Assembly: GCF_033366695.1 (NCBI RefSeq)
Contig: NZ_JAOBTQ010000001.1
Location: 3,782,001 to 3,846,000 of the forward strand
Direction of reading: 5' to 3'
DNA: 64,000 bases
Source: Streptomyces sp. SCL15-4
GTDB taxonomy: Bacteria; Actinomycetota; Actinomycetes; Streptomycetales; Streptomycetaceae
Program-made: the position numbers and the translations under genes
Shown: positions 1 through 64,000 of the stretch, piece after piece
Layout of the letters: each line of letters opens with the position of its first letter
Numbering within the stretch: the stretch's first letter is position 1
Notes under the pieces: generated by a model
The model's input: the letters and a program-made list of their open reading frames with translations, nothing else
Told to the model about the DNA's origin: nothing
The model's database searches: none

Positions 1-245
1 TCGAACGCGGCGAACACCCGCGCGTGGAAGACCTCGTCGAAATCCGCCGGCAGCCGCCGGCCCGTGCGCTCCAGCACCAGGTCGTGGACGCGGTGCATCG
101 CCGAGCCCATGTAGTCGCGGATGGAGTCCTCGTACGACGTCGGGTGTCCCAGCTCGGTGAGATAAGCGGCCAGAAGCCGGTTGGATATCGGCTCGCTGTC
201 CACGAGGACGCCGTCGTTGTCGAAGATGACGAGGTCATAGCGCAT
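1..245 (-). CDS. HAD-superfamily hydrolase, 5' part only (runs off the window start)
   Basis: The gene reads leftward from an ATG at 245-243 and leaves the window after about 81 codons. The N-terminus reads MRYDLVIFDNDGVLVDSE, the motif I Asp-x-Asp loop of the HAD superfamily (nucleophile Asp9, acid/base Asp11), followed by an alpha-helical cap segment as in subfamily I phosphatases (phosphoglycolate phosphatase or beta-phosphoglucomutase types). It probably hydrolyses a small phosphate ester in the cytoplasm; the substrate cannot be told. It lies immediately downstream of the rRNA operon and in the same direction, separated from 5S by a strong hairpin terminator at 277-306, so it probably needs its own promoter or read-through. 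Confidence 0.85.
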   Translation of the reverse strand, partial: MRYDLVIFDNDGVLVDSEPISNRLLAAYLTELGHPTSYEDSIRDYMGSAMHRVHDLVLERTGRRLPADFDEVFHARVFAAF

Positions 246-276
246 GCCGTAGACCCTAATGGACCCGGAACGCAGA

Positions 277-306
277 AAACCCCCGCACCATACGGTGCGG
301 GGGTTT
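277..306 (-). terminator. Rho-independent terminator of the rRNA operon
   Basis: A perfect hairpin lies 12 bases beyond the 3' end of 5S rRNA: arms AAAACCCCCGCACC and GGTGCGGGGGTTTT around the loop ATAC. On the minus strand the stem ends in a T run, so it should terminate the rRNA transcript before the HAD gene. It has T-rich ends on both strands and so could also work on the plus strand. Confidence 0.85.
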
Positions 307-317
307 TCCCAAAAATT

Positions 318-436
318 GTTCGGCGGTGTCCTACTCTCCCACAGGGTCCCCCCTGCAGTACCATCGGCGCTGTGAGGCTTAGCTTCCGGGTTCGGTATGT
401 AAACCGGGCGTTTCCCTCACGCTATGACCACCGAAA
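318..436 (-). rRNA. rrf: 5S ribosomal RNA
   Basis: The minus strand gives a Streptomyces-type 5S rRNA of about 119 nt. It starts near GTTTCGGTGGTCATAGCG, carries the conserved CCGAACCCGGAAGCTAAGCC segment, and ends GAGTAGGACACCGCCGAAC. The terminal helix pairs TTCGGTGG with CCGCCGAA. It is the last gene of the operon. Ends are set by helix pairing and are good to a few bases. Confidence 0.93.
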
Positions 437-500
437 CACTATGAAACAATCAACCGGAACGCCCCCCAAGGGGGCGACATGGTCGTGGTTTCAGAACCAA

Positions 501-518
501 CACAGTGAACGCGAGCAT

Positions 519-519
<1 letters not shown>
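501..519 (-). repeat. 23S rRNA processing stem, 3' arm
   Basis: The plus-strand sequence CACAGTGAACGCGAGCATC is the exact reverse complement of 3646-3664, just outside the other end of 23S. The two 19-base arms flank 23S and would pair in the precursor, giving the long double-stranded stalk normally cut by RNase III. The pairing is seen directly; the RNase III role is family knowledge. Confidence 0.85.
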
Positions 520-5472
<4,953 letters not shown>

Positions 5473-5637
5473 ATGTTTTCCCGTAATCGGGATGACACAT
5501 CACGAGAGCGGTGCGAGAGGAGGAATAGTCCTCTCGCACACAGCGTCCTCGCTGTGTTTTTTCAAAGGAACCTCGTCCCGGCCGTGATGACCGGAGACGG
5601 GGTATCAACATATCTGGCGTTGACTTTTGGCACGCTG

Positions 5638-5649
5638 TTGAGTTCTCAA
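5638..5649 (-). promoter_or_regulatory. boxA-like antitermination/processing element in the 16S leader
   Basis: The minus strand reads TTGAGAACTCAA followed by CAGCGTGCCAAAAGTCAA, the conserved leader block of actinobacterial rRNA operons. A near copy occurs in the 16S-23S spacer around 3665-3676. It probably recruits Nus antitermination factors and/or takes part in 16S precursor processing. Confidence 0.6.
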
Positions 5650-5717
5650 GGAACGGTCGCTTCCTTTGTACTCACCCTCTCGGGCTTTCCTCCGGGCGCT
5701 TCCCTTCGGTCTTGCGT

Positions 5718-5891
5718 TTCCGACTCTATCAGATCTTTTCTCGATCCGATTTCCTCGGTGCTTTCCAGGTTCCCGCTCTCGCGTTTCCCTTTCCGGCGGT
5801 TCCGACTCTATCAGATCCTTTCGGCGTCTGATCCCCGGTCAGCGGGGTTTGTCTTCCCGGCCGTTGGGCCGTTCCGACGAGTGAGACTTTA
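5718..5891 (-). promoter_or_regulatory. Tandem rRNA promoter region
   Basis: Three minus-strand -10-like hexamers precede 16S: TAGAGT at 5723-5728, TAGAGT at 5805-5810 and TAAAGT at 5886-5891. They are spaced 82 and 81 bp apart. The first two lie inside an identical 18-base block (GATCTGATAGAGTCGGAA on the minus strand, at 5718-5735 and 5800-5817). The -35 regions are poor matches to TTGACA, as is known for several Streptomyces rRNA promoters. No other gene lies between 5473 and 6142. Confidence 0.6.
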
Positions 5892-6142
5892 GCGGATTCC
5901 TGGCTCCCGAGCTAATCGGGGGCCGGCGTCCTTTCGAACGCGGATTCCTCATTTCGCAAATACGCACGCCAATACGGTCGGCGCCGGAGCGTCGATGAGT
6001 GGGTGGTGCTTGCGGAATGGCTGTCCGGGGACCGACCGGAGTCGGCGCTCACGTCGGACAACTCGGAGAACAGTACGGATCGGCCGGAGGCGTGTCAACT
6101 CACTGCCGGGGAGCACTCCCGAGGCGTACTGTGGGCGGCGTG

Positions 6143-6181
6143 ATGACGCGTACGTGCACCCAGCTCTGGTGGGCCGCCTGA
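6143..6181 (+). CDS. trpS leader peptide MTRTCTQLWWAA
   Basis: A 12-codon reading frame, ATG at 6143 to TGA at 6179-6181, lies 123 bases before trpS. It contains two adjacent Trp codons (TGG TGG, 6167-6172) just before the stop. This is the hallmark of ribosome-mediated attenuation: ribosomes stall at the Trp codons when charged tRNA-Trp is scarce. The peptide itself probably has no function. The stop codon lies in the loop of the first attenuator hairpin, as expected. S. coelicolor trpRS1 is reported to be controlled this way. Confidence 0.85.
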   Translation: MTRTCTQLWWAA

Positions 6182-6240
6182 CGGCGGCCGTAGTCACGTA
6201 TGCACTCAACGGCCGCCGCTTCGGCGGCCGTTCTCGTCTC
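6172..6240 (+). promoter_or_regulatory. Trp attenuator of trpS (segments 1-4 with terminator)
   Basis: Four mutually pairing segments follow the Trp codons: 1 = GGCCGCC (6172-6178), 2 = CGGCGGCCGT (6182-6191), 3 = ACGGCCGCCG (6209-6218), 4 = CGGCGGCCGT (6222-6231). Pair 1:2 would form when the leader is fully translated. Pair 3:4 is an 11-bp stem with a 3-base loop followed by TTCTCGTCTCTC, the terminator. Pair 2:3 is a perfect 10-bp antiterminator that becomes available when a ribosome stalled on TGG TGG covers segment 1. Low charged tRNA-Trp, or TrpRS inhibition, should therefore turn trpS on. Confidence 0.85.
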
Positions 6241-6303
6241 TCCCTCCGGGTCCGAGGGGGCCGGCCGCAGGGGCGGCGGTCCCGACCTGAAGGTGGAGTG
6301 GAC

Positions 6304-7329
6304 ATGACCCGGGTTTTCAGCGGGATCCAGCCGACCGGACATCTGACCCTGGGGAACTACCTGGGGGCCATGCGGCGCTGGGCCGAGGTGGACCAGCACC
6401 GGGCGGACTCGCTGTTCTGCGTGGTGGACCTGCACGCGCTGACCGTCGACCACGATCCGGCGCGGCTGCGCAGGCTCAGCCGGCAGACGGCGACGCTGCT
6501 GCTGGCGGCCGGGCTCGACCCCGAGGTGTGCACCCTGTTCCTGCAGAGCCATGTCGACGAGCACACCCGGCTGTCGTACCTGCTGGAGTGTGTGGCGACC
6601 GACGGCGAGATGCGGCGGATGATCCAGTACAAGGAGAAGTCCGCGAAGCAGCGGGAGCGCGGTGGCGGTCTGCGGCTGTCGCTGCTGACGTACCCGGTGC
6701 TGATGGCCGCGGACATCCTGGCGTACGGCGCGGACGAGGTGCCGGTCGGTGAGGACCAGGCGCAGCACGTGGAGCTGACCCGGGACCTGGCGGTGCGGTT
6801 CAACCAGCGTTACGGGCACACGTTCGTGGTGCCGCGGACGACACTGCCGCCGGTGGCGGCGCGGGTGATGAACCTCCAGGACCCGACGCGGAAGATGGGT
6901 AAGTCGGACGAGTCGGGGACCGGGGTCGTCTATCTGCTGGACGAGCCGGACGTGGTGCGCAAGAAGGTGCTGCGGGCCGTGACGGACAGCGGGCGGGAGG
7001 TCGTCTACGACCGCGCGGAGCGGCCTGGCCTCGCGAACCTGCTGGACATCCTGGCCGCGTGCACGGGCGAGAGCCCCGAGTCGCTGGCGGGCGCCTACGA
7101 CTCGTACGGCTCTTTGAAGAAGGACACCGCGGAGGCCGTGGTGGAGGTGCTGCGGCCGGTGCGGGACCGGCACCGGGAGCTGTGCGCCGATCCGGCGTAT
7201 GTGGAGAGGGTGCTGCGGGACGGCGCGGAGAAGGCGCGGGCGCTGGCCCGGCCGACGGTCGATACGGCGTACCGGGCGATCGGGCTGCTGCCTTCCGTGA
7301 CGGAGCCCTCACCGGGCGCCGCGCGGTAG
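6304..7329 (+). CDS. trpS: Tryptophanyl-tRNA synthetase, attenuated auxiliary type
   Basis: Class I aminoacyl-tRNA synthetase that charges tRNA-Trp in the cytoplasm. The 341-residue protein has a family-typical length. It has the HIGH-type motif PTGHLTLGNY (residues 10-19), the Trp-pocket segment MAADILAYGADEVPVGEDQ (about 134-152), and KMGKS (197-201) in place of KMSKS. ATG at 6304 follows the purine-rich GAAGGTGGAG and is the only start that leaves the N-terminal strand intact. The Trp-codon leader and attenuator identify it as the orthologue of the auxiliary TrpRS1 of S. coelicolor. Residue 9 is Gln, the usual indolmycin-sensitive residue, whereas I recall Lys9 in resistant TrpRS1. It diverges from the rRNA operon and faces proC. 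Confidence 0.95.
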   Translation: MTRVFSGIQPTGHLTLGNYLGAMRRWAEVDQHRADSLFCVVDLHALTVDHDPARLRRLSRQTATLLLAAGLDPEVCTLFLQSHVDEHTRLSYLLECVATDGEMRRMIQYKEKSAKQRERGGGLRLSLLTYPVLMAADILAYGADEVPVGEDQAQHVELTRDLAVRFNQRYGHTFVVPRTTLPPVAARVMNLQDPTRKMGKSDESGTGVVYLLDEPDVVRKKVLRAVTDSGREVVYDRAERPGLANLLDILAACTGESPESLAGAYDSYGSLKKDTAEAVVEVLRPVRDRHRELCADPAYVERVLRDGAEKARALARPTVDTAYRAIGLLPSVTEPSPGAAR

Positions 7330-7339
7330 CCGGGGCCGG

Positions 7340-7372
7340 CCCGCGGGCGGGCTGTGGGCCGCCGCCCGCGGG
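7340..7372. terminator. Hairpin between convergent trpS and proC
   Basis: The 55-base gap holds an 11-bp perfect stem (arms CCCGCGGGCGG at 7340-7350 and CCGCCCGCGGG at 7362-7372) without a T run. It probably acts as a bidirectional terminator, a form common in Streptomyces. Confidence 0.55.
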
Positions 7373-7384
7373 GTCCGGGGCCGG

Positions 7385-8197
7385 TCAGTCCTTCTTGCCG
7401 GAGGCGAGTTCGCGGCTGCGGTCGCGGGCGGCTTCGAGGGCGGCGATGAGGGCGGCGCGTACGCCGTGGTTCTCCAGCTCGCGGATGGCGTTGATGGTGG
7501 TGCCGGCCGGGGAGGTGACGTTCTCCCGGAGCCTGACGGGATGCTCCCCGCTGTCGCGGAGCATCACGGCGGCGCCGATCGCGGACTGGACGATCAGTTC
7601 GTGGGCCTTGTCGCGGGGCAGTCCGAGCAGGATGCCGGCGTCGGTCATGGCTTCGACCAGGTAGAAGAAGTAGGCCGGGCCGGAGCCGGACAGCGCGGTG
7701 CAGGCGTCCTGCTGGCTCTCGGGGACGCGCAAGGTCTTGCCGACGCCGCCGAAGATCTCCTCGGCGTGCGCGAGGTGCTGCTCGGTGGCGTGGCTGCCGG
7801 CGGAGATGACCGACATGGCCTCGTCGACGAGGGCGGGGGTGTTGGTCATGACCCGGACGACCGGGGTGCCCGGGGTCAGGCGCTCCTCGAAGAAGGAGGT
7901 GGGGATGCCGGCGGCTCCGCTGACGACCAGCCGGTCGGCGGGCAGGTGCGGGGCGAGTTCGTCCAGGAGGGTGCCCATGTCCTGCGGCTTGACCGTGAGG
8001 ATCAGGGTGTCGGCGGTCTTGGCGGCCTCGGTGTTGGTGACCGGGTTGACGCCGTAGCGGGCGCGGAGTTCTTCGGCGCGTTCGGGACGGCGGGCGGTGA
8101 CCAGGAGGTCGGCGGGGGCCCAGCCGGCCCGGAGCATTCCGCTGAGCAGGGCTTCGCCGATCTTGCCGGTGCCGAGGACTGCGACTTTCTGGCTCAT
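7385..8197 (-). CDS. proC: Pyrroline-5-carboxylate reductase
   Basis: Catalyses the NAD(P)H-dependent last step of proline synthesis, pyrroline-5-carboxylate to proline, in the cytoplasm. The 270-residue protein starts with a Rossmann strand and GTGKIG (9-14). It contains VKPQ (NADP-binding domain end), SGAAGIP, MTNTPALV and the family signature region SGSGPAYFF...TSPAGTT that forms the substrate pocket at the dimer interface. Length and domain order are normal. ATG at 8197 opens directly on the Rossmann strand. It is transcribed away from the methyltransferase gene behind it, with a 66-bp gap, and converges on trpS. Confidence 0.96.
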   Translation of the reverse strand: MSQKVAVLGTGKIGEALLSGMLRAGWAPADLLVTARRPERAEELRARYGVNPVTNTEAAKTADTLILTVKPQDMGTLLDELAPHLPADRLVVSGAAGIPTSFFEERLTPGTPVVRVMTNTPALVDEAMSVISAGSHATEQHLAHAEEIFGGVGKTLRVPESQQDACTALSGSGPAYFFYLVEAMTDAGILLGLPRDKAHELIVQSAIGAAVMLRDSGEHPVRLRENVTSPAGTTINAIRELENHGVRAALIAALEAARDRSRELASGKKD

Positions 8198-8263
8198 GCG
8201 GATCAGTCTGGCACCGGGGCGCGGTGCGCGGGCCGGTTGTCCGGTGGACGGAACGGGGGCGGG

Positions 8264-9061
8264 TCAGGGGATGCGGGCGACGATGAGGAGGACGTCGTAG
8301 GTCTCCTCGACGACGCCGTCCGGGAAGACCTCCAGGAGGCGGGCGCGCTCCTGTGCCAGGAAGGCGGCCGTGTGTTCCTCGGGGGCGACGAGGAGGGCGG
8401 AGTGGGTGGCGACGTTGGCGAGGTGGGTGTCGACCGGGACGCGGCGGCTCCAGCGGACCGTGCGCCGGGTGAAGTCCAGGCGTCCGCTGGGGTCGGCCCG
8501 CTCGACCCGCTCGCCGGCCTTGCGCTGCTCGGCGGCCACGTCGATGCCGAGGAAACGGCCGGCCCGGCCGGCGGCGTCGGCCATCCAGCCGACGTCGAGG
8601 GCGTTGGTGTTCCACCACAGGGCGAGCGCGCCGCCCGGGCGCAGCACGCGCAACGCCTCCGGCACCGAGCGCGCCGGGTCGGTCCAGTGCCAGGACTGGG
8701 CGTAGGTGAGGAGGTCGGCGGCGGCGTCCGCGACGGGCAGGGCGTTGCCGTCGCCCCGGACGAGCGGGAGGTGCGGCAGCGCCCGGCGGAACTCGGCGGC
8801 CATGCCCGCGCCGGGCTCGACGGCGAGGACGTCGGCGCCGCGGGCGTGCAGCAGGGCGCTGGCGATTCCGGTGCCGGCGCCGACGTCCACGGTCCGGGAG
8901 CCGGACAGGGGGCGGCCGGACAGTTCCTCGACGGCGTCGAGGAGGGCGGGCGGATAGGAGGGACGGTTCGCCGCGTACTGGGCGGCGACGGCGTTGAAGG
9001 ACCCGGCCCGGGCGGCGTGCCGGGCTCGCGGGTCGCCGGAGGAGGAAGGGACGGCTGTCAT
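8264..9061 (-). CDS. Class I SAM-dependent methyltransferase
   Basis: A 265-residue methyltransferase. After a helical lead (FNAVAAQYAANRPSYP) comes motif I, TVDVGAGTGIASALL, then an acidic motif II (VLAVEPGAGM), LPVADAAADLLTYAQSWHW and the post-motif LRPGGALALWWN. This pattern matches small-molecule methyltransferases of the UbiE/Methyltransf_11 type, often called Tam-like. The substrate is unknown. The C-terminal part (ERVERADPSGRLDFTRRTV onward) resembles family members annotated as SAM-dependent methyltransferases in many Streptomyces. ATG at 9061 is preferred over upstream frames because upstream sequence is low-complexity and Pro/Arg rich. It probably shares direction, not an operon, with proC. 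Confidence 0.85.
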   Translation of the reverse strand: MTAVPSSSGDPRARHAARAGSFNAVAAQYAANRPSYPPALLDAVEELSGRPLSGSRTVDVGAGTGIASALLHARGADVLAVEPGAGMAAEFRRALPHLPLVRGDGNALPVADAAADLLTYAQSWHWTDPARSVPEALRVLRPGGALALWWNTNALDVGWMADAAGRAGRFLGIDVAAEQRKAGERVERADPSGRLDFTRRTVRWSRRVPVDTHLANVATHSALLVAPEEHTAAFLAQERARLLEVFPDGVVEETYDVLLIVARIP

Positions 9062-9251
9062 GCGCTCAGGTCTACGGCATGACGGTGATCGCGGGAACCT
9101 CTGGCGGGCCGGGGCGGACGGTCCGGTGCGGGTGCGGTCGGCCGCGGTGTCAGGGGGAGCGGGCGCGGGCGCTTTGCCCTCCGTGGTGCCGGGAGGAGAA
9201 GCGGTGACCGGACGCGACGGCGCCGGGTGCGGCTCCGGGAGCCGGCCGGGC

Positions 9252-9776
9252 TCAGCGGCGGCGCTTCTTGCGGGACGGGTTGCCGGTGCGGCGGGTGGTG
9301 CGGCGGGCGTGGGCCTCGCGGGCCTGCTCGTACTCCTCGCGGCGCAGTTTCTCGCCCGGTGCCTCGGTGAGGGAGCGGACGAAGTAGGCGAGGAGCGAGC
9401 CGACGAAGCCGATGGCGAGCATGCCGCGCAGGGACGCCTGGCGCTGCGGGTCGTGCCGCCTGCCGAAGCCCTCCCAGGTGTTGCGGAAGGCGAACGCACT
9501 GCAGATCGCGAACATCACCACGATCAGCACGCTCACGAAGGGGCCGGTGTCGGCGATCCGGATGCCCTGGTAGGCGAGGCGGAGCACCAGGCAGGAGAGG
9601 GCCGCCGCGGCGAGGGAGCCGACGGCGACGCCGGCGCGGCGGACCGCGTAGCCGTTGTCGTGGTCGACCCAGGACGTGCCGAAGAAGCGCAGGGGCTCGG
9701 GACGGGGGCCGTCGCCCCGCGCCGCGTCGCCGGTGGAGCCCGCCGGGCTGTCCGGGGTGCCGGTTTCGTCGCTCAC
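9252..9776 (-). CDS. Small integral membrane protein of unknown function
   Basis: A 174-residue protein with a GTG start at 9776. An N-terminal hydrophilic stretch rich in Gly, Asp and Pro (1-45) is followed by three hydrophobic segments (about VAVGSLAAAALSCLVLRLAY, FVSVLIVVMFAICSAFAF and GMLAIGFVGSLLAYFV), then a very basic tail ending RKKRRR. The topology suggests a three-helix inner membrane protein with a positively charged cytoplasmic C-terminus. I recognise no enzyme motif. The gene is conserved beside proC in Streptomyces as far as I recall, but I can assign no function. The 190-base gap to the methyltransferase holds nothing recognisable. Confidence 0.75.
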   Translation of the reverse strand: MSDETGTPDSPAGSTGDAARGDGPRPEPLRFFGTSWVDHDNGYAVRRAGVAVGSLAAAALSCLVLRLAYQGIRIADTGPFVSVLIVVMFAICSAFAFRNTWEGFGRRHDPQRQASLRGMLAIGFVGSLLAYFVRSLTEAPGEKLRREEYEQAREAHARRTTRRTGNPSRKKRRR

Positions 9777-9839
9777 GGCTCGATTATGGCCCCGGCCGCG
9801 GACGGGCTCCCGGCCGGGGCCGACCGGGGCGCGTGGCGG

Positions 9840-10163
9840 TCAGCCGCAGCGGGGGGCGATGTAGCCGTCGCTGCCGGTGTGGACGTAGGCGTCGGAGACG
9901 TACTCGCCGTTGTCGATGAGGTCCCAGATGTTGGTCGTGCCGTAGGTGCCGGCGACCGTGGTGCCGGGCGCCTGGCAGTAGATCGGCACGCTGACGCCCT
10001 CCGGCAGCTGGCGGATCAGGTTGTACTGGGTGCCCGGGCCGCTGCGGACGTTCAGCCGGACGCCGGGTGCCACGGCGTAGGTGCGTACGGCCGCCGCCGC
10101 CCGGGTCGCCAGGCCGTCCCGGCCCTCGTCCACGCTTCCGGCCTCTTGTGTGTCGACAGACAT
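9840..10163 (-). CDS. Small SH3-domain (SH3b-like) protein
   Basis: A 107-residue protein whose C-terminal two thirds read as a bacterial SH3 domain: GVRLNVRSGPGTQYNLIRQLP, then short beta strands with VPIYCQAPGT, and the closing YVSDAYVHTG and YIAPRC. Two cysteines (in YCQ and at the C-terminus) could form a disulphide. The N-terminus (MSVDTQEAGSVDEGRDG) lacks a signal peptide, which is odd for a family usually acting on the cell wall. Either the annotated ATG at 10163 is right and the protein is cytosolic, or it leaves by another route. It diverges from the kinase gene across 163 bp. Confidence 0.7.
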   Translation of the reverse strand: MSVDTQEAGSVDEGRDGLATRAAAAVRTYAVAPGVRLNVRSGPGTQYNLIRQLPEGVSVPIYCQAPGTTVAGTYGTTNIWDLIDNGEYVSDAYVHTGSDGYIAPRCG

Positions 10164-10326
10164 GAAAGTGGTCCTCCCCCGTCGCTTTTACGAATGCGGT
10201 GAAAGCCGTCGCGAAACGTGTGCGCGCGACTCGGGCACAGACGCTAGCAAGCCGCCTCTGTCCCGTACGAGTCATCGACTAGGCTCCGTGCGTCGCGCGC
10301 GCGGACGAACAGCTCGGGGGTGGTCC

Positions 10327-12453
10327 ATGGCGCCACAGCGCAACGCCGGAACGGACGCGGAAACGGAATTTCCGGAATACGCCGGCCACTACCACCTGGA
10401 ATCCTGTCTGGGCTCGGGTGGCATGGGGGTCGTCCACCTCGCCCGGAGCACCTCGGGAATGAAGCTCGCGGTGAAGGTCGTGCACGCCGAATTCGCCCGG
10501 GACCCGGAGTTCAGGGGCCGTTTCCGGCAGGAGGTGGCCGCCGCGCGGCGGGTCAGCGGTGCCTTCACCGCGCCCGTCGTCGATGCCGATCCGGAGGCCG
10601 ACCGGCCCTGGATGGCCACCCTGTACATTCCCGGGCCGACCCTCTCCGAGCACGTCAAGCGGAGCGGGCCCATGGCTCCGGAGCAGCTGCGGCGGCTGAT
10701 GGCGGGGCTCGCCGAGGCGCTGCGCGACATCCACCGGGTCGGCGTGGTGCACCGGGATCTGAAGCCCGGCAACGTGCTGCTCGCCGAGGACGGGCCGAAG
10801 GTCATCGACTTCGGTATCTCCCGGCCGAAGGACAGCGAGCTGCGCACCGAGACGGGCAAGCTGATCGGCACCCCGCCGTTCATGGCGCCCGAGCAGTTCC
10901 GGCGGCCCCGGGAGGTCGGTCCGGCCGCCGACATCTTCGCGCTGGGCTCGGTGATGGTGCACGCGGCCACCGGGCGCGGCCCGTTCGACTCCGACAGTCC
11001 CTACGTCGTCGCCTACCAGGTCGTCCACGACGAGCCCGATCTGACCGGGGTGCCGGTGGGGCTCGCGTCGCTGGTGCGCAGGTGCCTGGCCAAGGAGCCC
11101 GCCGACCGGCCCACTCCGGACGAGCTGATGCGGGAGCTGCGGTCGGTGGCGGCCTCGTACGACACCCAGGCGTTCATACCGGCGCAGCGCACGGTTGCGG
11201 ACGGGCGGACGGACGGTGGCGCGCCGGCGCCGGAGTCCGCGCCGGTGCCGGGCGGTGCCGCGCGGCGCCCGGTGGGGCGGCTCGGGCGGAGACGGTGGGT
11301 GACGCTGGTGGCGGCGGTGCTCGGGCTGGTGCTGGTGGGTGGTCTCGCCGCGGTGTGGGGAGCGGGCAGAAACGATCAGGCGCCTCGGCGTGGAGACGCG
11401 CCGGCCCTGACGGCGGCTTCCGGAGGCTGGACGGCCCGGCCGGCGGTCGGCGGCGCGGGGATGCCGCAGTGCTCCTACGGTGCCGGGAAGCTGCTCTGCG
11501 CGCGGCCCGGCGTCGTCTTCGCGCTCTCTTTGGCCGACGGCCGGCTGCTGTGGCGGCACGCCACCGGCACCCGGGCCACGAGCGGCCCGCCGGTCGTCTC
11601 CGGCGGGCTGGTGCAGCCGTACACGGACGGCGGCTCCCGGCTCGCCGGGCTCGACCCGGACACGGGCGAGGAGGTGTGGCGGCGCGGGCTGCCCGCCGGT
11701 ACGACGGTGCGCTACGCCGGGGACACCGCCTTGCTCGTCGATGCCGGCGGCACGGTCACCGGCGTGGACGGAGCGACGGGCCGTACCCGCTGGCACGGCC
11801 CGGTGCCCGGGCAGGGCATGCCGTTCTTCGACGCGTTTCCCGGCGACTCGTCGGCCTACGCGACCCGTACGTCCGCCGACGGCACGCACACCCGGGTGAC
11901 CGCCGTGGACCCGGTGACCGGCCGGGTGCGGTGGGACGTACGGCTGCGCGGCTGGCTGAAGCCGGTCGCGGCGGGGGCCGACGGGTCGGTGTTCTTCCTG
12001 GCCTTCGACAGCGCCTACGGCGCCCGGGAGGTCGTGCGCCACACGCCCGCGACGGGTGCGACCCGGCGGGTCGCGCTGCCCGCCGTGCTCGACGGCGCGC
12101 ACGCCACCGTGCGCGGGAACGTCGTCTACGTCCTGGCCACCGGCGGCTCCCTGGACGCCGTGGACGTGGCGGCGGGCCGGCGGCTGTGGCATCTGGAGAC
12201 GTCGGTGAGCCGGGGTTCGCTGCCGGTCGCGCGGGACGAGCGGGTGTACCTGACCGCGGGCGACGGCCGGCTGCTCGCGGTCGACGCCGGCAAGGGGCGG
12301 CTGGTCGGGCAGACGCCCGCGCGGCTGGGCGCCGACTCGGCACGGGTCATGAGCACCCCGCCCGCTCCGGTGCCGGTCGGCGCCCGGGTCTGCGCGACCG
12401 CGCCCGACGGCACCGTGTTCGCCGTGGACGGCCGCGCGCCGGGAGCCTGGTGA
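10327..12453 (+). CDS. Membrane Ser/Thr protein kinase with C-terminal PQQ-type beta-propeller
   Basis: A 708-residue Hanks-type kinase. Residues about 20-280 form the kinase: glycine loop GSGGMG (29-34), catalytic Lys50, HRDLKPGNV (142-150), DFG (161-163) and APE (187-189) are all present, so it should be active. A single membrane helix (about 323-344) separates it from an outside domain (about 360-708) with repeats such as LDPDTGEEVWRRG and VDPVTGRVRWDV, typical of PQQ-like propeller blades. The likely role is sensing an extracytoplasmic signal and phosphorylating cytoplasmic targets. Streptomyces AfsK has the same layout, but this is a different locus. ATG at 10327 is chosen; the overlapping frame at 10320 is a shadow. 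It converges on ilvD. Confidence 0.93.
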   Translation: MAPQRNAGTDAETEFPEYAGHYHLESCLGSGGMGVVHLARSTSGMKLAVKVVHAEFARDPEFRGRFRQEVAAARRVSGAFTAPVVDADPEADRPWMATLYIPGPTLSEHVKRSGPMAPEQLRRLMAGLAEALRDIHRVGVVHRDLKPGNVLLAEDGPKVIDFGISRPKDSELRTETGKLIGTPPFMAPEQFRRPREVGPAADIFALGSVMVHAATGRGPFDSDSPYVVAYQVVHDEPDLTGVPVGLASLVRRCLAKEPADRPTPDELMRELRSVAASYDTQAFIPAQRTVADGRTDGGAPAPESAPVPGGAARRPVGRLGRRRWVTLVAAVLGLVLVGGLAAVWGAGRNDQAPRRGDAPALTAASGGWTARPAVGGAGMPQCSYGAGKLLCARPGVVFALSLADGRLLWRHATGTRATSGPPVVSGGLVQPYTDGGSRLAGLDPDTGEEVWRRGLPAGTTVRYAGDTALLVDAGGTVTGVDGATGRTRWHGPVPGQGMPFFDAFPGDSSAYATRTSADGTHTRVTAVDPVTGRVRWDVRLRGWLKPVAAGADGSVFFLAFDSAYGAREVVRHTPATGATRRVALPAVLDGAHATVRGNVVYVLATGGSLDAVDVAAGRRLWHLETSVSRGSLPVARDERVYLTAGDGRLLAVDAGKGRLVGQTPARLGADSARVMSTPPAPVPVGARVCATAPDGTVFAVDGRAPGAW

Positions 12454-12475
12454 GCCGGGCGCCGGGCACGGCGAA

Positions 12476-12504
12476 GGGGCCGCCCCCGTCCGGAGGGCGG
12501 CCCC
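12476..12504. terminator. Bidirectional terminator between the kinase gene and ilvD
   Basis: A 10-bp perfect stem, GGGGCCGCCC (12476-12485) and GGGCGGCCCC (12495-12504) with a 9-base loop, lies in the 64-bp gap between convergent genes. On the minus strand it is followed by TTCGCC. Confidence 0.65.
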
Positions 12505-12517
12505 GGTCGGTGGCCGG

Positions 12518-14371
12518 TCAGCCCAGCCGGGACACGTCGCGCACCGCGCCCTTGTCGGCGCTCGTGGCCATCGCCGCGTAGGCGCGCAGGGCGGCGGAGA
12601 CCTTGCGGTCGCGGTTCGCCGGGGCGTAGACGCCGTTCAGGGCCTGCTCGCGGCGGGCCAGCTCGGCGTCGTCGACCAGCAGCTCGATCGTGCGGTTCGG
12701 GATGTCGATGCGGATGCGGTCGCCGTCCCGGACCAGGGCGATGGTGCCGCCGGAGGCCGCCTCGGGGGAGGCGTGGCCGATGGACAGGCCCGAGGTGCCG
12801 CCGGAGAAGCGGCCGTCGGTGATCAGGGCGCAGGTCTTGCCGAGGCCGCGGCCCTTCAGGTACGAGGTCGGGTACAGCATCTCCTGCATGCCGGGACCGC
12901 CCTTGGGGCCCTCGTAGCGGATGACGACGACGTCGCCGTCCTTGACCTCCTGGGTGAGGATCCGCTGGACGGCCTCCTCCTGGGACTCGCAGACGACCGC
13001 CGGGCCCTCGAAGGTCCAGATCGACTCGTCCACGCCGGCCGTCTTCACCACGCAGCCGTCGACGGCGAGGTTGCCGCGCAGCACCGCCAGGCCGCCGTCC
13101 TTGGAGTACGCGTGCTCGGCGGAGCGGATGCAGCCGTTCTCGGCGTCCTCGTCCAGCGTCTCCCAGCGCTCGGACTGGGAGAAGGCCTCGGCGGAGCGGA
13201 CGCAGCCGGGCGCCGCGTGCCACAGCTCGACCGCCTCGGGCGAGGGCGAGCCGCCGCGGACGTCCCAGGTCTTCAGCCAGTCGGCCAGGGACGGGCTGTG
13301 CACGGCGTGCACGTCCTCGTTGAGCAGGCCCGCGCGGTGCAGCTCGCCCAGCAGGGCCGGGATGCCGCCGGCGCGGTGCACGTCCTCCATGTAGTACGTG
13401 CGGTCCTTGGCGACGTTCGGAGCGACCTTCGCCAGGCAGGGCACGCGGCGCGAGACGGCGTCGATTTCGTCCAGGCCGAACGGGACGCCCGCCTCCTGGG
13501 CGGCGGCCAGCAGATGCAGGATCGTGTTGGTGGAGCCGCCCATCGCGATGTCCAGGGCCATGGCGTTCTCGAAGGCCTGGAAGGTGGCGATGTTGCGCGG
13601 CAGGACGGTGTCGTCGTCCTGTTCGTAGTGGCGGCGGGTGATGTCCATGACCGTGCGGGCCGCGTTCTCGTACAGGGCGCGGCGGGCGGTGTGGGTGGCG
13701 AGGACCGAGCCGTTGCCGGGCAGGGACAGGCCGATGGCCTCGGTCAGGCAGTTCATCGAGTTGGCGGTGAACATGCCGGAGCAACTGCCGCAGGTCGGGC
13801 AGGCGTTCTCCTCGATGCGGAGGATGTCCTCGTCGGAGATCTTGTCGTTGACGGCGTCGGAGATCGCGTCGACCAGGTCGAGCGTGCGGACCGTGCCGTC
13901 GACCAGGGTGGCGCGGCCGGACTCCATGGGGCCGCCGGAGACGAACACCGTCGGGATGTTCAGGCGCAGGGCCGCCATCAGCATGCCCGGGGTGATCTTG
14001 TCGCAGTTGGAGATGCAGATCAGGGCGTCGGCGCAGTGGGCCTCGACCATGTACTCGACCGAGTCCGCGATCAGGTCGCGGGAGGGCAGGGAGTACAGCA
14101 TGCCGCCGTGGCCCATGGCGATGCCGTCGTCGACCGCGATGGTGTTGAACTCGCGCGGGATGCCGCCGGCCTCCCTGATCGCCTCGCTGACGATCCGGCC
14201 GACCGGCTGGAGGTGGGTGTGGCCGGGCACGAACTCGGTGAAGGAGTTCGCGACGGCGATGATCGGCTTCCGGCCGATGTCCGCACCGGGTACACCGGAG
14301 GCGCGCATAAGGGCGCGGGCGCCCGCCATGTTGCGACCGTGGGTGACTGTGCGGGACCTCAGCTGGGGCAT
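12518..14371 (-). CDS. ilvD: Dihydroxy-acid dehydratase
   Basis: Catalyses dehydration of 2,3-dihydroxy-isovalerate and 2,3-dihydroxy-3-methylvalerate to the 2-keto acids, the third step of valine/isoleucine synthesis and a source of pantothenate precursor. The 617-residue protein has the cluster-binding cysteines in [10 protein letters not shown] and [11 protein letters not shown], the signature [12 protein letters not shown], and the C-terminal [14 protein letters not shown]. These mark the long IlvD type, probably with a [4Fe-4S] cluster. ATG at 14371 has GAAGGAG upstream at good spacing. It is 119 bp downstream of a TetR gene read in the same direction. Confidence 0.97.
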
Positions 14372-14490
14372 CGTCGCTCGCTCCTTCAGACGGGTGTGCC
14401 TGCTGTCGAGCGTACGCCGGTCATCCAGCTGGCGGGACGAGGTGTCCGAATGCCGGGACGCCTGTTTCACGGGCGCCGCCGGGCGGCCCC

Positions 14491-15132
14491 TCAGGGAGCG
14501 GTCAGATGACCCTGTACGACGGGGGCGACGCGGGCGATGATCCGCTCCAGGTCCGCCGACGCCAGCGGTTCGATCCGGATCACGTACCGCAGCATGGCAC
14601 AGCCCACCAGCTGGGCGGCCGCCAGTTCGGCGCGCAGCTCCGCGTCCGGCAGCTCCAGCTGATCGGCGATGCGGCGCATCAGCTGGGTGGCGACCAGGCG
14701 GCGGAAGACGGTGGCGGCCGTGTCGTTGTCGACGGCCGAGCGCACGATCGCCAGCAGCGGAGGGCGGGTGGCGGGGTCCTCCCAGACGCCGAACACGAAC
14801 CGGGTCAGCCGTTCGCCGACCCCGTCCGCCGGGCCCTCGGCGATCGCGTCCGGCGCGCTCAGGGCGGGCGCGAAGGCGACCTCGACGGCCGCCTCGAAGA
14901 CCTGCTCCTTGGTGCCGAAGTAGTGGTGGACCAGCGCCGAGTCCACGCCGGCGGCCTTGGCGATGCCGCGTACGGACGTCTTCTCGTAGCCGCGCGCGGA
15001 GAACTCCTCGCGGGCGACGGCGAGGATCCGGTCCCGGGTGCCGGCGGACTCGGTGGCCGGGGGGCGGCCACGGCGGCGGGCGGGCGGGCCGGGGGCGCGG
15101 CTGTCCGTCGCCGGGGGACGGGGCGGGGTCAT
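14491..15132 (-). CDS. TetR-family transcriptional regulator
   Basis: A 213-residue repressor. A Pro/Arg-rich N-terminal tail (1-35) precedes the helix-turn-helix region [47 protein letters not shown] (about 37-84), the TetR_N signature. The C-terminal ligand domain contains [22 protein letters not shown] and [13 protein letters not shown], the pattern of the TetR_C AefR/PsrA-like group common in actinobacteria. Its ATG overlaps the stop of the preceding TIM-barrel gene (ATGA at 15129-15132), so the two are translated together. The regulated genes and the ligand are unknown. It may control this small operon or ilvD just downstream. Confidence 0.9.
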
Positions 15133-15956
15133 CGCCGGGGCACCCGTACGGCCGCCGTGCTCAGGTGGGCACGGGTGAAGGCCAGGGCCTCGGCGAGGTC
15201 GGCCTCGCGCTCGGCGCCGGACATCGCGCGCCGGGTGTTGACCTCGATCACCACATGGCCGTCGAAGCCGGTGCGCACCAGGCGCTCCAGCAGCTCGGCG
15301 CAGGGCTGGGTGCCGCGGCCGGGCACCAGGTGCTCGTCCTTGGCCGAGCCCCGGCCGTCGGCGAGGTGGACGTGCCCGAGCCGGTCGCCCATGCGGTCGA
15401 CCATGTCCAGCGCGTCGGTGCGGGCCGTCGCCGTGTGGCTGAGGTCGATCGTGAAGTGCCGGTAGTCGTCGTTGGTGACGTCCCAGTCGGGGGCGTAGGC
15501 GAGCATCTCGCGGTCGCGGTAGCGCCAGGGGTACATGTTCTCGACGGCGAACCGTACGTCCGTCTCGTCCGCCATCCGCCAGATGCCCTCGACGAAGCCC
15601 CGGGCGTACTGCCGCTGCCAGCGGAAGGGCGGATGGACGACGACGGTGGAGGCCCCGAGCTTCTCCGCCGCCGCCCGGGCCCGGCGCAGCTTCGTCCAGG
15701 GGTCGGTGGTCCACACCCGCTGGGTGATCAGCAGGCAGGGGGCGTGGACGGCCAGGACGGGGACGCCGTGATAGTCCGACAGCCGGCGCAGCGCCTCGAT
15801 GTCCTGGCTCACCGGGTCGGTCCACACCATGACCTCGACGCCGTCGTAACCGAGGCGCGCGGCGATCTCGAAGGCCGTCGCCGTGGACTCCGGGTAGACG
15901 GATGCGGTCGAGAGCGCGATGCGCACGTCCGTTGGTTCAGCCACGTCCGTCACCAT
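15129..15956 (-). CDS. Sugar phosphate isomerase/epimerase-like TIM-barrel protein
   Basis: A 275-residue protein of the AP endonuclease 2/xylose isomerase-like TIM-barrel superfamily. Recognisable strands are [81 protein letters not shown] and [10 protein letters not shown]. The metal-ligand candidates His, Glu and Asp sit at the strand ends. Members are sugar epimerases, inosose-type dehydratases or endonuclease IV relatives; the substrate cannot be fixed. ATG at 15956 (a GTG follows at once, in phase) is chosen. The stop overlaps the next start (tetR) by 4 bp. It diverges in function from its neighbours, so the context gives little help. Confidence 0.85.
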
Positions 15957-16051
15957 ACGGCGTCGAGCGGGGCGGGTGCCGGGTGCCGATTCGCCGTTGT
16001 GAGGTTTGCCATTCGGGCACGGGGAGCGCGGTGCCCGCCGGGCCCGGGGCG

Positions 16052-16984
16052 CTATGCCGTGACCATGTGATCGAGGCGCCGCAGGATCACGCCTTCCCGC
16101 AGGGCCCAGGGGCAGATCTCCAGTCTCTCCACGCCGAAGAGGTCCATCGCGGCCTCGGCCACCAGCGCGCCCGCCAGGAGCTGGCCGGCCCGGCCCTCGG
16201 ACACTCCGGGGAGTGCGGCGCGCTGGCCGGCGGTCATGCCGGCCAGCTTCGGGACCCATGCCTCCAGGGACTCGCGCTTGAGTTCGCGCTGGACATGGAG
16301 GCCGTCGGCGCTGCGGGCCGCGCCGGCTATGCGGGCGAGCTGCTTGAAGGTCTTGGAGGTGGCGACCACGTGGTCGGGGGCGCCGAAGCGGGCGAACTCG
16401 CCGACCGTGCGGGCGATCTCGGTGCGGACGTGGCGGCGCAGGGCGCGGACGTCCTCGGGGGCGGGCGGGTCGCCGGGCAGCCAGCCGGCGGTGAGGCGGC
16501 CGGCGCCGAGCGGCAGCGAGACCGCCGCGTCCGGCTCCTCGTCCATGCCGTAGGCGATCTCCAGGGAGCCGCCGCCGATGTCCAGGACCAGCAGCTTTCC
16601 GGCGGACCAGCCGAACCAGCGGCGTACGGCGAGGAAGGTGAGCCGGGCCTCCTCCTCGCCGCTGAGGACCTGGAGGCGTACGCCGGTCTTGTCGGCCACG
16701 CGCCCGAGGACGTCGTCGGCGTTGCCGGCTTCGCGGACGGCGGAGGTCGCGAACGGCAGCAGGTCCTCGACGCCCTTGTCCTCGGCCGCCTGGAGCGCGT
16801 CCCGCACGACCTCGGTCAGCTTGTCGATGCCGTCCTCGCCGATGGCACCGCTGCCGTCGAGGAGTTGGGCGAGCCGGAGTTCGACCTTGTGGGAGTGCGC
16901 GGGCAGCGGGCGCGCGCCGGGGTGGGCGTCCACCACCAGCAGATGCACCGTGTTCGAACCCACGTCCAGGACACCGAGTCTCAT
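16052..16984 (-). CDS. Ppx/GppA-type exopolyphosphatase
   Basis: A 310-residue member of the actin-like ASKHA ATPase fold family that hydrolyses polyphosphate or pppGpp. The N-terminus [19 protein letters not shown] is the phosphate-1 loop; [19 protein letters not shown] and [13 protein letters not shown] (phosphate-2) follow. The C-terminal [18 protein letters not shown] and [15 protein letters not shown] close the domain. It is the short form lacking the HD domain of E. coli Ppx, as in most actinobacteria, which usually carry two copies. The start ATG at 16984 fits the family's N-terminus exactly. A divergent Cys-rich gene begins 71 bp away. Confidence 0.93.
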
Positions 16985-17055
16985 GTACGGAAACCTACTG
17001 CCAGAACCTCCGTCCTCGGTGTCCCCGGTGGGTCCCGGCCACTTACCCTGGACGG

Positions 17056-17904
17056 GTGCCAAAGACGAAAAAGGCGAAGGCCGACAAAGCAGGCAAGGTC
17101 GGCAAGGCGGGCGAAGAGCGTGCGGCCGCCGAAACCACCGAGGAGGCGAGGGTGAGCGACGAGAAGGGGCTCGACTTCGCCCGCGCCTGGGTGGAGTTCC
17201 CGGATCCGGCGGACGACGAGCAGGTCTTCCGCTGCGATCTGACCTGGCTGACCTCTCGCTGGAACTGCATCTTCGGCAGCGGCTGCCAGGGCATCCAGGC
17301 GGGGCGCGCGGACGACGGGTGCTGCTCACTGGGCGCGCACTTCTCCGACGAGGACGACGAGAAGCGGGTCGCCGGGCACGTGGCGCGGCTCACCCCGGAG
17401 ATCTGGCAGCACCACGGCGAGGGCACGCGGAACGGCTGGATCTCCGAGGACGAGGAGGGGTCCCGGCAGACGCGGCCCTTCCAGGGTTCGTGCATCTTCC
17501 AGAACCGGCCGGGGTTCGCGGGCGGCGCGGGCTGCTCGCTGCACATCCTGGCCCTGAAGGAGGGACGGGAGCCGCTGGAGACCAAGCCGGACGTGTGCTG
17601 GCAGCTGCCGGTCCGGCGGACCTACGACTGGATCGAGCGCCCGGACGACACGCGCGTGCTCCAGGTGTCCATCGGCGAGTACGACCGCCGGGGCTGGGGC
17701 CCGGGCGGCCACGACCTGCACTGGTGGTGCACCTCGGCGACATCGGCCCACGGTGCGGGCGAGCCGGTGTACGTCTCCTACCGCGCCGAACTCACGGAGC
17801 TGATGGGCAAGGCCGGCTACGACCGCCTGGCCGAGCTGTGCGAACAGCGCCTGGCCTCCCGGCTGCCGCTGGTGGCCCCGCATCCCGCGGATCCGGTGGC
17901 GTAA
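17056..17904 (+). CDS. Conserved cysteine-rich protein of unknown function
   Basis: A 282-residue protein with a GTG start at 17056. The first 35 residues are Lys/Ala rich ([20 protein letters not shown]), like a disordered basic tail. The rest has ten or more cysteines in short motifs: [59 protein letters not shown] and [10 protein letters not shown]. The spacing suggests metal binding, perhaps zinc or an iron-sulphur cluster, and is reminiscent of zinc- or iron-chelating families. I cannot name the family with certainty. No signal peptide or membrane helix is seen. It diverges from the ppx/gppA gene. Function unknown. Confidence 0.75.
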
Positions 17905-17974
17905 CCGGACCGGGTTCTCGGCACCGGCGCCGTGACGTCTCCTCTCTCCGGCCCCGGCCGCCCTCCCCCGGCCC

Positions 17975-19828
17975 CTAACTCACCGAAGGGCTCGGCACCG
18001 CGGTGTCCGAGGGGGTCGGAGCCGGGGTGTCCGGGGCGGACGGCGGCGGGGCCGACGGGGGCGGGGTCGGGGTCGGGGACGGGGAAGTGGTGGTGGGCGG
18101 GGTGACGGAGGAGGCGGACGGGGCCGGAGAGGCGGGCGGGGAGGAAGGGCGTGGGGTGGGGCGGGCCGGTGCCGTGCCGTAGCCGTCGATGGAGACCACC
18201 GCGCCCGCCGGGGCCACCGCCACGCGCGCGTGCCAGGGACCGGACGGCTCGCGGAGGTGATCGACGTACACCTTGACCGTCAGCGTCCGGCCGGGGGCCA
18301 GCGTTCCCGAGGAGCGGCTGAAGTAGAGCCACGCGGCCGGCGTGGACACCGACCAGCGGATCCCGGACGACCCCGGGGACGCGGTGAGGGTGATCAGCGT
18401 GGTGTCCCCGTCGTTCGCCGCGCCGACCGCCAGCCGCGCCGCCTCCCTCCCGTCCGTGCCGCCGACACTCACGACCTGCACGGAGACGTCCGCCTTGCCG
18501 TCGCTGCCGATACGCGGGCCCGCCTTCGTCCCGGCGTTCCCCGCGTTCCGGTAGCCGCCGGCGGGGCCGTCGCCGAGCGCGTCGGGCCCCTGTGCCTCGC
18601 GGGCGGTCGCGGACGGCCCGTCGTCCTGCCCGGCCGGTCCGCCGCGGTACGCGGCCCAGAGCGCGAGGACGGGCGCGGCGACGACCGTGGCGACCACCGT
18701 CGTCGTGACGGCACGCGCGCGCATCCGGTCGCGGCGGGCCGCCCGGTCCTTGGCGTCCATCGGGAAGCCACGCCGGTCGAAGCGGGGCACGGCCGCACCC
18801 CACGCGCGCGGCTGGTGCGCCAGCGCCCTGTGCAGGGCCGTGCGCGGCGCCTTGAGGACGGGCAGCTCGGCGGGGGTGACCGTGGCGCCGGGCCAGCGGC
18901 CGGGGACGGCGCGCTCGGCGGTGCGGCGGCAGCGCGGACAGTCGTCCACGTGCCGGACCAGCTCGCGGCGCAGGGCCGCGCTCAGGGCCGGCCGGCTGTC
19001 GCCGGTGAGATGGGCCACGCCCGGGCAGCCGCCCGCCTCGACGACGGCGAAGGCCGCGCGGGTCCGCTCCACCTCGCAGGCGGCGGAGGCGAGCAGCTCC
19101 CGGGCGGCGGCGGGCTGCAGGCCGAGGACGGCGGCGACCTCGTGGGCGGCGAGGTGGTGGCGGACGGCGAGTTCCAGGGCCTCGCGCTGCTCGGGAGTGG
19201 TACCGGCCGCCTCCGGCCAGGCCAACAGGGCGAGTTCGCGGCGCCGCCGCTCCTCGGCCTCCGGCACGCGAGCCGTCTCCGGGACGCCCTTCCCGGCACC
19301 TCCGCCGGCCTCTTCGCCGAGGCCCGCCCCGATCCCGGCCGCGACACCGCGCCCCGCCCCGGGCACCACCCCGGCACCCGCCCCCGCGTCGGGCCCTGCC
19401 CCGCTCCCGCCCCCGGCGGCCCCGCTCCGGCCCGCCGCGTGCGCTCCCTGGCGCTTCTGCTTCGTCTCGGCCAGCTTGCGCAGGCAGGCCCAGCGGGACA
19501 GGGCGTAGAGCCAGGCTCTGAGGTCGTCGGGGGACTCGGGGAGGCGGTGGCCGCGCCGGCCGGCCACGGCGAGGGCGTCGGCGAGGGCGGCGGTGGCCGC
19601 GTCGTGGTCGCACAGCACCGACAGGCAGTAGGTGAACAGGCCGTCCAGATACGGGTCGTAGGGCGCCGGCGTGCGCTGGGCGATGGTGCGCGCGGCGGCA
19701 CGGTCGCGCGCCTCACGGGCCTCGCGTGCTTCTCGTGCCTCACGCGCCTCCCGCCGCGCGTCGCACGACTCGTTCCGCGCCTGGCGCGCCCCGGCGGTGC
19801 GGGTGGTGGTCTCCGGGCTGCTGCTCAT
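17975..19828 (-). CDS. Membrane protein fusing sigma-like regions, a zinc-finger anti-sigma-like segment and a BACON-like exterior
   Basis: A 617-residue protein. Order of parts: a repetitive AREAREAREAR stretch (about 27-45); a region like ECF sigma region 2 (YDPYLDGLFTYCLSVLCDHD ... DDLRAWLYALSRWACLRKLAE, about 55-120); a Gly/Ala-rich linker; a region 4-like helical segment (PEQREALELAVRHHLAAHEVAAVLGL); a zinc-finger anti-sigma-like segment (LRRELVRHVDDCPRCRRTAE); a membrane helix (TTTVVATVVAAPVLALWAAY); and an outside domain with WSVSTPAAWLYFSRSSGTLAPG, resembling a BACON domain; then a Pro/Thr/Ser tail. ECF groups with C-terminal anti-sigma and membrane extensions are known (for example groups 52 and 53). 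Whether it still binds DNA is unclear. It diverges from radA. Confidence 0.8.
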   Translation of the reverse strand: MSSSPETTTRTAGARQARNESCDARREAREAREAREAREARDRAAARTIAQRTPAPYDPYLDGLFTYCLSVLCDHDAATAALADALAVAGRRGHRLPESPDDLRAWLYALSRWACLRKLAETKQKRQGAHAAGRSGAAGGGSGAGPDAGAGAGVVPGAGRGVAAGIGAGLGEEAGGGAGKGVPETARVPEAEERRRRELALLAWPEAAGTTPEQREALELAVRHHLAAHEVAAVLGLQPAAARELLASAACEVERTRAAFAVVEAGGCPGVAHLTGDSRPALSAALRRELVRHVDDCPRCRRTAERAVPGRWPGATVTPAELPVLKAPRTALHRALAHQPRAWGAAVPRFDRRGFPMDAKDRAARRDRMRARAVTTTVVATVVAAPVLALWAAYRGGPAGQDDGPSATAREAQGPDALGDGPAGGYRNAGNAGTKAGPRIGSDGKADVSVQVVSVGGTDGREAARLAVGAANDGDTTLITLTASPGSSGIRWSVSTPAAWLYFSRSSGTLAPGRTLTVKVYVDHLREPSGPWHARVAVAPAGAVVSIDGYGTAPARPTPRPSSPPASPAPSASSVTPPTTTSPSPTPTPPPSAPPPSAPDTPAPTPSDTAVPSPSVS

Positions 19829-20016
19829 CACCCGTGCGACCGTAGGCGGCACTGGAGTGCCCCTTCGGGAACCTTGAGCAGTTTTAATCCATACGGGTGA
19901 AACGATCCCTCATAAGGGGACAAGGAGGCCGTGTTCCGCGCCCGGAGCCCGGCAGCGACCGGCCGGGAAGTGATCGGCCCGGTCCCGTTGTCAGTGCCGG
20001 GGGCTACGGTTTCCGC

Positions 20017-21426
20017 ATGGCTGCCCGTACCAAGACCACCAAGGACCGCCCGTCGTACCGCTGCACGGAGTGCGGCTGGCAGACGGCCAAGTGGCTCGGC
20101 CGCTGCCCCGAATGCCAGGCGTGGGGCACGGTCGAGGAGTACGGCGCGCCCGCGGTCCGCACGACGGCGCCGGGCCGGGTGAGCACCTCCGCGCTGCCCA
20201 TCGGCCAGGTCGACGGCCGGCAGGCCACCGCCCGCGCCACCGGCGTGCCCGAGCTGGACCGGGTGCTCGGCGGCGGCCTCGTGCCGGGCGCGGTCGTCCT
20301 GCTCGCGGGCGAGCCGGGCGTCGGCAAGTCGACCCTGCTGCTGGACGTGGCCGCCAAGTCGGCGAGCGCCGAGCACCGCACCCTCTACGTCACCGGCGAG
20401 GAGTCGGCGAGCCAGGTGCGGCTGCGCGCCGACCGCATCGGCGCCCTGGACGACCATCTGTACCTGGCCGCGGAGACCGACCTGGCCGCCGTCCTCGGCC
20501 ACCTGGACGAGGTCAAGCCGTCCCTGCTGATCCTCGACTCGGTGCAGACGGTCGCCTCGCCCGAGATCGACGGCGCGCCCGGCGGCATGGCGCAGGTCCG
20601 GGAGGTGGCCGGCGCCCTGATCCGCGCCTCCAAGGAGCGCGGCATGTCCACGCTGCTGGTGGGCCACGTCACCAAGGACGGTGCCATCGCCGGCCCCCGC
20701 CTGCTGGAACACCTGGTGGACGTCGTGCTGCACTTCGAGGGCGACCGGCACGCGCGCCTGCGCCTGGTGCGGGGCGTGAAGAACCGGTACGGGGCGACGG
20801 ACGAGGTCGGCTGCTTCGAGCTGCACGACGAGGGCATCACGGGCCTCGCCGACCCCAGCGGCCTGTTCCTGACCCGCCGCGCCGAGCCGGTGCCGGGCAC
20901 CTGCCTGACCGTCACCCTGGAGGGCCGCCGCCCGCTGGTGGCCGAGGTGCAGGCGCTGACCGTGGACTCGCAGATCCCCTCCCCGCGGCGCACCACGTCC
21001 GGTCTGGAGACCTCGCGGGTGTCGATGATGCTGGCCGTGCTGGAGCAGCGCGGCCGGATCAGCGCGCTCGGCAAGCGGGACATCTACTCCGCGACGGTCG
21101 GCGGGGTGAAGCTGTCCGAGCCCGCCGCCGACCTCGCCATCGCGCTCGCGCTCGCCTCCGCCGCCAGCGACACCCCGCTGCCGAAGAACCTGGTGGCGAT
21201 CGGCGAGGTGGGGCTGGCCGGCGAGGTCAGACGGGTCACGGGCGTGCAGCGCAGGCTCGCCGAGGCGCACCGGCTGGGCTTCACGCACGCGCTCGTGCCG
21301 TCCGATCCGGGGAAGGTGCCGGCCGGCATGAAGGTGCTGGAGGTCGCCGACATGGGGGACGCGCTGCGGGTTCTGCCGCGCTCCCGTCGCCGGGAGGCCC
21401 CACGGGAGGCGGAGGAGCGCCGGTAG
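20017..21426 (+). CDS. radA: DNA repair protein RadA (Sms)
   Basis: RadA is a RecA-like, DnaB-type ATPase that aids branch migration and processing of recombination intermediates. The 469-residue protein has an N-terminal C4 zinc finger (Cys16, Cys19, Cys30, Cys33), Walker [10 protein letters not shown], Walker [10 protein letters not shown], the family-specific KNRYG motif, and a C-terminal Lon-protease-like domain (from about 330) with [18 protein letters not shown]. Length is normal. ATG at 20017 is preferred over an in-phase upstream ATG at 19897, which would add a 40-residue non-homologous tail. disA begins 80 bp downstream in the same direction, as in many Gram-positive genomes. Confidence 0.97.
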
Positions 21427-21506
21427 ACTTTGCCCAGGTCCCGCCCGTCCGTACGAACCGAGTGCGGGTGCGGGGGCGCGTCAGAACCTGCGACCGGAGG
21501 AGTGCA

Positions 21507-22631
21507 GTGGCAGCCAACGACCGGGCAGCGGCTCCCGGCAAGTCCGGTGGGAGTGCCGGTTCCGATGGTCTGATGCGCGCCTCGCTGAGCGCCGTGGCAC
21601 CGGGTACGCCCCTGCGGGACGGCCTGGAGCGGGTGCTGCGCGGCAACACCGGCGGTCTCATCGTCCTCGGCTCGGACAAGACGGTCGAGGCGATGTGCAC
21701 GGGCGGGTTCGTGCTGGACGTCGAGTTCACGGCCACCCGGCTGCGGGAGCTGTGCAAGCTGGACGGCGGCATCGTGCTGTCGTCGGACCTGTCGAAGATC
21801 CTGCGGGCCGGCGTGCAGCTGGTGCCGGACCCGACGATCCCCACGGAGGAGACGGGCACGCGGCACCGCACCGCGGACCGGGTGAGCAAGCAGGTCGGTT
21901 TCCCGGTGGTCTCGGTCTCCCAGTCGATGCGGCTGATCGCCCTGTACGTGGACGGTCAGCGGCGCGTCCTGGAGGACTCCGCGGCGATCCTGTCCCGCGC
22001 GAACCAGGCGCTGGCGACCCTGGAGCGGTACAAGCTGCGGCTGGACGAGGTCGCGGGCACGCTGTCGGCGCTGGAGATCGAGGACCTGGTGACGGTCCGG
22101 GACGTCTCGGCGGTCGCGCAGCGGCTGGAGATGGTCCGCCGGATCGCCACCGAGATCGCCGAGTACGTGGTCGAGCTGGGCACCGACGGCCGGCTTCTCG
22201 CGCTCCAGCTGGAGGAGTTGATCGCCGGCGTGGAGCCGGACCGCGAGCTGGTCGTCCGCGACTATGTGCCCGAGCCGACGGCGAAGCGGTCCCGCACGGT
22301 CGAGGAGGCGCTGGCCGAGCTGGACGCCCTGACCCACGCGGAGCTGCTGGAACTGGGCACGGTGGCGCGTGCGCTGGGCTATACCGCGTCGCCCGAGTCG
22401 CTGGACTCGGCGGTCTCGCCGCGCGGTTTCCGGCTGCTGGCCAAGGTGCCGCGGCTGCCGGGCGCCATCATCGACCGGCTGGTGGAGCACTTCGGCGGCC
22501 TGCAGAAGCTGCTGGCCGCGAGCGTGGACGACCTGCAGACCGTGGACGGCGTGGGCGAGGCGCGGGCGCGCAGCGTACGGGAAGGGCTGTCGCGGCTGGC
22601 GGAGTCGTCGATCCTGGAGCGGTACGTCTGA
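21507..22631 (+). CDS. disA: Diadenylate cyclase DisA (c-di-AMP synthase, DNA scanning)
   Basis: Makes cyclic di-AMP from two ATP and scans DNA for branched structures; octameric in known cases. The 374-residue protein has the DAC domain (about 22-160) with Asp86-Gly-Gly and GTRHRTADR, a long helical spine, and C-terminal helix-hairpin-helix DNA-binding repeats ([26 protein letters not shown]). Asp86 corresponds to the residue whose Ala mutant is inactive in S. venezuelae DisA. The motif is DGG where many diadenylate cyclases have DGA. GTG at 21507 has GGAGG upstream (CGGAGGAGTGCA). It is adjacent to radA, consistent with RadA control of DisA. Confidence 0.96.
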
Positions 22632-22695
22632 GCCGGAGCGGTTCGCCAGGCGGCTGCGCCGCGTGGCGTCGCGGCCCCGCGCTCCTTCGGTGCCG

Positions 22696-23538
22696 TCAGT
22701 CCGCCGTCAGTACGAACGACGCCTGGAGCTTGCCGTACCCGGGCGCCTTGGCCTCCAGCAGGTACGTACCCGGCTTGGCCGAACCGCCGGACGGCGTTGC
22801 GCAGTGCGCCGCGCCGGGCTCGCGGTCCCACTTCACGGTGTAGGTGATGCTCTGCCCGGCCGGCACCCGGAAGGCCAGGCTGCCCGGCCCCTTGGGGCAG
22901 TCGTCGGAGGACCAGAAGGCGTCGTCGCCGTCCGCCGGCGTGATCGTCAACACGGCGCGCTTCGGGCCGAGATCGACCTTGCAGTCCGCCGACGAGCCGT
23001 TCTTCGCGGTGAGTTCGAAGGTCGGGGTCTGGTCGGGCGAGTAGGAGTTGCGGAGGCTGCGCAGGCTCAACGTCACCGCGCCGGAGGTGCAGTCGGGCAG
23101 CGCGGAGGACCCGGGGAGCGCGTCGCCCGCGGCGACGGCGGCACCGCCGGAACCCGTGCCCGCGCCGGCGGAACCGGCCGTTCCGGCGGAACCGCCGGCC
23201 CCGGACGAGCCGCCGGAGCCCGAAGCCGTCCCGGAGGCGCCGCCGTCACCGGAGCTTCCGGAGTCCGCGCCGCCGCCGGTGTCCCCGCCGCCCGACTCCT
23301 CGCGTCCGCCCGGGTGTTGGCTGATCGCGGAGCCGGACGGGCTCGGTCCGGGTGTGATGGTGTGCGTGGGGTTCTTGCCGTCGGGCCCGGCGGTGTTCTT
23401 CCCGCCGCCTCCGCCGCCGGTGGTGACGATCAGGATGATCACGAGCGCCAACAGGGCGACCACGGACAGCAGTACGACCCTCCGACGCCAGTAGATGGAG
23501 GAGGGAAGCGGCCCGACCGGATTGCGCAGAGATCCCAC
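22696..23538 (-). CDS. Membrane-anchored protein with Gly/Ser-rich linker and exterior beta domain
   Basis: A 280-residue protein with a GTG start at 23538. A short inside part (about 1-18), one membrane helix (VVLLSVVALLALVIILIVTT), a 100-residue Gly/Ser/Ala low-complexity linker, then an exterior domain of about 130 residues with paired cysteines (DCTSGAVTLSL, ADCKVDLGP, DDCPKGPG, AHCATPSGG). The domain has the look of an immunoglobulin-like beta sandwich, perhaps disulphide-bonded. Function unknown. A -10-like TACAGT lies 7 bases before the GTG on the minus strand with no Shine-Dalgarno sequence, so the message may be leaderless. It lies between disA (convergent) and mutY (divergent). Confidence 0.8.
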   Translation of the reverse strand: MGSLRNPVGPLPSSIYWRRRVVLLSVVALLALVIILIVTTGGGGGGKNTAGPDGKNPTHTITPGPSPSGSAISQHPGGREESGGGDTGGGADSGSSGDGGASGTASGSGGSSGAGGSAGTAGSAGAGTGSGGAAVAAGDALPGSSALPDCTSGAVTLSLRSLRNSYSPDQTPTFELTAKNGSSADCKVDLGPKRAVLTITPADGDDAFWSSDDCPKGPGSLAFRVPAGQSITYTVKWDREPGAAHCATPSGGSAKPGTYLLEAKAPGYGKLQASFVLTAD

Positions 23539-23718
23539 GGCCCAAACTGTACGAGAGATCGCCGCGCATGCTCGCGTCACCCGCCGCGCCGGAGTGAACT
23601 TTTCCGGATCATCATTTCGGTAACTGCGTTGGGCGGCGCGGTTCTTCGGGTTCCGCCACGCTCGGTGACCACGCCCTCACGCACGACTCCCGGCCGGCCG
23701 TGGCAGGATCGAAGGGCC

Positions 23719-24594
23719 ATGACTGAGAAGCTCCACGCCCCCGTGATCGCCTGGTTCGACGCCCATGCCCGTGACCTCCCCTGGCGCCGCCCGGAGGCGG
23801 GCCCGTGGGGCGTGATGGTCAGCGAGTTCATGCTCCAGCAAACCCCGGTGAGCCGGGTGCTGCCCGTCTACGAGGAGTGGCTGACCCGCTGGCCGCGCCC
23901 GGCCGACCTGGCGAAGGAGGCACCGGGCGAGGCGGTGCGCGCCTGGGGCCGGCTCGGCTATCCGCGCCGCGCCCTGCGGCTGCACGGCGCCGCGGTCGCC
24001 ATAACGGAGCGGCACGGCGGGGACGTGCCGACGGACCACGCGCAGCTGCTGGCGCTGCCCGGGATCGGCGAGTACACGGCGGCGGCCGTCGCCTCCTTCG
24101 CGTACGGGCAGCGGCACGCGGTGCTGGACACCAATGTGCGCCGGGTGATCGCGCGGGCGGTGACCGGGGTGCAGTACCCGCCGAACGCCACCACGGCCGC
24201 CGAGCGGCGCCTGGCCCGGGAACTGCTGCCCGCGGACGAGCGGACCGCCGCGCGGTGGGCCGCCGCCTCCATGGAGCTGGGCGCGCTGGTGTGCACGGCG
24301 AAGAACGAGGGGTGCGGGCGGTGCCCGATCGCCGGGCAGTGCGCCTGGCGGCTGGCGGGCAAGCCGGAGCACTCCGGGCCGCCGCGGCGCGGACAGACGT
24401 ACGCCGGCACGGACCGGCAGGTGCGCGGCAAGCTGCTGGCCGTGCTGCGCGAGGCGCACGCGCCGGTGCCGCAGGCGGCGCTGGACCGGGTGTGGCACGA
24501 GCCGGTGCAGCGGGCCCGCGCGCTGGACGGGCTGGTCGCGGACGGTCTGGTGGAGCCGCTGCCCGGCGGTCTGTACCGGCTGCCGCTGGCCTGA
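23719..24594 (+). CDS. mutY: A/G-specific adenine glycosylase (MutY family)
   Basis: Removes adenine mispaired with 8-oxoguanine. The 291-residue protein has FMLQQTPVSRVLPVY, the helix-hairpin-helix LPGIGEYTAAAVASFAYG, the catalytic aspartate in VLDTNVRRV and the [4Fe-4S] ligands Cys-x6-Cys-x2-Cys-x5-Cys (CTAKNEGCGRCPIAGQC). The C-terminal MutT-like 8-oxoG-recognition domain of E. coli MutY (350 residues) is missing; a short winged-helix-like tail (KLLAVLREAHAPVPQAALDRVW) takes its place, as usual in actinobacteria. ATG at 23719 matches the family start. It is 274 bp upstream of sigE. Confidence 0.94.
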   Translation: MTEKLHAPVIAWFDAHARDLPWRRPEAGPWGVMVSEFMLQQTPVSRVLPVYEEWLTRWPRPADLAKEAPGEAVRAWGRLGYPRRALRLHGAAVAITERHGGDVPTDHAQLLALPGIGEYTAAAVASFAYGQRHAVLDTNVRRVIARAVTGVQYPPNATTAAERRLARELLPADERTAARWAAASMELGALVCTAKNEGCGRCPIAGQCAWRLAGKPEHSGPPRRGQTYAGTDRQVRGKLLAVLREAHAPVPQAALDRVWHEPVQRARALDGLVADGLVEPLPGGLYRLPLA

Positions 24595-24780
24595 CGCACA
24601 GCCAGGTCACAGTCCCGGGGCGTACGTTACGAAGGAACCAATGCGGCATAACGCCCGACAAAGGGACGTAACTCTCCTGCGCTCTACCCTGTTCCGGCTT
24701 CCGTTACACAACCGACGGATAGCCGATTGCCAGCCGCAGGCTGGTCCGCACAGCCCCGTGACAACCGCTCCGTAGCTTCT

Positions 24781-24813
24781 TCTCCGTGCCCGGCGGACCA
24801 CCGGGCACGGAGA
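24781..24813 (+). promoter_or_regulatory. 13-bp perfect hairpin upstream of sigE
   Basis: Arms TCTCCGTGCCCGG (24781-24793) and CCGGGCACGGAGA (24801-24813) flank the 7-base loop CGGACCA, ending 55 bases before the sigE start. No T run follows. It is either part of the sigE 5' leader or a hairpin ending read-through from mutY. The sigE promoter, known to need CseB in S. coelicolor, must lie in 24595-24868. Two similar blocks there, TTACACAACCGACGGATAG and TGACAACCGCTCCGTAG, may be part of it, but I cannot place -35/-10 elements with confidence. Confidence 0.55.
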
Positions 24814-24868
24814 CAGCGGGACTTCCGGCAGGAGCCGGAGGCACAACGGGGAACGGAGGCGGTTGATC

Positions 24869-25408
24869 ATGGCGCAGGGCGAGGTGCTCGAATTCGAGGA
24901 GTACGTCCGCACCCGGCAGGACGCGCTGCTGCGCAGTGCCCGCCGGCTGGTACCGGACCCGGTCGACGCCCAGGACCTGCTGCAGACCGCGCTGGTGCGG
25001 ACGTACGGCCGCTGGGAGGGCATCGCCGACAAGCGGCTCGCCGACGCCTATCTGCGCCGGGTCATGATCAACACGCGGACCGAGTGGTGGCGGGCGCGCA
25101 AGCTGGAGGAGGTGCCGACCGAGCAGCTGCCGGACGCCTCCGTGTCGGACTCCACCGAGCAGCACGCGGACCGGGCCCTGCTGATGGACGTCCTGAAGGT
25201 GCTCGCACCGAAGCAGCGCAGTGTCGTGGTGCTGCGACACTGGGAGCAGATGTCCACAGAGGAGACGGCCGCGGCCCTCGGCATGTCGGCCGGTACGGTC
25301 AAGAGCACGCTGCACCGGGCGCTCGCCCGGCTCCGTGAGGAGCTGGAGGCCCGCGATCTGGACGCACGCGCGCTGGAGCGTGAGGAGCGGGAGCGTTGCG
25401 CGGCCTGA
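24869..25408 (+). CDS. sigE: ECF sigma factor SigE (cell-envelope stress)
   Basis: A 179-residue extracytoplasmic-function sigma factor that directs RNA polymerase to cell-envelope stress genes. Region 2 spans about 10-75 (EEYVRTRQDALLRSARRLV ... DAQDLLQTALVRTYGRW ... AYLRRVMINTRTEWWRARK) and region 4 about 110-165 (LAPKQRSVVVLRHWEQMSTEETAAALGMSAGTVKSTLHRALARL). The sequence and the following cseA-cseB-cseC order identify it as S. coelicolor SigE, which, unusually, is controlled by the CseBC two-component system and not by an anti-sigma factor. ATG at 24869 has GGAGG at 9-base spacing; an in-phase TTG at 24863 is less likely. The cseA start overlaps its 3' end by 13 bp. Confidence 0.96.
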   Translation: MAQGEVLEFEEYVRTRQDALLRSARRLVPDPVDAQDLLQTALVRTYGRWEGIADKRLADAYLRRVMINTRTEWWRARKLEEVPTEQLPDASVSDSTEQHADRALLMDVLKVLAPKQRSVVVLRHWEQMSTEETAAALGMSAGTVKSTLHRALARLREELEARDLDARALEREERERCAA

Positions 25409-26058
25409 CCGGGGCCGGACCCGACGGGGTCCGAGGGAGTTCGCAGGCGGTGATCGCGGTGGGGGCCGCGCTCGCCGCCCTCGCCCTTTTCCTCGCCGCC
25501 TGCGGCAGCGGGGGCACCGGCGCCCGGGACGAGGGCCCGGCGCACGCCTCGGCGGCGGCGGACGCCGCCGCCGCTCCCGTCCCCTCCCCCAGCACCTCCT
25601 TCGGCAAGTTCCGCCGGGTGGACGCCGTGGCGCTGCTCAAGCGCGACCCCGAGGTGTCGGCGGCGGTCAAACGGGAGCTGAAGCCGTGCGACGGCGACGA
25701 CTACCAGGTCGACGTCTCGTACGCCGATCTCACCGACGCCCCGGTGGACGACGTCGTCATCAACGTGATGACCTGCGCGGACTGGGTCGGCATCGGCTCG
25801 TACGTGTACCGGGACGACGGCGGCGTGTTCCGCAACGTCTTCAAGAGCGAGGAGTCCCCGGTCTACGCGGAGATCGACCGCGGCACGCTGTCGGTGACCC
25901 GGCAGTATTACGAGCAGGACGACCCGATCTCCAGCCCGTCCGGTGACATCGTGACCCCCTACACCTGGAAGGCGGGCCGGTTCGTCCCGGGCAAGCCCAC
26001 CCGCAACGAGTACGGCAAGTCCGCCGACGGCACCCCGCGGCCCGTGCCGGCCACCTGA
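25396..26058 (+). CDS. cseA: Lipoprotein CseA
   Basis: A 220-residue lipoprotein of the sigE operon. Residues 16-36 form a signal peptide ending in the lipobox LAAC, with Cys36 the lipidated residue, followed by a low-complexity Ala/Pro linker and a globular domain (about 70-205) with KPCDGDDYQVDVSYADL and MTCADWVGIGSYVYR. In S. coelicolor CseA lowers sigE operon expression from outside the membrane. The start is TTG at 25396, inside the sigE coding end, with GAGGAGCGG upstream. A GTG at codon 19 would leave the signal peptide too short. It is followed by cseB with a 38-bp gap. Confidence 0.9.
   Translation: MRGLTGAGPDGVRGSSQAVIAVGAALAALALFLAACGSGGTGARDEGPAHASAAADAAAAPVPSPSTSFGKFRRVDAVALLKRDPEVSAAVKRELKPCDGDDYQVDVSYADLTDAPVDDVVINVMTCADWVGIGSYVYRDDGGVFRNVFKSEESPVYAEIDRGTLSVTRQYYEQDDPISSPSGDIVTPYTWKAGRFVPGKPTRNEYGKSADGTPRPVPAT
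25416..25433 (+). terminator. Candidate attenuating hairpin just after sigE
   Basis: A 7-bp perfect stem (CGGACCC and GGGTCCG, loop GACG) lies 8 bases past the sigE stop, inside the first codons of cseA. No T run follows. In S. coelicolor most sigE transcripts are reported to end just downstream of sigE, so this hairpin is the natural candidate for setting the ratio of SigE to CseABC. Confidence 0.45.
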
Positions 26059-26096
26059 CCCCCCACACGCACACCATGAGGACTGAGAGCACCGGG

Positions 26097-26795
26097 ATGG
26101 CAGACCAGACCCACGTCCTGTTCGTCGAGGACGACGACGTCATCCGCGAGGCCACCCAGCTCGCCCTGGAGCGGGACGGCTTCGCGGTCACCGCGATGCC
26201 CGACGGCCTGTCCGGCCTGGAGGCGTTCCGGGCGGACCGACCCGACATCGCCCTGCTGGACGTCATGGTGCCGGGCCTGGACGGGGTCAGCCTGTGCCGG
26301 CGGATCCGGGACGAGTCGACCGTGCCGGTGATCATGCTGTCGGCGCGCGCCGACTCCATCGACGTCGTCCTCGGCCTGGAGGCGGGCGCCGACGACTACG
26401 TGACCAAGCCGTTCGACGGTGCCGTGCTGGTCGCGCGGATCCGAGCGGTGCTGCGCCGCTTCGGGCACGCGGGCGGGGAGCGGGCGCAGGAGACCGGGGC
26501 CGCGGTCACCGGCACGCTGGCCTTCGGGGACCTGGAGATCGACACCGAGGGCATGGAGGTACGGCGGGCCGGGCAGCCGGTGGCGCTCACCCCGACCGAG
26601 ATGCGGCTGCTGCTGGAGTTCTCCTCCGCGCCGGGCACCGTCCTCTCCCGCGACAAGCTGCTGGAACGCGTGTGGGACTACGGCTGGGGCGGTGACACCC
26701 GGGTCGTGGACGTGCATGTGCAGCGGCTGCGGCAGAAGATCGGCCAGGACCGGATCGAGACGGTCCGCGGCTTCGGCTACAAGCTGAAGGCGTGA
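26097..26795 (+). CDS. cseB: Response regulator CseB (OmpR family)
   Basis: A 232-residue regulator. The receiver domain (1-120) has the acidic pair Glu11-Asp12-Asp13, the phospho-acceptor Asp55 in LLDVMVPG and the Lys in TKPF. The C-terminal winged-helix DNA-binding domain (about 135-232) ends VDVHVQRLRQKIGQDRIETVRGFGYKL, the OmpR/PhoB signature. It receives phosphate from CseC and activates the sigE promoter. ATG at 26097 fits the protein family; an in-phase ATG at 26076 would add MRTESTG. cseC begins 10 bp after its stop. Confidence 0.96.
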   Translation: MADQTHVLFVEDDDVIREATQLALERDGFAVTAMPDGLSGLEAFRADRPDIALLDVMVPGLDGVSLCRRIRDESTVPVIMLSARADSIDVVLGLEAGADDYVTKPFDGAVLVARIRAVLRRFGHAGGERAQETGAAVTGTLAFGDLEIDTEGMEVRRAGQPVALTPTEMRLLLEFSSAPGTVLSRDKLLERVWDYGWGGDTRVVDVHVQRLRQKIGQDRIETVRGFGYKLKA

Positions 26796-26805
26796 GCGAG
26801 GCGGT

Positions 26806-28158
26806 ATGCGGGGGATCCTGCGGCACCCGGTCCGGCGCATGGAGCGCGCGGGACTGCGCACGGGGCTCAGATGGAAGCTGAGCGCGGCGATCGCGCTGGT
26901 GGCCGGTCTGGTGGCGGTCGTACTGAGCCTGGTCGTGCACAACGCGGCCCGGGTCTCGATGCTGGACAACGCGCGCGAGCTGGCCAACGACCGCCTGGTG
27001 CTGGCCCAGCGCAACTACGAACTGAACCGGGGGCCGGTCTTCCCCTACGTCCAGATCGACGACCCCGAGCTGCCGGACGCGCTGCGCGAGAGCGTCGAGC
27101 GGGGCCGGCGGGCCAGTGACGTCTCCCGGCACGGCAAGGACCCGGACGTCTGGGCGGCCGTCCCGGTGAAGGGCGGACACGTGCTGTCCGTACACCTGCA
27201 TCTGCCGGACCGCAGCGTCGACATGCTGAGGGACCTGGACCAGGCCCTCGTCATCGGCTCGGTCGCGGTCGTGCTCGGCGGCAGCGCGCTCGGCGTGCTG
27301 ATCGGCGGGCAGCTGTCCCGCCGGCTGCGGAAGGCGGCGGCCGCCGCGAACCAGGTCGCCAAGGGCGAGACCGAGGTCCGGGTGCGGGAGGCCATCGGCG
27401 GGGTCGTACGGGACGAGACCGACGATCTCGCGCGCGCGGTGGACGCCATGGCGGACGCGCTGCGGCAGCGGCTGGAGGCCGAGCGGCGGGTCACCGCCGA
27501 CATCGCGCACGAGCTGCGCACCCCGGTGACCGGACTGCTGACGGCGGCGGAACTGCTGCCGCCCGGCCGGCCCACGGAACTGGTCCTGGACCGGGCGAAG
27601 GCGATGCGCACGCTGGTCGAGGACGTGCTGGAGGTGGCCCGGCTGGACAGCGCCTCGGAGCGGGCGGAGCTGCAGGACATCGTGCTGGGCGAGTTCGTGG
27701 CGCGCCGGGTGGCCGCCAAGGACCCGGAGATCGCCGTGCGCGTGGTGCACGAGTCGGAGGTCACCACCGATCCGCGGCGGCTGGAGCGGGTGCTCTTCAA
27801 CCTGCTCGCCAACGCCGCCCGGCACGGCCGGCCGCCGATCGAGGTCACCGTGGAGGGCCGGGTCATCCGGGTCCGCGACCACGGCCCCGGTTTCCCCGAG
27901 GAGCTGCTGGCGGAGGGGCCGAGCCGGTTCCGCACCGGCAGCAAGGACCGCGCCGGGCAGGGCCACGGGCTGGGCCTGACCATCGCGGCCGGCCAGGCCC
28001 GCGTCCTCGGCGCCCGGCTGACCTTCCGCAACGTCCGACCCGCCGGCACCCCCGCCCACCTGCCCGCCGAGGGCGCGGTCGCCGTCCTGTGGCTCCCGGA
28101 GCACGCCCCCACCAACACGGGCAGCTATCCGGTGCTGCCGGTGTCCGGGGGGAACTAG
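26806..28158 (+). CDS. cseC: Sensor histidine kinase CseC
   Basis: A 450-residue membrane kinase that senses cell-wall damage and phosphorylates CseB. Membrane helices lie at about 25-45 and 147-168, enclosing an outside sensor loop of about 100 residues. A HAMP-like linker follows (to about 225), then the H-box DIAHELRTPV with phospho-acceptor His235, the N-box NLLANAARHG and the G boxes DHGPGFP and GHGLGLTIA. All catalytic motifs are present. ATG at 26806 has GAGGCGGT just upstream. It is the last gene of the sigE operon; a 470-base GC-rich stretch with duplicated segments follows. Confidence 0.95.
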   Translation: MRGILRHPVRRMERAGLRTGLRWKLSAAIALVAGLVAVVLSLVVHNAARVSMLDNARELANDRLVLAQRNYELNRGPVFPYVQIDDPELPDALRESVERGRRASDVSRHGKDPDVWAAVPVKGGHVLSVHLHLPDRSVDMLRDLDQALVIGSVAVVLGGSALGVLIGGQLSRRLRKAAAAANQVAKGETEVRVREAIGGVVRDETDDLARAVDAMADALRQRLEAERRVTADIAHELRTPVTGLLTAAELLPPGRPTELVLDRAKAMRTLVEDVLEVARLDSASERAELQDIVLGEFVARRVAAKDPEIAVRVVHESEVTTDPRRLERVLFNLLANAARHGRPPIEVTVEGRVIRVRDHGPGFPEELLAEGPSRFRTGSKDRAGQGHGLGLTIAAGQARVLGARLTFRNVRPAGTPAHLPAEGAVAVLWLPEHAPTNTGSYPVLPVSGGN

Positions 28159-28192
28159 CGAAGGACGGCGACCGGGACGCGGAACGGCGCCG

Positions 28193-28301
28193 GGAGCGGG
28201 CGGGTCGGTCACGGGAGTCCCGGCCGGCCCACGGGGAGCACCGGCGACGGCCACAACCTGCGCTGACGCGCGCGGCCCCGCCGTCCCGCTCCCCCGGCCG
28301 G
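28193..28301 (+). repeat. Intergenic direct repeat, unit 1
   Basis: A 109-base unit that starts GGAGCGGGCGGGTCGGTCAC and ends GTCCCGCTCCCCCGGCCGG recurs as unit 2 at 28318-28454. It lies in the non-coding gap between cseC and the MFS gene. No open frame with Streptomyces-like codon bias covers it. Confidence 0.7.
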
Positions 28302-28317
28302 AGAAGCAGCGGCGGAG

Positions 28318-28454
28318 GGAGCGGGCAGGTCGGTCACAGGCGTCCCGGCCCGCGGGCCGGGACGGAGCACCAACGACGGCCGCGTCCTGCGCTGAGGCAC
28401 ACGGCCACACCCTGCGCCGAGGCACGCGGACCCGCGTCCCGCTCCCCCGGCCGG
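28318..28454 (+). repeat. Intergenic direct repeat, unit 2
   Basis: A diverged copy of 28193-28301, starting GGAGCGGGCAGGTCGGTCAC and ending GTCCCGCTCCCCCGGCCGG. It is longer (137 bases) because it holds an internal duplication, CCTGCGCTGAGGCACACGG followed by CCTGCGCCGAGGCACGCGG. The two ends, GAGCGGG and CCCGCTC, are complementary, so each unit could fold. Confidence 0.7.
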
Positions 28455-28585
28455 TGGGCGCCGGGCGTCGCGGCCGTTCCTCCGGCCCGCGCGACCCGTT
28501 CCGCCGCCCGGAGGGGAGGTCCGCGGCTCCCGCGCGGCGCCGGCGGCGCCGCGATGCCGGAGGCGGGTGCGAACGGCCAGGGCCC

Positions 28586-28632
28586 AAAAAACGCCGAAGG
28601 CCCCGGCGGCGGACACGCGCCGGGGCCTTCGG
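28586..28632 (-). terminator. Rho-independent terminator of the MFS gene
   Basis: A 13-bp perfect stem (CCGAAGGCCCCGG at 28594-28606 and CCGGGGCCTTCGG at 28620-28632). On the minus strand a TTTTTT run follows (28586-28591 region). It ends transcription of the MFS gene, whose stop is 13 bases before it. Confidence 0.9.
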
Positions 28633-28644
28633 GGACGGGGTGGC

Positions 28645-30311
<1,667 letters not shown>

Positions 30312-30338
30312 TTTCGCGGAAGCGCGAGGAGTACGAGG

Positions 30339-30938
30339 ATGGGCGGCACCATGGACGGCACCAAGCAGCAGCGCCGCGGCAACACCCGCCAGCGCATCCA
30401 GGACGTGGCCCTCGAACTCTTCGCGGAGCAGGGCTACGAGAAGACCTCCCTGCGGGAGATCGCCGAGCGCCTCGACGTGACCAAGGCGGCGCTGTACTAC
30501 CACTTCAAGACGAAGGAAGAGATCATCGTCAGCCTCTTCGAGGACCTGACGCAGCCGATCGAGGACCTCATCGAGTGGGGCAGAGGACAGCCGGGCACCC
30601 TGGAGACCAAAGAGGAGATCATCCGCCGCTACAGCGAGGCGCTGGCGGGCGCGGAACCGCTGTTCCGCTTCATGCAGGAGAACCAGGCGACGGTACGCGA
30701 ACTGCGCATCGGCGACACCTTCAAGGACCGGATGCGCGGCCTGCGGGACATCCTCATCACCCCGGAGGCGGAGCTGGTGGACCAGGTGCGCTCGGTCAGC
30801 GCGATGTTCACGCTGCACGCCGGGATGTTCGTGCTGCAGGACGTCGAAGGCGACTCCGAGAAGCGGCGCGAAGCCGTTCTCGAAGTCGCCTTGGACATGA
30901 TCCGGCAGGCGCACGAACACGCCCGCCACAAGGACTAG
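30339..30938 (+). CDS. TetR-family regulator of the divergent MFS exporter
   Basis: A 199-residue repressor. The DNA-binding domain (about 14-62) has RQRIQDVALELFAEQGYEKTSLREIAERLDVTKAALYYHFKTKEEII, a near-consensus TetR_N helix-turn-helix. The C-terminal ligand domain (FEDLTQPIEDLIEWGRGQPG ... VLQDVEGDSEKRREAVLEVALDMI) resembles regulators of multidrug pumps. It should bind the palindromic sites at 30241-30311 and be released by an effector that the pump exports. ATG at 30339 has GAGGAG upstream; a second in-phase ATG four codons later is less likely. Confidence 0.93.
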   Translation: MGGTMDGTKQQRRGNTRQRIQDVALELFAEQGYEKTSLREIAERLDVTKAALYYHFKTKEEIIVSLFEDLTQPIEDLIEWGRGQPGTLETKEEIIRRYSEALAGAEPLFRFMQENQATVRELRIGDTFKDRMRGLRDILITPEAELVDQVRSVSAMFTLHAGMFVLQDVEGDSEKRREAVLEVALDMIRQAHEHARHKD

Positions 30939-30939
30939 G

Positions 30940-31491
30940 TCAGACCGTCACGCCGTGGGCGCGCAGGAACGCGACCGGGTTGACGGCGGAGCCGTAGTTC
31001 GGGGTGGTGCGGATCTCGAAGTGCAGGTGCGGGCCGGTGGAGTTGCCGGTGGAGCCGGACAGCGCGATGTGCTGGCCGGTCGCCACGACCTGGCCGATCC
31101 GCACGTCGATGCGGGACAGGTGCGCGTACTGCGAGTAGGTGCCGTTGCCGTGCTTGATGACGACGGCGTTGCCGTACGCCGGGCCGTCGCCGGCGCCGTT
31201 GGGACCGGCCTTGACGACGGTGCCGCCGTGCGCGGCGACGACCTCGGTGCCGGTCGGCACGGCGAAGTCCTGGCCGCTGTGCTTGGCGACCCAGTGACCG
31301 CCGGCCTGCATGAAGCTGGCGGAGAGCGTGTAGTGCCTCACCGGGTCGACCCAGGACGTGGCGGACGCGGTGGCGGCGCTCGCGACCCCGGTGCCCAGGA
31401 CGGCCGTGGCGCCGAGACCGGCGGCCATGACGGCCACGCGGGTGCGGAGCGAGGACGTACGGGCGGAGCGGGACGTGAAGCGTCGGAACAT
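30940..31491 (-). CDS. Secreted M23-family peptidase (LytM type)
   Basis: A 183-residue exported cell-wall endopeptidase. Signal peptide at about 1-39 (twin-basic start, hydrophobic VAVMAAGLGATAVLGTGVASA, cleavage after ASA). The catalytic domain holds the zinc ligands in HSGQDF (His and Asp) and HLHFEI, plus YGNAVVIKHGNGTYSQYAHL. It probably cuts peptidoglycan cross-bridges. ATG at 31491 places the signal peptide correctly; the longer in-phase frame to 31602 would not. Its stop is two bases from the end of the tetR gene (convergent). A long 477-bp region separates it from the divergent acid phosphatase. Confidence 0.92.
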   Translation of the reverse strand: MFRRFTSRSARTSSLRTRVAVMAAGLGATAVLGTGVASAATASATSWVDPVRHYTLSASFMQAGGHWVAKHSGQDFAVPTGTEVVAAHGGTVVKAGPNGAGDGPAYGNAVVIKHGNGTYSQYAHLSRIDVRIGQVVATGQHIALSGSTGNSTGPHLHFEIRTTPNYGSAVNPVAFLRAHGVTV

Positions 31492-31968
31492 CGTGACCTC
31501 GTGAACTCGGGGACTGGTCGGCCACCCGGCACACGGACGTCCGTCGAAGACATCCACCGCAGCGGCCATTACTTGGTAACCGAGCACCCCGAGCGCTGAC
31601 AAAGGGCCCCTCTACGGCATCGAGTAGTAGATGCCCGGCGAAAACGGCCGATTCTTGACACCCGCCGCGCCTGGTGGCCACCGCGCCTGACGTCGGGCTT
31701 TCCCTCGCTTCCCGCGGCCGACTTCCGCGAAGAAAATCCCTTTTATCCGCCTATTTCCGTTCACCGGGTGGCTTAGTAGGTGACGTACCTCCTGTGCGGC
31801 ATGTCACCGGCCCGATAAACCGACGAGCACGTAATTGTGACGCAGACCTCTATCCACCTACCGTCCGGTAACCCTACGGTTCCTCTCGCGCCATCCTCGG
31901 CTCGGATCATGCCCCTGACCTTCAGGACGCGTACGGACACGCGTACGGACGTGAGAGGACCCCCACCG
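31492..31968. other. Long divergent intergenic region with no gene
   Basis: 477 bp between the M23 peptidase and acid phosphatase starts. Both genes encode exported proteins and must have promoters here, and the peptidase leader could be long. The centre (31735-31765) is relatively AT-rich, with AAGAAAATCCCTTTTATCCG. GTTCACCGGGT at 31759-31769 resembles half of a PhoP box; no good second repeat follows. TTGACA at 31655 (plus) has no matching -10. A direct repeat ACGCGTACGGAC occurs twice at 31927-31950. I found no convincing c-di-AMP (ydaO) riboswitch. Confidence 0.5.
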
Positions 31969-32595
31969 ATGACCAGACGCCCCTGGGCGCGCCGCAGCTC
32001 CGTGACCGCCGTCGCGCTGGCCGCGCTGGCCGCCGTGGCCGTACAGGCCGCCCCGGCGCAGGCCGCCCCGGCCCCGGCCGCGGCCGGCATCACGGCCGCG
32101 AAGGTCGACCACGCCACCTGGCAGAAGGACTGCCAGGCCGTCATGGACCAGGCCCTGCCCTACCTCAAGCAACGCATCGCCGCCGCCCGGCCCGGCGAGA
32201 AGCAGGCGATCGTCTTCGACATCGACAACACCACGCTGGAGACCGACTTCGGCTTCAGCTACCCCCAGCCCGCCAACCGGCCCGTCCTCGACGTCGCCCG
32301 CTACGCCCAGGAGCGCGGCGTCTCCCTCTTCTTCGTCACCGCCCGTCCCGGCGTCCTGTACTGGCCCACCGAGTACAACCTCGAACACGACGGCTATGAG
32401 GTCGCCGGCCTCCACGTCCGCGGCCTGACCGACCTCTTCAAGGACGTCGCCGCCTACAAGACCGCCCAGCGCGTCGGCATAGAGAACGACGGCTACACGA
32501 TCATCGCGAACATAGGCAACAACACCACGGACCTCTCCGGCGGCCACGCCGAGAAGACCTTCAAGCTCCCGGACTACGACGGACAGTTGTCGTAA
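31969..32595 (+). CDS. Secreted HAD-type acid phosphatase
   Basis: A 208-residue exported phosphatase of the class B/plant acid phosphatase group of the HAD superfamily. Signal peptide at about 1-32 (MTRRPWARRSS then hydrophobic, cleavage near AQA). Catalytic motif I is FDIDNTTLE (nucleophile Asp and the +2 Asp); motif II lies in LFFVTARPG and motif III/IV in IANIGNNTTDLSGG. It releases phosphate from organic esters outside the cell. ATG at 31969 has GAGAGGA upstream; the longer in-phase frame from 31837 would bury the signal peptide. A bidirectional terminator separates it from clpC. Confidence 0.9.
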   Translation: MTRRPWARRSSVTAVALAALAAVAVQAAPAQAAPAPAAAGITAAKVDHATWQKDCQAVMDQALPYLKQRIAAARPGEKQAIVFDIDNTTLETDFGFSYPQPANRPVLDVARYAQERGVSLFFVTARPGVLYWPTEYNLEHDGYEVAGLHVRGLTDLFKDVAAYKTAQRVGIENDGYTIIANIGNNTTDLSGGHAEKTFKLPDYDGQLS

Positions 32596-32614
32596 CCCCG
32601 CACGTAGGCAACGC

Positions 32615-32650
32615 TGAAGGGGCCGGTGCCCAAAGGCACCGGCCCCTTCA
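32615..32650. terminator. Bidirectional terminator between the acid phosphatase gene and clpC
   Basis: A 16-bp perfect stem, TGAAGGGGCCGGTGCC and GGCACCGGCCCCTTCA, with loop CAAA. Convergent genes stop on both sides. Confidence 0.88.
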
Positions 32651-32672
32651 CGTCGGTCGAACCGCCGGAGGC

Positions 32673-35198
<2,526 letters not shown>

Positions 35199-35628
35199 CG
35201 TTAATCGCTCCTCAGAGCGGTCAGGCAGTGGGGGGAACTTCCCCTCCCTGTCCTTCCGCAGCTTAGTCCCGCAAGCGGGGACCGCTCATTCCAACTGCCG
35301 ACACCGTCGATGGCCTCCTGACCGTGTGCGCCGACATCTGCTCCAACCCGATGGTGCGAGACGATGTTCCCGCAGGCCAGGCAGTTACCCCACTCGCCAG
35401 TACGCCGTTGGCGAACGTGAGACGGCCCGTTCTGCGTGTCGCCCCCTCCCACTAGGGATGTCTTACCCGCAGGGACTGACACTCCATGCCGCGCGCACCG
35501 GTTCCCTCCGCTACGGGCGAACAGCCTTGCGTCTCCCCGGACCCCCACGCGCCCCTTCCACCGGCACTCTTCGCAGCCGACGGCGCACCCAGCGTAACCC
35601 GGATGCCGCCGCGGCGGTTGCAGTGGGC
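35199..35628. other. clpC upstream region (430 bp) without a gene
   Basis: Divergent promoter region between clpC and the plus-strand gene at 35629. It holds the ClgR-like palindrome at 35400-35416 and, nearer clpC, a hairpin-forming stretch GTCCCCGCTTGCGGGAC (minus strand, 35267-35283 region) whose end overlaps a possible TAAGCT -10. I see no CIRCE or HspR (HAIR) element and no open frame with sensible codon bias. Confidence 0.5.
35400..35416. promoter_or_regulatory. ClgR-type binding box upstream of clpC
   Basis: GTACGCC GTT GGCGAAC is a near-perfect inverted repeat (one A/T difference). On the clpC strand it reads GTTCGCCAACGGCGTAC, which matches the published ClgR core CGCYNANRGCG. ClgR activates clpP1P2, clpC1 and lon in Streptomyces, so a site here is expected. 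Confidence 0.65.
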
Positions 35629-36297
35629 ATGGCTGGCTCCGTCCCCGTGACGACCTCGGTCCCCCCGCCCCGCCGGCCCGCCGCCACGGCCGCGCCGCCC
35701 GGAGGCCCGGGCGCCGGCCCGGACGCCCGGGCCCGGCACCGGTACGAGAACGAACTGGGCTGGCCGACCGCGCCCGGACGGCCGCTGCGGCTGGTCACGG
35801 GGGTGCGGTTCGACGTGCTGGACGTGCCGGCCGAGGCGGGCGCGCGGGCGCTGCGGCATCTCGCGCCGGGCTCCCCGGTGATCCTCCGGGGCGATCGCAT
35901 GGAGCTGCTGGTGGCTCCGGGCGGCGCGGAGGAGCTGCCAGGGCTGCTGGAGTGGCTGGAATGGGGCCCGGTGGCCCTGGACCTGCGGGCCCTGGGACCG
36001 GGCGGCACGCTGCGGGCCCCGGCGCCGGCCGGGTGCGGGCGGGCCGTGTCAGCGCAGGGGGCCGCCGTGTGGCTGCGGCCCCCCGGACCGGGACGCGAGG
36101 AGGTCGACGCCTCGCTGCCGGCCATGCCGGGCATGCCCGGTGTGACGGCCGTGCCGGCCATGGGGCGCGAGGGGAGCGCCCCCGATCTCGTACGGCTGGT
36201 GGACACGGTGGCAGCGCACTGTCACCGGGTCCGGCTGCGGCGCGGGTGCGCCGGGCGTTCCGTCGGCCGGCGGGATCAGCCGTTGGCCTTCTCGTAG
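35629..36297 (+). CDS. Conserved Streptomyces protein, prim-pol-like annotation group
   Basis: A 222-residue protein with no signal peptide or helix that looks membrane-bound. After a Pro/Ala-rich start (1-45) it contains ENELGWPTAPGRPLRLVTGV, RFDVLDVPAEAGARALRHL, LLVAPGGAEELPGLLEWLEW, AAVWLRPP and LVRLVDTVAAHCHRVRL. Related Streptomyces proteins are often annotated as bifunctional DNA primase/polymerase N-terminal-like, from the WPxxPGRPxxLVTG and AAVWLRPP motifs, but the catalytic acidic residues are not obvious. Function unknown. ATG at 35629 lacks a clear ribosome site; GTG at 35647 is an alternative. Its 3' end overlaps the convergent lsr2 coding end by 22 bp. Confidence 0.65.
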   Translation: MAGSVPVTTSVPPPRRPAATAAPPGGPGAGPDARARHRYENELGWPTAPGRPLRLVTGVRFDVLDVPAEAGARALRHLAPGSPVILRGDRMELLVAPGGAEELPGLLEWLEWGPVALDLRALGPGGTLRAPAPAGCGRAVSAQGAAVWLRPPGPGREEVDASLPAMPGMPGVTAVPAMGREGSAPDLVRLVDTVAAHCHRVRLRRGCAGRSVGRRDQPLAFS

Positions 36298-36611
36298 GCC
36301 TCGCGAATCGACGCGGGAACACGGCCCCGGTCGTTGACCTCGTAACCGTTCTCCTTCGCCCAGGCGCGGATGGCCGCGGTGTCCTGGTTGCCGCCGGAAG
36401 CGGCACGCGCCTTTCCGCGCCCGCCGGAAGCACGGCCACCGGTACGGCGCCCGCCCTTCACATAGGGCTCGAGAAGGCCGCGCAGCTTGTCCGCGTTGGC
36501 GGTCGTGAGATCGATCTCGTACGTCTTGCCGTCCAGCGCGAACGTCACGGTCTCGTCCGCCTCGCCGCCGTCGAGGTCGTCGACAAGAAGGACCTGAACC
36601 TTCTGTGCCAC
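36276..36611 (-). CDS. lsr2: Lsr2, nucleoid-associated silencing protein
   Basis: A 111-residue actinobacterial H-NS-like protein that binds AT-rich DNA and silences horizontally acquired genes and specialised metabolite clusters. The N-terminal dimerisation domain (1-60: AQKVQVLLVDDLDGGEADET ... YEIDLTTANADKLRGLLEPY) is joined by a Gly/Arg-rich linker to the C-terminal DNA-binding domain with the AT-hook-like RGR in NDRGRVPASIREAYEKANG. Start is GTG at 36611 with AAAGGA upstream. A GCAGTACTGC palindrome (36685-36694) lies in the promoter area. The 204-bp upstream region is less GC-rich than average. Confidence 0.95.
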   Translation of the reverse strand: MAQKVQVLLVDDLDGGEADETVTFALDGKTYEIDLTTANADKLRGLLEPYVKGGRRTGGRASGGRGKARAASGGNQDTAAIRAWAKENGYEVNDRGRVPASIREAYEKANG

Positions 36612-36815
36612 CGCATTTCCTTTCATCGATAACGTTGAGGACCAGGGGTGTGCGGCGTCCGCCGTTTCGCCGCCCCTGTTATATGCAGTACTGCAGTACG
36701 TCGGAAAGCAAACCGCTTTTGCCGGAAAAACACAAACCCTCGGGAGTGACCCGGCACCCCGGCCCCGCCCGGAAACATGCGCGTTTCGGACATAGGGCAC
36801 CCCTGGCAATGACGA

Positions 36816-37349
36816 TCACAGATGCAGAAGCATCCGACTGTTGCCCAAGGTGTTCGGCTTCACTCGTTCGAGACCGAGGAACTCCGCGACGCCCTCGTCA
36901 TAGGAACGCAACAGCTCCGCGTACACATCGGTGTCGACCGGCGTCTCCCCGATCTCCACGAAGCCGTGCTTCCCGAAGAAGTCCACTTCGAAGGTCAGGC
37001 AGAAAACCCGGCGAACGCCGAGCCAGCGCGCGGTCTCCAGCAACTTCTCCAGCAACTGATGTCCCACGCCGGCGCCCTTGAGGCCGGGCTTCACCGCGAG
37101 AGTGCGTACTTCCGCCAGGTCCTCCCACATGACGTGCAGCGCTCCGCAGCCGACGACCTCGGCGTTGTCGTCGCGTTCGGCGACCCAGAACTCCTGGATG
37201 TCCTCGTAAAGCGTGACGGTGGCTTTGTCGAGCAGGATGCGGCCGCGGACGTAGGCGTCGAGGAGGCGGCGCACGGCCGGGACATCGCTGGTCCGGGCCC
37301 GCCGGACGGTGATGGCTTTTGCGGAGACTTCGGCACGCTCTGCTGACAT
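36816..37349 (-). CDS. GNAT acetyltransferase, N-acetylglutamate-synthase-like
   Basis: A 177-residue GNAT-fold acetyltransferase. ITVRRARTSDVPAVRRLLD opens the fold, VVGCGALHVMWEDLAEVRTLAV is the central beta sheet, and LKGAGVGHQLLEKLL is the acetyl-CoA pyrophosphate loop. The motif RVFCLTFEVDFFGKHGFVEI resembles the ArgA-type amino-acid N-acetyltransferase domain, and many actinobacterial homologues are annotated so. If right, it makes N-acetylglutamate for arginine synthesis. It lies 9 bp downstream of the BlaI-like gene in the same direction, so they may be co-transcribed. Confidence 0.85.
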   Translation of the reverse strand: MSAERAEVSAKAITVRRARTSDVPAVRRLLDAYVRGRILLDKATVTLYEDIQEFWVAERDDNAEVVGCGALHVMWEDLAEVRTLAVKPGLKGAGVGHQLLEKLLETARWLGVRRVFCLTFEVDFFGKHGFVEIGETPVDTDVYAELLRSYDEGVAEFLGLERVKPNTLGNSRMLLHL

Positions 37350-37358
37350 GAGCGGACG

Positions 37359-37817
37359 CTATCGCCCGCCGGCGTCCTCTGCCGAGCCGGGGTTCTCCTC
37401 TTGCCGGGCTTCGGGCGCTTCCTGTTGCCGGGCTTCGGCGGCTTCCCGGGTTTCTTCCGGTCCCTGGACGATGCGTACGGCGTCCCTGAGGGCCTGGCGC
37501 TGTTCCTCGCTCATCATGCCGAAGAAGGCGACGAGAGCGGCCGCCGGGTTGTCGCTCTGGGACCAGGCGTCGTTCATCAGGGCCGCGGCGTAGGCGGCGC
37601 GTGTCGACACGGCTTCATATCGATAGGCCCGGCCTTCCGCCTCACGGCGCACCCAGCCCTTCTGATGGAGATTGTCCAAAACGGTCATCACGGTGGTGTA
37701 CGCGATCGAGCGTTCCCGCTGGAGGTCTTCCAGGACTTCTCGAACGGTCACCGGGCGGTTCCACTTCCACACCCGCGTCATGACCGCGTCTTCGAGTTCT
37801 CCCAATGGGCGAGGCAC
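37359..37817 (-). CDS. BlaI/MecI/CopY-family transcriptional repressor
   Basis: A 152-residue winged-helix regulator. LGELEDAVMTRVWKWNRPVTVREVLEDLQ and IAYTTVMTVLDNLHQKGWVRREAEGRAYRYE form the DNA-binding domain; the rest is helical dimerisation sequence followed by a Glu/Ala-rich tail (EARQQEAPEARQEENPG). In this family repression is usually relieved by a BlaR1/MecR1-type protease, but none is encoded in this window. In mycobacteria BlaI-type regulators control respiration genes as well. Start is GTG at 37817. A -10-like TATTGT lies about 10 bases upstream. The 207-bp region to 38024 holds no other feature. Confidence 0.9.
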   Translation of the reverse strand: MPRPLGELEDAVMTRVWKWNRPVTVREVLEDLQRERSIAYTTVMTVLDNLHQKGWVRREAEGRAYRYEAVSTRAAYAAALMNDAWSQSDNPAAALVAFFGMMSEEQRQALRDAVRIVQGPEETREAAEARQQEAPEARQEENPGSAEDAGGR

Positions 37818-38024
37818 AGCTCAGAACAATAGTGGGAGAACCGGCCAATGGCGTGCCGGACGTGCGCTAGGACGGCAAAACCGAACAAAAAGGTCGTGCG
37901 GGTGGGAAACGCGAGGGCTCCGGGACCGCCGGGACGGGCGGCGTCCGCGGGCAGCGCGCAGCGGCCGCGCGGGGATCCCGCGCGGCCGGGTCCTCCCCGG
38001 GGACGCGCGTCCGGCCGGGGTCGG

Positions 38025-38201
38025 TCAGACGTCGGCGGCGGGGCGCGTGGACGCGGCGTCCGCGCGGGCGAGGGCGGCGTCGACGGCCGCGTCCTCCTTG
38101 GCCTTGGCGGCCCCGCCCTGGGTCTTCACGATCACCCTGACCACACCGATGAAGAACACGGCCATGACGACCGGGGGCACGAGCGCGGAGACGTAGTCCA
38201 T
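38025..38201 (-). CDS. Small single-helix membrane protein
   Basis: A 58-residue protein: MDYVSALVPPVVMAVFFIGVVRVIV is one membrane helix, followed by a charged cytoplasmic tail (KTQGGAAKAKEDAAVDAALA). ATG at 38201 has a good ribosome site (TGGAGG, 5 bases away). Conserved small membrane proteins of this look are common in Streptomyces; function unknown. Confidence 0.75.
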   Translation of the reverse strand: MDYVSALVPPVVMAVFFIGVVRVIVKTQGGAAKAKEDAAVDAALARADAASTRPAADV

Positions 38202-38368
38202 GCCTCCAGAGTAGCCACGGCGGCCCGGACGAAAGGGGCGGGGTGCGCGAACCACCCGCACGCGCCACGAGCCCGCACCCGGCCGCGAGACCCGCACGGC
38301 CGGACGGCGCCCTCGTCCGGCGGCCGCAAGCCGCGGACGGCGAGCGTCCGGCAGGGGTCCGCCGTCGT

Positions 38369-39049
38369 TCAGACCGCGGCCAGCCGCTGCGGGGCCGGCG
38401 GCTCCGCGGGCGGGGCCGGCTTGCGGCGCGGGAAGACCTCACCCGGTGTGGGGATGGGCCGCTTCGGCGCCTCCGGGTCCGGCCCGGGCCGCTCCGCCGG
38501 AGGCACCGGCGCCGGCTTCTCCGCCGGCTTCGGCGGCTCTGCGGCCGCCCCGTCCTCCCCTCGCGCCCCGCAGTCCCCCGCCCCGCCCGCGAGGGCCAGC
38601 AGCCGCGTCCGCGCGGCCGGCACGGCGGGCGCCGGCGCCCTGCGCCCACCCTGCGCGAACCGTGCCCGTACGTCCTGCTCGGCCAGAGCCTGGCAGCGGT
38701 CCAGCAGCGCCGCCGCCATCCGGTTCCCGCGCAGCGCCCGGAGCGCGGCGAGATCGTCCGGCGTGGGACGGTGCCCGGCCCCGAGGGCCTCCTCCAGCAG
38801 CGCGAGGTAGCCGGCGACCGTGCCCGGCAGAGCGGCCCGGTAGCGGCCCAGGTCGGCCACCAGGAAGGCGCGCAGCCTGGCCCCCTCGCACAGCGCCTCG
38901 TCCAGCGAGTCGGCGAGCCGGAGGCAGTCCTGGACGTCCTCGGCGGTGGCGTGGCCGGGGTGGAGGGCGAGGGCGAGGGCGCGGCGGAGCACACGCAGCT
39001 CCTCCGCGCCGAACGCCATGCCGCCGCGGGATCCGTATGGCGTGGGCAT
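38369..39049 (-). CDS. Conserved hypothetical protein, helical with Pro-rich tail
   Basis: A 226-residue cytoplasmic protein. Residues about 12-140 look all-helical (AEELRVLRRALALALHPGHATAEDVQDCLRLADSLDEALCEGARLRAFLVADLGRY), followed by a long Pro/Ala/Glu-rich tail (from about 165). I recognise no catalytic motif. It lies upstream of nothing obvious; the next gene is coaX, ending 98 bp away and read in the same direction. ATG at 39049 follows TAGCGT by six bases without a ribosome site, so it may be leaderless; ATG at 39019 (MAFGAEELR) is an alternative. Confidence 0.75.
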   Translation of the reverse strand: MPTPYGSRGGMAFGAEELRVLRRALALALHPGHATAEDVQDCLRLADSLDEALCEGARLRAFLVADLGRYRAALPGTVAGYLALLEEALGAGHRPTPDDLAALRALRGNRMAAALLDRCQALAEQDVRARFAQGGRRAPAPAVPAARTRLLALAGGAGDCGARGEDGAAAEPPKPAEKPAPVPPAERPGPDPEAPKRPIPTPGEVFPRRKPAPPAEPPAPQRLAAV

Positions 39050-39147
39050 GCGGCGACGCTAGCGCTAATCGGACAAAAGTGACACAGCAGGACGTTTTTT
39101 CGCCGCGTGTCGCTCCCCGGTTCCCTCGTCCGGGCCCTCCGAGGTCC

Positions 39148-39945
39148 TTACAGCCGGGACACGTTCCGTTCGTAGACCAGGCGCAGCCCGATCAGCGTCA
39201 GCCACGGCTGGTGCTCGTCGATCACCGAGGACTCCCCCAGCACCATCGGCGCGAGCCCGCCCGTGGCGATCACCGTCACGTCGTCCGGGTCGTCGGCCAG
39301 CTCCCGGGCCATCCGGTCCACCACGCCGTCGACCTGGCCGGCGAACCCGTACACGATGCCGGCCTGCATGGCCTCGACGGTGTTCTTGCCGATCACGCTG
39401 CGCGGCCGGGCCACCTCGATCTTCCGCAGCTGCGCGCCCTTGACGCCGAGCGCCTCCACGGAGATCTCGATACCGGGCGCGATCACCCCGCCGACGTACT
39501 CCCCGCGCGCGGAGACCGCGTCGAACGTGGTCGCCGTACCGAAGTCGACGACGATCGCCGGGCCGCCGTACAGCTCGACGGCCGCGACCGCGTTGATGAT
39601 CCGGTCGGCGCCGACCTCCTTGGGGTTGTCGGTGAGGATCGGCACGCCCGTCTTCACGCCCGGCTCGACCAGGACGGCGGGCACGTCGCCGTAGTACCGC
39701 CGGGTGACCTCGCGCAGCTCGTGCAGCACCGACGGCACGGTCGCGCAGATCGCGATGCCGTCGATGCCGTCGCCCAGTTCCTCGCCGAGCAGCGGGTGCA
39801 TGCCCATCAGGCCCTGGAGAAGCACCGCCAGCTCGTCCGCGGTGCGGCGCGCGTCCGTGGAGATGCGCCAGTGCTCCACGATGTCCTCGCCGTCGAACAG
39901 GCCGAGGACGGTGTGCGTGTTGCCGACGTCGATGGTGAGCAGCAT
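39148..39945 (-). CDS. coaX: Type III pantothenate kinase
   Basis: Phosphorylates pantothenate, the first step to coenzyme A. The 265-residue protein has the ASKHA-fold motifs MLLTIDVGNTHTVLGLFDGE (P-loop), GADRIINAVAA, VVDFGTATTFDAV and the closing GVIAPGIEISVEAL. Type III enzymes are not inhibited by CoA and need a monovalent cation. It is the last gene of a five-gene operon (DUF2520-like, panC, nadB, nadC, coaX), 5 bp after the nadC stop, so it is translated with it. The pan and nad genes together supply CoA and NAD. Confidence 0.96.
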   Translation of the reverse strand: MLLTIDVGNTHTVLGLFDGEDIVEHWRISTDARRTADELAVLLQGLMGMHPLLGEELGDGIDGIAICATVPSVLHELREVTRRYYGDVPAVLVEPGVKTGVPILTDNPKEVGADRIINAVAAVELYGGPAIVVDFGTATTFDAVSARGEYVGGVIAPGIEISVEALGVKGAQLRKIEVARPRSVIGKNTVEAMQAGIVYGFAGQVDGVVDRMARELADDPDDVTVIATGGLAPMVLGESSVIDEHQPWLTLIGLRLVYERNVSRL

Positions 39946-39950
39946 GGCCG

Positions 39951-40937
39951 TTACTCCGCTTCGCGCAGATCCAGGCCGATGTCCAGGATCGGCGAGGAGT
40001 GGGTGAGCGCGCCGACGGCCAGGAAGTCCACGCCCGTGTCGGCGTACGCGCGCGCGTTCGCGAGCGTCAGCCGGCCGGAGGCCTCCAGCAGCGCCCGGCC
40101 GCCGACGATACCGACGGCCTCCTCGCACTCGCCGGGCGTGAAGTTGTCCAGCAGGATCAGGTCGGCGCCCGCGTCCACCACCTCGCGCAGCTGGTGCAGG
40201 GTGTCGACCTCGACCTCGATCGGCACGTCCGGGAAGGCCTCCCGTACGGCCGTGAACGCCTGCGCGACGCCGCCGGCGGCGACCACGTGGTTGTCCTTCA
40301 CCAGGGCCGCGTCGGACAGCGACATGCGGTGGTTGACGCCTCCGCCGCAGCGGACGGCGAACTTCTCCAGCGCGCGCAGGCCCGGGGTCGTCTTGCGGGT
40401 GTCCCGCACGCGCGCCTTCGTGCCCTCCAGCGCGTCCGCCCACGCGCGCGTGGCGGTCGCGATGCCGGACAGCCGGCACAGCAGGTTCAGCGCGCTGCGC
40501 TCGGCGGTGAGCAGGTCACGGGTGCGCGTGGTGACCGACAGCAGCTTCTGCCCGGCCTCCACCCGGTCGCCGTCGTCCACGTGCCGCTCGACCTCGAACT
40601 CGTCCGTGCAGACCACGGAGAGCACGGCCTCGGCGACCCGGAGGCCGGCCACGACGCCCGCCTCGCGCGCGGTGAAGTCGCCGGTGGCCACCGCGTCCTC
40701 GGAGATGGTCGAGACCGTGGTCACGTCCACGCCGCCGGCCAGGTCCTCCTGGATGGCGACGGTCGCGATGTCCTCGACCTCGACCGGGTCGAGCCCGGCG
40801 GCGGCCAGCAGCTCGGCGAGCGCGGGGTCCAGCCCGCACTCCAGGTACTCCTCGTCGCCCTCGGCGCCGCAGCCGCAGCCGTCGCCGCAGCCGCCGGTGG
40901 GGACGAGAGGAAGGTCGTCGGTGCTCACGTCTGTCAC
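39951..40937 (-). CDS. nadC: Quinolinate phosphoribosyltransferase
   Basis: Converts quinolinate and PRPP to nicotinate mononucleotide in NAD synthesis. The 328-residue protein has the N-terminal open-face sandwich and the TIM-barrel with RLSGIATATRAWADAL, RDTRKTTPGLRALEKFAVRCGGG, NHRMSLSDAALVKDNH and LLDNFTPGE. An N-terminal extension of about 35 residues carries four cysteines (Cys17, Cys21, Cys23 and Cys34: GGCGDGCGCG ... YLECG), not needed for the known reaction. The start GTG at 40937 overlaps the nadB stop (GTGA), supporting it over the in-phase GTG at 40928. Confidence 0.96.
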   Translation of the reverse strand: MTDVSTDDLPLVPTGGCGDGCGCGAEGDEEYLECGLDPALAELLAAAGLDPVEVEDIATVAIQEDLAGGVDVTTVSTISEDAVATGDFTAREAGVVAGLRVAEAVLSVVCTDEFEVERHVDDGDRVEAGQKLLSVTTRTRDLLTAERSALNLLCRLSGIATATRAWADALEGTKARVRDTRKTTPGLRALEKFAVRCGGGVNHRMSLSDAALVKDNHVVAAGGVAQAFTAVREAFPDVPIEVEVDTLHQLREVVDAGADLILLDNFTPGECEEAVGIVGGRALLEASGRLTLANARAYADTGVDFLAVGALTHSSPILDIGLDLREAE

Positions 40938-42655
40938 TGCTCCTGGGGGCGCTGGAATTGCCGGGTAGGGGGGAAGTCTGCGGTGTCGGTGGTGCGTACG
41001 GCCAGCGACCGGTCCGGATTGAGCCGTACGACGATGTGGCGCCGCCAGCGGGCGTCGTCGCGGTCGGCGCGGTCCTCGCGCCAGTGGCAGCCGCGGGTCT
41101 CCTCGCGCAGCCGGGCGGCGGCGACCAGCACCCGGGCCACGCACAGGAGGTTCGTCGCCTCCCAGGTGTCCACGCCGGGCTCGGCGGTCTTGCCGTTCTC
41201 CTCCAGCGCCTCCCTGGCCTCGGCGTGCAGCCGCTGGAGCCGGTCGGCGGCCCGGGCGAGGGACTCCTCGGAGCGCAGGACGCCCGCGCCCTCGGTCATG
41301 GTCCGCTGGATGGCGAACCGGGTCTCGGGAGCGAGCAGCGGGTGCGCGGGCTGGTCCGGCTGCGCGACCGGCGCGGGCACGCGCGCGTGGAGGGCGTCGT
41401 CCGCTCGCGCGGCGGCGATGTCGGCGGCGATCCGCTCGGCGTAGACGAGCCCTTCGAGCAGGGAGTTGGAGGCGAGCCGGTTGGCGCCGTGCACGCCGGT
41501 GCACGCGACCTCGCCGCACGCGTACAGGCCGGGCACGGTGGTGCGGCCGTGGGCGTCGGTGCGCACGCCTCCGGAGGCGTAGTGGGCGGCCGGGGCGACC
41601 GGGATGGGCTCGGTGACCGGGTCGATGCCGTGGGCGCGGCAGGCGGCCAGGATGGTCGGGAAGCGCTGCTCCCACATCTCGGCGCCGAAGTGCCGCGCGT
41701 CCAGGTACATGTGCTCGGCGCCCTGCTCCAGCATCCGCCGCAGGATGCCCTTGGCGACGATGTCCCGGGGCGCCAGCTCGGCCAGCTCGTGCTGGCCCAC
41801 CATGAAGCGCGTGCCGTCGCCGTCGACCAGGTGGGCGCCCTCGCCGCGCACCGCCTCGGAGACCAGCGGCTGCTGGCCCTCGGCGTCCGGGCCGAGGAAC
41901 AGCACGGTCGGGTGGAACTGGACGAACTCCAGGTCGGAGACCTCGGCGCCCGCGCGCAGCGCCAGCGCCACGCCGTCACCGGTCGACACCGACGGGTTGG
42001 TGGTCGCGGAGAACACCTGGCCCATACCGCCGGTCGCGAGGACCACCGCGGGGGCGTGCACGGCGCCCACGCCGTCGTGCTGGCCCTCGCCCATCACATG
42101 CAGGGTGACGCCGGCCGTACGGCCGTCGGCGTCCGTCAGCAGGTCCAGGACCAGCGCGTTCTCGATGGTGTGCAGCCCGCGCGCGCGGACCGCTTCCACC
42201 AGCGCCCGGGAGACCTCGGCGCCGGTCGCGTCGCCGCCGGCGTGCGCGATGCGGCGCCGGTGGTGACCGCCCTCCCGGGTGAGGTGGATGTCGCCCTCGT
42301 CGTCGGTGTCGAAGTGGGCGCCGGTGGAGATCAGCCGCCGGACCGCGTCGGGACCCTCGGTGACGAGGGTCCGTACGGCCTCCTCGTCGCACAGGCCCGC
42401 GCCGGCGACGAGGGTGTCCTGAAGGTGCTGTTCGGGGGTGTCGCCCTCGCCGAGGGCGGCCGCGATGCCGCCCTGCGCCCAGCGCGTGGAGCCGTCGTCC
42501 AGCCGGGCCTTGGTGACCACGACGGTGGTGAGGCCGGCGGCCTCGCAGCGCAGGGCCGCGGTCAGGCCGGCCACGCCGGAGCCGACGACGACCACGTCCG
42601 CGGAGATGGCCCAGCCGGGGGCGGGCGCGTGCAGTCGTATGCCTGTGCTGGTCAC
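40934..42655 (-). CDS. nadB: L-aspartate oxidase
   Basis: Flavoprotein that oxidises aspartate to iminoaspartate, first step of NAD synthesis, feeding NadA. The 573-residue protein has the FAD-binding loop [20 protein letters not shown] (about 22-41), the [13 protein letters not shown] signature, the [14 protein letters not shown] substrate segment, [17 protein letters not shown], and the [29 protein letters not shown] flavin motif. Length is typical of the succinate dehydrogenase/aspartate oxidase family. GTG at 42655 overlaps the panC stop. A nadA gene is not in this window. Confidence 0.96.
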
Positions 42656-43644
42656 GAGGCGGCTCCGAAGGTGAGGGGGATGTTGTCGATCAGCCGGGTC
42701 GAGCCGACCCGGGCGGCGACGGCGAGGACGGCCTCGCCGGTGAAGTCGGCGCCGATCTCGGTGAAGTCGGCGGGGTCGACCAGCGCCAGGTAGTCCAGCC
42801 GCAGCGGCGGGTCGAGGCGGACGGCCTCGTCCAGGACCTGGTGGGCGGCGGCGCGCACGGCCGCCGGGCCGCCGGGCGCGGCGGTGGCCACGGCGTGCGC
42901 GTCGGCGGCGGCGCGGGACTCGCCTATGGCGCTCAGCGCCTCGGCACGCGCGCGCGTGGCGGGCACTTCCCGGGCCCGCGCGCGCAGCGCCTCCTGCGCC
43001 GCGTGCCGGTCCCGGCCGGCGAACAGCGCGCGGGACAGCGCGAGCGCGGTCCGGCGCTCCTCGGGCGAGAGGTAGCGGTTGCGGCTGGACAGGGCGAGCC
43101 CGTCCTCCTCGCGCACGGTGGGTACGGCGACGATCTCCACGCCGAAGTTCAGGTCCCGCACCATGCGCCGGATCAGGGCCAGCTGCTGGGCGTCCTTCTG
43201 CCCGAACAAGGCGACGTCCGGGCGGGTGAGGTGGAGCAGCTTGGCGACGACGGTGAGCATGCCGTCGAAGTGGCCGGGCCGCGCGGCACCCTCCAGGCGC
43301 TCGCCCATGGGCCCGGCGCTGACGCGTACCTGGGGTTCGCCGCCGGGGTACACCTCGTCCACGGAGGGCGCGAACACGGCGTCCGCGCCGGCCCGCCCGG
43401 CGAGTGCCAGGTCGGCGTCCAGGGTGCGCGGGTAGCGGTCCAGGTCCTCGCCCGCGCCGAACTGGAGCGGGTTGACGAAGACGGTGACGACGACCTCGCC
43501 GTCCGGGCCCGCGATCTCGCGCGCGGAGCGGATCAGGGTGGCGTGGCCCTCGTGCAGGGCGCCCATGGTCATCACGACGGCGCGGCGGCCGTGGCGCACG
43601 CGTGCGTGCAGCTCTTCGGCGGTGCTCAGCAGGGCGGTGGTCAT
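42652..43644 (-). CDS. panC: Pantothenate synthetase (pantoate-beta-alanine ligase)
   Basis: Joins pantoate and beta-alanine with ATP to make pantothenate. The 330-residue protein has [16 protein letters not shown] (HIGH-type motif), [66 protein letters not shown] (KMSKS-like). A longer C-terminal region than E. coli PanC (283 residues) has an Ala-rich insertion (about 245-275), as in other Streptomyces. ATG at 43644 overlaps the upstream stop (ATGA), so translation is coupled to the Rossmann/DUF2520-like gene. Confidence 0.96.
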
Positions 43645-44714
43645 CGGTCGTTCCCCTCGGTGCCGGTCGGGCCGTCGGTGCCGGTCGTTCCCTCGGTGCC
43701 GGTGGTGCCGGTGGTGCCGTCGGTACCGGTCGTGCCGTCGGTGCCGTTCGCTGCGTCGGTGCCGGTCGTGCCGCTGGCTCCGGTGGTGCCGCCGGTGCCG
43801 TGGCTCGTGCGGCCCCCGTCGGCGAGTACCCCGAGGAGGTCCTCGGCGAGTTCCGGCTTCAGCAGGCCGCCCGCGAGCGCGCGGTCGGCCGTCGCGCGCG
43901 CCATCGCCAGATAGCCGGCCACGGTCTGCGGGGCGTGCCTGCGCAGTTCGGTGATGTGCGCGGCGACCGTGCCGGCGTCCCCGCGCGCGACCGGGCCGGT
44001 CAGGGCGGCGTCGCCGGAGCGCAGCGCGTTGTCCAGGGCGGCGCCGAGCAGCGGGCCGAGCATCCGGTCGGGCGCGCCGACGCCGGCCGCGCGCAGCAGG
44101 TCCATGGACTGGGCGACCAGGGTCACCAGGTGGTTGGAGCCGAGGGCGAGGGCCGCGTGGTACAGCGGGCGGTTCTCCTCGCTGATCCACTCCGGCTCGC
44201 CGCCCATCTCGATCACCAGGGCCTCGGCGGCCAGCCGCAGTTCCTCGGGCGCGGTGACGCCGAAGGAGCAGCCCGCGAGGCGCTGGACGTCCACCGGGGT
44301 GCCGGTGAAGGTCATCGCCGGGTGCAGGGCCAGCGGCAGGGCGCCCGCGCGCAGGGCGGGGTCGAGGACCCTCGCGCCGTACCGGCCGGAGGTGTGCACC
44401 AGCAGCTGTCCCGGCCGTACCGCGCCGGTCTCGGCGAGGCCGGCGGCCAGGCCGGGCAGGGTGTCGTCGGGGACGGTGAGCAGGACCAGGTCGGCGCGCT
44501 GGAGCACCTCGGCGGGCGGCACCAGCGGGACGCCCGGGAGCATGGCCTCGGCGCGCCTGCGGGAGGCGTCGGAGACTCCGGAGACGGCCACCGGGCGGTG
44601 CCCGGCGAGCTGGAGGGACGCGGCCAGCGCGGGGCCCACGCGGCCGGCGCCGACGACACCGACGGTGAGCCGCGCGGGGCGGTCCTTGAGGTCTGGCTGG
44701 TGGACTGTACTCAC
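43641..44714 (-). CDS. Rossmann-fold DUF2520-like oxidoreductase, candidate ketopantoate reductase
   Basis: A 357-residue NAD(P)-dependent oxidoreductase. [19 protein letters not shown] opens the Rossmann domain (16-150) with [14 protein letters not shown]; a helical DUF2520-like domain follows ([10 protein letters not shown] ... [25 protein letters not shown] ... LGAALDNAL ... GPVARGD). The last 45 residues are Gly/Thr/Asp repeats of the type GTTGTDGT, probably disordered. It is the first gene of the operon and translationally coupled to panC, so it may supply pantoate by reducing ketopantoate, as PanG of Francisella is reported to do; a PanE elsewhere would weaken that. Substrate not shown. 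Confidence 0.75.
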
Positions 44715-44882
44715 GCGACGGCGGCCTTCCCGTTCCAGTCCGCTCTGGGTACCGGACGATTTCTCGTCATGTTAACGCTATCCGGTGCGGCGGCGGCCGG
44801 TCGTCCACAGGCTGTGGGTTTGTCCACACCCCCGGGCGGAAAATCGACTGCCCGCGCGCGCGTGGAGCGTCATGATCCGTCC

Positions 44883-46079
44883 ATGACTGATGCGGCGATA
44901 CCGGACGAACACGAGTACGACGACCAGCGGCCGGACACGCGCCCGGCCGCGGCGGAGCGGCTGCGGGAACGGCGCCGGGCCGCCTTCGCGACGGCGGAAC
45001 GGGTGCTGTCGCGGCCGGGCTACCGGCGCACGATCCGGGAGCGGCTGGCGGTCCTGGAGGCGGCGTCCGAGGTGTACGACCTGGACCGGTACTCGGACGT
45101 CTACGGCGACGGGATCGTGGCCGATCTGGAGGAGCGGGTCGCGGCCCTGCTCGGCACGGAGGCCGCCGCCTTCTTCCCGACCGGCACGATGGCCCAGCAG
45201 GTGGCCTTGCGCTGCTGGGCGGGCCGCACCGGCGACCCGGCGGTGGCCCTGCACGCCCTGGCCCACCCCGAGGTGCACGAACGGCATGCGTTCAGCCAGG
45301 TCAGCGGGTTGCGCCCGGTGCGGGTGACCGGCGCGCCCCGGCTGCCCACGGCGGCCGAGATACGCGACTTCCCCGAGCCCTTCGGGACGCTGATGCTGGA
45401 GCTGCCCCTCCGGGACGCCGGTTTCGTGCTGCCGGCCTGGGAGGAGCTGACCGAGGTCGTCGAGGCGGCGCGGGAGCGCGACGCGGTGGTGCACTTCGAC
45501 GGCGCGCGCCTGTGGGAGTGCGCGGTCCACTTCGGCCGGCCCCTGGCGGAGATCGCGGGCCTCGCCGACAGCGTCTACGTGTCGTTCTACAAGTCCCTCG
45601 ACGGTTTCGGCGGCGCCGCGCTGGCCGGCCCGCGCACGCTGGTGGAGGAGGCCAGGACCTGGCGGCACCGGTACGGCGGCGCGGTCTACCAGCAGTTCCC
45701 CACCGTGCTGTCCGCGCTCGTCGGACTGGAGCGCGAACTGCCCCGGCTCCCGGACTACGTGCGGCACGCGCGCGTGGTCGCCGCCGCGCTGCGCGAGGGC
45801 TTCGCCGCGGCCGGCCTCCCGTGGGCCCGCGTGCACCCCGAGGAGCCGCACACCAACGAGTTCCGGGTCTGGCTGCCGTACGACGCCGACGTCCTGATGG
45901 AGGCGGCCGTGCGGCAGGCGGAGGAGACGGGCACGTTCCTCTTCGCCGATGCCTGGGACCAGGGCGGGCCGGGACTGGCCTTCACGGAGGTCTCGGTGCG
46001 CTCACAGGGCCTGGACTGGACGGCGGACGACGTACGGGCGGCCGTCGCCGGCTTCACGCGCCGGCTGCCCGGCGCGTGA
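44883..46079 (+). CDS. PLP-dependent threonine-aldolase-like beta-eliminating lyase
   Basis: A 398-residue fold-type I pyridoxal-phosphate enzyme of the threonine aldolase/beta-eliminating lyase family. Motifs: AALLGTEAAAFFPTGTMAQQVALRCW (PLP phosphate region), HPEVHERHAFSQVSGL, VHFDGARLWECAVHFG (Asp for the ring nitrogen), SVYVSFYKSLDGFGGAAL with the Schiff-base Lys, and a C-terminal small domain. Substrates of this group include L-threonine and L-allo-threonine; the exact one is unknown. ATG at 44883 follows GTCC without a clear ribosome site. It is divergent from the pan/nad operon across 168 bp. Confidence 0.9.
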   Translation: MTDAAIPDEHEYDDQRPDTRPAAAERLRERRRAAFATAERVLSRPGYRRTIRERLAVLEAASEVYDLDRYSDVYGDGIVADLEERVAALLGTEAAAFFPTGTMAQQVALRCWAGRTGDPAVALHALAHPEVHERHAFSQVSGLRPVRVTGAPRLPTAAEIRDFPEPFGTLMLELPLRDAGFVLPAWEELTEVVEAARERDAVVHFDGARLWECAVHFGRPLAEIAGLADSVYVSFYKSLDGFGGAALAGPRTLVEEARTWRHRYGGAVYQQFPTVLSALVGLERELPRLPDYVRHARVVAAALREGFAAAGLPWARVHPEEPHTNEFRVWLPYDADVLMEAAVRQAEETGTFLFADAWDQGGPGLAFTEVSVRSQGLDWTADDVRAAVAGFTRRLPGA

Positions 46080-46141
46080 GCGGCGCGTGCGACACCCACG
46101 CCCACGCGGGGCCTGCGCGCCGCACGCCGCCGCGGCCGGCG

Positions 46142-46348
46142 TCACAGCGCTCTCGGCCGCAGCCACCGGCGCAGGACGGACCGCAGCCGTCCGCGCGCCG
46201 GGCGCCCGGCGACGACGGCGTCGAAGCGCCGGTGCTCCCGTAGTTCGCGCAGCGCGTCCAGGTCGTGCCGGCCCGGCGCGGGCGGTCCGGGCTCGCCGTG
46301 CAGACGGGCGCGGTAGGTGTCGAGGAGGTACTGCTGGGTGATGCTCAT
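46142..46348 (-). CDS. Small conserved protein of unknown function
   Basis: A 68-residue cytoplasmic protein, MSITQQYLLDTYRARLHGEP then a Pro-rich turn, DLDALRELREHRRFDAVV and a basic tail ending RRWLRPRAL. ATG at 46348 has GAGAAGG upstream. It is divergent from an ArsR regulator, with the 13-bp palindrome at 46449-46477 between them, so it may be regulated by that protein. No motif recognised. Confidence 0.7.
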   Translation of the reverse strand: MSITQQYLLDTYRARLHGEPGPPAPGRHDLDALRELREHRRFDAVVAGRPARGRLRSVLRRWLRPRAL

Positions 46349-46448
46349 GGCGGACAACCTTCTCGGGACGTGAACTGATCGGGTGACTGATCGGGCTCCG
46401 CGGCTGCCCCGGTGCCTTCAGCCTGCTGTCCCGACCGCGCGGCTGTCC

Positions 46449-46477
46449 CGTCGATTGACGGCTGCCGTCAATCGACG
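46449..46477. promoter_or_regulatory. 13-bp palindrome, likely ArsR operator
   Basis: Arms CGTCGATTGACGG (46449-46461) and CCGTCAATCGACG (46465-46477), with a 3-base centre CTG, are perfect complements. The site lies 35 bases before the ArsR start and about 100 bases from the divergent small gene. ArsR/SmtB operators are typically 12-2-12 palindromes in such a place, and autorepression is common. Confidence 0.75.
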
Positions 46478-46512
46478 CGGGCGCTGTCGGTGGGCCGGTG
46501 CACGATGGGGGC

Positions 46513-47616
46513 ATGAGCGTGACCATCGACATCACCGGACTGCCGCTGGAGCAGGTCACCGTCGTGCCGTCTCCGCTGGCGGAGCTGGGGATGGCGCTGC
46601 ACGCGCTGAGCGAGCCCGGCCACCATCCCGACCTGCGGGGATGGGCGACCGCCGTCTCCTCCCGGCTGGACCCCTGCCTGGCCGACCGGTTGTGCGAGGC
46701 GGACTTCCTGTGGCGTTCGACGTTCTCGGACGTCTTCGCCCCGTTCGCCGGCATCCCGGGCGGGCGCACGCTGCCCGGGGCCACGCTCGCCGAGGAACTG
46801 GACCTGCTGGACAAGCTGACGGACGGGCAGTTCGTCAACGCCGCGCTGGAGTTCACCTGCCAGCTGCGCTACGACGTCCAGGAGACCGGCCCGCTGGAGG
46901 ACCCGGAGCTGCGCCGCCGCTCCCTGGAGCTGGCCGCCGCGCGCGGTGCCGTGCAGGAGCGGTTCACGCGGCGCCTGCTGACCGATCCGCCGGCCGTGCG
47001 CGCCTGGTTCCGGCAGCTGATGCTCGACTGCGACGACGCGTTCTTCGCCGACACCTGGGCCCGGATCCAGCCCCAGCTGGCCGCGGACGCCCGGCACAAG
47101 ACCGAACTGCTGCGCCGCAAGGGCCTCGGCGAGGCCCTCGCCGCGCTGTCCGGGGCGGTGTCGCTGGACGAGGCGGGCCGGCTGATCACGGTCGACAAGC
47201 TGCTGACGGGCCGCACCGCCACCGGCGACGGCGGCCTGGTGCTGGTGCCGACCAGCCTCGGCTGGCCGCACCTGATGGTGCTGCACCGGTACGGCTGGCA
47301 GCCGACGATCACCTATCCCGCGAGCGGTCCCCGGCCGCAGACCCCGTCCGTGGAACAGCTCACGCGCCGGCTGGACGCGCTGGCGCACCCGGTGCGGATG
47401 CGGCTGTGCCGGCACCTCGCGCGCTCCCCGCACACCACCAGCGAGCTGGCCGACGCGCACGGCATGACGGCGCCCGAGATATCCCGGCACCTGTCGGTGC
47501 TGAAGAAGGCGGGCCTGATCACCGACTGCCGGCGCGGCCGGTACGTCCAGCACCAGCTGGACCTGGCTGCGGTGGCCCGGCTCGGCAGCGACTTCATCGA
47601 GGGCGTCCTGCGCTGA
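46513..47616 (+). CDS. ArsR-family regulator with N-terminal DUF5937-like domain
   Basis: A 367-residue regulator. Most of the protein (about 1-270) is a DUF5937-type domain (SPLAELGMALHALSEPGHHPDLRGWA ... RRLLTDPPAVRAWFRQLMLDC ... GLVLVPTSLGWPHLMVLHRYG). The C-terminal helix-turn-helix (about 285-367: LTRRLDALAHPVRMRLCRHLARSPHTTSELADAHGMTAPEISRHLSVLKKAGLI) is of ArsR type. No metal-binding cysteine pair is evident in the helix, so the effector is probably not a heavy metal. Similar proteins occur in many Streptomyces near antibiotic-resistance or growth genes. ATG at 46513 is chosen; the in-phase ATG at 46498 would overlap less well with the palindrome spacing. Confidence 0.85.
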   Translation: MSVTIDITGLPLEQVTVVPSPLAELGMALHALSEPGHHPDLRGWATAVSSRLDPCLADRLCEADFLWRSTFSDVFAPFAGIPGGRTLPGATLAEELDLLDKLTDGQFVNAALEFTCQLRYDVQETGPLEDPELRRRSLELAAARGAVQERFTRRLLTDPPAVRAWFRQLMLDCDDAFFADTWARIQPQLAADARHKTELLRRKGLGEALAALSGAVSLDEAGRLITVDKLLTGRTATGDGGLVLVPTSLGWPHLMVLHRYGWQPTITYPASGPRPQTPSVEQLTRRLDALAHPVRMRLCRHLARSPHTTSELADAHGMTAPEISRHLSVLKKAGLITDCRRGRYVQHQLDLAAVARLGSDFIEGVLR

Positions 47617-47644
47617 GCCGCCGCCGCGGGACCGGCCGAAGCGG

Positions 47645-48316
47645 TCAGCCGTGGCCGCCCGCGCGCACGAGTCCCGTCTCGTACGCCAGGACGACCACCT
47701 GCACCCGGTCCCGGAGGCCGAGCTTGGTCAGGATGCGGCCCACGTGGGTCTTCACCGTGGCCTCGCTCAGCACCAGCCGGGCCGCGATCTCGCCGTTGGA
47801 CAGGCCTTGGGCGACCAGCACCATGACCTCGCGCTCGCGCTCCGTGAGCCGTTCCAGCTCCTTGTGCCGGGGCTCGCCGCCGGTGGCGGGCAGCATCGGC
47901 GCGAAGCGGTCCAGCAGCCGCCGGGTGGTGGAGGGCGCGACGACCGCGTCACCGCTGTGCACGGCGCGGATCGCGGCCAGCAGGTCGCCGGGCGGCACGT
48001 CCTTGAGCATGAAGCCGGAGGCGCCCGCCTTCAGCCCGGAGAAGGCGTACTCGTCCAGGTCGAACGTGGTGAGGATGAGGACCTTCGGCGGGTCGGGCTC
48101 GGAGCAGATCCGCCGGGTGGCCTCCACGCCGTCCAGCTTCGGCATCCGGACGTCCATCAGGATGACGTCGACGGCGGTGGACCGCAGCACCTGAAGGGCC
48201 TCCACGCCGTCGCCCGCCTCCGCGACGACGTCCATGTCCGGCTGGGCGGCGAGCACCATCCGGAACCCGGTGCGCAGCAGCACCTGGTCGTCGACGAGCA
48301 TCACGCGGATCGTCAT
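47645..48316 (-). CDS. NarL/FixJ-family response regulator
   Basis: A 223-residue regulator. Receiver domain: VMLVDDQVLLRTGF (Asp9/Asp10), VDVILMDVRMPKLDG (phospho-acceptor Asp54) and FMLKDVPPGDL (Lys). LuxR-type DNA-binding domain: LTEREREVMVLVAQGLSNGEIAARLVLSEATVKTHVGRILTKL. It pairs with the sensor kinase 117 bp upstream in the same direction. The genes under its control are unknown. Confidence 0.93.
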   Translation of the reverse strand: MTIRVMLVDDQVLLRTGFRMVLAAQPDMDVVAEAGDGVEALQVLRSTAVDVILMDVRMPKLDGVEATRRICSEPDPPKVLILTTFDLDEYAFSGLKAGASGFMLKDVPPGDLLAAIRAVHSGDAVVAPSTTRRLLDRFAPMLPATGGEPRHKELERLTEREREVMVLVAQGLSNGEIAARLVLSEATVKTHVGRILTKLGLRDRVQVVVLAYETGLVRAGGHG

Positions 48317-48433
48317 GGGTCCTCTTCCGTGTCCTCGGCCGCCGTCTTCCGGTGGCCGTCCTGGGGTGCGGTGGGGTGCGGTCTCAGGGTGCCGTGTCGC
48401 GCCGCGGTGGTGCGCGCGGGGCGCGACGCGGAG

Positions 48434-49639
48434 TCAGTGCGCCGGTTTGAGCGGCAGCAGGGCGCTGATGCGGAATCCTCCGCCGGGGCGCGGGCCCGCG
48501 TCCAGCGTGCCGCCGACCATGCCGACGCGCTCGCGCATGCCGATCAGGCCGTGCCCCCGGCCGTCGGCGCCGCCCTCCTCGTACAGCTCGTGCGGGGCGC
48601 CCTTGCCGTCGTCCTCGACCAGCAGGCCGAGGCCGTCGTCGAAGTACACCAGCCGTACGCTCGCGCCCGCGTTGGGCCCGCCGTGCTTGCGGGTGTTGGT
48701 GAGCGCCTCCTGCACGATCCGGTACGCGGTCAGCTCCACCCCGCTGGGCAGCGGGCGCGGGGTGCCCTCCACCTTGAAGTCGACCGGCAGGCCGGAACTG
48801 CGGCACTGCTCGACGAGGTCGTCGATCTGCTCGACGTCGGGCTGCGGGACGTACTCCCCGCTCTCCTGGTGCTCGCCGGTGCGCAGCACGCCCAGCAGGC
48901 GGCGCATCTCGGCCAAGGCCTGGCGGCCGGTGGAGGAGATCGTCTCCAGCGCCTTCCTGGCCTGGTCGGGCGCGGTGTCCATGACGTAGGCGGCGCCGTC
49001 GGCCTGCACCACCATCACCGACACGTTGTGCGCGACCACGTCGTGCAGTTCGCGCGCGATACGGGCGCGCTCGGCGGCGACCGCGACCTTCGACTGCGCC
49101 TCGCGCTCCTTCTCCAGGCGGGCCGCGCGCTCCTCCAGCTGGGCGAAGTAGGCGCGCCGGGTGCGCATGGAGTCGCCGAGCACCCAGGCGAGGGCGAAGG
49201 GCACCGTCTGGAAGACCGCGACGGCGATCTGCCCGGCGAAACTGGCCTGTTCCTGCGGCCAGCGGATCTGGGCCAGGGGCGCCGCGCAGAGGCTGACGGA
49301 GAGGGCGAGCCGGGAGGACCAGCGCGCGCCGATCGCCGCGACCGTGTAGGTGATCACCAGCATGGCGAAGTCGGCGACGGTCGTCTGGACATCCAGGACC
49401 AGCTGGGCCAGCCCGGTCGCCACGGCGACCAGCAGCATCGGCTCCGGGAAGCGACGGCGCAGGGCCACGACCGCGCACAGGAGGGCGGACACGGCCATCC
49501 CGGCGGGCAGCGATCCGTGGTGGTCCGGCGACCCGTCGAAACCGACCTCGCTCACCGCGGACATCCCGAACAGGACGACGGCCCAGAAGGTGTCGACCCA
49601 GAACGGGTGGCGACGGAGGAAGTCATAGAGACGCTGCAC
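48434..49639 (-). CDS. Sensor histidine kinase, HisKA_3 type
   Basis: A 401-residue membrane kinase. The N-terminal half has about five hydrophobic segments (WAVVLFGMSAVSEVG, LPAGMAVSALLCAVVAL, MLLVAVATGLAQLVLDV, VADFAMLVITYTVAAIGA, SFAGQIAVAVFQTVPFALAWVL). It continues with the dimerisation box AERARIARELHDVVAHNVSVMVVQADGAA (phospho-His in ELHDVV) and the ATPase boxes EALTNTRKH, VEDDGKG and GHGLIGMRERV. Start is GTG at 49639. It should phosphorylate the NarL-type regulator downstream. The signal is unknown; S. coelicolor has the same pair in the same place. Confidence 0.93.
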   Translation of the reverse strand: MQRLYDFLRRHPFWVDTFWAVVLFGMSAVSEVGFDGSPDHHGSLPAGMAVSALLCAVVALRRRFPEPMLLVAVATGLAQLVLDVQTTVADFAMLVITYTVAAIGARWSSRLALSVSLCAAPLAQIRWPQEQASFAGQIAVAVFQTVPFALAWVLGDSMRTRRAYFAQLEERAARLEKEREAQSKVAVAAERARIARELHDVVAHNVSVMVVQADGAAYVMDTAPDQARKALETISSTGRQALAEMRRLLGVLRTGEHQESGEYVPQPDVEQIDDLVEQCRSSGLPVDFKVEGTPRPLPSGVELTAYRIVQEALTNTRKHGGPNAGASVRLVYFDDGLGLLVEDDGKGAPHELYEEGGADGRGHGLIGMRERVGMVGGTLDAGPRPGGGFRISALLPLKPAH

Positions 49640-49757
49640 GTAACCCAGCGTAGGGAAACCGGGTGCGTGTATGGGTCAACCGGAGGGCCGATCCGCGCCG
49701 GGCGCGCGTACTCCGCAAGGTGGATGCCGTGATCACCTGTGCGCCTAGTCTGGCCCC

Positions 49758-50924
49758 GTGACGGATGAGACGACGGGCGGACGCACCGGGCAGCCCGGTC
49801 CGCGCGGCTGGCGCGCGGCGGCCGGGGCGGCGCTGTACGGGCCGGACGGCTTCTACCGGCGTCCGGAGGGTCCGGCCGGTCACTTCCGTACGTCCGTGCA
49901 CGCCTCCCCGCTGTTCGCGCGGGCCGTGGCCCGGCTGCTGTGCCGGGTGGACGCGGCGCTCGGGGCCCCCGCCGTGCTCGACTTCGTGGACATGGGCGCC
50001 GGGCGGGGCGAGCTGACCGGCCGGGTGCTCGCCGCACTGCCGGACGAGGTGGCCGCGCGCACGCGTGCGTACGCCGTCGAGCTGGCCGGCCGACCGGCCG
50101 GCCTGGACGAACGGATCGTCTGGCGGAGCGAGCTTCCGGACGTGGTCACCGGGCTGCTGTTCGCCAACGAGTGGCTGGACAACGTCCCCGTGGACGTCGT
50201 GGAGGTGGACGCCGCGGGCGTGCCCCGGCTGGTGCTCGTCGCGGAGGACGGCGCCGAACGGCTCGGGGAGCCCGTGACCGGCGCGGAGGCCGACTGGCTC
50301 GCGCGCTGGTGGCCGCTGCCGGCCGAGGAGGGGCTGCGGGCGGAGATCGGGCTGCCCCGGGACCGGGCCTGGGCGGCGGCCGTGGCCCGGATGGCACGGG
50401 GACTCGCGGTGGCCGTGGACTACGCGCACACCGTGGACGCGCGCCCGCCCTTCGGAACGCTCACCGGCTTCCGCGAGGGCCGCGAGACGGCACCCGTGCC
50501 GGACGGCTCGTGCGACATCACGGCGCACGTCGCACTGGACGCGTGCGCGGCGGCACCGCGCGCGGAGTACACGCCGTGCACGCCGGCGGCTCCGGCGCGT
50601 ACGACACCGCTCACCCCTCCTACGGCACCTTCCGCGCCCTCCGTCACGGCGCGGGAGCCCGCTGGAACGGCACCCACGGCCCCCGAGGCGGCGCGCGACC
50701 TTCCAGGCCCGCGTCTGCTCACCCAACGCGCCGCCCTGCGCGCCTTGGACCTCACCGGCGCACGCCCCCCGCTCGCGCTGGCCTCCACGGACCCCTCCGC
50801 ATACGTGCGCGCCCTCGCGAGCGCCGGAGAGGCCGCCGAACTCACGGCACCGGGCGGCCTCGGCGACTTCGGCTGGCTGGTGCAGCCGGTCGGCATCCCG
50901 GACCCGCTGGAACCGGGCCGGTAG
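49758..50924 (+). CDS. MidA/NDUFAF7-family SAM-dependent methyltransferase
   Basis: A 388-residue methyltransferase. [26 protein letters not shown] at the start, then motif [16 protein letters not shown], and [16 protein letters not shown], the MidA/NDUFAF7 signature, near 145-160. The SAM site and the post-motif region [29 protein letters not shown] complete the fold. Human NDUFAF7 symmetrically dimethylates Arg85 of NDUFS2, the 49-kDa subunit of complex I. Here the next gene, tail-to-tail at a 12-bp gap, is a NuoD paralogue of that very subunit, with the Arg preserved. Start is GTG at 49758. The C-terminal tail (about 240-340) is Pro/Thr-rich. Confidence 0.85.
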
Positions 50925-50936
50925 CGACCCGGCGGC

Positions 50937-52088
50937 CTACTTGTCGATGTCGCCGACCACGAAGAACATCGAGCCCAGGATCGCGACCATGTCCGCCACC
51001 AGCGTCCCCGGCAGCAGCTCGGTCAGCGCCTGGATGTTGTTGTACGAGGCCGAGCGCAGCTTCAGCCGGTACGGCGTCTTCTCGCCCTTGCTGACCAGGT
51101 AGTAGCCGTTGATGCCGAGCGGGTTCTCGGTCCACGCGTACGTGTGCCCCTCGGGCGCCTTCAGCACCTTCGGCAGCCGCTGGTTGATCGGCCCGGGCGG
51201 CAGCCCGGCGAGCCGGTCCAGGCAGGCGTCGGCGAGGTCCAGGGCGTTGCGGGTCTGCTCCAGCAGCACCTCGAAGCGGGCGAGGCAGTCGCCCTCGGAG
51301 CGGGTCACCACCTTCAGGACGTCCTGGAGAGCGCCGTAGGCCAGGTACGGCTCGTCGCGGCGCAGATCGAAGTCGACGCCCGAGGCGCGCGCGATCGGCC
51401 CGCTCACCCCGTAGGCGTGCACCGCCTCGGGCGCGAGCGTCCCGACGCCGCGCGTGCGCCCCCGGAAGATCTCGTTGCCGAGCACCAGGTCGTCGAAGAC
51501 GTCCATGCGCGAGCGCACCGCGGCGACGGCCTCCCGCGCGCGTGCCGTCCAGCCCGCCGGCACGTCCTCCTTGAGGCCGCCGACGCGGTTGAACATGTAG
51601 TGCATGCGACCGCCGGAGACCTCCTCCATGACGTTCTGGAGCACCTCGCGCTCCCGGAACGCGTAGAACACCGGCGTGATCCCGCCCAGCTCCAGCGGGT
51701 AGGAGCCGAGGAACATCAGGTGGTTCAGCACCCGGTTCAGCTCGGCCAGCAGGGTGCGCGTCCACACCGCCCGCTCGGGGACCTCCATGCCGAGCATCCG
51801 CTCCACCGCGAGGACCACGCCCAGCTCGTTCGAGAACGCCGACAGCCAGTCGTGGCGGTTGGCGAGCACGATGATCTGCCGGTAGTCGCGCGCCTCGAAG
51901 AGCTTCTCGGCACCCCGGTGCATGTACCCGATCACCGGCTCCGCGCGCACGATGCGCTCCCCGTCCAGCACGAGCTTGAGCCGCAGCACCCCGTGCGTGG
52001 ACGGATGCTGCGGCCCGATGTTCAGCACCATGTCGGTGCTCTCCGCCGCGCCGCCGATGCCGACCGTGGTCTCCGTCGTAGGAGTCAT
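50937..52088 (-). CDS. Stand-alone NuoD (49-kDa, NADH dehydrogenase) paralogue
   Basis: A 383-residue complex I 49-kDa-type protein: [24 protein letters not shown] (22-44), [12 protein letters not shown] (54-65), [32 protein letters not shown]-like [10 protein letters not shown], and the C-terminal [30 protein letters not shown]. No other nuo gene is near, so it is a second copy outside the nuo operon, as SCO3392 in S. coelicolor. His32 (Thermus Nqo4 His38, quinone site) is kept. Thermus Tyr87, which also holds the quinone head, is Trp81 here (RHDWLSA). Arg58 in HRGAEK is the position methylated in human NDUFS2. It may assemble with other Nuo subunits in an alternate complex. ATG at 52088. 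Confidence 0.9.
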
Positions 52089-52119
52089 GGGCCCAGTTTC
52101 CCCTACGTACGCTGGGCTC

Positions 52120-52623
52120 ATGGAAACGGGGAGTGCGGACGGGACCGGAGCGCCGGCCGGCCGGCCGGCGTGGCGGCGGCTGGAGCCCGGCCTGCTGCGG
52201 ATGCGGCGGCTGCTGCTGGTGGTGTGGACGGGGGTGCTCGCGGTGGCGGCCGGGCTGCTGCCGGGGCTTTTCGCGGGGCCCGCGTGGGCGGCGTGCGCGC
52301 TGCTGCCGCCGGCGTGCGCCGCCGTGTGCTGGCGGCTGCTGGGACGCAACTGGCGCTCCTGGCGGTACGCCGAGCGCGCCGACGACCTGCTGATCAGCCG
52401 CGGTGTGCTGTGGCGCGAGGAGACGGTGGTGCCGTACGGGCGGATGCAGCTGGTGGAGGTGACCTCCGGGCCCGTGGAGCGGCGCTTCGGGCTGGCCACC
52501 GTGCAGCTGCATACGGCCGCCGCCGCGACCGACGCGACCATCCCCGGCCTGGACCCGGCCGAGGCGGAACGGCTGCGCGACCGGCTCACCGAGCTGGGCG
52601 AGGCACGATCGGCGGGCCTGTGA
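52120..52623 (+). CDS. Bacterial PH-domain membrane protein (YdbS-like)
   Basis: A 167-residue protein with two membrane helices ([21 protein letters not shown] and [18 protein letters not shown], about 30-70) and a bacterial PH (DUF304/bPH_2) domain after them: [56 protein letters not shown] domains of this type act in membrane stress and antimicrobial-peptide resistance in Bacillus (YdbS/YdbT). Its start is 31 bp from the divergent nuoD paralogue start. The stop overlaps the next gene's GTG (GTGA). Confidence 0.88.
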
Positions 52624-53957
52624 CGCCCCCGGACCACGCCGATGACGGCATACCGGAGCGCGCGCCCGTCATCGAGCGCCGGCTGCACCCGGTCACGCCC
52701 CTGCGCCGGGCGTGGGCGCCGCTCGCCGTGCTGGCCGGCTGGGCCGTGCACGACCCGAACGGCACGCAGGAACAGCTCGCGCGGCTGACCGACACCATGC
52801 TCCTGCTGGGGCTCGCGGTGCTGGTGCCGGCGGCCGGCCTCTACGGCTTCCTGTCCTGGTGGTTCACGCACTACGCGGTCACCGACACCGAGCTGCGGAT
52901 ACGCACCGGCCTGCTGTTCCGGCGCACCGCGCACATCCGGCTGGAGCGCGTGCAGGCCGTGGACGTCTCCCGTCCGCTCCTCGCACGGGTGGCGGGCGTC
53001 GCCAAGCTGCGCATCGACGTCGTGGGCGCCGACGACAAGGACGAACTGGCCTTCCTCGGCGAGCGCGAGGCGCGCGCCCTGCGCGCGGAGCTGCTCGCGC
53101 GCGCGGCCGGTTTCGCTCCCGAGGCGGCGCGTGAGGTCGGAGAAGCGCCGGCGCACATCCTGCTGCGCGTGCCTGCGCGCGAGCTGGCGCGCTCGCTGGT
53201 GCTGACGGGCGCCACCTGGGGCTCGCTGTGCGCCGCGCTGGTCGTCCCGACCGTGCTGTGGCTCGTCACGCACAACCTGTGGACGGTCCTCGCCACCGCC
53301 CTGCCGCTGCTCGGCACGGCCGGGGCGAGCAGTGCGGGCCGGTTCGTCACCGAATTCGACTGGACGGTGAGCGAGTCCCCGGACGGGCTGCGCATCGACC
53401 ACGGTCTGCTGGACCGCGCGCACGAGACGGTGCCGCCCGGCCGGGTGCAGACCGTACGGATCGTGGAACCGCTGCTGTGGCGGGGGCGCGGCTGGGTGCG
53501 GGTGGAGCTGGACGTGGCGGGGTCCGACAACTCCGTGCTGATACCGGTCGCCCCGCGCGCGGTCGCCGAGTCGGTCCTCGCGCGCGTGCTGCCCGGCATG
53601 ACGGTGCCGCCGGAGCTGTCGCCGGTGCCGCGCCGGGCCCGGTGGTGCGTGCCGGTGTGGTGGCGCGGGCACCGGCTGGCGGTCACCGGCACGGTGTTCG
53701 CCGCCCGCAGCGGCCTGCTGTGCCGCCGGCTCTCGCTGGTCCCGCACGCCAAGGTGCAGAGCGTACGGCTCACCCAGGGGCCCTGGGAGCGCTGCTGGAA
53801 ACTCGCCGACGTACACGTGGACACCGGGGCCGGAAAGACCGTCATGGCCCGGCTGCGGGACGCCGAAGAGGCCGCGCGGCTCCTCGCCGAGCAGGCGGAG
53901 AGGTCCCGTACGGGCCGCAGGGACGCACCGCCGGACCGTTGGATGACGGCCGGCTGA
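52620..53957 (+). CDS. Bacterial PH-domain membrane protein with repeated domains (YdbT-like)
   Basis: A 445-residue protein with three bPH_2 domains and membrane helices between them. First copy: [57 protein letters not shown] (about 85-140). Second: [59 protein letters not shown]. Third: [54 protein letters not shown]. Helices include [22 protein letters not shown] and [25 protein letters not shown]. It is translationally coupled to the smaller PH gene (GTG at 52620 overlaps TGA), and the two probably form a membrane complex as YdbS-YdbT do. Confidence 0.9.
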
Positions 53958-53974
53958 CCGGACCCGGACCTGCC

Positions 53975-54010
53975 ACGGGCCCGGCCCCCTCGCGGGAAGG
54001 CCGGGCCCGT
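53975..54010. terminator. Bidirectional terminator after the PH-domain pair
   Basis: A 12-bp perfect stem, ACGGGCCCGGCC (53975-53986) and GGCCGGGCCCGT (53999-54010), in the 71-bp gap between convergent genes. Confidence 0.7.
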
Positions 54011-54028
54011 CCCGTCGCCCGCGGCGGC

Positions 54029-55663
54029 TCAGGAGGCCGCGCTGCGCAGCCCCTGTACGTCGATCTGCTCGGTCTCGTCGTGCGCGGTCAGGTCGATGAC
54101 CTGGCCGACGCCCCGAGACCGCTCGTCGGCGGGCTTGAAGGCGGCCTCGGCCTCGGCCTTGTGCACGGCGAGCGCCTCGGGACCCACGACATCGGCCAGG
54201 TCCTCGTTCTGCACGGCGTCCAGCGCGGCGCTCGGGGCGCCCTTCTGCGTACCGAAGAAGTCGAACCCGCCCTCGGTCACCGGCCGCCGCACGGGCGCGG
54301 GCGCCACGACGGCCGCGGCGGGCGGCACCGCACCACCGGCCTGCCGCGGACGCCCGGCAACGCCCTGCGCCCCGGTGGCGGGAACGGGCCGGGGCTCGGG
54401 TGCGGAGGTGCCGGAAGCGGAGGCGGGAGTTCCGGAGGTGAGGGCAACGGCTTCGGACGCGGGTCCGGCGGTCTCGGCGAGGGACCCGGCGGCGGACACG
54501 GGCGCGGAACCGGACGCGGGAGCAACACCGTCAGCGGAAGCGAAACCGGCCCCGGGCACGGACCCGGCAGGGAGAACGACCCCGGTCGCGGAAACCGGCG
54601 CGGCCCCGGCGGCGTACCCGGCCCCGGAAGCGGAAGCGGCCCCGGCCCCCGGAACGGACGCGGCAACGGGAACCGACCCGGTCCCGCCCTCCACGACGGC
54701 CCCGCCCCCGGCCGTCTCCGGCCCGGAGACCCGCGCCGGACCGGCCACGGGCGCCGTCGCCCCGGGCGTCCCGGACACCGGCGTCTCCGTCTCGAGCGTT
54801 CCCGTACGAAGCTCCGCCGCGCCGGATTCCCCCGTCACGGCCTCCGGCGCTCCGAGCGTCCCCATCGGCCCGGGCCCGGGCGTCTCCGCCTCGGACGTGC
54901 CCGCACGAAGCCCCGGCACGGCCTCCGGCGCCCCGGACTTCGCCGGCGCGGGCTCCGCGGACCCGGGCGCGTCCCCCTCGGTCCCCGTCCCGCTCGTCGT
55001 ACCCCTCTGGCCCCGCGGGCCGCCGCCGCCCGGCTCGTGCGGGGGCTCGCGGTCGAAGCGGGACAGTGCCGTGAGGGCCCGCCGGTACAGGCGGGCGCCT
55101 TCGGGCGAGAAGGCCGCGAGCGGTGCCGGGCCGGCCTCGGAGGTCTCGGTGCCGCGCGCGGGCGGCAGGGCCGGGGCCGACGGGCGCGCGGGCCCCGGTT
55201 CCGGTGCGGTGGTCTCGAGTTCCAGCAGCCGGCGGCCCTCCAGCGCGCTGGCCCGCTCGGTCTCGGCGGTGGCGTACCGGCGCAGCAGGGCCGCGTGCTC
55301 GTTGCGCAGGCCGGCCAGCTCGGCGCGCTTGGCGCGCAGCCGCTGTTCCAGCTTCGCGCGCAGTTCGCGGGACTCCTCCAGGTCGGTCTCCAGTTCGGCG
55401 ACGCGCTCCTCGAAGCGCCATTCGTCACCGGCACGCGCGCGCGTCAGCTCGGTGACCCGCCGGCCCGCCTGCACGTCCCAGCGGCGCATCACGAACGCGC
55501 CGAGGACCGACGTGGCCGCTGCCGCGGCGGCCAGCGCCCGCAACACCGTGGCCTCGGAGAACACCCAGGGAGCCGACGCGCAGACGACGGAGACGCCGGC
55601 GATCGCCGAGGGAGGCAACAGCCGGTGCAGAGGAGAGGAATGGCGGTGGCGTCCACGTGGCAT
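54029..55663 (-). CDS. Membrane-anchored coiled-coil protein with long low-complexity linker
   Basis: A 544-residue protein. Two membrane segments near the start ([21 protein letters not shown] and [20 protein letters not shown]) precede a coiled coil (about 70-140: [48 protein letters not shown]). A long Ala/Pro/Gly/Thr/Glu stretch (about 230-455) lacks regular structure, then a conserved tail ([28 protein letters not shown] ... [19 protein letters not shown]). No enzymatic motif. Coiled-coil membrane proteins may organise cell division or polar growth, but that is only a guess. ATG at 55663 ([10 protein letters not shown]) is chosen; upstream in-phase sequence is not conserved-looking. Confidence 0.8.
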
Positions 55664-55761
55664 GGCCAGAAACTTACCGCGCGTAGGTGGATCGTGGGCC
55701 CCGGGCCGTAAAAACACGGCCGTACCAGGGGGCCTCACGGGCCGTCAGGGCGTGCGCCGGC

Positions 55762-56889
55762 TCAGCGCTCGACGAGCCGGCCGCTGATCCACTGGAGCGT
55801 CGGCGGGATCTCGCGCCGCCAGGTGTTGAAGTTGTGGCCGCCGCTGTCGAGGATGACCGACGAGATCCGGGTCCGGTCGGTGGCCTGCACCCGCTGGATG
55901 AAGTCCAGCGTGGACTTGTAGTTGTGCTCGCCCACCTTGCTGCTGGTGACGAGCAGCGAGGTGTCCGGCGCGGGCTCGTGCCGCAGCAGCCAGAACAGGT
56001 CGGCCCGGTTGCGCAGCCTGGTGTCGCCGTGGAAGAGGTCGCCGGTCGTGGGGTCGATCGGCGCCTTGTAGTACGGCGACAGGCCCGCGCCGGCCGCGTA
56101 CACGTCCGGGTGGTGCATGGCGAGCTTGAGCGCGCAGTAGCCGCCGGTGGAGTCGCCGATGATGCCCCAGCCGCCCGGCCGCTTGCCGGCCCGGTAGTGA
56201 CCGAGGACGGCGTCCGGCAGATCCTTGGCGAAGAACGTCTCCGTCTGCGGCCCGCCCGGAACGTCCACGCACTCGGTGTCGCGCGGCGGTGCCACGGTCG
56301 GCCGCATCATCACCAGGATCATCGGCTGCACCCGCCCGTCCCCGGCCAGCCGCTGCGCGGTGCTCGGATAGTTCAGCTTGTCCACCAGCGCCCGCGCGGT
56401 GCCCGGGTAGCCGGTCAGCACGACGGCCGTCGGGAACGTACGCGTGCGGTACTGCGGCTGGAAGTACTCCGGCGGCAGGTACACGTACGCCGGGGTCGCG
56501 ATGCGGGTCGTCCGGCCGACGATGTCCACCTTCTGGATCTGCCCGCCCCGCTCCGGCCGCGTGGCGCGCACGCCGGGCACCTCGGAGGCGGAGGTCACCT
56601 GGAGCGGGCCGCCGGCCGTGCCGTGGACCGAGTGGTCGACGACCACGCCCTGCCCGGTCTCCGTGCCGAACAGGTCGGCCCAGCTGGCATAGAAGCCGAA
56701 GGCCTGGTTGGCGGCGAGGCCGACGGAGGCGAAGAGCGCCACCTGGGTGGACAGCAGCAGGCCGATCCGCCCGCTGACCGTCCGCCAGTTCTGCCGGGCC
56801 AGGCGCGGCCACAGCCACACCGTGCCGATGAACAGCACGGCGGCGATCACTATCGCCAGCCACAGCACTTTGTTGCTCGTGAGACCCAT
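55762..56889 (-). CDS. Membrane-anchored esterase (alpha/beta hydrolase, Ag85-like)
   Basis: A 375-residue esterase. Two hydrophobic segments at the start (VLWLAIVIAAVLFIGTVWLW and GLLLSTQVALFASVGLAANQA) anchor it, followed by an extracytoplasmic alpha/beta hydrolase: RTFPTAVVLTGYPGT, PMILVMMRPTV, the nucleophile elbow GIIGDSTGGYCALKLAMHHPDVYAAGAGLSPY (Ser in GDSTGG), and the His in DSGGHNFNTW. The layout follows the esterase D/antigen 85 (PF00756) group, which includes mycolyl- and other acyltransferases. ATG at 56889 is chosen. The DUF2156 gene diverges 203 bp away, suggesting a shared envelope-lipid role. Confidence 0.88.
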   Translation of the reverse strand: MGLTSNKVLWLAIVIAAVLFIGTVWLWPRLARQNWRTVSGRIGLLLSTQVALFASVGLAANQAFGFYASWADLFGTETGQGVVVDHSVHGTAGGPLQVTSASEVPGVRATRPERGGQIQKVDIVGRTTRIATPAYVYLPPEYFQPQYRTRTFPTAVVLTGYPGTARALVDKLNYPSTAQRLAGDGRVQPMILVMMRPTVAPPRDTECVDVPGGPQTETFFAKDLPDAVLGHYRAGKRPGGWGIIGDSTGGYCALKLAMHHPDVYAAGAGLSPYYKAPIDPTTGDLFHGDTRLRNRADLFWLLRHEPAPDTSLLVTSSKVGEHNYKSTLDFIQRVQATDRTRISSVILDSGGHNFNTWRREIPPTLQWISGRLVER

Positions 56890-57092
56890 GGGCTGCTTCC
56901 TGCCTGCGCTTTCCGCCCGCGCCGTGCCCACGCCTGGTGCGCGCGCTTGCCCGGGGCTTTCCTTGGCCTTTGACCCGACTTTCCGGTGAGGAGTGAACCT
57001 CCCTCCCCGAGACACCGTCCTAGAGGGCGCAATGTCGCCGGATGCCCAGATCGGCACCGGGTCCAAGGTCTCTCGCACAACTACGGGATGCG

Positions 57093-58928
57093 ATGTCTGT
57101 CAGGATAGATGGGGAAGTGTCGGGCGGGGTTCCGGGCCGCTCAAGCCGCGGGCGGCGCCTGCTGCGCGGTCCGCGCCCCGAGGCCGTTCCCGTTCTGGTC
57201 GGCCGGGCGGCCACGCTCGTGGGCCTCCTGGACATCGCCGCAGGGGTCTTCCCGCGCTTCAGGCACAGCCGTATGCACGCCCTGGCCGAGGTGCTGCCGG
57301 GCTCGTTCGGGCCGTTCGCGGCGGCGCTCTCGCTCAGCGCGGGCGTGCTGTTGCTGCTGCTCGCGCACGGGCTCAAGCGGCGCAAGCGCCGGGCGTGGCG
57401 GGCCGCGGTGGCGTTGCTCCCGGCGGGCGCGGCGGCACAGTTCGCGTACCGGCACTCGCTCGTCGGCGCGCTCATCGCGGTCGTCCTGCTCGTGCCGCTG
57501 CTGCGCCACCGGGACCAGTTCGGCGCCCTGCCGGACCCGCGCAGCCGCTGGCGCGCCCTCGCCAACTTCGTGCTCATGAGCGCCGGTTCCGTCCTCCTCG
57601 GCCTCCTCATCGTCAGCGTCCACCCGGGCCGCACGATCGGCGACCCGAGCCTGGCCGACCGGCTGACGCACGTCATCTACGGCCTGTTCGGCTTCGAGGG
57701 CCCGGTCGACTACCAGGGCAACACCTCCTGGACGGTGGCGTTCTCCCTCGGCGCGCTCGGCTGGATCACCGCGGCGACCACCGCCTACCTCGCCTTCCGC
57801 CCGGAGCACCCGGCCGCGCGCCTGACCGAGGACGACGAGGCGAAGCTGCGCGCCCTGCTGGACAGGCACGGCGGCCGGGACTCGCTCGGCCACTTCGCGC
57901 TGCGCCGCGACAAGGCCGTGGTGTTCTCGCCGAGCGGCAAGGCCGCGGTCACCTACCGGGTCGTCTCCGGTGTGATGCTCGCCAGCGGCGACCCCATCGG
58001 GGACGTCGAGGCCTGGCCGGGTGCCATCGAGCGCTTCATGGACGAGGCCCGGGCGCACTCCTGGACGCCCGCCGTCATGGGCTGTTCGGAGACCGGCGGC
58101 GAGGTGTGGACCCGCGAGACCGGTCTGGACGCCCTGGAGCTGGGCGACGAGGCGGTGGTGGACGTGGCGGATTTCTCGCTCGCCGGACGCGCGATGCGCA
58201 ACGTGCGCCAGATGGTCAAGCGCATCGAGCGGGCCGGCTACGAAACCCGGGTACGGCGCATCCGTGACCTCGGCGACGCCGAGCTGGAGCGGATCCGCCG
58301 GGCGGCGGAGGACTGGCGCGGCACGGACACCGAGCGCGGCTTCTCCATGGCGCTCGGCCGCATCGGCGACCCGTCCGACGGCGACTGCCTGATCGCCACC
58401 GCGCACAAGCAGGACGACGAGCCGGGCGAGTACGGCGACCTGAAGGCGATCCTGCACTTCGTGCCGTGGGGCAAGGACGGCGTCTCGCTGGACCTGATGC
58501 GCCGCGACCGCGCCGCCGACCCGGGCATGAACGAGCTGCTGATCGTCGCCGCCCTCCAGGCCGCCCCGAAGTTCGGCATCGCCCGGGTCTCGCTGAACTT
58601 CGCGATGTTCCGCTCCGCCCTCGCGCGCGGGGAGAAGATCGGCGCCGGCCCGGTGCTGCGCGCCTGGCGCGGGCTGCTGGTGTTCCTCTCGCGCTGGTTC
58701 CAGATCGAGTCGCTGTACAAGTTCAACGCCAAGTTCCAGCCACGCTGGGAGCCGCGGTTCGTGGTCTACCGGGCCCCCGCCGACCTGCCCCGCATCGGCT
58801 TCGCCGCCATGCAGGCGGAGGGCTTCGTCAACCTCGCCGTGCCGCTGCCGCGCTTCCTGCGCCGGCGCCGGACGGCCGCCGGACGCCCGTGCGCGCACAT
58901 GGGCGAGCGCGACGTCCGGGCCGCCTGA
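57093..58928 (+). CDS. DUF2156 membrane protein, phosphatidylglycerol lysyltransferase-like
   Basis: A 611-residue membrane protein. About six hydrophobic segments come first (to about 250: VLVGRAATLVGLLDIAAGVF, AALSLSAGVLLLLLAHGL, WRAAVALLPAGAAAQFA, LVGALIAVVLLVPLL, NFVLMSAGSVLLGLLIVSV, VAFSLGALGWITAATTAYLAF). The C-terminal DUF2156/GNAT-like domain (about 300-590) has SGKAAVTYRVVSGVMLASGDPIGD, RAMRNVRQMVKRIERAGYETRV and GVSLDLMRRDRAADPGMNELLIVAAL, as in MprF and LysX, which add amino acids to phosphatidylglycerol or act with lysyl-tRNA. No LysRS domain is fused. Start ATG 57093 is tentative (57042 is in phase). Confidence 0.8.
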   Translation: MSVRIDGEVSGGVPGRSSRGRRLLRGPRPEAVPVLVGRAATLVGLLDIAAGVFPRFRHSRMHALAEVLPGSFGPFAAALSLSAGVLLLLLAHGLKRRKRRAWRAAVALLPAGAAAQFAYRHSLVGALIAVVLLVPLLRHRDQFGALPDPRSRWRALANFVLMSAGSVLLGLLIVSVHPGRTIGDPSLADRLTHVIYGLFGFEGPVDYQGNTSWTVAFSLGALGWITAATTAYLAFRPEHPAARLTEDDEAKLRALLDRHGGRDSLGHFALRRDKAVVFSPSGKAAVTYRVVSGVMLASGDPIGDVEAWPGAIERFMDEARAHSWTPAVMGCSETGGEVWTRETGLDALELGDEAVVDVADFSLAGRAMRNVRQMVKRIERAGYETRVRRIRDLGDAELERIRRAAEDWRGTDTERGFSMALGRIGDPSDGDCLIATAHKQDDEPGEYGDLKAILHFVPWGKDGVSLDLMRRDRAADPGMNELLIVAALQAAPKFGIARVSLNFAMFRSALARGEKIGAGPVLRAWRGLLVFLSRWFQIESLYKFNAKFQPRWEPRFVVYRAPADLPRIGFAAMQAEGFVNLAVPLPRFLRRRRTAAGRPCAHMGERDVRAA

Positions 58929-59035
58929 GCCCGGGCACCCGACGCCACGGCCCGACGGCCGGCCCCCGCGCGACGGCCCCTCCCCACAGGGGCCGCCGCG
59001 CGTTCCCGGCACCGACCTGGGCCTACGCTGAACGT

Positions 59036-59950
59036 ATGAACAGCATCAGCGGGCGCGGCCGGGTGGCCGGCCTTCCGGCATGGGACCGGTGCGCGGTCAT
59101 GGGGGTCGTGAACGTCACCCCCGACTCCTTCTCCGACGGCGGCCGCTGGTTCGACACCACCGTCGCCGTCAAGCACGGCCTGGACCTGGTCGCCCAGGGC
59201 GCGGACCTGGTCGACGTGGGCGGCGAGTCCACCCGGCCCGGCGCCACCCGCGTGGACGAGGCCGAGGAACTGCGCCGCGTCATCCCCGTGGTGCGCGGCC
59301 TGGCCTCCGAAGGCGTCGTCGTCTCCGTCGACACCATGCGCGCCTCCGTCGCCGAACGGTCCCTCGCGGCCGGCGCCGTCCTCGTCAACGACGTCAGCGG
59401 CGGCCTCGCCGACCCCGCGATGATCCCGGTGGTGGCCGCCGCCGGCGCCCCCTTCGTCGTCATGCACTGGCGCGGCTTCCTCCAGGGCGGCAACGTCAAG
59501 GGGGTCTACGAGGACGTCGTCGCCGAAGTCGTCACGGAGCTGCACGCGCGCGTGGAGGCCGTGCTGGCCGGCGGCGTCGCCCCGGACCGCGTCGTCGTCG
59601 ACCCGGGCCTGGGCTTCTCCAAGGAGGCCGAGCACGATCTCGCCCTCCTCGCCCACCTGGACCGGCTGCACGCCCTCGGGCACCCTCTGCTGGTCGCCGC
59701 GTCCCGCAAGCGGTTCCTCGGCCGGGTCCTGGCCGGGCCCGAGGGCGCGCCCCCGCCCGCCCGGGAGCGTGACGCGGCCACGGCCGCCGTCTCCGCGCTC
59801 GCCGCGCAGGCGGGCGCCTGGGCGGTGCGCGTCCACGAGGTGCGCGCCACGGCGGACGCGGTACGGGTCGCGCGGGCCGTGGCCAACGCGCGCGGCACGG
59901 CGCGCACGCCCGGCGCGGACGACGAGCGCGGGCCGGAAGGAGCCCGGTGA
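59036..59950 (+). CDS. folP: Dihydropteroate synthase
   Basis: Joins 6-hydroxymethyl-dihydropterin pyrophosphate with p-aminobenzoate in folate synthesis; target of sulfonamides. The 304-residue TIM-barrel protein has MGVVNVTPDSFSDGG, DVGGESTRPGA, SVDTMRASVAERSLAAGAVLVNDVSGG, MHWRGFL, DPGLGFSKEAEHDLALL and SRKRFLG. ATG at 59036 is preceded by TACGCT five bases earlier and no ribosome site, so the message may be leaderless. It starts the fol cluster and its stop overlaps the next gene's GTG (GTGA). The gap from the DUF2156 gene is 107 bp. Confidence 0.96.
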   Translation: MNSISGRGRVAGLPAWDRCAVMGVVNVTPDSFSDGGRWFDTTVAVKHGLDLVAQGADLVDVGGESTRPGATRVDEAEELRRVIPVVRGLASEGVVVSVDTMRASVAERSLAAGAVLVNDVSGGLADPAMIPVVAAAGAPFVVMHWRGFLQGGNVKGVYEDVVAEVVTELHARVEAVLAGGVAPDRVVVDPGLGFSKEAEHDLALLAHLDRLHALGHPLLVAASRKRFLGRVLAGPEGAPPPARERDAATAAVSALAAQAGAWAVRVHEVRATADAVRVARAVANARGTARTPGADDERGPEGAR

Positions 59951-60480
59951 GCGCCCCCCACACCGACGTCGAGCAGGTGGAAGCCGCCAACACCGCCTTC
60001 TACGAGGCGCTGGAACGCGGCGACTTCGAAGAGGTCTCCAATCTGTGGCTGACGCCCGCGGACCTGGGCGTGGACGAGAGCTACCACGACCCCGCGGACA
60101 CCGGCGTGGTCTCCTGCGTGCACCCCGGCTGGCCGGTGCTGACCGGCCGCGGCGAGGTCCTCAGGTCGTACGCCCTGATCATGGCGAACACCGACTACAT
60201 CCAGTTCTTCCTCACCGATGTGCACGTCTCCGTGACCGGTGACACCGCGCTGGTGACGTGCACGGAGAACATCCTCAGCGGCGGGCCCGCCCCGGAGGAG
60301 GGCGCGGAGCTGGGGCCGCTGGTGGGCCAGCTCGTCGTCGCCACCAATGTGTTCCGGCGCACCGCCTCGGGCTGGAAGCTCTGGTCGCACCACGCCTCGC
60401 CCGTGCTGACCGAGAGCGCCGAGGACGACGAGGACGACGGCGTGAACGGCGTGCGTCCGGACGACGGCCCCCTCGCCTGA
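59947..60480 (+). CDS. NTF2-like (SnoaL/DUF4440) protein in the fol cluster
   Basis: A 177-residue small alpha/beta barrel: VEAANTAFYEALERGDFEEVSNLWL opens the NTF2 cone, CVHPGWPVLTGRGEVLRSYALIMANTDYIQFFLTDVHVSVTGDTALVTCTENI follows, and GWKLWSHHASPVL closes it. The Cys-His in SCVHPGW is a conserved feature of this DUF4440/SnoaL group. The family covers isomerases and unknowns; no substrate can be named. GTG at 59947 overlaps the folP stop by 4 bp, so it is in the folP-folB-folK transcript. The 269-bp region after it, up to folB, has no gene; a -10-like TAGATT lies at 60672-60677. Confidence 0.82.
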   Translation: MSAPHTDVEQVEAANTAFYEALERGDFEEVSNLWLTPADLGVDESYHDPADTGVVSCVHPGWPVLTGRGEVLRSYALIMANTDYIQFFLTDVHVSVTGDTALVTCTENILSGGPAPEEGAELGPLVGQLVVATNVFRRTASGWKLWSHHASPVLTESAEDDEDDGVNGVRPDDGPLA

Positions 60481-60749
60481 CCGGGTGCCCGCACCGGCGG
60501 GCGGCGGCACGCGCGGCGGGCGGCGGGCACGTGGCCGGAATCACCTGCCTGCGCTCGGCGGCGGCCACCGGTCCGTGACAGGGTCGGGTTCCCCGGGGGA
60601 AACCGCCGGTGAACCCTCCGGGTTCCGGCCCGGTCCCCGCCCCCGCGGCCGGGCTTTGTCGGTGCCCGCAGGTAGATTCGTCTGAGACCGGTGTGCCGCC
60701 CGCACGCGGTACGGGCCGGTCCTTCCCGACGATTGCAGGAGTGATTCGC

Positions 60750-61109
60750 GTGGATCGTGTCGCGCTGCGCGGCCTCAAGGCCCGTGGGCACCACGGGGTG
60801 TTCCCCAAGGAGCGCGAGGAGGGCCAGACCTTCATCGTGGACCTCGTCCTCGGCTTGGACACCCGGCCGGCCGCGGCCGACGACGACCTGTCGAAGACCG
60901 TGCACTACGGCATCGTGGCCGAGGAGGTCGTGGCCGTGGTCGAGGGTGATCCGGTGGACCTCATCGAGACCCTCGCCGAGCGGATCGCCCGGACCTGCCT
61001 GAAGCACGAAGGGGTCGAGGAGGTCGAGGTGTGCGTCCACAAACCGGACGCGCCGATCACCGTCCCCTTCGACGACGTGACCGTCACCATCACCCGGAGC
61101 CGAGTATGA
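60750..61109 (+). CDS. folB: Dihydroneopterin aldolase
   Basis: Converts 7,8-dihydroneopterin to 6-hydroxymethyl-dihydropterin and glycolaldehyde. The 119-residue protein has the family signature LRGLKARGHHGVFPKEREEGQTFIVDL and HYGIVAEEVVAVVEGDPVDLIETLAERIA, ending VEVCVHKPDAPI. The Lys in the VHKP segment is a conserved catalytic residue. GTG at 60750 has AGGAG eight bases upstream; the in-phase frame from 60609 is too long. Its stop overlaps the folK start (ATGA). Confidence 0.95.
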   Translation: MDRVALRGLKARGHHGVFPKEREEGQTFIVDLVLGLDTRPAAADDDLSKTVHYGIVAEEVVAVVEGDPVDLIETLAERIARTCLKHEGVEEVEVCVHKPDAPITVPFDDVTVTITRSRV

Positions 61110-61717
61110 CCCGACCTTTCCGCCAGGGTCACAGCGACCCGACCGTCCAGCCGGTGCCCGCCTCGGTCGTCGAGACGGTGGACGCCGCCGACACGACCCT
61201 GCACAACCCCCAGTGGGCCGTGATCTCCCTCGGCTCCAACCTGGGCAACCGCCTGGAGACGCTCCAGGGGGCCGTGGACGCCCTGGAGGACACCCCGGGC
61301 GTCCGGGTGAAGGCCGTCTCGCCGGTGTACGAGACCGAGCCGTGGGGCGTCGAGCCCGGCAGCCAGCCGTCGTACTTCAACGCGGTCGTGGTGCTGAAGA
61401 CGACCCTGCCTCCCGCGTCCCTGCTGGAGCGGGCGCACGCCGTCGAAGAGGCCTTCCACCGCGTGCGCGACGAGCGCTGGGGCCCGCGCACCCTGGACGT
61501 CGACATCGTCGCCTACGCCGAGGTCACCTCGGACGACCCGCAGCTCACCCTGCCCCATCCGCGCGCCCACGAACGCGCCTTCGTGCTGGCGCCCTGGCAC
61601 GACGTGGACCCCGAGGCCAAGCTCCCCGGCCGCGGCGCGGTGGCCGAACTGCTGTCCGCGATCACCCGTGAGGGTGTGGCGCACCGCGGGGACCTGGAAC
61701 TCCGGCTGCCCGAGTAG
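61106..61717 (+). CDS. folK: Hydroxymethyl-dihydropterin pyrophosphokinase (HPPK)
   Basis: Transfers pyrophosphate from ATP to 6-hydroxymethyl-dihydropterin, giving the substrate of folP. The 203-residue protein begins with a nonconserved 30-residue tail, then AVISLGSNLGNRLETLQGAV, VSPVYETEPWGV, AHAVEEAFHRVRDERWGPRTLDVDIV (the HPPK signature) and LPHPRAHERAFVLAPW. All ligand residues for ATP and two magnesium ions appear present. It is translationally coupled to folB. Confidence 0.95.
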   Translation: MTRPFRQGHSDPTVQPVPASVVETVDAADTTLHNPQWAVISLGSNLGNRLETLQGAVDALEDTPGVRVKAVSPVYETEPWGVEPGSQPSYFNAVVVLKTTLPPASLLERAHAVEEAFHRVRDERWGPRTLDVDIVAYAEVTSDDPQLTLPHPRAHERAFVLAPWHDVDPEAKLPGRGAVAELLSAITREGVAHRGDLELRLPE

Positions 61718-61797
61718 TCGTTAAGGTCGAGACGGATCAAGTCGAGACCAAAGCGACCACCGTCCGGAAATGGTCCGGGGGAAACCGAAGGGACACC

Positions 61798-62286
61798 GTG
61801 AGAGAGCTGCGCATCAGGGTGCTGGCGGGCGTGTTCGTCGTGGCCGGCGTCCTGTCCTGGGCGGGCGCCCGCCTCTGGAACTCGATCGGGACCCTCCCGA
61901 GCGTCCCCCTGGCCGCCCCCGTGGTCCTCGCGCTGATCGCGGTGGTCCTGCTGTCGACGGCGCTCTCGCTGCGGGCCCGGCTGAAGGCCCAGCGCGAGCG
62001 CCGGCCCGGCGCCAAGGGCGTCGACCCGCTGATGGCCGCCCGTGCGGTCGTCTTCGGCCAGGCCAGCGCCCTGGTCGCGGCCCTCGTCGCCGGTATGTAC
62101 GGCGGCACGGGCGTCCTCCTGCTGGAGCTGCTGGACTTCCCCGCCCGCCGCGACCAGGCGATCTACGCCGGTTTCTCGGTGCTGGCCGGGCTCGCCGTGA
62201 TAGCGGCCGCGCTGTTCCTGGAGCGGATCTGCCGGCTCCCGGAGGACGACGACCAGAACCCGCCGGGAGCGGAGCCGGCGGCCTGA
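61798..62286 (+). CDS. DUF3180 membrane protein
   Basis: A 162-residue membrane protein with four hydrophobic segments (VLAGVFVVAGVLSWAGARLW, AAPVVLALIAVVLLSTALSL, ARAVVFGQASALVAALVAGMY and YAGFSVLAGLAVIAAALFLE). It fits the DUF3180 family, nearly always next to folK in actinobacteria; role unknown, perhaps linked to folate-cluster regulation or envelope. GTG at 61798 with AAGGGA upstream, 80 bp past folK. It ends 25 bp from the convergent folE. Confidence 0.9.
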   Translation: MRELRIRVLAGVFVVAGVLSWAGARLWNSIGTLPSVPLAAPVVLALIAVVLLSTALSLRARLKAQRERRPGAKGVDPLMAARAVVFGQASALVAALVAGMYGGTGVLLLELLDFPARRDQAIYAGFSVLAGLAVIAAALFLERICRLPEDDDQNPPGAEPAA

Positions 62287-62311
62287 GCCCCGGCCCCGCC
62301 CGGCGGCCGGG

Positions 62312-62917
62312 TCAGCGCGCCATGATCAGGCTCATGGCCTCGTTGCGCGTGGCGACGTGCCGCAGCTGACCGCGCACGGCGGACGTTATGGTCTTCGCGC
62401 CCGGCTTGCGGATGCCGCGCATCGACATGCACATGTGCTCGCACTCGACGACGACGATGACGCCCCGCGGCTCCAGCATCTCCATCAGCGAGTCCGCGAT
62501 CTGCGTGGTGAGGCGCTCCTGCACCTGCGGCCGGCGGGCGTAGACGTCGACCAGGCGGGCGAGCTTGGACAGTCCGGTGATCTTGCCGCTCTCGGAGGGG
62601 ATGTAGCCGACGTGGGCGACACCCCGGAACGGCACCAGGTGGTGCTCGCAGGTCGAGTACACCTCGATGTCCTTCACGAGGACCATCTCGTCGTGCCCGA
62701 GGTCGAACGTCGTCGTCAGGACGTCCTCCGGCCGCTGCCACAGACCGGCGAAGATCTCCCGGTAGGCCCGCGCGACCCGGGCCGGCGTCTCCCTGAGCCC
62801 CTCGCGGTCCGGGTCCTCGCCGACCGCGATCAGCAGCTCGCGTACGGCGTTCTCGGCGCGCTTCTCGTCGAATTCGCCGATGTGCCCCTCGCCGTCCAGC
62901 GTCACCGGGTCGGTCAT
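62312..62917 (-). CDS. folE: GTP cyclohydrolase I
   Basis: First step of folate (pterin) synthesis: GTP to 7,8-dihydroneopterin triphosphate and formate. The 201-residue protein has [48 protein letters not shown] (zinc ligands Cys and His), [26 protein letters not shown] and [14 protein letters not shown] (third zinc ligand). The type is the zinc-dependent FolE1. ATG at 62917 is preceded by GAGGAA. It is on the opposite strand from folP-folB-folK but in the same direction as ftsH, from which it is separated by a hairpin. Confidence 0.96.
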
Positions 62918-62981
62918 CTGGTTCCTCGTTCCTGCGCCATGACGCGCGTGTGTCTCGCGTTCCGAAACTGCGGACATGCGA

Positions 62982-63023
62982 AATGCCGCGCCCCCAAGGC
63001 TAGAACCCGAGGGGCGCGGCATT
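62982..63023 (-). terminator. Hairpin between ftsH and folE
   Basis: A 13-bp perfect stem (AATGCCGCGCCCC and GGGGCGCGGCATT, 62982-62994 and 63011-63023), with only a short T run after it on the minus strand (CATTTCG). It should reduce read-through from ftsH into folE. Confidence 0.65.
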
Positions 63024-63051
63024 CATTCCGGGCCGTGTGTCCGGCGCGCGG

Positions 63052-64000
63052 TCAGCTCTCGGAGCGGTCCTCCGGGGTCTGCTCCGTCGCCGGGGCGGAC
63101 CCCGCCGCCGTCGACTTGGCGGTGCTGATCGACGCCGTGGCGCCGTTCGCGCCGTTGGTCAGTGCCAGCTCCTTCGGGGAGAGCACCGGCGGGCGGGTGG
63201 ACGGGGTGCGGCGGGAGGAACCGGTCCAGGCGGGCCGCGGCGGGCGCTTGACGATCGGGGCGAAGATCTCGGCGATCTCCTCCTTGCCCAGAGTCTCCCT
63301 CTCCAGCAGCTGGAGAACGAGATTGTCGAGCACGTCGCGGTTCTCGACCAGGATCTCCCAGGCCTCGTTGTGCGCGGTCTCGATGAGCTTCTTGACCTCT
63401 TCGTCGACCAGCGCGGCGACCTCTTCCGAGTAGTCCCGCTGGTGCGCCATCTCCCGGCCGAGGAACGGCTCGCTGTTGTCGCCGCCGAACTTGATCGCGC
63501 CGAGACGCTCGGTCATGCCGTACTGCGTGACCATCGCGCGGGCCAGGTTGGTGGCCTTCTCGATGTCGTTCGCGGCACCGGTGGTCGGGTCGTGGAAGAC
63601 CAGTTCCTCGGCCGCCCGGCCGCCCAGCATGTAGGCGAGCTGGTCGAGCATCTCGTTGCGGGTGGTCGAGTACTTGTCCTCGTCGGGCAGGACCATCGTG
63701 TAGCCGAGGGCACGGCCGCGGGACAGGATCGTGATCTTGTGGACCGGGTCGGCGTTCGGCGAGGCCGCCGCGACCAGGGCGTGACCGCCCTCGTGGTACG
63801 CGGTGATCTTCTTCTCCTTGTCCGACATGATCCGGGTCCGCTTCTGCGGGCCCGCGACCACGCGGTCGATCGCCTCGTCCAGCGCCTTGTTGTCGATCAG
63901 CTTCTGGTCGCCGCGGGCGGTGAGCAGCGCGGCCTCGTTCAGCACGTTGGCGAGGTCGGCGCCGGTCATGCCCGGGGTGCGGCGGGCCACGGCGGACAGG
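63052..64000 (-). CDS. ftsH: ATP-dependent zinc metalloprotease FtsH, C-terminal part
   Basis: The window holds about 316 C-terminal codons; the start lies beyond base 64000. The AAA lid region ([29 protein letters not shown]) leads into the peptidase domain with zinc motif HEGGH in [15 protein letters not shown], the third ligand segment [20 protein letters not shown], and the helical end. The C-terminal tail (about the last 65 residues) is Thr/Ser/Ala-rich, as in actinobacterial FtsH. FtsH degrades membrane and short-lived proteins at the inner membrane. Confidence 0.97.

Follow-up and report, generated by a model that had tools for sequence, protein, structure and literature searches.

The window analyzed here, a 64,000-nucleotide stretch of the Streptomyces sp. 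SCL15-4 genome, carries a gene for a SAM-dependent methyltransferase beside a stand-alone gene for NuoD, the 49-kDa subunit of complex I, and raises the question of whether the one protein modifies the other. NDUFAF7 acts on Arg85 of NDUFS2 during human complex I assembly; this dimethylation, a premise of the initial annotation of the locus, is confirmed in the available portion of PMC3829151. The available portion of Carroll 2013 (PMC3750175) finds dimethylation of this arginine in cow, human, Pichia, and also Paracoccus, with an unmodified residue in E. coli; it aligns the bovine dimethyl-arginine with a threonine of Thermus and, using the Thermus model, puts it ~7 Å away from cluster N2. 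A bacterial precedent exists: by the same excerpt, Paracoccus denitrificans Nqo4 is symmetrically dimethylated at Arg65, and alphaproteobacterial NDUFAF7 homologs are proposed as the methylating enzymes in the excerpted text of PMC9006661. For the window, the initial annotation proposed that the methyltransferase methylates the neighboring NuoD at Arg58.

Results

The window pairs a MidA-family methyltransferase with a second NuoD

The coordinates of the two open reading frames (Table 1) bear out the tail-to-tail arrangement described in the initial annotation. The pair now lies between folate and pantothenate/NAD genes, neighbors that we named by eye. A match to PF02636 (Methyltransf_28; E 2.1e-19, 70.4 bits, curated cut-off 23.3) upholds the assignment of the methyltransferase to the MidA/NDUFAF7 type, and the same profile (COG1565) is matched by all 20 members of our MidA alignment. 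Its AlphaFold model contains the seven-β-strand methyltransferase core and matches the family, including Dictyostelium MidA (5ztz), over 313–324 residues, with a low-confidence insert at residues 273–307. The 11-letter motif cited in the initial annotation is present in the protein, which carries the glycine-rich SAM motif GAGRGEL together with a conserved NE..D..P motif. Gly80, Gly84, Glu138, and Asp141 are invariant in the 20 aligned sequences, canonical ones among them, as are Asp221, Tyr222, Asp253, and Thr255.

Table 1 Features of the MidA/NuoD2 pair and of the second complex I cluster.
Feature	Position	Strand	Remarks
SAM-dependent methyltransferase of the MidA/NDUFAF7 family, predicted to act on protein arginine	49758..50924	+	GTG start, 388 aa
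Intergenic gap, stop codon to stop codon (genes convergent)	50925..50936	.	12 bp
NuoD2, NuoD-type (49-kDa) subunit assigned to a second complex I without NuoEFG; gene detached from the cluster	50937..52088	-	ATG start, 383 aa
Trp81 codon of NuoD2	51846..51848	-	Tyr at the same place in Thermus Nqo4 (alignment)
Arg58 codon of NuoD2, in HRGAEK	51915..51917	-	predicted site of methylation, corresponding to Arg85 of bovine NDUFS2
nuo2 cluster (A2, B2, C2, H2, I2, J2, K2, L2, M2, N2)	C1:3632291-3642191		all on one strand; locus L114 (C1:3630000-3649999)
2-oxoacid:ferredoxin oxidoreductase alpha/beta pair	C1:3646653-3649635		near nuo2 (L114)

The neighboring protein, NuoD2, matches PF00346 (Complex1_49kDa; E 1.1e-69, 235 bits against a cut-off of 24) and exceeds the cut-off of NF004739 (377.8 against 360 bits). 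It falls short of the TIGR01962 NuoD equivalog cut-off (385.6 against 459.35 bits), which marks it as a divergent NuoD. NuoD2 is 46.7–50.7% identical to the NuoD proteins of four operons of the 11-subunit type, compared with 35.4% to NuoD1 of its own genome. In the tree, NuoD2 proteins form one clade (18/18, support 1.0), nested in a clade with NuoDs from other actinobacterial classes (40/40, support 1.0). Whole-genome profile searches of the source genome, which is 99.97% complete, identify a single PF02636 gene and two NuoD genes; three PF00346 matches are present, two of them on nuoD2. The main NuoD lies within a standard nuo operon and reads HTGIEK, with threonine at the site of interest.

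NuoD2 is the missing subunit of a split second nuo cluster

A second NuoB gene (C1:3641308) belongs to a nuo2 cluster that is located 190 kb from the window's NuoD2/MidA pair. Pfam agrees on the ten nuo2 proteins, identifying NuoI2 by 4Fe-4S domains only and NuoC2 by PF00329. NuoA, B, C, and H to N lie together without E, F, or G, the arrangement of an 11-subunit-type complex, and D is likewise absent from the cluster. The source genome contains no NuoD besides the main one and NuoD2, which is the missing D subunit of nuo2. In a comparison covering eight proteins (the main M and N fall outside the reference), nuo2 A, B, C, H, I, J, K, and L all score higher against 11-subunit-type operons of other classes than against the main complex of their own genome. 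Twenty further nuo2 loci, some of them on short contigs, likewise contain no NuoD match above 45 bits. The C2 protein of the source genome (L114, 9852-11180) carries an extended tail of low complexity, in which repeats such as RRMRSASEGSASQ occur.

The detachment of nuoD2 is already in print: the available text of PMC3765725 describes the Streptomyces nuo2 set (nuoA2, B2, D2, H2–N2) with nuoD2 as its sole non-contiguous gene. The gene set here is the same, and to that account, as far as its available text goes, our analysis adds the MidA link, the target arginine, the NuoC2 gene, and the ancestral operon with MidA.

Across the class, an NuoB2-type match (E <1e-52) occurs in 61 of 197 genomes, a tally drawn from the matches listed, among which a second NuoB of such deep families as f7 and f36 does not figure. 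All 61 carry MidA (59 before rechecking) and 59 carry NuoD2; the two that lack it are drafts of 72% and 80% completeness. Conversely, 24 NuoD2 genomes have no NuoB2-type match, of which 21 have at least two NuoB matches, and 18 class genomes have at least two NuoB matches without NuoD2. A NuoL-like ORF adjoining NuoD2 at one locus (L083) was rejected as a link to complex I, being by eye an MrpA-type antiporter; the matches at another locus (L061) have no adjoining NuoD2.

The oxidoreductase pair close to nuo2 suggests ferredoxin as the electron donor. Its alpha subunit scores 659.6 bits against a TIGR03710 cut-off of 482.75, while the beta subunit remains under its cut-offs. A KorA-like gene also lies beside nuo2 at 5 of the 20 further loci (L145, L146, L147, L148, and L151), several loci ending sooner.

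MidA and NuoD2 are inherited together within the class

PF02636 is matched in 40 of 41 genomes of the order (39 over the cut-off), and the HRGxEK pattern in all 41. The neighborhood recurs in other Streptomyces, as the initial annotation required: matches lie at most 1 kb apart in 24 of 26 genomes of the genus, and 5.1 and 6.9 kb apart in the remaining two. Among 197 genomes of the class, the HRG pattern occurs in 82 and PF02636 in 79; the two coincide in 74 genomes, the pattern stands alone in 8 and MidA in 5, and 110 have neither (Fisher p 2e-38, a value that ignores relatedness). Rechecking gave 80 with both, 3 with NuoD2 only, 3 with MidA only, and 111 with neither, a table tilted toward agreement because only the 13 discordant genomes were rechecked. 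Eight of these shifted to agreement or were removed, the causes being contig ends, MidA genes unreported by the Pfam search, pattern misses, and one false pattern match. G085 and G195 joined the NuoD2 set; G059, G160, G198, and G216, whose genes are visible at the locus but went unreported by the Pfam search, joined the MidA set; and the HRG match of G151, which is not a NuoD, was removed. An apparent co-decay in G195, with a truncated MidA and an HRSAER motif, was also discarded, as a run of N (an assembly gap) cuts the MidA gene.

The three genomes left with MidA only (G054, G106, and G142) each have the gene close to a contig end. Those left with NuoD2 only are G055, a draft in which a 9.9-kb contig bears the gene, and G159 (98% complete) and G168 (97%), where NuoD2 retains the arginine and no MidA was found at the locus or by PF02636 search; the G168 locus is close to a contig end. 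G159 (L062) and G168 (L064) are possible natural cases of MidA loss.

In the seven families that vary, 26 genomes have both genes by their corrected states, a number reached in none of 100,000 within-family shuffles of MidA (maximum 23), with the qualification that a common history may persist among the genera of a family. The MidA–NuoD2 pairing is thus more than chance and is kept across many families.

The pairs share a contig in 68 of the 74 raw cases, 248–11,116 bp apart. Both genes lie on the same strand in 54 of these 68; the 14 opposite pairs are 13 from the window's genus and one from G219, and outside the genus 51 of 52 same-contig pairs in the class sample are on one strand. The tail-to-tail order put forward in the initial annotation is therefore real at the window but local to part of the genus, and not the general form. 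A second observation on G219 is that it holds two NuoD2-like genes (L042 and L067), one a 174-aa ORF. Of the 79 loci L035–L113, 66 hold both genes, and at 7 of these (L045, L053, L058, L065, L084, L100, and L107) the MidA and NuoD2 genes have 4 bases in common, a configuration that recurs in several families. In many genomes 2–5 kb of other genes separate the two, and their proximity persists through inversions and insertions.

Seventeen named class loci (L154–L170) show MidA on the fetched stretch in 14, including Streptomyces iakyrus, S. narbonensis, Actinoplanes, Terrabacter, Intrasporangium flavum, Humibacillus, and Micromonospora phaseoli. Two others, from S. aculeolatus (L168) and Glycomyces (L169), have no MidA within 6 kb, and the third (L163) is a 3.1-kb contig.

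Arg58 is invariant in NuoD2 but is not the signal by itself

Translation of the window confirms the HRGAEK segment with arginine at residue 58, and the threonine ascribed to Thermus Nqo4 (HTGFEK) is borne out by our alignment and by the available text of PMC3750175. In 71 NuoD2 proteins (longer than 300 residues, without internal stops), Arg58, Glu61, and Trp81 are present in all and Gly59 in 70. The main NuoDs of the class read HTGIEK among the matches listed. The position of Trp81 is occupied by tyrosine in Thermus, one mitochondrial, and one cyanobacterial chain in our alignments, a tyrosine that we take to be a ligand of the quinone head group. Tryptophan is found here in 40 of 40 members of the actinobacterial NuoD clade, and tyrosine in 48 of 48 other named NuoDs. 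Neither Arg58 nor Trp81 was placed on the NuoD2 structure model, where pLDDT is below 50 at residues 55–61 and 81–87.

The arginine as sole marker was rejected: it is present in 43 of the 48 other named NuoDs, a set biased for arginine in that it was found with an arginine-bearing pattern among others, and it is unmodified in E. coli. The signal is the MidA–NuoD2 pairing, not the arginine residue. Genomes from across the phylum (n=149, 12 of them in the class) contain PF02636 in 49 and the HRG pattern in 58. The 137 outside the class divide into 31 with both, 12 with MidA only, 21 with the HRGxEK pattern only, and 73 with neither. Pattern-only genomes mostly have HRGFEK/HRGLEK types. Six of the 12 MidA-only genomes belong to one family (f49) in which the NuoDs near MidA read HRAAEK and the arginine is present, a reading that leaves out the NuoDs of MidA-only G223, G248, G269, G280, and G306 and the motif of G349. 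The link between MidA and an arginine-bearing NuoD that phylogenetic profiling had been expected to reveal is hence near-perfect for NuoD2 within the class and weaker outside it, where arginine without MidA is common. Given the pattern-only genomes, G159 and G168, and the unmodified E. coli residue, the arginine can persist without MidA.

MidA ends intact operons in other actinobacterial classes

We examined four operons from other actinobacterial classes, chosen for a MidA gene ~9 kb from NuoD. Two (L115 and L116) have the order A-B-C-D-H-I-J-K-L-M-N-MidA; L117 lacks a called C, and L120 begins at C. MidA lies directly 3′ of the last nuo gene in all four. Best PF02636 E values among other-class MidA members span 1.1e-60 to 2.0e-16. 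Within the window's class, G061 has a MidA-NuoD2 pair with a 4-base overlap that adjoins NuoN2, one 66-aa ORF lying between, and NuoN2 runs on to a second contig bearing M2 to A2, the two contig ends sharing exactly 127 bases. Since MidA ends the other-class operons and the G061 pair stands at the edge of nuo2, the departure of D and MidA from the ancestral operon seems to have been a joint one; in G061 the two lie at its edge.

Two further arrangements were seen. In G061 (L234, 8307-13957), a NuoF-like gene (39.9% to the genome's own NuoF) adjoins NuoA2 and is followed by genes that by eye resemble the RuBisCO large and small subunits and CbbX. Outside Actinomycetota, in an Elusimicrobia MAG (L210, JAGWUP010000006.1), a MidA-type gene immediately precedes the nuoA gene of a nuo cluster.

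Some nuo2 clusters are reduced

Only B2, C2, and I2 were found at 7 of the 20 further nuo2 loci (L142, L143, and L147–L151); L148 and L150 are short contigs, and the absence of membrane subunit genes was judged at the loci only. Locus L136 has A2, B2, C2, I2, and a 123-aa piece of H2, and L135 has B2, C2, H2, and I2 up to the end of the fetched stretch. Two CxxCxxCxxxC motifs are present in I2 at all 20 loci, and the CC and PGCP motifs in B2 at 19, the short called B2 of L147 being without CC; a third B2 motif was matched at 10 of 20 by a pattern that may be too strict. The reduced B2-C2-I2 loci keep most iron-sulfur cysteine motifs.

Discussion

The pairing is best explained if MidA and NuoD2 are a dedicated arginine methyltransferase and the detached D subunit of an 11-subunit-type complex I. 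On the strength of these sequence comparisons, MidA most likely dimethylates Arg58. The ancestor would have possessed the operon ending in MidA that other actinobacterial classes still have; in the window's class, D and MidA would have relocated together away from it, and later, in part of the genus, the pair would have turned tail-to-tail. MidA would bind newly made NuoD2 and dimethylate its Arg58, which would lie next to the N2 cluster in NuoB2. Homology, the pairing, and the invariant site lead us to suppose that methylation would precede the joining of NuoD2 to NuoB2, C2, and I2, in the manner of NDUFAF7 with NDUFS2 Arg85. NuoD1, with its threonine, would offer no substrate at that site.

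MidA could instead serve the second complex I through another residue or subunit, elsewhere on NuoD2 or on NuoB2/NuoC2. The whole operons of other classes, which MidA ends, give NuoD no special place, and the arginine is retained without MidA in G159 and G168; yet on the splitting of the operon MidA accompanied D rather than the other ten genes (none of the 20 further nuo2 loci has a D), no more than 11.2 kb separate it from D in 68 of 74 raw pairs, and the family's known substrate is this very arginine (available portions of PMC3829151 and PMC3750175). We consider a different target unlikely. That MidA is an assembly chaperone of NuoD2, its methyltransferase activity lost or unimportant, would fit the high sequence divergence (reflected in the PF02636 E values given above) and the glycine-rich motifs that are altered in some class members, such as those at L084 and L110. 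The match of the AlphaFold model to the MidA family and the invariance of Glu138, Asp141, Asp221, Tyr222, Asp253, and Thr255 count against a chaperone, however, and make it rather improbable.

A purely historical neighborhood, in which MidA and NuoD2 are carried along without acting on each other, is harder still to credit. The intervening genes in many genomes indicate that a shared transcript is unneeded, but presence and absence agree within families in the shuffling analysis, proximity outlasts inversions and insertions, and the 4-base overlap arises in several families. Dimethylation of NuoD2 Arg58 by MidA accordingly remains our preferred reading, as a probable one. The interpretation offered in the initial annotation finds partial support.

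The predicted system resembles mitochondrial NDUFAF7/MidA–NDUFS2 in methyltransferase family and fold and in a 49-kDa/NuoD partner with the arginine in HRGxEK. It differs in being bacterial, in the pairing of the genes, in a MidA activity that is a prediction, and in the partner, a NuoD that would serve a second complex lacking NuoEFG, the main NuoD having no arginine. Paracoccus denitrificans Nqo4 belongs to the main 14-subunit complex I, whereas NuoD2 would belong to a second, split complex in Actinomycetota. The available text of PMC11238625 describes 11-subunit-type complex I and cyanobacterial NDH-1 as lacking NuoEFG, with ferredoxin the proposed donor. The nuo2 complex of the window's genome is alike in lacking NuoEFG, but its D is detached, tryptophan replaces the conserved tyrosine, MidA is linked to it, and in some genomes only B2-C2-I2 remain at the cluster. 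Within the open-licence PMC literature, titles and abstract beginnings yielded no paper linking MidA with actinobacterial NuoD2, and we found no report there of an ancestral operon ending in MidA or of reduced B2-C2-I2 clusters.

More tentatively, MidA, NuoD2, and nuo2 might constitute a distinct actinobacterial enzyme class. Its core, devoid of the NADH module, would be fed by ferredoxin from the neighboring 2-oxoacid:ferredoxin oxidoreductase; a MidA-made dimethyl-arginine would sit beside N2; and tryptophan in place of the quinone tyrosine could alter acceptor or quinone chemistry. In several lineages the enzyme would have shrunk to B2-C2-D2-I2, a module without a membrane arm that keeps MidA. 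We regard this broader picture as possible but doubtful.

These findings explain the stray nuoD2 of Streptomyces, point to reduced complex I modules, and provide bacterial MidA beyond the Proteobacteria with a single well-defined target, predicted down to the residue. Each cell contains a built-in control, a main NuoD with threonine and a second NuoD with arginine, only the second of which travels with MidA. Since the main complex I has genes of its own, it should be possible to knock out midA, nuoD2, and nuo2 in laboratory Streptomyces. Human cells need the conserved arginine methylation to assemble complex I; through such knock-outs its purpose would become testable, and Streptomyces would offer a bacterial test bed for the NDUFAF7-type step of complex I assembly.
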